This document shows, one piece after another, positions 1 through 34,355 of a DNA stretch of 34,355 nucleotides. The stretch spans positions 1 to 34,355 of the forward strand of contig JAGOOG010000021.1 of assembly GCA_017992605.1 (NCBI GenBank). The letters are read 5' to 3'. The notes beneath the pieces were generated by a model that searched no databases, was not told where the DNA came from, and saw only the letters and a list, made by a program, of their open reading frames with translations. The stretch comes from Deltaproteobacteria bacterium. GTDB taxonomy: Bacteria > Desulfobacterota > Desulfomonilia > UBA1062. Positions within the stretch are counted from its first letter, which is position 1; every line of letters begins with the position of its first letter. Position numbers and translations under genes: made by a program.

Positions 1-349
1 AGCTCAGGGTGAGGCTCCCCATGTCGGGTTTGAGGTCGCCGTCGAGGTCGAGGCACTCGGAGCGCTCTTCGAATCCCGGGCAGTTTCGCCCGCTGGTGGA
101 AACGCACAGGACCAGGTCCCTGTTCCGCGACCGAATGCCCGCGATGATCTCGGCATAGAGTTCCTTCAGGTGGCTCGGTGATCCGTCGATGGGGTCGCGG
201 GCATGGAGGTGGGCCATGTTGGCGCCCATCTCGGCGGCTTCGAGTACCTCTGAAGCGATCTCCGCAGGCTGCAGGGGGACCCTGGGGGTCATTTCCCTGG
301 TGGGGATCATGCCCGTCGGTGTGAAGTTGAGGATGAATCTCTTGTTCAC
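1..349 (-). CDS. BKACE-family protein (3-keto-5-aminohexanoate cleavage enzyme family), N-terminal part
   Basis: The reading frame runs off the left edge, so only about 116 residues are visible. It starts at GTG 349, six bases after a strong GAGGGGGTGA ribosome binding site. The protein begins NKRFILNFTPTGMIPT, and residues near 48-53 read AHLHARD, the metal-binding His-x-His signature of the BKACE family. Family members condense a beta-keto acid with acetyl-CoA and cleave it to acetoacetate and a CoA ester. The best-known member, Kce, acts in lysine fermentation, but substrates vary widely and cannot be told from this fragment. The gene reads away from tRNA-Phe and has its own promoter with an internal palindrome at 454-482. 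Family assignment is firm; substrate is unknown. Confidence 0.85.
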   Translation of the reverse strand, partial: MNKRFILNFTPTGMIPTREMTPRVPLQPAEIASEVLEAAEMGANMAHLHARDPIDGSPSHLKELYAEIIAGIRSRNRDLVLCVSTSGRNCPGFEERSECLDLDGDLKPDMGSLTLS

Positions 350-453
350 GCTCACCCCCTCTGAATATATTGCATGCTCTTTCGCGTTCTCCGCGCGTAT
401 GCGCCGCAAATGCCCGGAACTGGCGACCCGACCGCCGTAGTGGGTACGTATGT

Positions 454-482
454 TACATAATCACAAGGGCTTCTTGTGTCAA
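454..482 (-). promoter_or_regulatory. Promoter with palindromic operator candidate for the BKACE gene
   Basis: On the minus strand a perfect -35 TTGACA (477-482) stands 17 bases from TATGTA (454-459). The spacer carries a perfect inverted repeat CACAAG / CTTGTG (462-467 and 473-478, 5-base loop), which overlaps the -35. A repressor bound there would block polymerase. The leader to the GTG at 349 is about 100 bases. Confidence 0.5.
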
Positions 483-535
483 TGCGGGACAAGATCTCTT
501 CGGGGGACGAAAGGGGTGCGGCATGGAGACACGAC

Positions 536-611
536 TGGTGCCGAGGGACGGAGTTGAACCGCCGACACGGGGATTTTCAGTCCCCTGCTCTACCTACTGA
601 GCTACCTCGGC
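536..611 (-). tRNA. tRNA-Phe (anticodon GAA)
   Basis: Read on the minus strand, the acceptor arms GCCGAGG and CCTCGGC pair perfectly, followed by discriminator A and an encoded CCA. The anticodon stem GGGGA/TCCCC closes a seven-base loop CTGAAAA with anticodon GAA at 578-576. The T arm contains the usual GGTTCAACTCC pattern. The 76-base length and all conserved bases fit elongator tRNA-Phe. No repeat of the 3' end was seen elsewhere in the window, so there is no sign that it is an integration site here. Confidence 0.97.
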
Positions 612-622
612 AACCGTCTGGT

Positions 623-652
623 TGTGTAGTGAATTTGAGGGCGGTTTGTCAA
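623..652 (-). promoter_or_regulatory. Promoter of tRNA-Phe
   Basis: A minus-strand TTGACA (647-652) lies 18 bases from TACACA (623-628). This puts the start of transcription about five bases before the mature tRNA 5' end at 611. The -35 overlaps the stop codon of the upstream zinc-ribbon gene, so the tRNA can be expressed independently of it. Confidence 0.5.
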
Positions 653-939
653 GACTTTTCGTCTTCGCTGAAGTCGAAGCTTTCCAGGGTTTCGCCGTCT
701 TCCTTGAGCACGTCCTCCATGGAGACGTCCTTGCCCTTCTTGGGGGCGGCATCCTTGCCGAGCAGGTCCTTGCGGTCTTCTTCCACCTTGTCCACGGCAA
801 AGCCCTCGTCGCTGACCTCGATCTCCGGCTGCTTGGTGTAGATGTTCAGCTTTATCTTGGCCGGGACGAGATCTTCCCCGCAGCTCTTGCACCTGTCCAG
901 GTAGTCGTAGCTCACGTAACCACACTTCGGACACTTCAT
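649..939 (-). CDS. Small zinc-ribbon protein
   Basis: This 96-residue protein opens with a zinc ribbon: CPKC at residues 3-6 and CKSC near residues 17-20, the four expected metal ligands. The rest is acidic and low in complexity, rich in Glu, Asp and Lys, and probably disordered. I chose ATG 939 because AAAGGAGG lies nine bases upstream; the in-frame TTG three codons earlier touches that Shine-Dalgarno sequence directly. Such proteins are common beside tRNA genes in this type of genome, but no function is known. A role in nucleic-acid or protein binding is only a guess from the ribbon. Confidence 0.8.
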   Translation of the reverse strand: MKCPKCGYVSYDYLDRCKSCGEDLVPAKIKLNIYTKQPEIEVSDEGFAVDKVEEDRKDLLGKDAAPKKGKDVSMEDVLKEDGETLESFDFSEDEKS

Positions 940-1054
940 GGGCGCCAACCTCCTTTGCGATATCCTGCTCTATCGGTATACTGAAAGCGGAACATTAGCA
1001 AAGTCATTTTGCATGGGTATGGATTTCATTGATGTATTTCAGGTACCCCCCTCC

Positions 1055-1075
1055 CTTCCCCCCCAAGGGGGGAGG
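1055..1075. repeat. GC-rich hairpin in intergenic region
   Basis: The sequence TCCCCCC-CAA-GGGGGGA (1057-1073) folds into a 7-bp stem, extendable to 9 bp with one wobble. It lies in the 288-base gap between the zinc-ribbon gene and the 48-residue ORF, where no other gene is apparent. There is no following T tract, so it looks more like a small palindromic repeat than a terminator. Confidence 0.4.
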
Positions 1076-1227
1076 TGACTATGGGTAAAGAGCGGAACGT
1101 GAAATGTACGCATGCATATCATGGGTCGATCAGTATGATGGGTGGCGTCATCCATTGAGCTTCATTCACCCGAGAGCCGTAAAACCTTTGAAACTATTGC
1201 TATTTTATATACATAAGGAGGATCGGA

Positions 1228-1374
1228 ATGGAATCGAACCAGACAAGCGGACGTGTATTCAGGGCCATGGGCTGGCTCCCCTATGACTATGTGCTCAAGG
1301 GCCTGGCCGAAGACTGGTGGGCCCTGCTCAAGAACGAGTGGATCGACACGGGTGAGTTCAGGCTGGAGAAATAA
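1228..1374 (+). CDS. Hypothetical 48-residue protein
   Basis: A short frame begins at ATG 1228, six bases after a consensus AAGGAGG, and ends in TAA at 1372-1374. The product begins MESNQTSGRVFRAMGWLPYD, is rich in Trp and Leu (DWWALLKNEW), and has no signal peptide or clear membrane segment. The strong ribosome binding site and G/C-biased third positions support translation. I do not recognise a family. It stands at the edge of the toxin-antitoxin island with no close partner; about 170 bases of unassigned sequence separate it from the next gene. Confidence 0.5.
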   Translation: MESNQTSGRVFRAMGWLPYDYVLKGLAEDWWALLKNEWIDTGEFRLEK

Positions 1375-1548
1375 GTCCGACCTGGAAGAGTCGGGCTGCT
1401 TCAGCAGTGGAGTTCTCGGCCATATGCACTGAATTCCGTACACTGCTTACCATGAGTGTGGTATAGAAACAGTACGAATCTCGAGACATGCTGGGTGCAT
1501 CGTATTGGCCGAGGATGCGGAAGAAGTTCATTGTACAAGGGGTTGGTA

Positions 1549-1770
1549 ATGGTCAAACGACCGGACATTGTCAGGAAATTCGAGGATGATCTGGCCCGGA
1601 AAGAGGGCAGGGTCCCCTATGCCCGGGCACTCAAGATCGTGTCCTCACTCTGGCAGGAAGGCCGGGCTCTTGGAGTCTTTCCCGGAAAAGATCCTCTTGA
1701 GGGTATCGAGGTGGATATCCATGTGGCAAAGGTGCTGAATTCATGTTTGAAGAGATCCTCGCTGCCTTAA
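1549..1770 (+). CDS. Small partner protein of nucleotidyltransferase (putative antitoxin)
   Basis: This 73-residue protein starts at ATG 1549, preceded by AAGGGG, and overlaps the next gene by 28 bases. It is charged and probably helical. The segment GVFPGKDPLEGIEVDIHVAK resembles small proteins that I recall preceding nucleotidyltransferase genes in other bacteria. The overlap implies translational coupling and a stable pair. By analogy with MNT/HEPN and AbiE-like systems one member may neutralise the other, but which is toxic cannot be read from sequence. Existence of the gene is well supported; the antitoxin role is inferred from context. Confidence 0.65.
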   Translation: MVKRPDIVRKFEDDLARKEGRVPYARALKIVSSLWQEGRALGVFPGKDPLEGIEVDIHVAKVLNSCLKRSSLP

Positions 1771-2312
1771 GCAAGGTTCTCCGGAAGCACTCGATTCCCT
1801 ATATGGTCATAGGCGGGCAGGCTGTACTGCTTTATGGCGAACCGAGAGTCACGAGGGATATCGACATCACCCTGGGGGTGGACGCAGGCCACCTCGATGA
1901 AGTGCTCGACGTTGCCCGTGAGCTTTCTCTTCGAACTCTCCCCGGTGAAGTCAGGAAATTTGTTCACCAGACCATGGTGCTTCCGTGCCTGCATGAGGAT
2001 ACGGGGATCAGAGTCGACTTCATATTTTCCTTCACCCCATACGAAACTCAGGCAATTCAGAGATCGAACAGGGTACCGATACAGGGCACAGATGTGTGTT
2101 TTGCATCTCCCGAGGACCTGATCATCCACAAGATGTTCGCAGGCAGACCTCGTGACATGGAAGATGTGAGGTCTATCCTGCTCCGCAATGATGATGTGGA
2201 TATCCCGTACATACAGTCCTGGCTTGACGAATTCGACACCTCCACGGGAGAGAAGGGGTTCCGGAAAAGATTCGAGGAAGTGCAGGCACAATTACGCGAC
2301 AGCCACACATGA
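1743..2312 (+). CDS. Nucleotidyltransferase-fold protein (AbiEii/DUF6036-like)
   Basis: The 189-residue protein carries a polymerase-beta-type nucleotidyltransferase core. GGQAVLLYG (residues about 24-32) is the glycine-rich helix-turn, followed by RVTRDIDITLG with the Asp-x-Asp metal site near 39-41. A third acidic position may lie in RVDFIFSF. SPEDLIIHKMFAGRPRDMED (about 121-140) is the conserved helical motif seen in AbiEii and DUF6036 proteins. Known relatives transfer nucleotides to RNA or proteins and act as toxins in type IV or MNT-type modules. The start ATG 1743 lies inside the upstream small gene, giving tight coupling. Target and toxicity are unknown. Confidence 0.8.
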   Translation: MFEEILAALSKVLRKHSIPYMVIGGQAVLLYGEPRVTRDIDITLGVDAGHLDEVLDVARELSLRTLPGEVRKFVHQTMVLPCLHEDTGIRVDFIFSFTPYETQAIQRSNRVPIQGTDVCFASPEDLIIHKMFAGRPRDMEDVRSILLRNDDVDIPYIQSWLDEFDTSTGEKGFRKRFEEVQAQLRDSHT

Positions 2313-2523
2313 GCCACAGAGAGCATGCCTCGTCTGGCAAGACGGAGACGCTTGCGAGGTGGGGCAGGCAGACAGTCACCGAAAGCGCACAACCGGGAGA
2401 CCGCTGCTGCCCGGGGGAACGATGCCCCCTGTACCTACCGGGGGGACCCTGGTGGAAGATCTCTTGAAACCGATGGGTGTGGCCGATCAGAGATGGGGCA
2501 GCCTGAAGTCTGGAACGACTGGT

Positions 2524-2604
2524 GCCGACCTCGACATGGGGGCGCCGCTCGTCACGAAGGACGAAAGGATACGACGGTACAGGCACGTGAAGACGCTGTG
2601 GTAG
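2524..2604 (+). pseudogene. C-terminal remnant of a PIN-domain (VapC-like) toxin
   Basis: The last codons before the TAG at 2602-2604 read ADLDMGAPLVTKDERIRRY followed by RHVKTLW. This matches the usual end of VapC toxins: conserved LGxPLVTxD with the last acidic residue, then a short tail ending in Trp. Upstream in the same frame there is no PIN core, no IxDTS motif and no credible start. The rest of the 316-base gap (2313-2628) contains only non-coding-looking sequence. I read this as the stub of a deleted toxin gene in the island. Confidence 0.55.
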
Positions 2605-2628
2605 CGGGTATCGGCATGTACCGGGTTT

Positions 2629-2847
2629 CTATCGTTCTCTGGCTTCCCGAACGATATTCACGATTTCCTGCGTCGTGACCCGTGCCTTTATCGATGGGAT
2701 ATTCAGGGGCGAAGATGCGACTTTCTCGGGGATCAGCGCAAAGGTTCTCCCGTCCTTTCTCCTGATCAGCACCTTTCCGGTATGTTCGGCCTGCTCAAGT
2801 ACCTTGGCCAGTTTCTGGCGTGCTTCAGAGTAGGTATATATCTGCAT
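2629..2847 (-). CDS. Phd/YefM-family antitoxin
   Basis: The 72-residue protein begins MQIYTYSEARQKLAKVLEQA, the classic start of Phd/YefM antitoxins (beta strand, then the helix with SxARxxL), followed by KVLIRRKDGRTFALIPE. The N-terminal half is expected to bind DNA as a dimer and the C-terminal tail (residues about 45-72) to wrap the toxin. It lies downstream of its toxin, the reverse of the usual order, with three bases between the toxin stop and its ATG. Its GGAGG ribosome site is inside the last toxin codons, so translation is probably coupled. Confidence 0.88.
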   Translation of the reverse strand: MQIYTYSEARQKLAKVLEQAEHTGKVLIRRKDGRTFALIPEKVASSPLNIPSIKARVTTQEIVNIVREARER

Positions 2848-2850
2848 GAA

Positions 2851-3243
2851 TCAGACCTCCATGACTTCTATATCGATTTCCTCTGCCGCTGCCTTGAGTT
2901 TGCGATCAAGGGTCAATAAGGGTGCCTTGTGCCTCACTGCACAATCCAACATATAGGCATCGTATGCATACATGCCGGTCTGCCTTGAAAGCTCGAGGGC
3001 ATTCACAAAATCGGGTTTGATGAGACGGAGCGGAATGCTCTCAAAGATGGCAAATCCCTTCCGGGCTTCATCGAGACTCAGACGGTTATGCTTGAACATA
3101 ACGGAGAATGCATTGCCGACCTCCCACGGTATGGATCCCGGACCGATGAGCGTCTTGCCGGTCGTCAGGTTTATGATCCTGGAGCGTTCCGGTTCGCCCA
3201 CCAGAACCGCTATCAATGCAGACGTGTCGATCACGATATCCAC
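2851..3243 (-). CDS. PIN-domain toxin (VapC-like)
   Basis: This 130-residue PIN nuclease shows the acidic site: Asp in VIDTSALIAVL (residue about 5), Glu in PWEVGNAF, Asp in YAYDAYMLD and Asp in PLLTLDRKL. PIN toxins cleave RNA, often tRNA or rRNA, using Mg2+. I start it at GTG 3243 because GGAGG sits five bases upstream and a sigma-70 promoter (3273-3300) occupies the longer open frame. The gene precedes its antitoxin at 2629-2847. Identification is firm; the RNA target is unknown. Confidence 0.88.
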   Translation of the reverse strand: MDIVIDTSALIAVLVGEPERSRIINLTTGKTLIGPGSIPWEVGNAFSVMFKHNRLSLDEARKGFAIFESIPLRLIKPDFVNALELSRQTGMYAYDAYMLDCAVRHKAPLLTLDRKLKAAAEEIDIEVMEV

Positions 3244-3272
3244 GATTGCCTCCGGCATGAAATGACGTGACA

Positions 3273-3300
3273 ATTGTACAACAGGAGGAGCATTTGTCAA
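3273..3300 (-). promoter_or_regulatory. Sigma-70 promoter of the toxin-first PIN/Phd module
   Basis: On the minus strand TTGACA (3295-3300) and TACAAT (3273-3278) are separated by 16 bases. This is one of the closest matches to consensus in the window. Transcription would start near 3266, leaving a leader of about 20 bases with GGAGG before GTG 3243. It rules out the longer start for the toxin. Confidence 0.65.
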
Positions 3301-3305
3301 GCCAC

Positions 3306-3392
3306 ATGAGGAATATCCGTGCGCATGTCCTGGCGGACACGAGCGGGCGCATATCGGCCGAAGAGCTCATCGCCATGATCCGCGACCGGTAA
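3306..3392 (+). pseudogene. Possible 28-residue antitoxin fragment
   Basis: A short frame ATG 3306 to TAA 3392 encodes a peptide ending SAEELIAMIRDR, which resembles the helical tail of several small antitoxins. It has no convincing ribosome binding site and no DNA-binding half. It lies back to back with the neighbouring toxin promoter. It may be debris of another module or a chance frame. Confidence 0.25.
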
Positions 3393-3436
3393 ATATCCGG
3401 GCCACGATGCCGTATTGTCCCGCATGTGGATATCAT

Positions 3437-3475
3437 TTGAAAAATATGTAAAGAACGATTATATGATATTACATA
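3437..3475 (+). promoter_or_regulatory. Promoter and inverted-repeat operator of the second Phd/PIN module
   Basis: TTGAAA (3437-3442) is followed by TATGAT (3462-3467) with a 19-base spacer, or by TATATG at 17 bases. A perfect inverted repeat TATGTAA / TTACATA (3445-3451 and 3469-3475, 17-base centre) brackets the -10. Phd/YefM proteins typically repress their own operons through such palindromes, so this is a good candidate autoregulatory site. The antitoxin ATG follows at 3486. Confidence 0.55.
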
Positions 3476-3485
3476 GGGAGGTGCC

Positions 3486-3767
3486 ATGAGATATACCATA
3501 AATGCCACCACGGCGGTCCGGACATTCTCGGAACTCCTGAACGAGATCAAATACAAGGGCACCGTCTATACCATTGAGCGTTCCGGCAAACCCATAGCCG
3601 AACTGTCCCCTGTTTCATCTCCTGCGGGAAAAAGAACGCTCTCGGAGCTTCCCGGCATTCTCGAGGCCCTGCCGAAGCTTGGGGACGACGCTCGAACCTT
3701 TGCCGGAGACATCGAACGTATAAGGAAGAAGCAGCCGCAGGTCCCCAAGGGGGATGTGTGGGGCTGA
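3486..3767 (+). CDS. Phd/YefM-family antitoxin
   Basis: The 93-residue protein has the antitoxin N-terminus MRYTINATTAVRTFSELLNE, then YTIERSGKPIAELSPV, the strand pattern typical of Phd/YefM proteins. The C-terminal half is charged and likely disordered until bound to toxin. GGGAGG lies just before ATG 3486. Its last ten bases overlap the PIN toxin start at 3758, the standard antitoxin-first arrangement. A palindromic operator candidate precedes it. Confidence 0.88.
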   Translation: MRYTINATTAVRTFSELLNEIKYKGTVYTIERSGKPIAELSPVSSPAGKRTLSELPGILEALPKLGDDARTFAGDIERIRKKQPQVPKGDVWG

Positions 3768-4159
3768 TATTCGACACCACGGAGCTCATTCGTCTGGAGC
3801 GCGATGCCGGCATCATCCAGGAGTTGATCAGCGAGGCCGGAGACGTTCCCTTCGGCATAAGCATCATAACGGTATCCGAACTCCTGCACGGGGTCGAACG
3901 GGCAGCCTCGAACGCGGTCCGTGTAAGAAGGCAGGCCTTTGTCGAAGGAGTCCTGGATCAGTTTCCCATACTGCCCTTCGACATGCCGGCAGCGAGAGTG
4001 CATGCCCGGATATGGGCATCTCTGGCGGCGCAAGGCGAGATGATCGGCGCCCACGATCTTATCATCGCCGCAACCGCAATTTCGCTCGATTATGAGGTCG
4101 TAACCTCCACTATGCGTGATTTCACCAAGGTCGACGGGCTCAGGGTGCGCAAAGGATAG
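3758..4159 (+). CDS. PIN-domain toxin (VapC-like)
   Basis: The 133-residue protein starts at GTG 3758 inside the antitoxin gene. PIN residues are visible: Asp in GLIFDTTELI (residue 6), Glu in TVSELLHGVERA (about 42), Asp in GAHDLIIAATAI (about 101), and Asp in the late TMRDF (normally NxxDF). This pattern fits VapC/FitB-type endoribonucleases. Coupled translation through the overlap keeps toxin and antitoxin in balance. The target RNA is unknown. Confidence 0.9.
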   Translation: MGLIFDTTELIRLERDAGIIQELISEAGDVPFGISIITVSELLHGVERAASNAVRVRRQAFVEGVLDQFPILPFDMPAARVHARIWASLAAQGEMIGAHDLIIAATAISLDYEVVTSTMRDFTKVDGLRVRKG

Positions 4160-4227
4160 GTACACAGAGAAGCTATGTGCTCAGGGCATGGCAGATGGTC
4201 TGATAATACGGGAGGGAGGTCTTCACC

Positions 4228-5097
4228 ATGAAGGGAATAATTCTCGCCGGCGGTTCGGGGACGCGGCTCTACCCGATCACTATGGTGGTGAGCAAGCAGC
4301 TCCTGCCCATCTACGACAAGCCCATGATCTACTACCCGCTCTCGGTGCTCATGCTGGCGGGCATAAGGGACATCCTGATCATATCCACGCCGGTGGACCT
4401 CCCGAGGTTCATCGACCTGCTGGGAGACGGGTCCCAGTGGGGCGTGACCTTCACCTATGCAGAACAGCCGAGCCCGGACGGCATCGCCCAGGCGTTCATC
4501 ATAGGCGAGCGCTTCGTGGGCAGCGACACGGTGTGCCTCGTGCTGGGGGACAACATCTTCTACGGCACCGGCCTGTACGACAGGCTCCACAAGGCCGGAT
4601 CGCTCACCGCGGGCAGCGTGGTGTTCGGCTACTGGGTGAGCGACCCGCAGCGCTACGGCGTGGTGACCTTCGACGAGCAGGGCAGCCCTGCCGGGATCGT
4701 GGAGAAACCGGCCAATCCCACGTCGAACTGGGCCGTGACCGGCCTCTACTTCTACGACAACCAGGTGGTGGACATAGCGAAGAACCTCAAGCCGTCGCCC
4801 CGCGGCGAGCTCGAGATCACGGACGTGAACAGGGAGTACCTCCGCAGGAAGGCCCTGCGCGTGGAGAAGCTGGGCAGGGGCTTTGCCTGGCTCGACACGG
4901 GCACCCACGAGTCGCTGCTGGAGGCCAGCATGTTCATCGAGACCATCGAGAAGCGCCAGGGCCTCAAGATCGCCTGCGTGGAGGAGATCGCCTTCCGCAT
5001 GGGCTACATCGACGCGGCCCGGCTCGAGCAGATCGCCAGCTCCATGAAGAACAGCGGCTACGGGAACTACCTCCTCAGGCAGCTCAAGGGCGGCTGA
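4228..5097 (+). CDS. rfbA: Glucose-1-phosphate thymidylyltransferase
   Basis: The 289-residue protein is full length for RmlA/RfbA, which joins dTTP and glucose-1-phosphate to give dTDP-glucose, the first step to dTDP-rhamnose for O-antigen and other surface glycans. The nucleotide-binding start [11 protein letters not shown] (residues 8-18) is followed by [28 protein letters not shown] (about 107-116) carries the metal-binding Asp, and GIVEKP follows near 152. GGGAGGGAGG provides a strong ribosome site. Its usual partners rfbB, rfbC and rfbD are absent; instead it sits between toxin-antitoxin modules. A repeat array starts directly at its TGA stop. Confidence 0.97.
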
Positions 5098-5240
5098 AAT
5101 TGGGGTCGGAGTCGATTTATCTTGTCGAAAACGGGGTCGGAATCAGAAATTGGGGTCGGAGTCGATTTATTCCGGCAGCGTGAAAATTGGGTTCGGGGTC
5201 GATCTGATCGGGTGAAAATGGGTCGGTGTTGATTTACTCC
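5097..5240 (+). repeat. Tandem degenerate repeat array, core ttggggtcggagtcgatt
   Basis: Five copies fill the gap between convergent rfbA and the PIN gene: 5097-5120 and 5147-5170 (24 identical bases), and degenerate ones near 5128-5146, 5182-5204 and 5214-5236. The third and fifth are followed by the same tccggcag, so the unit has duplicated together with the last codons of the PIN gene. The array starts at the rfbA stop. In the opposite direction TAAATC from the repeat supplies the stop of the PIN gene. Further copies lie at 20665-20687 and 26182-26203. Confidence 0.85.
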
Positions 5241-5659
5241 GGCAGGATCCTGAACCCCTCCTTGCGGGCCGCATCCCTCAGTCGATTGTCGAGACAGACC
5301 ACGGTGTGATCACGGGGGACCTTCCCGGCCCAGACCAGTGCTGCTGCAAGCTGAAGGGAATCGGCTGCCCGGAGCGGATGGGCGAGGAGCAGTCTCGTGG
5401 CGATGGTGCGGACTTCGTCGACCGGCAGTATCTCCATCCAGGATGAGGCCAGCATGTCCAGCAGACGGATGAGCTGGTCTTCCTCCTTCATGGATATGAC
5501 CGCTTCTCGCCTCAGTCGGGAAAAGGCCGACCGGCACTCCACCACGCTGCCCCACCAGGTCACGATCATATCGTCATGCATGGCGATCTCCCGCATGGCA
5601 GCCGTGTTTTCATCCTGCACGCACAGAGGGATGATCGCGGAGGAATCCCAGAAGATCAT
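5234..5659 (-). CDS. PIN-domain toxin (VapC-like)
   Basis: The 141-residue PIN protein begins MIFWDSSAIIPLCV with the first catalytic Asp at residue 5. Others follow: Glu in SVVECRSAF (about 41), Asp in LRAADSLQLAAA (about 99) and Asp in VCLDNRLRDAARKEGF (about 124). This order and the final EGF segment are typical of VapC-type ribonucleases. The ATG overlaps the antitoxin stop by four bases (ATGA). The stop codon TAA lies in the outermost copy of the repeat array, so the element borders the coding sequence exactly. Confidence 0.9.
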   Translation of the reverse strand: MIFWDSSAIIPLCVQDENTAAMREIAMHDDMIVTWWGSVVECRSAFSRLRREAVISMKEEDQLIRLLDMLASSWMEILPVDEVRTIATRLLLAHPLRAADSLQLAAALVWAGKVPRDHTVVCLDNRLRDAARKEGFRILPE

Positions 5660-5949
5660 CTTCCCTCCTCCCTGTCGTCCAGAAGGGCCTGCAGGGCCTT
5701 GCCCTCCTTGTCGGCCGGGCGGCCGAGCGTCCAGAACTCATCGGGTATGTGCCCTGTACCCACGCTGGCGAGGCCTGCCTTCTGAAGCGCGGTGACCCCG
5801 GGAGACAGCAGCGATTCATTGGTCCTGACCGGCGATATTCGTGCAACAGGTTTTCCCCTGTCAGTGACCAGAACCTCTTCCCCTGCCTTTACCAGGGAGA
5901 GAAACTCGCTCAATGATGCCTTCAGTTTCGAAATGGCAGTTGTCTTCAT
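5656..5949 (-). CDS. Phd/YefM-family antitoxin
   Basis: The 97-residue protein opens MKTTAISKLKASLSEFLSLV and continues VLVTDRGKPVARISPV, the characteristic strand ending in a Gly-Lys-Pro turn of Phd/YefM antitoxins. The acidic C-terminal half should bind the PIN toxin encoded next, with a four-base overlap. GAGAGG precedes ATG 5949. A perfect palindrome at 5979-5991 is a likely site for autorepression. Confidence 0.88.
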   Translation of the reverse strand: MKTTAISKLKASLSEFLSLVKAGEEVLVTDRGKPVARISPVRTNESLLSPGVTALQKAGLASVGTGHIPDEFWTLGRPADKEGKALQALLDDREEGR

Positions 5950-5978
5950 GTTAATGACCTCTCAATACCAATTAATAT

Positions 5979-5991
5979 GACTATAATAGTC
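5979..5991. promoter_or_regulatory. Palindromic operator candidate upstream of the third Phd/PIN module
   Basis: GACTAT-A-ATAGTC is a perfect 6-bp inverted repeat with a one-base centre, 30 bases before the antitoxin ATG. The minus strand also offers TTGACT and TATTAT hexamers overlapping it, though spacing for a full promoter is unclear. Confidence 0.4.
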
Positions 5992-6033
5992 AAGTATAAG
6001 ACAAAAACAAGGAAAAAGTGATCAGAGGTACCC

Positions 6034-6069
6034 GTATCATGCAATCCCCGGAGTGCATGAAGGTGATAC
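6034..6069. repeat. Nested inverted repeat before the large exported-protein operon
   Basis: TCATGCA (6037-6043) pairs with TGCATGA (6054-6060), and an outer pair GTATCA (6034-6039) / TGATAC (6064-6069) surrounds it. It lies between the antitoxin promoter and the next promoter and could be a protein-binding site or a weak terminator without a T tract. Confidence 0.3.
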
Positions 6070-6099
6070 AATGAGAGGTTATGCTATTAAAAAAACCGG

Positions 6100-6190
6100 T
6101 TGACAAGGCATGATGTCCACGCGTATCACGGTGCGCATGTAATCGTTGCTGTGTTTTCGCCCTCGCTTTGCAAGAGCGAGAATGTGGAGG
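6100..6190 (+). promoter_or_regulatory. Promoter and structured leader of the exported-protein operon
   Basis: TTGACA (6100-6105) and TATCAC (6124-6129) have an 18-base spacer. The leader contains a perfect hairpin CTCGCT-TTGCAAG-AGCGAG (6162-6180) only five bases before the GGAGG ribosome site at 6186-6190. The hairpin could modulate ribosome access. Confidence 0.4.
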
Positions 6191-6200
6191 TTGTCTTCAA

Positions 6201-9200
6201 ATGAACAACACGTGCCGAGTCTACCGGTGTGTCTCGTGGTCTGTCCTGAGGATCGCCCTTTTCTTCGTGCTCTGCCTGGAGGTCTTTGTCCTTGCATTCC
6301 TGTTTCTTCTGGCCGGGCAGGTCGCAGCCGTGGCCTGCCCGGTGGAACCTTTCCCGGAGATCGTCCTCGAGAAGAACACGCCCCTGGGGTGCGAGATGGT
6401 CCTCGATGCCGCGGTATTTCCGGGTGTCCAGGGGGATCCCGGGTGCGTCGAGTGGTACGGACCGTTCGATCCTGCCGATGACCCGGACCAGGCCGTCAAC
6501 CTGCCCGAGGGGACCCACACGGTCACCATGTTCACCTGCGACGGCGGGCGGCGATCGGACCCGCACGTCCTGCGTGTCACCGTGGAGCCCGCCTTCGACA
6601 TCCTCCCCATCCCCCTGCGGGGAAGGGCGGTCATCGCGTGGCCGGGCATGGACGGGGCGGAGCGGTACGCCGTCCATCGGGCGCGCGAAGACAGGCCGTG
6701 GAGCTTCGAGCTCGTCGCCGAGCTGCCACCATCGAGCTGCCTCTATGCCGACGCCGGCCTCGACGATGCCGCCTACCTCTACGTGGTGGGCGCACTGAAG
6801 GGCGGGCACTGGTCGTTTTCCCAGGTCAGGGGCGTGCACCCCTTCACCCTCTGGCCGAGGCTGAACTACCCGCCGGTCATCTGGTCGCCGCCCGTGCTCT
6901 CGGGCACCGTGGGCATCGAATACACCTACGACGTGCACGCCGCCGACCCGTACCGGGACAGTCTCACCCATGTGTTGGTCGGCCCCCCGCCGGGCATGGC
7001 CATCGATGCCGGCAGCGGGATCATCACGTGGAAGCCCGCATGGGTGGGCGACTACGAGATCGTGGTCAAGGCCAGGGACTGCAGGGGCCTGTATCATGCC
7101 CAGACCTTCATCGTCGAGGTGGACGAACTTCCCGCGCTGAACCGGGACCCTCTGGCCGACGCCGGCGGCCCGTACCGCTCCGTACCCGGGCAGGCCGTGA
7201 CCTTCGACGGCACGGGCTCGTCGGACCCGGACGGCGACCCGCTGTCGTTCCTCTGGCACTTCGGTGACGGTGCGAGCGGGACCGGCAGCACCCCGGTCCA
7301 CACGTACACGGCCCCGGGGACCTACGAGGTGACGCTTGCAGTCGCCGACGGCAGGGGAGGAGAGGGCACAGACACCGCCACGGTCACGGTGCAGGCATGC
7401 GTGCCGGCCACGGTCGACCTCTCGGCGAGCCCGGCCGCAGTGCTGCCCGGTGAGCCCTGCACCCTGGTCTGGTCCTCGCGGCACGCCGCGGCCGTGACCC
7501 TCGACCACGGCATCGGCGCGGTGGACGCCTCGGGGACCGTGACCGTGCACCCCGGCACCACCACCACCTACACCATCACCGCCACCGGTCCGTGCGGGTC
7601 TGCCACGGATTCGGTCACCGTGGTGGTCCACCAGCCGCCTTCCGTGGACATCACGGCAGACCCGGCAACCATTGTCGCCGGGCAGTCGTCCCTGCTGTCG
7701 TGGACATCGTCCCGCGCGGAGACGGTGACCATGGACCATGGCATCGGTGTCGTGCCGGCAGCCGGGTCCGTGACCGTCTCGCCCGCAGGGACCACCACCT
7801 ACACCGTCACGGCCGACGGGCCCGGGGGGGTCGCCACCGACGCGGCCACGGTCACGGTTCTCGATCCTCCCGCCGTGACGATCGCTGCCCAGCCGCCGGT
7901 CATCATCGAGGGGCGGGCCTCCACCCTGACCTGGGTGTCCGAACACGCATCGAGCGCCTCCCTGGACCACGGCATCGGCCAGGTGGCCCTGGCTGGCTCC
8001 CTGGAGGTGATGCCCCTGGCGACCACGACCTATACCCTCACGGTGCAGGGACCGGCGGGCACGGCCGCGGCCACAGCGACCGTCGAGGTGATCCCCAGGC
8101 CCACGGTGAGCATCGCGGCATCGCCCAATCCCGTCGATGCCGGGCAGACCTCCGTGCTGAGCTGGGCCTCTGCCCACGCACAGAGCGCCTCCATCGACCA
8201 GGGCATAGGAGTGGTGGACCCTTCGGGATCCCTCGAGGTGAGCCCTGCCGGGACCACCACCTACACCGTCACGGCGACCGGTCCGGGCGGCACGGCAACG
8301 GCGGGCGTGACCGTGGAGGTCAACCACCCCGAGCCGGCCAGGAAGACCTGCGCATACATAACCAACTGCGGCGGCGATGACGTGACGGTCGTCGATGTCG
8401 GCACGGACGAGGTCATCGGACGCGTCCAGACCGGCTACGGCCCGTACGGCGTGGACGTGAGCCCGGACGGGGACAGGGTCTACGTCACCACCGAGGAGGA
8501 GGGCATCGTGCTCATCGATGCGGCCACGAACACGGTAGTCGCGACCATACCGGCCAACGCGACCACGGTCGCGGTGAGCCCGGACGGCACGGTTCTCTAC
8601 GCGGTGTCGACGTGGGAGGAAAAGCTGAGTGCCATCGATGCGGAAACCCATGAACCGATCGGGTCCGTGGCCGTCGGTCCGTCTCCCCGGGGCATCGCCG
8701 TGAAACCCGACGGGACGAGGGTCTACGTCTCGAGCCTCGCGGACGGCACCGTCCGGGTCATCGATGCCGCGAGCCTCGAGGTGCTCGACACCGTGCAGGC
8801 GGCAGAACCCTGGGCGTCGGTGTGCGACCTGGAGGTGAGCCCGGACGGGGCCAGGCTGTATGCCATCTCCGATGCCTCGCTCATGCTCACGGTCATGGAC
8901 ACGGCCACCAACGAGGTCGTCGACTCGCGGTACTACCTCATAGAGCGAACCCCCGACGATGCGTACCTTGCCGTGAGCCCCGACGGGCAGCAGCTCCATG
9001 TGAGCTATCACCACTCCGGCGGGTCGGTCCTTGCCATCGACGCTGACACCCTGGAGGTCATCGGCACCGTCGAGACCGGGTACCCCTCCGACCTGTCCTT
9101 CGCACCGGACGGGTCGCGGCTGTATGTCCCCGATGTGGCGATGAACGGCGTGACCGTTGTCCAAGCCCTGTCTCATGGGATCGCGGCGTCCATCGAGGAC

Positions 9201-11012
9201 GCCTTCATGTCCCCCTACACGTGCGGGCACTTCGTCGCCGAGCACCGGGAGCTCATGGAAGGCCGGGTCACTGCCGACGGCCGTGGTGTCGAGGGTGTCG
9301 GCGTCACCCTGACAGGTGACCGCCTCACGAGGCGCTCTTCCACCGACAGCCAGGGCAGGTATTTCTTTTACGCCCCTGCCGGGAGCTATGCCCTGTCCTT
9401 CGCCAGGAACGGCCACATCTTCTCCCAGCAGACACTGAACGTGGAGGTGGTGGACCACGAGGTGCCGGTTGCCGATGTCGAGGTCCTGCTCGGCGTGAGG
9501 TTCCGGGCAGAGCCACAGGCCATAGCTCAAGGCGGGTCCGCTGCCCTGCACTGGGACACGCTCAGGGCAGAGGCTGTGTCCATCGACCAGGGCATCGGTG
9601 CGGTCGACGCGAGCGGGACCCGCGCTGTCTCCCCCCACGAGACCACGACCTACACCATCACGGCCCATGACGCCCAGGGCAGGACGGTCTCGGACCAGGT
9701 CACAGTCGTGGTCCACCAGCCGCCCCTGGTGAGCTTCACCGCGCAACCGGAAGGCATCGCCCAGGGCCAGTCCGCCGTGCTGAGCTGGTCATGTGCGAAC
9801 GCAGACACGCTCACCCTGCAGCCCATGGGCTGGACCGTGAGTCCCTCGGGGTCGTATACGGTCCGTCCGGAGGAGACCACCACCTACGGCATCGTGGCCA
9901 CGGGCCCGGGAGGAACCACAACCGCCTCTGCCACGGTGACCGTGCACCAGCCGCCTGCGGTGAGCATCTCGGCCGATCCCCTGACCATCTACGCGGGCCA
10001 GGCCGCGACCCTGTTCTGGACATCGACCGGTGCCGACCAGGTGACCCTGGACAACGGCATCGGCGCCCTAGCTTCGAGTGGGTCCCTGCCGGTGTCGCCG
10101 AACCGGACCACCACCTACACCGTTACCGCCACCGGGCCGGGCGGCACGGCCGCCGCAGCGGTGACGATCACGGTCAACAGCGTCATCACCCTGCACATCG
10201 ACGCGCCTGCTGCGAATTCCATCATCGACCGACCCGACGTCCTCGTGACGGGCACCGTGAGCCATGCCTACGGACACGAGACCGGGGTGAGTGTCAACGG
10301 CATCCCGGCCATGATCCACGGCAACCGGTTCGTGGCCAACCACGTGCCGCTCGAAGACGGCGAGAACGAGATCGCCGTGACGGCCCGGGACCTTGCCGGA
10401 AACTCGGCCGAGCTCCGGATCAGCGTCGTGTCGGAAGTGACCGGCCCTTACATCACGCTGACCATGGACGACAGTGCCGGGGTCTCGCCGTTCGATACCC
10501 TTCTGAGGGTGGAGTCATGTGCCGACATCATCGGCGTGGACCTGACGGACACGGGCTCGGGGGCTGTCGAATACACCGATGGAACCGAGACGCATGAAAG
10601 GTTCGTGCATGTTTCTGACGAAGGAGTCTACTTCATATCTGCAGAGGTGTCGGGCGGGGGAACGGTGCTCACCGACACCATCGGCATCGTCGTGCATGAC
10701 AGGAACGAACTGGATGGCCTCCTGAGGGGGAAATGGGAAGCCCTGCGCACGGCGCTCGGAAACGATGACATCGATGCCGCGGTGCGCGATGTTTCGGGCA
10801 GGACCAGACAGGTATACACGAACGCCTTCGGTTACCTGTCAGATGAACAGAGGAACACCCTGGTCACTGAACTGGGCGACATCAGGTTCATCAGGATGCA
10901 AGGCGGGTCTGTGGAGTATGACATTCAGATGGAACGGGCAGGGGTGCACCGCTCGTTCGCTCTGCTCTTCGAGATCGATGAGGACGGGCTGTGGAAGATC
11001 TCGCGTTTTTGA
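6201..11012 (+). CDS. Very large exported PKD / Ig-like / YVTN-propeller repeat protein
   Basis: The 1603-residue product starts at ATG 6201 (GGAGG ten bases upstream) with a long hydrophobic signal or anchor (residues about 15-44). Approximate order: fibronectin-like and cadherin-like N-terminal part (to 310); a PKD domain (313-398) with [18 protein letters not shown]; four Ig-like modules (399-710), each with a D[HQ]GIG signature and TTTYTxTxxGPxG; a YVTN beta-propeller of about six blades (714-990, SPDGxxVYV motifs); a carboxypeptidase-regulatory-like module (about 1016-1096); three more Ig-like modules (1100-1326); a Big/glucodextranase-like domain (1330-1413, [19 protein letters not shown]); and a 190-residue tail. 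It is probably surface-exposed or periplasmic and suited to adhesion or scaffolding. No enzyme domain is visible. The two downstream genes look co-transcribed. Confidence 0.88.
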
Positions 11013-11072
11013 CAAGAAGTGGCGATAGAATAGTACCAGATGGCGTACCTATGAAGGGGGCAGGAGGTGAAC

Positions 11073-11852
11073 ATGTGGAACAAGGTATTCACGTTTGTGT
11101 GTCTGGCACTGGTGTTCTCTCCGCAATGTCTGGTCGGGTCCGACATGTTCGGCACCTTCACCTACCGGGGCAAGGTCGTCGATGCCGACACACTGCAGCC
11201 CATTCAGGGGGCGGTGGTAGTTGCCGAGTGGTACAAGTGCTGGCCCGGCATCGGGGCAGGAGAGCTTTGCGACTTCAGCATGGCGAAGGAGGCACTGACC
11301 GATGCCAATGGGGAGTGGAGCATCACCGGGCCGGAGGGTACGTGGGTTCCATCGACATTTCGAGCGATTCTCGGGTTCATTGTACGTTGGACTCGACCTC
11401 CCATTTTTATGATCTATAAACCAGGATATTTTCTCTATGGGAAGTATGGACAAGGAAGCAGAAACGGCTTCAGGGCGATTCCTTACGAAGACAAAGAAAG
11501 AGGTGTTGCGGGCATAGCACTTGAGAGATCAGCTACCATGCTAGAGGAATTATATGGCCTCGATATCGATTTTAACAATGAAGTGCCGTTTATTTCAGCT
11601 GATGATCCGGTAAAACGTCTCAGGTCGATGGATTTCACATTCAAATATAGCAAGAACGTACAAAAAATCCCATTAAGAAAATTGAACTACCCATGGTGCC
11701 AATATTGGGTGCTGGGTCTTAAAAAAACCGCGACAGAAAAAGAGTGGAGAAAAGAACAGCTGACATCCGGAAACGTTTCTGAATGGGAACACCTGCCCCT
11801 GTTGAGGAAGGTCATCGGTGAAGAGATCAAAAATCCGATACAATTTGATTAG
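11073..11852 (+). CDS. Exported protein with carboxypeptidase-regulatory-like domain
   Basis: A 259-residue protein with signal peptide (residues 1-22, VFTFVCLALVFSPQCLVGS). It is followed by a transthyretin-like fold: FTYRGKVVDADTLQPIQGAV, then TDANGEWSITGP, as in carboxypeptidase regulatory or Cna-B-type modules. The C-terminal 150 residues match no family I know. I chose ATG 11073 because AGGAGG lies five bases before it. It is 60 bases after the giant gene and 29 bases before the next, so an operon is likely. From about 11,390 onward the DNA turns A/T-rich, unlike the first third of the gene. Confidence 0.75.
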   Translation: MWNKVFTFVCLALVFSPQCLVGSDMFGTFTYRGKVVDADTLQPIQGAVVVAEWYKCWPGIGAGELCDFSMAKEALTDANGEWSITGPEGTWVPSTFRAILGFIVRWTRPPIFMIYKPGYFLYGKYGQGSRNGFRAIPYEDKERGVAGIALERSATMLEELYGLDIDFNNEVPFISADDPVKRLRSMDFTFKYSKNVQKIPLRKLNYPWCQYWVLGLKKTATEKEWRKEQLTSGNVSEWEHLPLLRKVIGEEIKNPIQFD

Positions 11853-12570
11853 CAATTTTGAATGAAATAGGAGGTCGTTACATGAACATGCAAAGTAGGG
11901 TGATTATTGTTTGCGTAGGTCTGATAATACTTTCTCTCAGCAATACTGAGATACAATGTTATGAAAAGATCACCCACGAGCAGATCAACACATTCATTCT
12001 TTCTGAAGATATTTGTGATTTCTCTCTGAACGATTATCTCATGAACAATGTCGGTCTCATTCGGGGAGTTAAGCATGAACTTGCCGACCGGCCAGTGATA
12101 TATAATGATTGGTTCGGTGTCATCCTGAAGGCCAAACAGACACCCGAGCGTTGCATCTCTGAAGGCGGGAGAGATGAAGACTCGCCGTTTATACGGTGTA
12201 AGAATCATTTCCATGACCCGCTCAAAGAATGGAGTAGAGCAGGGCTCTACGAAGGTGGAGTACTGGCGGGTGGCGATTCATCGATACTCTGGGCCCAGAG
12301 AGAAGAAGGAACTCAATATCTCGGCAATTACAGCTGGCATGATGTAAGACAATACTTTTACAGGGGACTCACCTCAAGTGAAGATAAAGAAAGGGCCGAG
12401 AATCTAATCAAGACATTCAATGGTGTTGGGCGCCTGATGCACTTGGTTCAAGATTCATCAGTACCTGAACATGTAAGAAATGATGGCCATGTACTTCCAA
12501 TACTTAATTTTGAAAAATATTTATCGGGAAATGAAATTCATAAGTGGCTCATAAACCAAACATGCTATGC
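11390..12570. other. Low-GC block spanning two genes
   Basis: Base composition falls to roughly 30-40% GC per 60-base line between about 11,390 and 12,570, against about 60% or more on both sides. The left edge lies within the carboxypeptidase-regulatory-like gene and the right edge within the phospholipase-like gene. Both frames stay open across the edges. This suggests replacement by recombination with a divergent copy, not a whole-gene insertion. Confidence 0.6.
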
Positions 12571-14029
12571 CTTCATGAGTTCTGCCTTCAGCCTCCCGCC
12601 CAACACCCATGCCCCTGTTCCCGTGGCCCGGATCGTTGACACGGACAGGTACGACGGGACGAATCCCGACGTGACCATGACTTCTCCCACGGGTCTCGCT
12701 GAGTACACCAATGCGAATTATTTCAGCACGGACACTGTGTTCACGACCGATGACTACCCGTACCCCAGCTGGGAGAGCGTAAACCACACGGTGATACGGG
12801 TTCAGGATCCCCGAAATGAAGCGGACGATGTGCACAGGGAATACCTCGTGAAAATGCATCATGGCGACACGTCATACCGTCTCTGCACGGCCCCGGTTCT
12901 CTATGGGCAGGTGCCTGAAACGGTCGATTACCTTGCCCCGATACTCGACGAGAACGTCTACGGGGACTATGCCGAGCGCCTCATTCCCCGTGCGGTCTCC
13001 TATTCCGCAGGGCTCCTGAAGTACTTCTTCAGGGGCACGCTGGAGCTGAAGCTGCCGCCAGACGGGGTCTATTGCTTCAGGCCCGACGAACCTGCAGACC
13101 CGAGGACGCAGGGATTCGACAGGGTGTCCCTGTATGTGAGGAACACCACGGACACGGGGGAGCAGATGACAGGGGGGTCCATCGATCTGGTCGTGAAATA
13201 CAGGTTCCTGACGGACGACCCCGATGCACAGGACCCGAGGCCGGCGGCGAGGGACCCTTTTGCCCAGTACACCCCGGAGAATCTCCCGGCACTGAGCGAT
13301 CCGCTATACATCGTCAAGAAGCTCGACGACCGGACCGACCACCAGATACCCTTATCTGAACCCGTGCTGATCGAATTCGACCTGAGCGACGACCAGATCC
13401 CCCTATGGGCCGTCGACGTGTCGTTCTCGGTGGTGTACCGGGGGAGGCTCGGGGGAGGGGAACACGGCCATGTCGTCGAGGAGGGTGCCGTGTGCGTCGG
13501 ATACAACGACGTAGCCGAGCCCACGCCGTTGTATGTCGTCAATGACACGGACACGGTCTGTTACAACGACGAGTGGAGAAGGGCCTCTGATCTCGATGAC
13601 GTGACACCCACCATGATCACCCACGCATACATCCGGTTCTCCGAGGAGGGACAGCCTCGAGATGCCACGGTCGAGCAGGGAGGTCATATCCACTCGTTCC
13701 TCAACCTCGACCCGGGCAGGTACAAGAGGGTCTACCTGCTGAGCGATTACCGGTACAACCAGAGTGTTCACTATGTGTACCACCTCGCCGGAGAGAGTGA
13801 TGTTTTCAGCGAGACGGCAACCTTCTTGCGGCAATCGATTCGCAGTGGTATTTTCTACGACCAGGATTCCGATGCACTGACCAGGCATTACCCGGTGCTG
13901 GACACGTTCAGGAATGTGACGTTCTGGAACATGTTCTACGTTCACAATCCTGACGTATGCACACTGGACACATGCCCGGGCGACTGCGACTACCATGACA
14001 ACCCCTATGAACTGACGCAGACGGAATAG
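11882..14029 (+). CDS. Exported zinc-dependent phospholipase C / S1-P1 nuclease-like protein
   Basis: The 715-residue protein starts at ATG 11882 (GGAGG seven bases upstream) with a signal peptide (about 1-26). The early THEQIN motif, HFHDP (about 109-113) and RLMHLVQDSSVPEHVRND (about 183-200) supply the spaced His and Asp residues of the all-helical zinc PLC / S1-P1 fold. The last 300 residues form a separate beta-rich region ending in a Cys-containing tail (CTLDTCPGDC). I infer a metal-dependent hydrolase acting outside the cytoplasm; whether lipid or nucleic acid is the substrate is not decided. Codon composition changes from A/T-rich to G/C-rich near codon 230. Confidence 0.65.
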   Translation: MNMQSRVIIVCVGLIILSLSNTEIQCYEKITHEQINTFILSEDICDFSLNDYLMNNVGLIRGVKHELADRPVIYNDWFGVILKAKQTPERCISEGGRDEDSPFIRCKNHFHDPLKEWSRAGLYEGGVLAGGDSSILWAQREEGTQYLGNYSWHDVRQYFYRGLTSSEDKERAENLIKTFNGVGRLMHLVQDSSVPEHVRNDGHVLPILNFEKYLSGNEIHKWLINQTCYAFMSSAFSLPPNTHAPVPVARIVDTDRYDGTNPDVTMTSPTGLAEYTNANYFSTDTVFTTDDYPYPSWESVNHTVIRVQDPRNEADDVHREYLVKMHHGDTSYRLCTAPVLYGQVPETVDYLAPILDENVYGDYAERLIPRAVSYSAGLLKYFFRGTLELKLPPDGVYCFRPDEPADPRTQGFDRVSLYVRNTTDTGEQMTGGSIDLVVKYRFLTDDPDAQDPRPAARDPFAQYTPENLPALSDPLYIVKKLDDRTDHQIPLSEPVLIEFDLSDDQIPLWAVDVSFSVVYRGRLGGGEHGHVVEEGAVCVGYNDVAEPTPLYVVNDTDTVCYNDEWRRASDLDDVTPTMITHAYIRFSEEGQPRDATVEQGGHIHSFLNLDPGRYKRVYLLSDYRYNQSVHYVYHLAGESDVFSETATFLRQSIRSGIFYDQDSDALTRHYPVLDTFRNVTFWNMFYVHNPDVCTLDTCPGDCDYHDNPYELTQTE

Positions 14030-14130
14030 AATGGCCCCCGAAGTGCAACTCGAAGGGGCGTACATGCTCCATGGAATGCAGTACGGGATCTGATCATTGC
14101 CATGACGTGTTCACTTATGAGGAGGTGCCC

Positions 14131-14832
14131 ATGCCCTGGCCAGCGCCGCTTGAAGTCCCCGGTGTTGCTTATCATGTCGTTCACAGTGGGAACGGTCAAC
14201 CGATCACCTTCTCCTGCGACGCGGACTACCGCGTGTACAGGACCCTGATCGCGACCTACTGCAGCGGGTACGCTCTGGATGTCTGGGCATACTGCCTGCT
14301 GCCGGACCGCGTGCACCTCGTGGCGGTGCCGGGGAGGATCGAAAGCGTCCGGAAGGCGGTCGCCGAGGCTCATCGATACTACAACAGGCACATCAACCTG
14401 GTGAAGAACTGGAGGGGGAAACTGTGGCAGGGGCGCCTCGCTCTGTACCCTGTCGCCGAAGATCACCTCATTCCAGCGGCGAGATACGTGGAGATGCTGC
14501 CCGTACACGCCGGGCTCTCGGAAAGTGCCCTCGACTATTCCTGGAGCAGCGCCAGGGCACACTGCCAGGGAGCGGATGACGAACTGGTCCGGGTGAAGCC
14601 GCTGCTCGACATGGCAGGTGACTGGCGAAAACTGCTCCAGGTCCGCCTCAGGAAGCCGGACGTGGACCGTCTCCGGCTCCACGAGAAAACGGGACGACCT
14701 TTGGGCAGCGAAGCGTTCGTCCATGAAATCGAGCGGGCACTGAGCCGGATCATCGGGCAACAGAAACCCGGGCGGAAACGGAAAGGGGATCAGCGCAAGC
14801 CAACCCCTGTTCCCCTGCGTATCCGGGCATAG
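14131..14832 (+). CDS. REP-associated tyrosine transposase-like protein (Y1/IS200 superfamily) with altered HUH motif
   Basis: The 233-residue protein has the RAYT layout. PGVAYHVVHSG (about 9-19) is the first strand. YCLLPDRVHLVAVP (about 54-67) stands where MPNHVHLxAVP is usual. EAHRYYNRHINLV contains the likely catalytic Tyr (83 or 84). Then come WRGKLWQGRLALYPV, AARYVEMLPVHAGL and YSWSSARAH. GAGGAGG precedes ATG 14131. The metal-binding His-x-His is Arg60-Val-His62: codon CGC at 14308 would be CAC with one base changed. Nicking activity is therefore doubtful. RAYTs usually mobilise or maintain short palindromic repeats, and this window contains several. The C-terminus is basic (KPGRKRKGDQRK). 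Confidence 0.85.
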   Translation: MPWPAPLEVPGVAYHVVHSGNGQPITFSCDADYRVYRTLIATYCSGYALDVWAYCLLPDRVHLVAVPGRIESVRKAVAEAHRYYNRHINLVKNWRGKLWQGRLALYPVAEDHLIPAARYVEMLPVHAGLSESALDYSWSSARAHCQGADDELVRVKPLLDMAGDWRKLLQVRLRKPDVDRLRLHEKTGRPLGSEAFVHEIERALSRIIGQQKPGRKRKGDQRKPTPVPLRIRA

Positions 14833-14869
14833 AATGTCTGTGTCTTGCACCCTGGTGACGGTTATCTCT

Positions 14870-14903
14870 TTGCACGGTGCCATGTATTACGCTATACATC
14901 ACA
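14870..14903 (+). promoter_or_regulatory. Weak promoter candidate with palindrome upstream of the DUF3783 gene
   Basis: TTGCAC (14870-14875) and TATACA (14893-14898) are 17 bases apart. A palindrome ATGTAT-TACGCT-ATACAT overlaps the -10. The leader would be about 90 bases. Both hexamers are only partial matches. Confidence 0.3.
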
Positions 14904-14996
14904 CATGATTCAAACCCATCCTCGAGAGTGATTTCCCTGGTTCGTTCCCCCGGATTTCTATGGTACAAGGAAGGACCACCGCAAGGAGACGACGAC

Positions 14997-15395
14997 ATGG
15001 ACACGAGCCCGAGGATCTACTACTGGGGGTTTACCCCCGAGGAGCTGCTGCTCCTCGATGCCTTTCTCCAGGAGCTCTCTGCGCCGCAGAGCCTGGTGAT
15101 CGAGCCCGAACACGCCCACCTGACGGTCCACGAGATCCTGTTCTCGGAGAAGAAGGCCGGTGAGGAGCTAGTGCCGGACGAGAAGGTGATGCTCTTCTTC
15201 AACGTCCCTGCGGAGCTCATCCAGCAGATCATGAAGGGCGCCAAGACCAGGGACGTGCCGCGGCCCATCTATGCCATGGTCACCAAGGAGAACATCGCGT
15301 GGAAGTTCAGCGACCTGGTCGACCACCTCAAGAAGGAGCACGAGTTCATGCAGAGGCGGTTCAGCGGGCGGAAGGAAAACGGCGAAGGGCACTGA
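14997..15395 (+). CDS. DUF3783-domain protein
   Basis: The 132-residue cytosolic protein begins MDTSPRIYYWGFTPEELLLL and continues with a paired beta/alpha layout, including EKVMLFFNVPAELIQQIMKG and MVTKENIAWKFSDLVDHLKKEH. These match the DUF3783 family as I know it, whose members have no established function. AAGGAG stands eight bases before ATG 14997. The plsC-like gene starts 20 bases after its stop, so the two are probably co-transcribed. The relationship to lipid synthesis is only positional. Confidence 0.75.
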   Translation: MDTSPRIYYWGFTPEELLLLDAFLQELSAPQSLVIEPEHAHLTVHEILFSEKKAGEELVPDEKVMLFFNVPAELIQQIMKGAKTRDVPRPIYAMVTKENIAWKFSDLVDHLKKEHEFMQRRFSGRKENGEGH

Positions 15396-15415
15396 GCGGC
15401 AGAGGAGAGACCCAC

Positions 15416-16165
15416 ATGAAGGCATCGCTCCCGAAGAAGCTGTCCATCCTGGCCACCACGGTGGGCTCGACCCTGGGCATCTCGATCTACGTGCTCTACC
15501 TGAGGATGACCGCCAGCTATGACAGGCACTACGCCGACGGGGTGCTCCGCTGGTGGTCGTCGCTGCTCCTGCGGGCCGTGGGTGCGACCTGGGAGGTCAT
15601 GAACCCGAAGGGCGTGAAGGTCGTTCCCGGGCGGCCCTGCATCGTCATGTCCAACCACCGCAGCCACTACGACATCCCCCTCATCTTCGTGTCCCTGGAC
15701 GGCAGCATCCGCATGCTCACCAAGAAGGAGCTCTTCAGGATACCGCTGTGGGGCAGGGGCATGAAGGCGGCGGAGTTCATTTCCATTGACCGGCACAACC
15801 ACGAACAGGCCATCAAGGACCTCAAGGAGGCGCGCAGGATGATGGAGGACGGCATCGTCCTGTGGGTGGCCCCCGAGGGGACCAGGACCCGCACGGGAAG
15901 ACTCGGGACATTCAAGAAGGGCGGTTTCATGCTGGCCCTCGACCTCGGGGCGGTCATCATCCCGGTGGGCATCCGGGGCTCCGAGAAGATCCACCGGCCC
16001 GGCAGCTCGGACCTCAACCTGGGCCAGAGGGTGCAGGTCTCCATCGGCGATCCCATCGATGCGTCCACGTATCGGGAAGACGAGCGCGACAGGCTCATGG
16101 ACGACGTCCGCAGGGCCATCGCGGAACTTGCCGGCGAGGGGGAACAGGCCGTTTCCGGGAAATGA
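15416..16165 (+). CDS. plsC: 1-acyl-sn-glycerol-3-phosphate acyltransferase
   Basis: The 249-residue protein has one N-terminal membrane segment (about 10-28). The acyltransferase motifs follow: NHRSHYD (about 80-86, catalytic His and Asp), KKELFRIPLWG, and PEGTRTRTGRLGTFKKGG (about 153-170), then VIIPVGIRG. This set defines PlsC, which adds the second acyl chain to lysophosphatidic acid at the inner membrane. The GAGGAGAG ribosome site lies before ATG 15416. It converges with the LPS kinase gene; a GGGCGC / GCGCCC inverted repeat (16170-16191) separates them. A related acyltransferase specificity cannot be excluded. Confidence 0.93.
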   Translation: MKASLPKKLSILATTVGSTLGISIYVLYLRMTASYDRHYADGVLRWWSSLLLRAVGATWEVMNPKGVKVVPGRPCIVMSNHRSHYDIPLIFVSLDGSIRMLTKKELFRIPLWGRGMKAAEFISIDRHNHEQAIKDLKEARRMMEDGIVLWVAPEGTRTRTGRLGTFKKGGFMLALDLGAVIIPVGIRGSEKIHRPGSSDLNLGQRVQVSIGDPIDASTYREDERDRLMDDVRRAIAELAGEGEQAVSGK

Positions 16166-16169
16166 CGCC

Positions 16170-16191
16170 GGGCGCACGCGCTGCCGCGCCC
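16170..16191. terminator. GC-rich inverted repeat between convergent genes
   Basis: GGGCGC (16170-16175) and GCGCCC (16186-16191) can form a 6-bp stem with a 10-base loop in the 33-base gap between the stops of plsC and the LPS kinase gene. There is no T tract, so any terminator function is uncertain. Confidence 0.35.
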
Positions 16192-16198
16192 GAAGGCC

Positions 16199-16909
16199 TC
16201 ACGGTGCCTCCTCCTCGTAGCCGGCCCTGAAGGAGAGCTCCCACGCGCCGGGAAGCACGATCCTGCCCCTGCCGTGCCACTTCCTCACCGACCTGAGAAA
16301 CCGGTTCACGTTGAGCCGTCTCATGAACCCGGGCAGGCGCTCGAAGAGCCAGGCCTTGTCCAGGTCGAGGACCCACAGCTCGCCGTGGCCGTCCAGGAGC
16401 AGGTTCTTGATGTGCAGGTCGTTGTGGTACACGCCCACGTCGTGCATGCGCCTGATGAGGGTGCCTGCCTTTCTCATGAACTCCCTGCTGTCGTCGCGGG
16501 TCACCTCCAGGTAGGTCAGCAGGTCCACGGCATCGGGCACGAGCCGCGAGACGACCTCGATGTGGTAGAACAGCCCTGCCCGAGCCATCCTGACCGCCAG
16601 GATCTCGGGGGTGGGGATGCCGTTCGTGGCCAGGAAGTCGCTCACCCTGATCTCCTGCATGGTCCTGCCCACGCCGAGGAACCGCCCACCCGTGATGTGC
16701 CTGAACAGGCCGCCGTGCACGAGGGGACGCACCACCATGTCCGGTTCGACGATGCGCAGGGTGGTCCTGCCGCTGAGCCGTGAAGGCGCTCCCAGGGGGC
16801 CGGGGGCACCGACGATGTCGCGCAGGTGGGGCATCGTGGACAGGTAGATGACGGTGAAGCCTTCCCGGTGCTCCTGTGTGTACCCGGCCGGTATGGCGTG
16901 CCCGGTCAT
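16199..16909 (-). CDS. LPS core kinase, Kdo-kinase (KdkA)-like
   Basis: The 236-residue protein has a minimal eukaryotic-like kinase fold as in KdkA/WaaP. RIVEPDMVVRPLVHGGLFR starts the N-lobe. VGVYHNDLHIKNLLLD (about 157-172) is the catalytic loop with Asp and Asn, and LWVLDLDKAWLF holds the metal-binding Asp. Kdo kinases phosphorylate the inner-core sugar of lipopolysaccharide at the cytoplasmic face of the inner membrane. ATG 16909 lies four bases after the uvrB stop, showing co-transcription with DNA-repair rather than LPS genes. A different small-molecule or sugar kinase role is possible. Confidence 0.8.
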   Translation of the reverse strand: MTGHAIPAGYTQEHREGFTVIYLSTMPHLRDIVGAPGPLGAPSRLSGRTTLRIVEPDMVVRPLVHGGLFRHITGGRFLGVGRTMQEIRVSDFLATNGIPTPEILAVRMARAGLFYHIEVVSRLVPDAVDLLTYLEVTRDDSREFMRKAGTLIRRMHDVGVYHNDLHIKNLLLDGHGELWVLDLDKAWLFERLPGFMRRLNVNRFLRSVRKWHGRGRIVLPGAWELSFRAGYEEEAP

Positions 16910-16913
16910 CCCC

Positions 16914-18908
16914 TCATCCCTCCACGGCCAGGTGGATCCGCTTGAGGCGCTTGATCTCGTCGCGGAACCCGGCAGCCTCTTCGAAGCGCAGGTCCTTGGC
17001 CGCAGCCGTCATTTTTTTCTCCAGCTCCTTCATGGTCTCCTTCACCCGGCCGAGCTCGATGGTCCCCATGGAGGTCTTGATCTGGGCGGAGATGTCAGGG
17101 TAGTCCCGTTCGTAGATCGAGGCAAGGATGTCGCGGATGTTCTTCTGGATGCTCCTGGGCGTGATGCCGTTGGCCTTGTTGTAGGCCTCCTGCTTGACCC
17201 GGCGCCGCATGGTCTCGGAGTACGCCTTCTCGATGGACCCGGTGCGGGTGTCCGCATACATGACGACCCTGCCGCCGATGTTCCTGGCCGCCCTGCCCGC
17301 GGTCTGGATCAGGGAGCGTTCGGAACGCAGGAACCCCTCCTTGTCGGCGTCCATGACGGCCACCAGGGTGACCTCGGGGATGTCCAGGCCCTCACGCAGG
17401 AGGTTGATGCCCACGAGCACGTCGAAGGTGCCTTCCCTGAGGCCCTTGACGAGCTCGATGCGCTCGAGCGTGTCGATGTCCGAGTGCATGTATTTCACCT
17501 TGATGTCCAGGCCCTGGTAGTAGTCGGTGAGCTCCTCTGCCATCCTCTTGGTCAGCGTGGTGACGAGCACGCGGCCCCCCTGCTTCACGGTCCTGACGAT
17601 CTCGCGGTACAGGTCGTCCACCTGGCCCGTGGCGGGCCTGATCTCGATGGCAGGGTCCAGGAGGCCCGTGGGCCTCACCACCTGCTCCACCACCTGTCCC
17701 TTCGTCTGCCTGAGCTCGTAGTCGCCCGGGGTGGCTGACACGTAGACGATCGTGTTCACGAGCCGGTTGAACTCGTCGAAGCGCAGCGGCCGGTTGTCCA
17801 GGGCCGAGGGCAGCCGGAAGCCGTACTCCACCAGCGTCGACTTCCGCGAGTGGTCGCCCCGGTACATGCCGATGAGCTGCGGCACGCCCACGTGGGACTC
17901 GTCCAGGAACACGATGGTGTCCCGGGGCAGGTAGTCCATGAGGGTAGGGGGAGGCTCCCCGGGCATGCGGCCCGTAAGGTGGCGGGAGTAGTTCTCGATC
18001 CCCTTGCAGACCCCGGTCTCCACGAGCATCTCCAGGTCGTACCTGGTCCGCTCCTCGATGCGCTGGGCCTCGATGAGCCGGTTGTGTGCCTGGTAGAAGG
18101 CGACCCGGTCACTCATCTCATCCCTGATGGCCTCGACGGCGGCCAGGAGAGTGGACCGGGGCGTCACGTAGTGGGATGCGGGGTAGATGGGGACGTGGCC
18201 GAGCCGTGCGATCTTCCTGTTCCTGATCGTGTCGATCTGCCAGAGGGCCTCGAGATCGTCCCCGAAGAGCTCGATGCGGATGGCCGTGTCGTCCTCGTGG
18301 ACCGGGAACACCTCGATGACGTCACCCCTGACCCGGAAGGTGCCCCGGTGGAAGTCGAAGTCGTTGCGCTCGTACTGGATCTCCACGAGCTTCCTGAGGA
18401 TCTCGTCCCGGGTGACGGCGCGCCCCTCCTCGAGGTAGAGGAGCATGCCCTGATAGGCCTCGGGCGACCCCAGGCCGTAGATGCACGACACGGAGGCCAC
18501 GATGATGCACTCCTGCTGCTCGAAGAGGGCCCGTGTGGCGCGGTGCCTCAGCTTGTCGATGTCCTCGTTGATGGACGAGTCCTTCTCGATGTAGAGGTCC
18601 CGCGAGGGCACGTAGGCCTCGGGCTGGTAGTAGTCGTAGTAGCTGATGAAGTACTCCACCGCGTTCTCCGGGAAGAGTTCGCGGAACTCGCCGTAGAGCT
18701 GGGCCGCCAGGATCTTGTTGGGCGCGATGATGAGGGCGGGCCTGCCGGTCTGTGCGATGACGCAGGCCATGGTGAAGGTCTTGCCCGACCCGGTGACGCC
18801 CAGGAGGACCTGGTCGCGCCTGCCTTCCTCGATGCCCCTGCACAGGGCGTCGATGGCCCGGGGCTGGTCGCCCTGCGGAGAGAAGGGGGAGACGAGTTTA
18901 TATGCCAT
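16914..18908 (-). CDS. uvrB: UvrABC excinuclease subunit B
   Basis: The 664-residue protein is full length for UvrB, the helicase-like subunit that receives damaged DNA from UvrA and positions UvrC in nucleotide excision repair. Walker [13 protein letters not shown] (about 38-49), the hairpin region [12 protein letters not shown] (about 92-103), helicase motifs LDESHV and QTAGRAARN, and the C-terminal UVR motif (about 625-660, [15 protein letters not shown]) are all present. The start ATG 18908 has an AAGGG site inside a predicted mRNA hairpin (18911-18940). It is downstream of cysS, with 110 bases rich in hairpins between them. Confidence 0.98.
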
Positions 18909-18910
18909 GG

Positions 18911-18940
18911 CGCACCCTTACCATACCACGACAGGGTGCG
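18911..18940 (-). promoter_or_regulatory. Hairpin covering the uvrB ribosome binding site
   Basis: CGCACCC and GGGTGCG (18911-18917 and 18934-18940) form a perfect 7-bp stem with a 16-base loop. In the minus-strand mRNA the distal arm includes part of the AAGGG that precedes the ATG by six bases, so folding would hide the ribosome site. Confidence 0.4.
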
Positions 18941-18941
18941 G

Positions 18942-18967
18942 GGAAAAAGGGGACGGTTCCTTTTTCC
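18942..18967. repeat. REP-like hairpin GGAAAAAGG / CCTTTTTCC
   Basis: Perfect 9-bp arms (18942-18950 and 18959-18967) enclose the eight-base loop ggacggtt. In the cysS direction this sits 52 bases past the stop, and one arm ends in a T5 run followed by CC. It could act as a weak terminator or be a palindromic repeat of the RAYT type. Confidence 0.5.
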
Positions 18968-18985
18968 GCGGAAAGGACAGGCAGA

Positions 18986-19017
18986 CTCGAAGGAAGGAGG
19001 GGCGTCCCGCCTTCGAG
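18986..19017. repeat. Perfect inverted repeat directly after the cysS stop
   Basis: CTCGAAGG (18986-18993) and CCTTCGAG (19010-19017) pair perfectly around a 16-base loop. The repeat begins one base after the cysS stop codon at 19019-19021. It lacks a T tract. Together with the next hairpin it makes a double stem in the cysS-uvrB gap. Confidence 0.45.
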
Positions 19018-19018
19018 A

Positions 19019-20455
<1,437 letters not shown>

Positions 20456-20608
20456 GTGTTCTCCTTGCGCGCGATCCCGGCAGCTCCTGCTTCAGGGAAA
20501 AATAACCTAGCACAAGGAACCGTTCTGATAAAGGGGGTTTTGAAAAGAGGGGCACAAGCACAGGCACTGGGTTTACTCGGTGACAAGAGACAAGGGACAT
20601 ATTGACCT

Positions 20609-20624
20609 CGCCGAAGGCGCTGCG
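20609..20624 (-). repeat. Palindrome half of bipartite repeat element, copy 1
   Basis: The minus strand reads cgcagcgccttcggcg, identical over 16 bases to 26250-26265. It forms a CGCC-TTC-GGCG hairpin. It lies 41 bases beyond the core repeat at 20665-20687, in the same order as in the second copy. Confidence 0.7.
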
Positions 20625-20631
20625 AGGCCCT

Positions 20632-21180
20632 TCACCCATGCCTGGTAAGTCGGGGGCATGCAATAAAATCGACTCCGACCCCAATTACGGACCCCAATGA
20701 GGATTGTCTTTTTTTCACGAGCACCACTGCCTGGGCGGCGATGGCATCGCCGGCGCCGATCTCCCCGAGGCCCTCGTGGGTGCGGAACTTGACGGACACC
20801 GCAGAAGGGTCGATGCCCGCAGCCCCGGCGACAGAGACGACCATGTCCTGCCTGTACCCCGACAGCCTGGGCTTCTCGCAGATGCAGTTGATGTCGATGT
20901 TCACGATTTCGTAGTCAGGCACAACGGTCTCGAGGAGGCCCTTGAGCATGGCCAGGGAGTTCATGCCCTCGGTCTCTGCCGAGGTGTCGGGGTAGAGGAC
21001 GCCGATGTCGCCCCGGGCCAGGGCCCCGAGGATGGCGTCGCACACGGCGTGGATCACCACGTCGCCGTCGGAGTGTCCCAGCAGGCCCTTCTCGAAGGGT
21101 ACGTCGACCCCGCCGATGACAAGCGGCCTGCCCGGGACGAGCCGGTGTATGTCGAAGCCTATGCCGATCCTGAAAGGCAT
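20632..21180 (-). CDS. ispF: 2-C-methyl-D-erythritol 2,4-cyclodiphosphate synthase with repeat-derived tail
   Basis: IspF makes the cyclic diphosphate of the non-mevalonate isoprenoid pathway. Metal ligands are in GIGFDIHRL (residues 6-14) and GHSDGDVVIHA (about 35-45); CEKPRLSGY and EGLGEIGAGDAIAAQAVVLV follow. The protein is 182 residues, although the family usually ends near 158-160, just after this last segment. The final 22 codons come from a repeat element: TCA at 20700-20698 stands where other copies give the TAA stop. An A7 run shortly upstream could also cause slippage. ATG 21180 overlaps ispD by 22 bases. Confidence 0.95.
   Translation of the reverse strand: MPFRIGIGFDIHRLVPGRPLVIGGVDVPFEKGLLGHSDGDVVIHAVCDAILGALARGDIGVLYPDTSAETEGMNSLAMLKGLLETVVPDYEIVNIDINCICEKPRLSGYRQDMVVSVAGAAGIDPSAVSVKFRTHEGLGEIGAGDAIAAQAVVLVKKRQSSLGSVIGVGVDFIACPRLTRHG
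20665..20687 (-). repeat. Core repeat copy at the 3' end of ispF
   Basis: The minus strand carries the core ttggggtcggagtcgatt with the same flanks as at 26182-26203. A partial copy (cattggggtcc) precedes it at 20690-20700. Both are translated as part of the ispF frame. Confidence 0.85.
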
Positions 21181-21839
21181 CTGAGAATGGCCTCCGCCAT
21201 GGGTATGTCCTCCGGGAAGGTGATCTTGATGTTGTAGGGGTCGCCGTGTACGACCCGTACCGCATGCCCGGCCGCATCGAGGAGCGCGCTGTCGTCGGTG
21301 AAGCTGCCCGCGCCGGTTAGGGCCGCCTCCAGGTGCACCTGTCTGATGGTCGCGGTGACAAAGGCCTGCGGGGTCTGGACCGTAACGAGGCGCTCCCGCG
21401 CGAGCGTCTTCGACACGAACCCGCCGCTGGCTTCCTTTATGGTGTCGGTGAGGGCAAGGACGGGTATACAGCCGTCAGCGCCTTCCAGGCCGTCGATCAC
21501 CCGGTCGATGAGATCGGGCCTCACGAAGGGGCGTACGCCGTCGTGGATCAGGACGACGCTGCTTTCACCGGAGGCGGCCAGCCCGTTCCTGACCGAATCC
21601 TGCCGGGTATCGCCGCCTCTGGTGACGATGATCTCCTTGGCGGAGCCGGCCAGCATGGTCTCGGTCTCGGGGATGTCTTCTTCGGGGACCGCCACGATGA
21701 TCCTCGAAACCCTGGGATGGGTCGCGAAGCAGGACACGGCCCTCTTCAGGACCGGGATGCCCATGAGGTCGAGGAACTGCTTCTTCCGGCCGAAGCGACG
21801 GCCGCTGCCGCCCGCCACGATGAGCGCGTCAAGGGACAT
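21159..21839 (-). CDS. ispD: 2-C-methyl-D-erythritol 4-phosphate cytidylyltransferase
   Basis: The 226-residue enzyme couples CTP to methylerythritol phosphate, the step two before IspF. The nucleotide-binding start ALIVAGGSGRRFGRKKQF (residues 5-22) has the expected Gly-rich loop with Arg and Lys. The middle signature is VLIHDGVRPFV (about 95-105), and VQTPQAF (about 153-159) is the family motif. Length is normal. It overlaps the PIN-TRAM gene upstream by 11 bases and ispF downstream by 22, so the three are tightly coupled. Confidence 0.97.
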   Translation of the reverse strand: MSLDALIVAGGSGRRFGRKKQFLDLMGIPVLKRAVSCFATHPRVSRIIVAVPEEDIPETETMLAGSAKEIIVTRGGDTRQDSVRNGLAASGESSVVLIHDGVRPFVRPDLIDRVIDGLEGADGCIPVLALTDTIKEASGGFVSKTLARERLVTVQTPQAFVTATIRQVHLEAALTGAGSFTDDSALLDAAGHAVRVVHGDPYNIKITFPEDIPMAEAILRCLSGSA

Positions 21840-22815
21840 TGTTCCTGGGCGCCGCGAAGATCATCCTGCCCGCGGGGGTCTGGAGGATGGAGGTCACCAC
21901 CACGTCGACGCTCTGGTTCAGGAGGCCTTCCCCCTGCTCCACCACCACCATGGTGCCGTCGTCGAGGTATGCCACCCCCTGCCCGCGTTCCTTGCCCTGC
22001 CGCGTGATGGTCACGTTCATGCCCTCGCCGGGCAGCACGATGGGTTTGACCGCATTGGCGAGCTGGTTGATGTTGAGCACGTTGACGCCCTGGATCTGGG
22101 CGATCTTGTTCAGGTTGAAGTCGTTGGTGAGGATGTCCGCCCCGGTCTCCCTTGCCAGGGCGATGAGCTTGGAGTCCACCTCCTTGATCTTGGGGAAGTC
22201 GATGTCCATGACCTCGACCTTGATCTGGGGGTTCTTCTGGAGCCTGTTGAGTATGTCGAGGCCGCGCCTGCCCCGGGCCCTCTTGAGGGGGTCCGACGAG
22301 TCGGCGATGTGCTGGAGCTCGTTCAGGATGAACTGGGGCGCGCCGAGCGACCCTTCGATGAATCCCGCCTCGCAGATGTCAGCGATCCTGCCGTCGATGA
22401 TCACGCTCGTGTCCAGGACCTTCGTCTTGGCGCCGTCGGCCCTGGTCTTCTGGCGGAAGACCGGCAGGGACGCCATCTCCTTGCCCCAGGAGATGCCCAC
22501 CGTGTAGCCCAGGTAGGCGAAGGTCGAGTTCAGCAGGATGAAGAGGTAGATGCCGCTCTGGTTGATCCCGATGAGCACGTAACCGAAGAGGCTCCCTATG
22601 ATGAGGCCCAGGATGGTGCCGATGAGCCCCCCGGCATAGGCCATGGGGTGGAGCTTGAACCCCCTGACCTCACCGATGAAGATGGCCAGGAGGCAGGCCA
22701 AGGCGATGAGCGGGAGGACGATGAGCCACACGCCGCCGCCCATCTGCTGGTCGGCGTACTGGAAGGACCCGTAAAAGACCACCACGGCAATGAGGATGCG
22801 CAAGAGCCATTTCAT
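21829..22815 (-). CDS. Membrane PIN-TRAM domain protein (YacL family)
   Basis: The 328-residue protein has four predicted membrane helices in the first 110 residues. A cytoplasmic PIN domain follows, VLDTSVIIDGRIADI (about 133-147) with the first acidic residue and ETGADILTNDFNLNKIA near 225-241 with the last. A C-terminal TRAM domain (about 258-315) is likely to bind RNA. This layout is that of YacL/PilT-like proteins of Bacillus and others, with unsettled function, possibly an RNase. It lies between carD and ispD, a conserved neighbourhood. It is not a toxin module: no antitoxin is near and the membrane anchor is intact. Confidence 0.92.
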   Translation of the reverse strand: MKWLLRILIAVVVFYGSFQYADQQMGGGVWLIVLPLIALACLLAIFIGEVRGFKLHPMAYAGGLIGTILGLIIGSLFGYVLIGINQSGIYLFILLNSTFAYLGYTVGISWGKEMASLPVFRQKTRADGAKTKVLDTSVIIDGRIADICEAGFIEGSLGAPQFILNELQHIADSSDPLKRARGRRGLDILNRLQKNPQIKVEVMDIDFPKIKEVDSKLIALARETGADILTNDFNLNKIAQIQGVNVLNINQLANAVKPIVLPGEGMNVTITRQGKERGQGVAYLDDGTMVVVEQGEGLLNQSVDVVVTSILQTPAGRMIFAAPRNNVP

Positions 22816-22831
22816 ATGTCCGTCCCGTTCT

Positions 22832-23335
22832 TCAGGAAGATGATGCCGCTTCTATCTTTCCCATGGCGGAAAGGATCATCTTCTCGGCATCTTTTCTGTC
22901 GAGCTTCTTGGATATGGAGATCTCGTTGACGAGCAGGTTCTTGGCCGTGTCGTACATCTTCCGCTCGCCGAAAGACAGTTCCTTGCCGCGCTTGAGGATG
23001 TTCAGGTCGCGCAGGACCTCGGCTATCTCGAAGGCCGACCCGCTCTTGATCTTCTCCATGTATTCGCGGTACCTGCGGTTCCACGTCTGGTTGTCCACGT
23101 GGACCGAGCGCTGCTTGAGGATGTCCATGACCTGGTCGATCCCCTTGCTCTTGATGAGTTCCCGGATGCCCACGTTCTTGATATTGGCAAGAGGCACCAT
23201 GACCGTCATCTGGGTGTCGAGGATCTTCAGGATGATGAAGGACATGGTGCTTCCCGAGATTTCGCGTTCCTCCAGGGATTCTATTTCCGCAACACCGTGT
23301 GCAGGATAAACGACTATATCTCCAACTTTGAACAT
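22832..23335 (-). CDS. carD: CarD-family transcriptional regulator
   Basis: The 167-residue protein begins MFKVGDIVVYPAHGVAEIES, the Tudor-like RNA-polymerase-interacting domain of CarD/CdnL, which contacts the beta subunit. The C-terminal helical domain (about 70-160) contains the conserved NRRYREYMEKIKSG and SFGERKMYDTAKNLLV segments. CarD stabilises open promoter complexes, often at rRNA genes. It is the first gene of a seven-gene minus-strand run and has a well-formed promoter at 23362-23390. Confidence 0.96.
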   Translation of the reverse strand: MFKVGDIVVYPAHGVAEIESLEEREISGSTMSFIILKILDTQMTVMVPLANIKNVGIRELIKSKGIDQVMDILKQRSVHVDNQTWNRRYREYMEKIKSGSAFEIAEVLRDLNILKRGKELSFGERKMYDTAKNLLVNEISISKKLDRKDAEKMILSAMGKIEAASSS

Positions 23336-23361
23336 GTACTGATCCCTTTCCTGTCATGGCA

Positions 23362-23390
23362 ACAATAGCAATTCAGCGAGGTTTAGTCAA
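23362..23390 (-). promoter_or_regulatory. Sigma-70 promoter of the carD operon
   Basis: On the minus strand TTGACT (23385-23390) and TATTGT (23362-23367) are separated by exactly 17 bases. Transcription would start near 23355, giving a short leader to carD. This is probably the main promoter for carD through cysS. Confidence 0.6.
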
Positions 23391-23488
23391 GGATGGCCGA
23401 GAAATTATCCAGAAAAGATAAATAATTATGGAATATAAGATCCGACGGCCTTGACTTGGTGGAAGGATATGTGAGAACAGCTGAAGCC

Positions 23489-24268
23489 ATGACATATCCG
23501 CAGATCGATCCCGTCATCGTCCACCTGGGGCCGCTGCAGCTCCGCTGGTACGGGCTCATGTACGTCATCGGCTTCATCGTGGCGTATTTCGTCACGGTCC
23601 ACATCTGCAGGCGCAGGGGGCACCCCATGACGAGGACGGATGTGGAGGACTTCGTCACATACTGCATCCTGGGCCTTGTCCTGGGTGCGCGGATCGGCTA
23701 CTGCCTCATCTACAACCCGGTCTACTACCTGACCAACCCGCTCAAGTTCCTGGCCGTCTGGGAGGGAGGCATGTCCTTCCACGGTGGCCTGATCGGCCTG
23801 GTGCTCACCGGCATTCTCTTCGCCCGGGCCCGGGGCAAACCGTTCCTCCTGCTGGCCGACCTCGGCGGCCTGGCCGCGACGCCCGGGCTCTTCTTCGGGC
23901 GCATCGGGAACTTCATCAACGCCGAACTCTTCGGCAGGGTCACGGATGTGCCCTGGGGCATGGTCTTCCCCGGGGGAGGCCCCTTGCCGAGGCACCCCTC
24001 CCAGCTCTACGAGGCCTTCTCAGAGGGCCTCCTGCTCTTCGTCATCCTGTACGTCCTGAGCAGAAAGGTGAACACCCGCGGCGTCGTCTTCGGTGTCTTC
24101 CTGGCAGGCTACGGCCTCCTGCGCTTCATCATGGAGTTCTTCCGGGAGCCCGATCCCCAGATAGGGTTCGTCTTCCTGTCGCTGACCATGGGGCAGACCC
24201 TGTGCCTGATCATGGTCGCGGCGGGGCTCGGGCTCATCGGGTGGCGGCTAAAGTCGCGCCGGGATTAA
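23489..24268 (+). CDS. lgt: Prolipoprotein diacylglyceryl transferase
   Basis: The 259-residue integral membrane enzyme transfers diacylglycerol to the lipobox cysteine of lipoproteins. It starts MTYPQIDPVIVHLGPLQLRW in the usual way. The essential HGG of EGGMSFHGGLIG (about 93-104), the signature GRIGNFINAELFGRVTD (about 136-152), and PSQLYEAFSEG are present, with about seven hydrophobic helices. An in-frame GTG at 23471 has the better ribosome site (GGAAGG), so six extra residues are possible. It diverges from carD. The lipoprotein at 28584 would be a client. Confidence 0.95.
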   Translation: MTYPQIDPVIVHLGPLQLRWYGLMYVIGFIVAYFVTVHICRRRGHPMTRTDVEDFVTYCILGLVLGARIGYCLIYNPVYYLTNPLKFLAVWEGGMSFHGGLIGLVLTGILFARARGKPFLLLADLGGLAATPGLFFGRIGNFINAELFGRVTDVPWGMVFPGGGPLPRHPSQLYEAFSEGLLLFVILYVLSRKVNTRGVVFGVFLAGYGLLRFIMEFFREPDPQIGFVFLSLTMGQTLCLIMVAAGLGLIGWRLKSRRD

Positions 24269-24284
24269 TGCGATAAACTCTTTG

Positions 24285-26183
24285 ATGGGCAACCAGGACA
24301 CCACCATTGCGGGCGGACTCAGGGCATTCACGCTCTACAACCGCGCCAAGAAGGATTTCATGTACAAATGCGATCCGGTGGGCGCCCGGGTCGTGCTCGA
24401 GTTCCTCCCGCTGCTCCTCCACATCAACCACCCCTCCCTGCCGGGACATATCAGTGGCGACGACTGCCCGTGCGGCGTCAAGCTCATGGACTGGCCCGCC
24501 AAGACCCTCAAGGAGGTCGGTTCGTTCTTCTCCTCCCGGATGAAGATCGGGAACGTCCACGACTACCTGCCGCGGGAACACGAGATCGAGGGCCTCTTCA
24601 CCATCGGATCCGTGGGCAGCCTCGCCCAGACGAGGGACTCCGACTACGACATCTGGGTGGTGGTCGACTCGAGGAAGGTGAGTCCCGTGCGGCTCAAGGT
24701 GCTGGACAGGAAACTGAAGCTGCTCAAGCGCTGGATCAGCGGCAAGTTCGTGCTGGCCATCCACTTCTTCCTCATGGACCTCCAGGACATCCGGACGAAC
24801 ACCTTCGGCGACGTGTCCCATGAGGGGTCGGGGTCGGCACTGAAGAGCATCCTCAAGGAGGAGTTCTACCGCACCATGACCCTCATCGAGGGGCGGGTTC
24901 CGCTGTGGTGGGTCGTGCCTCCCGGCACCGGGGCCGAGGGCTATGAGGAGCTGCGCAGGGCCCTCCAGGCCAGGTCGAACGGGGGCTCCGAAGAGTTCAT
25001 CGACATGGGCGACATCGAGGCCATCCCGGAACAGGAGCTGCTGGGTGCTGCCTTGTGGCAGATGCACAAGGCCCTGGACGACCCCCTCAAGTCGGTCCTC
25101 AAGATGGCCCTGGTGGCAAGCTACCTGGACACGCCGGACCAGGGCAGGCTCCTGTGCAACATGCTCAAGAGGAACGTGCTCGATGCCAGCAGGGGCGGGA
25201 TCGTGGACCCCTACTACCACATCCTGCGCCGCGTGGAAGACTTCTACGGGAGCCGGGGGGACGACCGGACCGTGGATCTCCTGAGGAAGTGCTTCTATCT
25301 CAAGGTGAACCCCTCCATACGGGGGTCCGACCTGGTCAGGATCGAGCGGAACGACAAGGCTACCATCATGGTGGACATCGTGAAATCCTGGGGGTGGTCG
25401 CTGAAGGCCGTCTCCGAGCTGAACGGATTTTCCGAGTGGGGAGTTGACCTGTACCGCAAATTCGGAGACGACATCCACTCCTTTCTCAAGCTGACCACGA
25501 TCCAGCTCATCCGGAGGGCCAAGGCGTACATGATCCACTCCGCCCTGGACGAGGACGTCGAGGTGGAGATCCTCAGGCGCAGGATCGAGGCCTTCTACGT
25601 CTCGAAGGACGGCAAGGTCGAGTCCGAGAAGCGGGTGAAGAAGAGGGAGCCGGCCTACCGGGACCTCTACTTCGCCTACCGGAGAGAGAGCTGGAGCATC
25701 TACGAGCAGATGCCCGAACTGAAGACGGACAGGCCCATCATGGAGTCTGCCAGGGTGGCCAGGATACTCGCGTGGCTCGTGTACAACAAGAGGTTCGACG
25801 CGTCCACGGCCTTCCACATGATCCCGAACACGTCCCGGGTCGTCCTGTCCGATATCCAGGCCCTCCTGTGGAAGCTGGGAAAGCTCATTCCGGATGCCGG
25901 CTCCATCGGGCTGGACCGGCTGTCCCTCATGGAAGACAAGTACGCCAGGTTCGTGGTGGTCATCGGCAACATGGAGTGCCCAGACAACCAGCACGCCATA
26001 CAGGAAGTGGACGTGATTTTCCTGAACACCTGGAACGAGCTCTTCTGCGTCTCCATGAGACCCGAGCAGCTCGGCGCCTGGATGGCCCGGATGAAGAGGC
26101 ACTCCACCAGGGTCACGACCTGGCTGCCCAAGGAAGGCAACACCAGGGTCCTGAACCAGGCGCTCGTGTCGCTGACCTCCTAA
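24285..26183 (+). CDS. Class I (CyaA-type) adenylate cyclase-like protein
   Basis: The 632-residue protein matches the catalytic half of enterobacterial CyaA. GSVGSLAQTRDSDYDIWVVV (about 110-129) is the nucleotidyltransferase motif Gly-Ser...Asp-x-Asp, and FFLMDLQDIRTNTFG plus LKEEFYRTMTLIEGRVPLWWVVP follow as in CyaA. These enzymes make cAMP from ATP in the cytoplasm. It is shorter than E. coli CyaA (848 residues); the glucose-responsive C-terminal half is not recognisable. The TTG codon before ATG 24285 is an alternative start; no strong ribosome site is visible. The TAA stop overlaps a repeat copy. Confidence 0.85.
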   Translation: MGNQDTTIAGGLRAFTLYNRAKKDFMYKCDPVGARVVLEFLPLLLHINHPSLPGHISGDDCPCGVKLMDWPAKTLKEVGSFFSSRMKIGNVHDYLPREHEIEGLFTIGSVGSLAQTRDSDYDIWVVVDSRKVSPVRLKVLDRKLKLLKRWISGKFVLAIHFFLMDLQDIRTNTFGDVSHEGSGSALKSILKEEFYRTMTLIEGRVPLWWVVPPGTGAEGYEELRRALQARSNGGSEEFIDMGDIEAIPEQELLGAALWQMHKALDDPLKSVLKMALVASYLDTPDQGRLLCNMLKRNVLDASRGGIVDPYYHILRRVEDFYGSRGDDRTVDLLRKCFYLKVNPSIRGSDLVRIERNDKATIMVDIVKSWGWSLKAVSELNGFSEWGVDLYRKFGDDIHSFLKLTTIQLIRRAKAYMIHSALDEDVEVEILRRRIEAFYVSKDGKVESEKRVKKREPAYRDLYFAYRRESWSIYEQMPELKTDRPIMESARVARILAWLVYNKRFDASTAFHMIPNTSRVVLSDIQALLWKLGKLIPDAGSIGLDRLSLMEDKYARFVVVIGNMECPDNQHAIQEVDVIFLNTWNELFCVSMRPEQLGAWMARMKRHSTRVTTWLPKEGNTRVLNQALVSLTS

Positions 26184-26267
26184 TTGGGGTCGGAGTCGAT
26201 TTTCTTCACGTACGGTTCCCTCGATCACCCGAACAGGGCCGAAGAGCATCGCAGCGCCTTCGGCGCT
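26182..26267 (+). repeat. Bipartite repeat element, copy 2
   Basis: The core repeat (26182-26203) begins on the stop codon of the cyclase gene. About 47 bases later comes the palindrome AGCGCC-TTC-GGCGCT (26253-26267) inside a 16-base segment identical to copy 1 at 20609-20624. Core and palindrome are in the same order and at similar spacing in both copies. Confidence 0.75.
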
Positions 26268-26269
26268 GG

Positions 26270-26326
26270 CCTGCCTGATCGATGCACCTCGTCGAAAAAC
26301 CTGTCGAGATGCATCAATCAGACAGG
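26270..26326 (-). repeat. Long 22-bp inverted repeat
   Basis: Arms 26270-26291 and 26305-26326 are complementary over 22 positions except three, with a 13-base loop. All three differences are C on the left arm where the other arm predicts T, so minus-strand RNA could pair fully with three G-U wobbles while plus-strand RNA could not. Confidence 0.6.
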
Positions 26327-26388
26327 TCAATGTTCTCATTATCATTGACTCTTCTCATTATTGCCGATACACATTTTTCAGGCAGAGC

Positions 26389-27255
26389 ATGAGTATGGCG
26401 AATAAGGGATCATCGAAGCAGAGCATGGAAAACCGGCTTGCCCTCGGCATGTGCCAGATCAGCCAGGGCTACGACATCGAGGCGAACATCGACAGGGCCT
26501 GCGCACTGCTCGGCCGCGCCGCTGAGATGGGGGCGAAGATAGCCTGCTTGCCCGAGATGTTCACCACCCCGTACGAACCGATGTCGATCCGCAAGGCTGC
26601 GCCGTACAGCGAGTCGGCCCTCGGGAGGCTCCAGGACCTTGCCAGGGACAGGGGCATGTTCATCGTCGCAGGATCCATGCCCTGGCCTTCCGGGCAGAAG
26701 CGCCTCTTCAACCGGGCTCTCGTGATCGATCCCTCGGGCGCGGTCGTCCACCGTCACGACAAGATCCACCTCTTCGACTGCACGCCGCCCGGCGGGCCGA
26801 AGGTGGTGGAGTCGGACACCATCGTGCCCGGCGACACCCTGGGGGATTTCGCAACGCCGTGGGGGAAGGCGGCGGTCATCGTCTGCTACGACATACGATT
26901 CACCCCGCTGACGCAGATCCTGGCGGACAGGGATGTCAGGCTCCTCTTCGTGCCGGCGGCGTTCGCCCATGCCACCGGGAAGGCCCACTGGGAGATGCTC
27001 GTGAGGCTCAGGGCCGTCGAGCTCCAGGCCTTTGTCGCCGGGGTGCAGCCCGCGAACAACCCGCAGCTCGGCTACGTGCCCTGGGGTCATTCCATCGTGG
27101 CCTCCCCCTGGGGCGATGTCCTCGTGGACGCCGGCATGGAAGAGACCGTGGAGGTCGTTCAGATCGATACCGGCGAAGTGGACGCCATCAGAACCAGGTT
27201 TCCCCTGCGCGCACACCGTAGGGACGACCTCTACGAGACGCGCTGGAAGGGTTGA
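26389..27255 (+). CDS. Carbon-nitrogen hydrolase, omega-amidase-like
   Basis: The 288-residue nitrilase-superfamily enzyme shows the Glu-Lys-Cys triad: Glu in ACLPEMFTTPY (about 56), Lys in RHDKIHLFDC (about 125), and Cys in VIVCYDIRF (about 166). These motifs and length match NIT2/YafV-type omega-amidases, which hydrolyse alpha-ketoglutaramate or alpha-ketosuccinamate. The N-terminus is uncertain: ATG 26389 gives 12 extra residues before a second ATG at 26425, and neither has a strong ribosome site. It is three bases from the MlaF-like gene and is probably co-expressed. Confidence 0.88.
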   Translation: MSMANKGSSKQSMENRLALGMCQISQGYDIEANIDRACALLGRAAEMGAKIACLPEMFTTPYEPMSIRKAAPYSESALGRLQDLARDRGMFIVAGSMPWPSGQKRLFNRALVIDPSGAVVHRHDKIHLFDCTPPGGPKVVESDTIVPGDTLGDFATPWGKAAVIVCYDIRFTPLTQILADRDVRLLFVPAAFAHATGKAHWEMLVRLRAVELQAFVAGVQPANNPQLGYVPWGHSIVASPWGDVLVDAGMEETVEVVQIDTGEVDAIRTRFPLRAHRRDDLYETRWKG

Positions 27256-27258
27256 CGC

Positions 27259-28008
27259 ATGATAGAGATCCGCGGCCTCACCAAGACATTCCGGTCCCAG
27301 CGCGTCATCGACGACCTCGACCTGTCCGTCGTGGAGGGCAAGATCACCATCGTCATGGGACCCACGGGCACGGGCAAGAGCGTGCTGCTCAAGCACGTGC
27401 TGGGCCTGCTCAGGCCCGATTCGGGACAGATCCTCGTGGAAGGTCAGGACATCGTGGCTATGGGAGAGGCCGAGCTCACCGAGGTCCGCAAGAAGTACGG
27501 CGTCTGCTTCCAGGACTCGGCCCTGTTCGACTCCATGAGCGTCGGCGAGAACGTGGGGTTCCCCTTCACCATCCACACGGACCTCACCAGGGAGCAGATC
27601 GCCGCGGAGGTGTCCTCGCTGCTCCGGGAGGTCGGCCTGGCAGGCATCGAGGCCAAGATGCCCGCCCAGCTTTCCGGGGGCATGCGCAAGCGGGTGGGGC
27701 TCGCACGTGCCCTGGCGCTGAGCCCCAAGGTCCTCCTGTTCGACGAGCCCACCACCGGCCTCGACCCGGTCATGACGAGCGCCATCAACACGCTCATCAA
27801 GCAGGTCCAGACCAGAACGGGGGCCACGAGCCTGGTGATCAGCCACGACATCAAGGGGGCGTTCACGCTGGCGGACTACATGGCCCTGCTCTATGACGGC
27901 AAGATCGCGTTCTACGGGACGCCCGAGGATTTCAGGACGACCCCGGACCCGCTGGTGAGACAGTTCGTGGAGGGCAGGCTCACCGGACCCATCAACCCCA
28001 TCCAGTAG
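27259..28008 (+). CDS. ABC transporter ATPase, MlaF-like
   Basis: The 249-residue ATPase has Walker A GPTGTGKS (about 34-41), Q-loop VCFQDSALFDSMSVGENVGF, signature LSGGMRKRVGLARAL (about 138-152), Walker B VLLFDEPTTGLDP (about 159-171) and switch ISHD. The SGGMRKRV signature and the LFDSMSV segment are typical of MlaF, the ATPase for retrograde phospholipid transport to the inner membrane. MlaE permease and MlaD are not nearby; the upstream neighbour is an amidase instead. It may serve a permease encoded elsewhere. Confidence 0.9.
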   Translation: MIEIRGLTKTFRSQRVIDDLDLSVVEGKITIVMGPTGTGKSVLLKHVLGLLRPDSGQILVEGQDIVAMGEAELTEVRKKYGVCFQDSALFDSMSVGENVGFPFTIHTDLTREQIAAEVSSLLREVGLAGIEAKMPAQLSGGMRKRVGLARALALSPKVLLFDEPTTGLDPVMTSAINTLIKQVQTRTGATSLVISHDIKGAFTLADYMALLYDGKIAFYGTPEDFRTTPDPLVRQFVEGRLTGPINPIQ

Positions 28009-28037
28009 AGGAGCCCTCCCGGGAGAAATCGCCCCCC

Positions 28038-28496
28038 TCACGGCATGGCGAACTCGGCCTCGGGGTGCCTCACCGAAAGGACCGGGCAGGGCGACTTCTT
28101 GACGATCTTCTCCGCGGTGTGTCCGAAGAGCACGTGCTTGAGGCCGGTGCGTCCGTGGGAGCCCACCACGATGAGGTCGACCTGCTCGGTGCGCGAGAAC
28201 TGGATGATCTCGTAGAAGGGCACACCGTGCAGGATGTAGGTGTCGCAGTGCATGTGCTCGGGGACGATGTGGCGCACCATCTCTTCGAGCTTGTTCGAGG
28301 CGCTCTGCTCGAACTCGAGGTAGAGCTGGGGGAGGATGGTGGGGCTCAGGTTGTACTCGGAGAATTCGGTGAAGTCCTGCAGGACATGGACGAGATAGAG
28401 CCTGGCCCCGAACAGCCTGTTGAGGTCCACCGCGTAGGTGAAGGCGTGCCGCGCCGGCTGACTGAAGTCCGTGGGTATGAGTATCTTGCTGATCAT
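28038..28496 (-). CDS. Universal stress protein (UspA family)
   Basis: The 152-residue protein begins MISKILIPTDFSQPARHAFT and ends with the ATP-binding signature GSHGRTGLKHVLFGHTAEKI (about 112-131), followed by PCPVLSVR. This G-x2-G-x9-G pattern marks the ATP-binding class of Usp proteins, cytosolic homodimers induced by stress. It stands alone, convergent with the MlaF-like gene and divergent from the lipoprotein gene. No strong ribosome site precedes ATG 28496. Confidence 0.95.
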   Translation of the reverse strand: MISKILIPTDFSQPARHAFTYAVDLNRLFGARLYLVHVLQDFTEFSEYNLSPTILPQLYLEFEQSASNKLEEMVRHIVPEHMHCDTYILHGVPFYEIIQFSRTEQVDLIVVGSHGRTGLKHVLFGHTAEKIVKKSPCPVLSVRHPEAEFAMP

Positions 28497-28583
28497 TTGT
28501 CTTAAGAAATTAATCCGCTCCGGCCTCTTGTCAATATGGCCCTTCTTGCCATTCTCTCCTCAACCCTGTATATGAGGCCACAG

Positions 28584-29153
28584 ATGAAGCGTTGTGTCTG
28601 GGTCGCCCTGAGTCTGGTCCTGTTGGCCGGCTGCGCCCACCTGGAGGTGCCCCGGCAGGAGATCTACCCCTTCCGGGCCGAGTTCACGGCCAGCGGAAAG
28701 GTCCGGGGCGAGGACCTCGCGCTGCGGGGTGCCGTTCTCCTCACCTCCCCGGAGAGCGGCGTCATTCAGACCTACGGTCCCGGCGGGGTGGCGGCGGGCA
28801 CCATCGACATAAACGACCGGCAGCTCCAAGTCCGGGACATGTGGGGCAGGCCCGGGCACGTCGTTGAGCTGCCCCTGAGCGGCATCGTCGGCCTGGTCGC
28901 AGGCGACATGCCCCGCAGCACCTATCTGTACAAGGCGATGACCGAGGGCGGCACGAAGGTGGTGTACCCCTGGGGTCTGCTGTTCGTCGACGAGGCCGTC
29001 CTGCCCAGGAGGCTGCACGTCCCGGGAGACAAGGACCTTGACGTGGAGTTCACCCCCACGGGCAGGAACGTCACGCTCCACGTGCAGTACGGGGTGGATC
29101 ACCTGTGGATTTCCCTTCTGGTGAGCCAGGGGGGCAGATGGATCTCATCATGA
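28584..29153 (+). CDS. Lipoprotein, possibly LolB-like
   Basis: The 189-residue protein has a lipoprotein signal MKRCVWVALSLVLLAGCAH with lipobox LAGC (Cys17). The residue after Cys is Ala, not Asp, so outer-membrane sorting is expected. The mature part is beta-rich; FTASGKVRGEDLALRGAVLL followed by VIQTYGPGG resembles the start of LolB, the outer-membrane lipoprotein receptor, but similarity is weak. I chose ATG 28584 since GAGG lies seven bases upstream and the signal begins there. The next gene follows after 35 bases. Confidence 0.8.
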   Translation: MKRCVWVALSLVLLAGCAHLEVPRQEIYPFRAEFTASGKVRGEDLALRGAVLLTSPESGVIQTYGPGGVAAGTIDINDRQLQVRDMWGRPGHVVELPLSGIVGLVAGDMPRSTYLYKAMTEGGTKVVYPWGLLFVDEAVLPRRLHVPGDKDLDVEFTPTGRNVTLHVQYGVDHLWISLLVSQGGRWISS

Positions 29154-29188
29154 AAAGTTCGTGACAGGGAAAGGGGAAGAGACGATCC

Positions 29189-29521
29189 ATGATTACCGTC
29201 AAGTGCCCGACATGCGGCAAGAAGATGGTCTGGGACGATTTTCAGCCCGTCGACGTCAGGTGCTCCAAGTGCGGCGAGCGCATGAATGTCCACAAGGAAC
29301 TCAAGAGGAACATAGACATAAGGGAGCACGGAGAGCCCGGCGTGCGCTTCTACTGCCCGCGGTGCAAGAGCGTCATCAAGCGGAGGTGGTTCCTCAAGTG
29401 CCCGAACTGCGACTACTGGGTCTTCGGTCCCTTCGTGTTCTACGACAAGCTGGCCATTGCCCTGCTCATCGGCATGGCCTACCTGGCCTTCTCGGCCGTG
29501 TACCTCATCTACTTCCACTAG
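29189..29521 (+). CDS. Zinc-ribbon protein with C-terminal membrane helix
   Basis: The 110-residue protein has two zinc-binding pairs: CPTC (6-9) with CSKC (about 26-29), and CPRC (about 56-59) with CPNC (about 71-74). One hydrophobic helix near 87-107 anchors it to the membrane, the ribbons facing the cytosol. Such proteins are common but functionally unassigned. The second ribbon starts after a conserved VRFYCPRCKS segment. Co-transcription with the lipoprotein upstream and the release-factor-like gene downstream is likely. Confidence 0.8.
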   Translation: MITVKCPTCGKKMVWDDFQPVDVRCSKCGERMNVHKELKRNIDIREHGEPGVRFYCPRCKSVIKRRWFLKCPNCDYWVFGPFVFYDKLAIALLIGMAYLAFSAVYLIYFH

Positions 29522-29569
29522 CAGCGAAGGAGGCGGGGCGCCTTAAAAAGGTGTCGAACCGAAACCGAG

Positions 29570-29947
29570 ATGGGAGAGACCTTCATCAGCCCGGAAAAGA
29601 TCAAGGCACTTGAAGACCGTATGAGGGACCTGGGCATCAAAGATGAGGACATTGTTGAACGCTTCGTCCGGGCGCGGGGCCGCGGGGGCCAGAAGGTCAA
29701 CAAGACGTCCTCCTGCGTGCATATCCTGCACGGGCCGACCGGCATCGAGGTGAAGTGCCAGGAGACGCGCTCCCGGGAGGCGAACAGGTTTTTTGCCCGG
29801 AGGATCCTGGCCGACAAGGTCGAGTCCCTCGTCTCGCCAGGTGGCTCGTCGAAGGACCAGGAGATCGCCAGGGCGAGAAAACAGAAAAAGAAGCGCGCAC
29901 GGCGTGCGAGGGACAAGGCGGTGGCCCCGGTGGCTCACCCGGGGTGA
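29570..29947 (+). CDS. GGQ-domain peptide chain release factor-like protein
   Basis: The 125-residue protein contains only the peptidyl-tRNA hydrolysis domain of class I release factors. RARGRGGQKVNKTSS (about 35-49) holds the GGQ motif, and GIEVKCQETRSREANR follows. The basic C-terminal tail (KQKKKRARRARDK) resembles those of ArfB and mitochondrial mtRF-R, which enter stalled ribosomes and release the nascent chain without reading a codon. A role in ribosome rescue is thus likely. No codon-recognition domain is present. The ribosome binding site is weak. Confidence 0.85.
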   Translation: MGETFISPEKIKALEDRMRDLGIKDEDIVERFVRARGRGGQKVNKTSSCVHILHGPTGIEVKCQETRSREANRFFARRILADKVESLVSPGGSSKDQEIARARKQKKKRARRARDKAVAPVAHPG

Positions 29948-30008
29948 CGACGGACATGGACAAGCCCATCGTGTGATGCTTCGACTGCATACGATGAAGA
30001 GAGGTGAC

Positions 30009-30824
30009 ATGGACACGACACAGCAGTACCTCATGGAAAACCCCCAAGAGGCGCTCAGGCTCGACGTGAAGACCGACCCCGATGCGGTGAGACGACAGGC
30101 TGCGTTGTGCGGCATCGGTCCGGGTGTGCGGGTGCTCGACGGCGGGTGCGGATCGGGCAAGACCACGTCGGTGATCCATGAGATCGTCCAGCCGGGAGGA
30201 TCCGCAGTGGGTATCGACTTCGCCGGGGACCGCATCCAATTCGCGGAGAAGCACTACGCGGGGAAACCCGGCATCGAATTTCGGTGCATGGACCTGAGAC
30301 AGCCCCTTGACGAACTCGGTGCGTTCGATTTCATCTGGATCCGCTTCGTGCTGGAATACTACCTGGAAGGTTCGGTGGACATCATCCGGAATGCCGCCAG
30401 CGCGCTGAAGCCCGATGGCAGGCTGTGCCTGCTCGACCTCGACTACAACTGCCTGACTCACTACCCCATGAAGGTCGAGATGGAAAGCATCCTCCAGAAG
30501 CTGGTCTTCAAGATGATGCAGAAGTTCAACTTCGACCCCTTCGTGGGCAGGAAGATGTATACCTACCTGTATGATCTGGGGTTTCGTGATATCGAGGTGC
30601 ATCTTCTCCCGCACCACCTCATTTACGGAGAACTGCAGCAAAGCGATGATTTCAACTGGGTCAAGAAGGTGGAGATGGCTTCAGTGAAGGCCAAGGATCT
30701 CTTCAGTGAGTATCCCGGCGGATACAGTTCCTTCTTCTCGGATTTCAAGGACATCTTCTCGAGCCCGAGGAGGTTTACCTACACGCCCCTGATAGTGGTG
30801 CACGGCAAGAAGCCCTCGCCGTGA
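30009..30824 (+). CDS. SAM-dependent methyltransferase
   Basis: The 271-residue protein has a class I methyltransferase fold. Motif I VRVLDGGCGSGKTTSVI (about 40-56), the acidic end of strand 2 AVGIDFAGDRIQFAE (about 70-84), and the motif near FRCMDL bind S-adenosylmethionine; LKPDGRLCLLDLDYN (about 134-148) is motif III. The substrate is not evident. The start ATG 30009 follows AGAGGTG closely. Its stop is followed directly by a GCCATG-CTT-CATGGC hairpin at 30825-30839. It may be expressed with the upstream release-factor gene, 61 bases away. Confidence 0.85.
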   Translation: MDTTQQYLMENPQEALRLDVKTDPDAVRRQAALCGIGPGVRVLDGGCGSGKTTSVIHEIVQPGGSAVGIDFAGDRIQFAEKHYAGKPGIEFRCMDLRQPLDELGAFDFIWIRFVLEYYLEGSVDIIRNAASALKPDGRLCLLDLDYNCLTHYPMKVEMESILQKLVFKMMQKFNFDPFVGRKMYTYLYDLGFRDIEVHLLPHHLIYGELQQSDDFNWVKKVEMASVKAKDLFSEYPGGYSSFFSDFKDIFSSPRRFTYTPLIVVHGKKPSP

Positions 30825-30839
30825 GCCATGCTTCATGGC
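30825..30839 (+). terminator. Hairpin immediately after the methyltransferase stop
   Basis: GCCATG-CTT-CATGGC is a perfect 6-bp stem with a three-base loop directly after the TGA. No T tract follows, so its termination strength is doubtful. The remaining gap to 31017 holds a possible extended -10 and a direct repeat, but no gene. Confidence 0.35.
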
Positions 30840-30974
30840 CTCAGGATCTCCGGACTCATCGCCGTGTGCCACTTGAAGGAGTGCCGCCGGAAGCCGATGC
30901 AGACTCACTGCGATGTCCATGATTCCATGTGGATTGTTCTGGTGATGTGGTGTATATAGGCCCCAGAAACGTGC

Positions 30975-31000
30975 TATGTGATAGAATCTTGATATGTGAT
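30975..31000 (+). promoter_or_regulatory. Extended -10 and direct repeat before the PilZ gene
   Basis: TG-A-TAGAAT (30979-30987) fits an extended -10. The octamer tatgtgat occurs at 30975-30982 and 30993-31000, an 18-base period, which could be an activator or repressor site. Confidence 0.3.
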
Positions 31001-31017
31001 TCCGATAGGGGCATCCG

Positions 31018-33135
31018 GTGGACAACGATGTTCATGGCATGGTAACCGCCAATGGCGTGCGTTGTGATGAGGGCTCGGCATCGACGGCCCATGGCATACA
31101 ATTCAGGAGAGCTGACCTGAAAAGCGCCTTTTTCGCGAAGAGAAAGGTCGACCGGAAACGTTTCATCAATACCCTGAATTATCACAATTTCATGGGCTTT
31201 CAGGTGTTCGCCCTCGTAAGGCACGGGCTAACTCGAGAGGAATTTCTCTTCAAGGTAGACCCAGGACCGTGCAGGGAAGATCATGTCTTCTGCTCGCTGG
31301 CAGCCAGCATCCAGGGGTCCATGGACGCCTTCGAGATCGAAGGGCTGGTCATAGACAACGGTGATTCGGTGATCCTCATGGACATCGATTCTGAGAAGAG
31401 ATCGTCCCGATCCTTCACCGCACGGTTCAAGGGGGCAGCCGCATCGTTCCAGACGCGCCATATAAAACGGCACCCGTGTTCCATGGTGGAGGCGCACATC
31501 AAATTCACAGAGGGCGCCTTTGACGGGAGCCTTCAAGAATTCCACCCCTCAGGGCTGCGCATCGCGGTGATGGAAGAATTCCGGGACAAGGTCGGCTCCC
31601 TGAGGCAGGGAGACACATCGACCATTCACCTCTTCAGAAACGGTGAGCGGGTATACTCGGGAACGGCGCAACTGGTGCGATCTGACTCGGAAAGCGGCAC
31701 CATCGTCCTGAACCCCCTCAACGTGCCGTCCAGGAAATATGATGAGAGGAAGTTCAGGAACGCAAGGCTCAACCCTGTGCCGAGCCCCCGTATCACGTTC
31801 GAGCATACGTTCACTGAAAAGAGGGTTTCCTATGACGTGGTCGATATCAATACGTCTGGGTTCTCCATTGCGGAGCGCTCCGAACAGGTGCTTCTCATAC
31901 CCGGCATGATATTCCACGACGTGGAGATCGTTTTCTCAGGCGAGTTTGCATTGAAGTGCTCGGCACAGGTGGTGTATGGCAGGAAGCAGTGGGGAGGCAT
32001 GACGAAGTACGGCTTCGTCATCACGGATATCGGCCCGGTGACGTATACCCGCCTGTTCAACCTGCTCACCCGTACCGATGACCCCCATTCCGTCGCCTCG
32101 TCCAAGGTCCCCCTCGATGCGCTCTGGGAGTTCTTCTTCCGCTCCGGCTTCATTTACCCCGACAAGTACCGTTGCATAAGCCAGTATAAGGAAACGTTCA
32201 AGGGGACCTATGAACACCTCTATCACCACTGCCCCGAGATATTCTCCAGTCTCACCTACCAGATGAATGACCAGATCTACGGTCACGTGTCGATCATCAA
32301 GGCCTATCCATCGACGTGGATGGTGCATCACCTGGCGGCCCTGCCCATGGGGAGGAAACGGACAGGACTCTTTGTCCTGCAGCAGATACTCAATTACCTC
32401 GACGGGTTCCACCGGATGCCGTCCGTCGGGATGAAGTACCTGGTATTCTACTACCGCCCGGACAACAAGTTTCCGAACCACTTCTTCGGCGGCGTCTGCC
32501 GTATCCTCAACGCCCCTCACATGTGTTCAGTGGACACGTTCGCGTACCTCACGCACCCCCTCCCTGAAGAGATCGTGGACCTGCCTGTGGGCTGGAACCT
32601 GGCCCGGTGCACCGGGGATGATCTCGCCGCGCTCCATGAGGCATATCACCGCAGTTCGCAGGGGCTCATGATCGAGGCGTTCGACCTCGAGAACGAGGAC
32701 GATACCCTCTGGGAGACCTACGGGAGACTGGGGCTGCGAAGGGAATGCAGGCCTTACGTGCTGACCAGGGACGGAGACCGGGTGGCTTTCCTTCTTGTCG
32801 ACCGGTCCGACAGGGGGTTGAATCTCTCCGACCTGCTCAACGACATAAAGATCATCGTCCCCTATCCGGACCCGCGGGTGCTGCCCTGGAAGATACTGCA
32901 GACGGCCATCGCTACGCTGGGGAAAGAATACGGCACACCCGAGGTGGTCCTGCAGGTCTTCCCGAGCGCATACCTCGAGGCGGTGGGAGTTCCCTACCCC
33001 AAGAAATATTGCATGTGGATAGCGAAGACACGGTATTTCGATCCGCACTTCGATGCAATCAAGAGGATGACCAAGTTCAAGTACCTGAAATTCATCAAGA
33101 GTCTCCTGGAATCCATGCTCGGTTTCCATAGATAA
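31018..33135 (+). CDS. PilZ-domain protein with C-terminal acyltransferase-like region
   Basis: The 705-residue protein starts at GTG 31018 (a later ATG at 31042 is possible). Residues about 243-345 form a PilZ domain: RNARLNPVP is a diverged basic N-terminal loop, and DINTSGFSI (about 276-284) is the DxSxxG-type motif that binds cyclic-di-GMP. The preceding region (40-240) looks like a second, diverged PilZ/YcgR-N-like fold. The C-terminal half (about 365-690) has patterns such as YGHVSIIKAYPSTWMVHHLA and GLFVLQQILNYL that recall GNAT-like acyltransferases. I infer a c-di-GMP-responsive protein. The diverged RxxxR means ligand binding is unproven. Confidence 0.7.
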   Translation: MDNDVHGMVTANGVRCDEGSASTAHGIQFRRADLKSAFFAKRKVDRKRFINTLNYHNFMGFQVFALVRHGLTREEFLFKVDPGPCREDHVFCSLAASIQGSMDAFEIEGLVIDNGDSVILMDIDSEKRSSRSFTARFKGAAASFQTRHIKRHPCSMVEAHIKFTEGAFDGSLQEFHPSGLRIAVMEEFRDKVGSLRQGDTSTIHLFRNGERVYSGTAQLVRSDSESGTIVLNPLNVPSRKYDERKFRNARLNPVPSPRITFEHTFTEKRVSYDVVDINTSGFSIAERSEQVLLIPGMIFHDVEIVFSGEFALKCSAQVVYGRKQWGGMTKYGFVITDIGPVTYTRLFNLLTRTDDPHSVASSKVPLDALWEFFFRSGFIYPDKYRCISQYKETFKGTYEHLYHHCPEIFSSLTYQMNDQIYGHVSIIKAYPSTWMVHHLAALPMGRKRTGLFVLQQILNYLDGFHRMPSVGMKYLVFYYRPDNKFPNHFFGGVCRILNAPHMCSVDTFAYLTHPLPEEIVDLPVGWNLARCTGDDLAALHEAYHRSSQGLMIEAFDLENEDDTLWETYGRLGLRRECRPYVLTRDGDRVAFLLVDRSDRGLNLSDLLNDIKIIVPYPDPRVLPWKILQTAIATLGKEYGTPEVVLQVFPSAYLEAVGVPYPKKYCMWIAKTRYFDPHFDAIKRMTKFKYLKFIKSLLESMLGFHR

Positions 33136-33296
33136 CCATGGCCTTACCCGGGTCCGGGTCGTTCGTGGCCGAAACGGCTCATATTCCTGCAAGAAAATGA
33201 CGATACAACTTCTGTGATACACACGGGATATCTCCATCACGATGCAATGCGCACCGGGTCGGTCGTCACCCGCACCTGCATGGGGGCAGGCGCTCT

Positions 33297-34355
33297 ATGA
33301 GCCATGATGCACAGGGCAACCCCCTGCTCTACAATGTTCGAATCATCAAGACGTATATCGAGTATCTGGAGAAATACTATCCCGATATATCCACGGATGA
33401 GGTCCTCGATTACATCGGCATGACCCGTTACCAGCTCGAAGACCCAGGCGTGTGGTATACCCAGGAGGTGACCGACCGGTTTCACGCATTCATCAACAAG
33501 AAGACGAGGAATCCCATGATTGCCCGAGATGCCGGACGATACGTGGTTTCGTCCAAGGCATACAAGGTCATGCGGGAATATATCCACGGCTTCATCGGCC
33601 CGGAGAAGGCCTACAACCTCCTGCCCATGATACACGCAAAGGTCTCCAGAGGGTCTCGCCTTACCGTTCAGAAGCAGGGCCACTGCAGGCTCGAGGTCGT
33701 TACCACCCCGTTGCCCGGCGTCAAGGAGAAAAAGTATCAGTGTGATAACCGCATAGGGCAGTTCGAGGCCATTGCCGGTGGGTTCACCGGTCACTATGCC
33801 CAGGTGGAACATCCCGAGTGCATCCACAGGGGCGACGCGCAATGCCGGTATATCATCACATGGGCAGAGCCCCTGTTCCTGAGGATCAAAAGATATCGGA
33901 ACTTCTTGTTGCTCCTGGCCCCTCTTGTGTGCATAGCCTGGGCGTTCTTCCTCCCACTGGCGGCGCTGGTGAAGCTGTCCCTGTTCTGTTTCCTGCTCGT
34001 GACGGGAATCACCAGCATCAACTGGTACCTCGAGAACAGGGAGTACAAGAAGCAGATAGAGGAACAGTCCCTCACGGCCGAGATGCTCATCGCCGAATCG
34101 AACGCCCGCTACAACGATGCCACCCTCGCCCGGGAAATGGGCCAGGCCATATCGCGCACCCTCGACATCGAAACCCTCCTGGACACGATCATGAGCATCC
34201 TCAAGAGTAGGCTCGACTTCGAGCGGGGCACCGTCTTCCTGGCGAACGAAGACAAGACGAGACTTATCTTCAAGGCAGGGTACGGCCTTGCCCCGGACCA
34301 GGAAGACTACCTGAGAGGCGTCGAGCTGCACCTGGACAACCCTGCGTCCAGGGGT
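33297..34355 (+). CDS. Membrane sensor with V4R-like and GAF domains, C-terminus missing
   Basis: The frame starts at ATG 33297 after GGGGGCAGG and is open to the window end (353 residues seen). Residues about 75-195 resemble a heme-NO-binding/V4R-type sensor ending HPECIHRGDAQCRYIITW, with paired Cys residues. Two membrane helices follow (about 201-240), then a coiled-coil linker (about 245-280), and the start of a GAF domain (from about 282, MGQAISRTLDIETLLDTIM). The lost C-terminus should be the output module, for instance a histidine kinase or GGDEF domain, which cannot be told from here. It follows the PilZ gene after 161 bases. Confidence 0.75.
   Translation, partial: MSHDAQGNPLLYNVRIIKTYIEYLEKYYPDISTDEVLDYIGMTRYQLEDPGVWYTQEVTDRFHAFINKKTRNPMIARDAGRYVVSSKAYKVMREYIHGFIGPEKAYNLLPMIHAKVSRGSRLTVQKQGHCRLEVVTTPLPGVKEKKYQCDNRIGQFEAIAGGFTGHYAQVEHPECIHRGDAQCRYIITWAEPLFLRIKRYRNFLLLLAPLVCIAWAFFLPLAALVKLSLFCFLLVTGITSINWYLENREYKKQIEEQSLTAEMLIAESNARYNDATLAREMGQAISRTLDIETLLDTIMSILKSRLDFERGTVFLANEDKTRLIFKAGYGLAPDQEDYLRGVELHLDNPASRG

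Follow-up and report, generated by a model that had tools for sequence, protein, structure and literature searches.

The question raised by this locus is whether a transposase gene that has lost part of its active site is still kept for something other than transposition. The gene lies at 14131–14832 on the plus strand of the 34,355-nucleotide contig analysed here (the window). An earlier note on this DNA had described it as a RAYT-like transposase reading Arg-Val-His in place of the His-x-His of the HUH motif, and had offered two readings, recent inactivation or an immobilised domestic form that retains DNA binding. The open frame, the RVH at residues 60–62 and the codon CGC at 14308–14310 were all confirmed.

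The metal site of a Y1 (HUH) transposase

The 233-residue product matches the Pfam family Y1_Tnp (PF01797) with a score of 24.3 bits against a cut-off of 23. With NF047646 (REP_Tyr_transpos) it scores 35.6 bits, under the curated cut-off of 80, a threshold that is strict for this subclass, since the copy in a sister species and three motif-intact relatives also score only 62.6–69.9. An AlphaFold2 model, built with 30 homologues and leaning on these relatives, has a mean pLDDT of 90 and a pTM of 0.85, with predicted helices reaching residue 204 and low confidence over the last ~20 residues. Its best match among solved structures is the E. coli REP transposase (4er8_A; Foldseek E 7.7e-08), which superposes with a Z of 16.6 and an rmsd of 2.3 over 157 aligned residues; IS608 and ISDra2 TnpA follow at Z 7.7–9.4 (9.4 for IS608). 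Both the sequence and the fold of the Y1 domain place the descent of the gene in the Y1 (HUH) transposase superfamily. The domain identity is sound, and the modelled fold appears intact. As read from the sequence, a strong ribosome-binding-site-like element, AGGAGGTG (14120–14127, plus strand), lies 3 bases 5′ of the ATG. Promoter- and terminator-like sites between 13900 and 15100 are all on the minus strand, and the sole match in an Rfam scan was a tRNA at 539–611.

The protein was aligned with 42 homologues from its own genome and phylum. These 43 sequences were drawn from 62 loci (L001–L062), the 19 left out being duplicates (L004 of L002, L005 of L001), an IS200 type (L003), partial copies and more distant types; for aligned copies with internal stops, X was written at each stop. 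At position 60 (CGC, 14308–14310, plus strand) the first His of HUH is lost in the window protein. All 41 homologues with a residue there, of 42 aligned and one gapped, have His, so the Arg is no chance variation. The orthologues, whose comparison the earlier note had called for, keep His as well, and in the left-out loci the first motif residue is His wherever it can be read (L011 is without that part). The second His is retained (His62, CAC, 14314–14316, plus strand), and residues 60–62 read Arg60-Val61-His62, which is not an HUH motif. The catalytic tyrosine is in place, as had been claimed: Tyr119 (TAC, 14485–14487, plus strand) is Tyr in 41 of 42 homologues and sits close to the end of predicted helix 110–121.

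The statement that the rest of the conserved set was intact does not survive the alignment. Leu123 (CTG, 14497–14499, plus strand) occupies a position at which all 41 readable homologues have Asn, and the class 2 TnpA signature Y---NP is replaced by Y119-V-E-M-L123-P. Passages of PMC6006769 assign to this Asn (N119 of E. coli TnpA-REP), in class-2 enzymes, the part of third ligand to the essential metal, and report the Gln ligand of IS608 to be indispensable for in vivo transposition. Two of the three metal ligands are gone from the window protein and, given the known role of the lost residues, nicking or joining of single-stranded DNA by this protein is no longer expected. Invariant columns are also broken by P13A, M57L and R19S, the last at a codon (14185–14187, plus strand) where the Arg of the RGN motif is present in 42 of 42 homologues.

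Altogether the protein departs from 5 of the 15 columns invariant among the other 42 sequences and from 16 of the 61 conserved at ≥80%. All 16 losses fall at or before residue 123 (16/43, against 0/18 after it; Fisher P 0.0015), and the C-terminal part, residues 125–233 (14503–14829, plus strand), has kept every conserved position. In the other 42 sequences pooled, departures are about equal in the two parts, at 132/1792 in the core and 69/740 in the tail. The same asymmetry is nevertheless seen in a broken relative with two stops, L012 (12/43 core and 0/18 tail losses), and the core-biased loss is therefore not proof of function. R19S, like further changes in the core, might impair DNA binding too.

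Codon 60 is CGC in the window and CAT in the sister copy, whilst codon 123 is CTG against AAC, differing at all three bases, and the changes are therefore not the outcome of one recent hit or a read error. It had been noted that CGC is one base from CAC, which is true of the codon itself; the sister, however, uses CAT, and Leu123 needs three bases. Inactivation is strongly upheld by the missing ligands, but its supposed recency fits neither the 16 losses nor the three-base codon change. Sequencing error was considered as a cause in its own right and is ruled out by the 16 changes, one of them needing three bases.

Element type, terminal repeats and the sister locus

The window gene is nearest to the TIRYT, TnpA Y1 subclass 2.1 (RAYT group 1), and is not a REP-linked RAYT, an assignment that rests on features of the protein and not on the HMMs of the subclass's own authors. 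Passages of PMC6006769 describe subclass 2.1 as found without REPs, thought by its authors probably to equal the TIRYT, and give a median length of 238 residues, close to the 233 found here; TIRYT are presented in part of PMC3733652 as transposases with terminal inverted repeats (TIRs) of consensus GGGGWSAS. The window protein has the WQ motif, the SS motif after the core (S139-S140) and the C-terminal extension of the subclass, with conserved positions up to G214. It differs from TIRYT in reading RVH for HUH and Y---LP for Y---NP, and in the absence of terminal repeats. Its relatives do carry GGGGWSAS-type repeats at their flanks: inward GGGGACA lies within 300 bp of the gene on at least one side in 31 of 42 homologues, and on both sides in 21. 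Around the window gene, two scans found no GGGGACA or GGGGWSAS-type repeat within 300 bp, the nearest GGGGWSAS matches in the window being at 10284 and 18328. With such repeats present at the sister locus and absent here, the suggestion that the element is immobilised is supported.

Compared with E. coli TnpA-REP (subclass 2.2), with which it shares a predicted fold, the window gene has no adjoining REP, only 13% identity in the alignment and a lack of two of the three metal ligands. A search of the genome with the DNA at 13950–15050 gave no further match below E 0.03, and the inverted repeats in 13500–15500 look ordinary, which speaks against REP or other palindromes adjoining the gene. IS200/IS605 TnpA proteins (IS608, ISDra2) have in common with it the core fold and a single catalytic Tyr, but the window gene is single copy, shows no IS ends, carries a C-terminal extension and has lost the metal site.

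Homologues were sought in two sets of genomes, 24 from the family and 395 from the phylum, the window genome being G000. The closest relative in those genomes, 59% identical, is in a sister species of the same genus (G003), and lies on its contig C1 within the same gene order as window genes 11067, 11885, 14997, 15410, 16202, uvrB and cysS. This copy reads NHVHL and YVEKNP, with all ligands present. The shared order points to vertical inheritance at a fixed locus, in two species only. In a 12-taxon tree a split with support of 100 separates the window and sister copies from all others. Horizontal arrival of an already-dead copy is unsupported, the closest relative being at the same locus and grouped with it at that support. 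GTDB 220 contigs yielded no closer homologue, only one weak locus with an intact HUH.

The upstream neighbours at 11067–11852 (plus strand; 41% identity to L063) and 11885–14029 (plus strand; 40% identity to L063) are common to the sister locus in the same order, and the downstream neighbour, a DUF3783 gene (14997–15395, plus strand), occurs in every one of the five genomes compared from the genus. The two upstream genes have no Pfam match and are fast-evolving, with 40–41% identity to the sister against 90% for nearby uvrB. Further upstream, 6168–11012 encodes a protein of 1614 residues that combines PKD and beta-propeller-like domains; the gene contains six internal repeats of 99 bases. In G004 everything from the end of that gene to the DUF3783 gene, transposase and both upstream neighbours included, is lost; judged from its sequence, a putative transposase-like stretch occupies its place (L074 1–1230, G004:C145). 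In G001 and G002 the DUF3783–acyltransferase–kinase–uvrB side is present, with no related transposase there (best E 0.18). These three genomes are uninformative on the active site. The dead form is carried by one genome only, with no second species having it.

The sister copy is flanked by GGGGACAGCATAC repeats, and its terminal repeat, GGGGACAGNATAC, occurs 82 times in the G003 genome. With at most one mismatch, the pattern GGGGACASNATACNTANTT gives 82 copies in G003, 10 in G012 and 7 in G028, with reversed controls at 0, and none in G000, G001, G002 or G004. At up to three mismatches G000 has 10 matches against 17 for the reversed control, which is background. One match to the ancestral repeat in G000 has two mismatches (C4:1603) and an inverted partner at C4:1578; this pair scores 31 of 38, whereas six other stretches of G000, the window included, reach no more than 26. 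It is probably a relic of the sister repeat family (L093 1578–1621), nested inside a cluster of newer repeats, and the other three-mismatch matches are chance.

The window genome has two other Y1 genes, an IS200 type at C12:154855 (EHVH) and a RAYT-like gene at C30:83739 (NHVH, YIERNP). The latter (G000:C30:83739–84293; L002, L064) answers the search, proposed earlier, for RAYT genes with an intact HUH elsewhere in the genome. It is of the same class as the window gene, 42% identical and likewise without GGGGACA ends, but differs in its intact HUH and NP. Intact copies related to it in G001, G003 and G004 (L065, L009 and L010 among the loci) are 41–44% identical to the window protein. In both G000 and G003 the C30-type gene lies near a gene ~43% identical to window gene 31009–33132.

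Selection, decay and a possible binding role

We consider the window protein probably to be either a non-catalytic binding protein, which we favour, or the product of a slowly decaying pseudogene. On balance the sequence comparisons point to a vertically inherited, immobile and catalytically inactive TIRYT derivative, partly constrained and perhaps kept as a DNA-binding protein. The main rival, that the gene lost its ends and its activity and is drifting, its frame intact through chance or because little time has passed since the loss, is possible but doubtful. It is consistent with the absence of flanking repeats, with the loss of a third of the invariant columns, 5 of 15, and with a window branch of 0.75 amino-acid changes per site in the 12-taxon tree, over fivefold longer than the 0.13 of the sister branch. 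Against it, window and sister copies align without a gap over 217 codons (dN/dS 0.18, dS 1.37), the conserved positions of the tail are all retained (18/18), and the ribosome-binding site is strong.

Codon branch models bear on the same choice; they were fitted with purpose-written code to 12 taxa and 216 codons, with P values from chi-square with one degree of freedom, and because synonymous sites are near saturation the values of w are rough. A single w of 0.066 (lnL -6810.72) is improved upon by a model with 0.254 on the window branch and 0.059 elsewhere (lnL -6803.98; 2ΔlnL 13.5, P ~0.0002), a rise that speaks for decay. Fixing w at 1 on the window branch is however rejected (lnL -6808.00; 2ΔlnL 8.0, P ~0.005 against neutrality), which argues against drift throughout, although an average of 0.25 could equally combine an older constrained phase with a recent neutral one. 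When the gene is split at residue 123, w rises from a background of 0.039 to 0.333 on the window branch in the core, and from 0.090 to 0.185 in the tail; core and tail differ on this branch by 2ΔlnL 4.8, and the tail shows no significant difference from its background (2ΔlnL 2.6). Freeing the sister branch as well brings little gain in lnL; w is then 0.246 in the core and 0.136 in the tail on the window branch, and 0.116 (core) and 0.195 (tail) on the sister branch. The absence of stops also counts against decay, although in a neutral simulation with 26% of codons changed ~3 stops were expected and none arose with P ~0.05, so that their absence is only moderately surprising under neutrality. 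Evolution of the window gene is relaxed and probably not neutral, as far as one branch with near-saturated synonymous sites can show. The domestic DNA-binding form proposed in the earlier note receives indirect support from w below 1, the constrained tail and the intact predicted fold.

For the inactive, partly constrained derivative that we favour, the course of events may be pictured as follows. A TIR-flanked Y1 (HUH) transposase gene would have entered the locus in the common ancestor of the window species and G003 and been inherited vertically in both, as the synteny suggests. In the sister lineage the active-site residues are still there, along with numerous terminal repeats; in the window lineage the first HUH His and the Asn that follows the Tyr are gone, as are the flanking repeats. 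Selection would have continued to act on the reading frame with its ribosome-binding site, on the predicted fold and on the C-terminal part, if more weakly than in the relatives, as the codon models indicate. The likeliest mechanism would be that of a non-catalytic protein with a REP-transposase-like fold that binds hairpin or single-stranded DNA and, once bound, could shut off sites of this kind, or an active paralogue.

For a transposase relic to have lost catalytic residues is ordinary in itself; the interest lies in the contrast between sister species at one locus: a single syntenic site holds an intact enzyme with 82 repeats in one, and a metal-site-dead protein with essentially none in the other. 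RAYT- and TIRYT-type transposases keep HUH and Tyr in the descriptions given in parts of PMC3733652 and PMC8266576, so that any benefit to the host cannot be told apart from nuclease activity. Among the open-access papers searched, no title or abstract opening reports a RAYT or TIRYT without HUH, or gives an example of an HUH transposase exapted without nuclease activity. Such an exaptation is what the window gene would represent if the reading is true. Should the dead form prove to be maintained, these two loci would make it directly testable whether binding is of use by itself and whether repeat populations collapse once the nuclease dies.

Defective transposases repress their elements elsewhere. 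By analogy, a dead Y1 transposase kept as a pure binding protein may have helped to silence and extinguish its own repeat family, through hairpin occupancy or the poisoning of active subunits, a speculative extension that we regard as rather unlikely.

A species-private repeat family

It had also been suggested that palindromic repeats in the window could be the substrates of the protein. These repeats belong to a different family, private to the species. A TIR-like repeat, AATTGGGGTCGGAGTCGATTT, is present in two copies at 5098–5168 on the plus strand (5098–5118 and 5148–5168) with a degenerate third at 5185–5205, and again at 20666–20686 (minus strand) and 26182–26202 (plus strand). The family, also written GGGGTCRGAGTCGATTT and AAAATGGGGTCRGAGTCGATTTT, has 43 copies in G000 at up to three mismatches (control 0) and 2 in G004, and none in G001, G002, G003, G012 or G028; beyond the window its loci are L092–L105. 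An 18-base form, GGGGTCRGAGTCGATTTW, occurs in 35 exact copies in G000 and is absent from the remaining 394 genomes of the phylum sample, a set that contains G002, G012 and G028 but not G001, G003 or G004. The copies are mostly inverted pairs a few tens of bases apart, among them the GGGGTCRGAGTC pair. They resemble TIR dimers; they are not the ancestral repeats of the window gene, and no result here ties them to it.

A changed target, in which the protein acts on the GGGGTCRGAGTCGATTT family, perhaps with a partner, would explain the fast evolution of the core. The restriction of the family to G000 and G004 among the genomes searched is in keeping with this, as are the five of its 43 places, one degenerate, that fall in this 34-kb contig, and the fact that each of the three Y1 genes detected in the assembly is free of an adjoining copy, with no cognate transposase found there. 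We nevertheless hold it to be very unlikely, because the metal ligands are lost, no private repeat lies within ~5.8 kb of the gene, against TIRs within 300 bp in relatives, and the cognate transposase may simply be unassembled or lost, one repeat copy being at a contig end (C44:33–53). That the protein has remained a working single-strand nuclease, whether through an unusual metal site built from His62 and other residues or through a metal-independent reaction, would accord with its catalytic Tyr, its second His and its modelled fold, but is barely credible, since Arg and Leu are not expected to stand in for two of three protein ligands (roles as given in passages of PMC6006769) and its own repeats have all but vanished from G000.

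Partial, stuttered copies of the outer end of the private repeat (such as AAAATGGTAAAATGGT before a full repeat) are seen in L099 (~880–990), L101 (~288–431) and L103 (~362–415), and resemble the outcome of recurrent strand transfer or slippage at the ends of pairs.

Follow-up and report, generated by a model that had tools for sequence, protein, structure and literature searches.

The window analyzed here is a 34,355-nt stretch of DNA from a Deltaproteobacteria bacterium (assembly GCA_017992605.1, contig JAGOOG010000021.1). It includes genes for a class I adenylate cyclase (cya), a carbon–nitrogen hydrolase and IspF, a Y1_Tnp/RAYT gene, and several short repeats (Table 1). A promoter-like motif, TTGAC-N17-GATA, lies upstream of the carbon–nitrogen hydrolase gene and is common to three congeners.

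Table 1. Positions of genes and repeat features in the window
Feature	Position	Strand	Remarks
Tandem core cluster	5098–5240	+	Near-perfect copies at 5102 and 5152; degenerate copies at 5189 and 5219
Y1_Tnp/RAYT gene	14071–14832	+	Not core-flanked; does not group with the core-flanked RAYTs
Partial relative of the hairpin element	20609–20640	−	Upstream motif and hairpin 1, no hairpin 2; not matched by model R1
ispF	20632–21180	−	3' end (20632–20706) covers most of the minus copy
Extra C-terminal tail of IspF, QSSLGSVIGVGVDFIACPRLTRHG	codons 20706–20635	−	24 residues, largely from core and spacer
Second core copy, putative TIR	20665–20687	−	Within the ispF 3' end
Partial TIR head, CATTGGGGTC	20690–20699	−	Directly upstream of the full core; "stutter" unit
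Core shared by both loci, AATTGGGGTCGGAGTCGATTTT	26182–26203 and 20686–20665	+ and −	22 nt; one extra T common to both 5' sides
16-mer shared by both loci (hairpin segment), CGCAGCGCCTTCGGCG	26250–26265 and 20624–20609	+ and −	
cya	24282–26183	+	Class I adenylate cyclase
Core, putative TIRYT-type TIR	26181–26203	+	Outer end at 26181; TAA at 26181–26183 is the cya stop codon
Spacer, probably brought in with the core	26204–26231	+	Missing from the G003 ortholog; no inverted TIR remnant detectable
Two-hairpin element	26247–26328	+	Model R1, 87 bits; hairpin 1, 26252–26268; hairpin 2, 26269–26327
Carbon–nitrogen hydrolase gene	26389–27255	+	

An earlier note on this DNA had described two opposite-strand loci as copies of one bipartite non-coding element consisting of the core and the 16-mer. 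One locus proves to be at the end of cya and the other at the end of ispF. The presence of both segments in the same order at the two loci is borne out, with a gap between core and 16-mer of 46 nt at the plus locus and 40–41 nt at the minus locus. The window contains five core-like sites (0.14 expected), and a shared 16-mer is found in none of 20,000 pairs of random 100-nt segments, which places the two-locus match above chance. The term non-coding does not suit most of the minus copy, which is translated as the ispF 3' end, and the plus copy holds the cya stop codon. The sequence between the segments, said to be mostly different, is so for the 24–29 nt from the core to the hairpin region, where similarity does not exceed that of shuffles (p = 0.20) and a shared spacer is rejected; the 16–17 nt directly before the hairpin are, in contrast, alike (p = 0.003).

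The core family and its transposases

RAYT-like genes with flanking terminal inverted repeats (TIRs) bearing the motif GGGGWSAS have been termed TIRYTs, and their TIRs are also dispersed as dimers and clusters (Di Nocera et al., 2013; PMC3733652). In the 2.7-Mb assembly searched, an 18-nt core pattern has 31 exact copies, against none for the reversed-pattern control, and 49 copies match a 20-nt pattern when as many as three mismatches are allowed. As in a dispersed TIRYT-type family, there are 53 copies with 16 head-to-head pairs and several clusters; among 32 close neighbour pairs of cores, 16 are head-to-head, 16 tandem and none tail-to-tail. Two forms of the core are distinguished, the majority form AAATGGGGTCAGAGTCGATTTT and the window form AATTGGGGTCGGAGTCGATTT, a close relative of which is on contig C44. 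The GGGGWSAS head is fitted by the major subfamily (GGGGTCAG), whereas both window copies have GGGGTCGG, a one-base departure from that motif. Most genomic copies are inverted pairs, and both window copies (at cya and ispF) are solo ends; the REPIN arrangement, in which two inverted units form a hairpin, is thus seen for most genomic copies but not for these two. Best alignments for a decayed second TIR inside the two spacers are no better than those of shuffles (p = 0.26 and 0.54).

The four congeners together have a single core pair. At the sites of the TIR pairs on C36 and C30, congeners are without the core and their intergenic DNA is too diverged to place boundaries; insertion boundaries and target duplications are readable only roughly, at cya. 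The paired element has no match in plasmid and phage collections, and a literature search by sequence finds no paper with GGGGTCAGAGTC in the sense of a repeat. The core-bearing contigs of this genome (G000) are C2, C4, C12, C30, C34, C36, C37, C44 and C47. All cores are either on small contigs or, where the contig is large, close to its end (within the initial 27 kb of C12 and of C34 and the initial 7 kb of C2), which would fit one genomic region or breaks of the assembly at cores.

Outside this genome, the 18-nt core occurs, among the matches listed, mainly in Beta- and Gammaproteobacteria (contigs of species genomes). A Y1_Tnp gene homologous to the RAYTs of this genome is present in 10 of 114 core loci fetched among those matches, with inward-pointing cores on both sides in nine and on one side only in the tenth. 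The 10 core-flanked transposases group together in a tree (81/85 support). Y1_Tnp is found by Pfam in all nine core-flanked proteins scanned, and no HTH is found in them at E ≤ 0.1, a search that a diverged HTH could escape. One core-flanked protein scores 77.7 bits against the NCBIfam model for REP-associated tyrosine transposases, just below the cut-off of 80 bits. RAYTs of family members carry other heads (GGGGACAGATTTATTTT, GGGGACACCATA and GGGGTCAGGTCTTG). In three Oxalobacteraceae/Burkholderiales genomes (L107, L087 and L145), a core-flanked RAYT occupies a corresponding position, upstream of a large gene common to all three, which reads like that for the glutamate synthase large subunit; this shared position suggests vertical retention.

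The inward-facing core pairs around RAYT genes in other bacteria indicate that the core is a TIRYT-type TIR of the GGGGWSAS class. Like TIRYT/TIRtron TIRs, it consists of inverted repeats around Y1 tyrosine transposase genes, has a GGGG[AT][CG]A[CG] head in its major form, and is dispersed as moderately abundant dimers and clusters (PMC3733652). Unlike them, it has no cognate TIRYT in this assembly, its window copies are solo with a deviating head, and its transposases are without an HTH at the Pfam threshold above, whereas 20 of the 26 described TIRYTs belong to subclass 2.1, which has a C-terminal HTH-like domain, and six to other subclasses (Quentin et al., 2018; PMC6006769). The core also resembles GTAG REPs, REPINs and BIMEs in its short inverted pairs, which are dispersed and linked to transposases of the RAYT family, but it has no GTAG/GTGG tag, and in DNA folding a single window-type core forms no stable hairpin (−1.4 kcal/mol), compared with −26.2 kcal/mol (z −11.9) for a core pair. 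The repeat class is already known, and the core is a new member of it, a widespread but little-described repeat that can now be tied to its transposase clade.

Inverted core copies around a Y1 (HuH) transposase gene are seen in other bacteria and not within this genome, where none of the three Y1_Tnp genes of the assembly is core-flanked. In the tree, the RAYT-like genes of this genome (in the window and on C30) are outside the core clade. The window RAYT has a weak Y1_Tnp score (25 bits), a long tree branch and no flanking inverted repeats. As no RAYT in the assembly carries the core or groups with core-flanked RAYTs, the core copies look, by sequence, like non-autonomous orphans, and the case for core mobility in this genome is indirect.

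The two-hairpin element

The 16-mer belongs to a different element, one with two hairpins, of which it forms the first stem. BLAST searches with the cya flank reveal relatives at other places in this genome and also in the congeners G003 and G004, and in an alignment of nine copies a 7-bp hairpin precedes a stem of 23 pairs. Compensatory changes are found in 15 of the 30 pairs, a level reached in none of 500 shuffles and collapsing in slid controls. The covariance model has 11 strong matches (at least 68 bits), all within the genus, in three of its five genomes, and no strong match in other genera of the family, restricting the element to the genus among 24 family genomes. Weaker matches, which are numerous in G001, may simply be long hairpins of the ordinary kind. 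In G003, L247:519–674 carries three consecutive copies of hairpin 1 (CTGCAGTGCCTTCGGCACT), followed by a single long stem.

Most strong copies begin 14–131 nt past a same-strand stop codon. Stems and a post-stop position, seen in most copies, are traits of intrinsic (rho-independent) terminators, which likewise have a GC-rich hairpin soon after the stop codon. Unlike these, the element has two coupled hairpins, a conserved first stem and a genus-restricted sequence, and no T run follows the window copy. Rfam gives no match to the hairpin family above the gathering score and finds only a tRNA in the window. This old element most likely marks or protects transcript 3' ends in a terminator-like manner.

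The earlier note had held that frequent occurrence of the 16-mer without the core would speak against one bipartite element, and this is largely what is found. The 16-mer (15 of 16 bases searched) is also present at C47:22796, where it closely follows the stop of a gene and has no core, and four of the five strong hairpin copies in this genome have no core upstream. Conversely, of the about 50 genomic cores, none other than the two in the window has the hairpin downstream.

Comparison with congeners separates the two motifs at cya. In G003, the cya stop codon is TGA, and the hairpin element follows 17 nt later, with GCAGCGCCTTCGGCGCTGGCCT and the long stem present and the core absent. Compared with G003, our genome has about 50 bp (core plus spacer) inserted between cya and the hairpin element, and the cya stop codon is the TAA of TAATTGGGG, supplied by the insertion. 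The hairpin without the core in G003 means, most simply, that the hairpin is older than the core at this site.

At ispF, G004, G001 and G002 have neither core nor hairpin, and the G003 contig ends there. The IspF tail is absent in these three congeners, in which the protein ends in LLKRR, LLKTR or LLEEVA. Because the core encodes most of the tail, the minus copy is partly coding, and the insertion has visibly altered how one protein, IspF, ends. GTAG REPs are likewise able to provide genes with stop codons or with coding sequence (PMC3733652). The present loci are a clean example: REP-like insertion gave one gene its stop codon and another a new C-terminal tail.

Origin of the two loci

Each locus carries, at the end of a gene, one copy of a transposon-end repeat that is common in bacteria, and the two do not represent one two-part element. 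Taken as a whole, the explanation with by far the highest probability is that the core is the TIR of a RAYT/TIRYT-type (HuH, Y1) transposon family, present here as orphan non-autonomous copies, and that both window copies were inserted at gene 3' ends, one beside the older hairpin element and the other beside its partial relative. The apparent bipartite element would then very probably be a juxtaposition of the core with a separate, older hairpin, and two repeat families that look like one are thereby separated. The suggestion of a mobile, non-autonomous or REP-like element is upheld for the core, with its about 50 copies, mostly in inverted pairs and clusters, and its flanking of transposase genes elsewhere; it does not extend to the palindrome as the other end, given the core-less copies at C47, at four of the five strong sites and at cya of G003.

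A TIRYT acting on single-stranded DNA most likely spread the ends, as inverted core pairs would fold into long hairpins in such DNA. At cya, a core would have entered at the stop codon, immediately before the older two-hairpin 3' element; at ispF, another would have entered the stop region, adjoining the partial relative of the hairpin. The cognate transposase has probably been lost or was not assembled. Several observations count against this explanation. This genome has no core-flanked RAYT among those found, the intergenic DNA of congeners is too diverged to show insertion boundaries other than roughly at cya, and the window head differs by one base from the published motif. Both window copies are solo, with no decayed second end detectable, and two of about 50 cores lying 41–46 nt upstream of one rare hairpin are more than chance would give.

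The last of these observations would be accounted for if TIRYT insertion were drawn to hairpins at gene 3' ends, so that target choice rather than chance placed the cores. This possibility, tentative at about one chance in a few, refines the TIR insertion explanation and does not exclude it. It is consistent with a hairpin family of about six copies having two cores at that distance, with the position of both window copies at stop codons, and with the action of RAYT-type enzymes on hairpins in single-stranded DNA (PMC6006769); on the other side, there are two cases, and the other cores are not near the hairpin family.

Duplication of one composite mobile element (core, spacer and hairpin) as a unit between the two sites is improbable. 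The common order, the similar spacing, the alike 16 nt before the hairpin and a BLAST match across the whole 79–85 nt at 77% would fit such an event, but the spacer is no more alike than shuffles, cores and strong hairpins elsewhere in this genome occur almost entirely apart, as described above, and the hairpin with its second stem but without the core at cya of G003 largely refutes it. That the core serves regulatory protein binding or termination and has nothing to do with transposition, as its position at two gene ends might suggest, is the least credible proposal, in view of cores facing inward around transposase genes in several genera, patchy presence in the genus, partial copies and inverted pairs.

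With the core read as a TIR, its outer ends show a further feature. A partial head, GGGGTC, is found just outside the core at 7 of 46 cores in this genome and 19 of 197 elsewhere. The 8 nt preceding the partial GGGGTC and those preceding the full head are identical at 5.9 of 8 positions here (control 4.1) and 6.6 of 8 elsewhere (control 3.5). The duplicated flanks are locus-specific and are seen at the minus locus of the window (Table 1), at L087, at L145 and at others. Judged from their letters, these units resemble traces left when DNA is cut and rejoined near GGGGTC; slippage during replication could yield them as well. A locus-specific inverted duplication of the outer flanks of pairs is not significant in this genome (p = 0.1), and the signal for it in a mixed set from other species may reflect subfamilies.

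Two features may be new: the hairpin family, and the outer-end units in which a short stretch of flank plus GGGGTC is duplicated in tandem. A bolder combination, which we regard as doubtful as a whole, is that TIR outer ends grow by such tandem duplications, which would mark the site at which the transposase cuts and rejoins, that new ends prefer gene 3' ends beside hairpins and thereby rewrite stop codons and C-termini, and that the two-hairpin family constitutes a genus-specific RNA element of 3' ends that has not been described before. The outer-end duplications could reveal the TIRYT cut site, which is not worked out for the class in the literature cited here. Elsewhere in the window, a 1614-aa open frame at 6168–11012 has internal repeats at 231-nt (77-codon) spacing.
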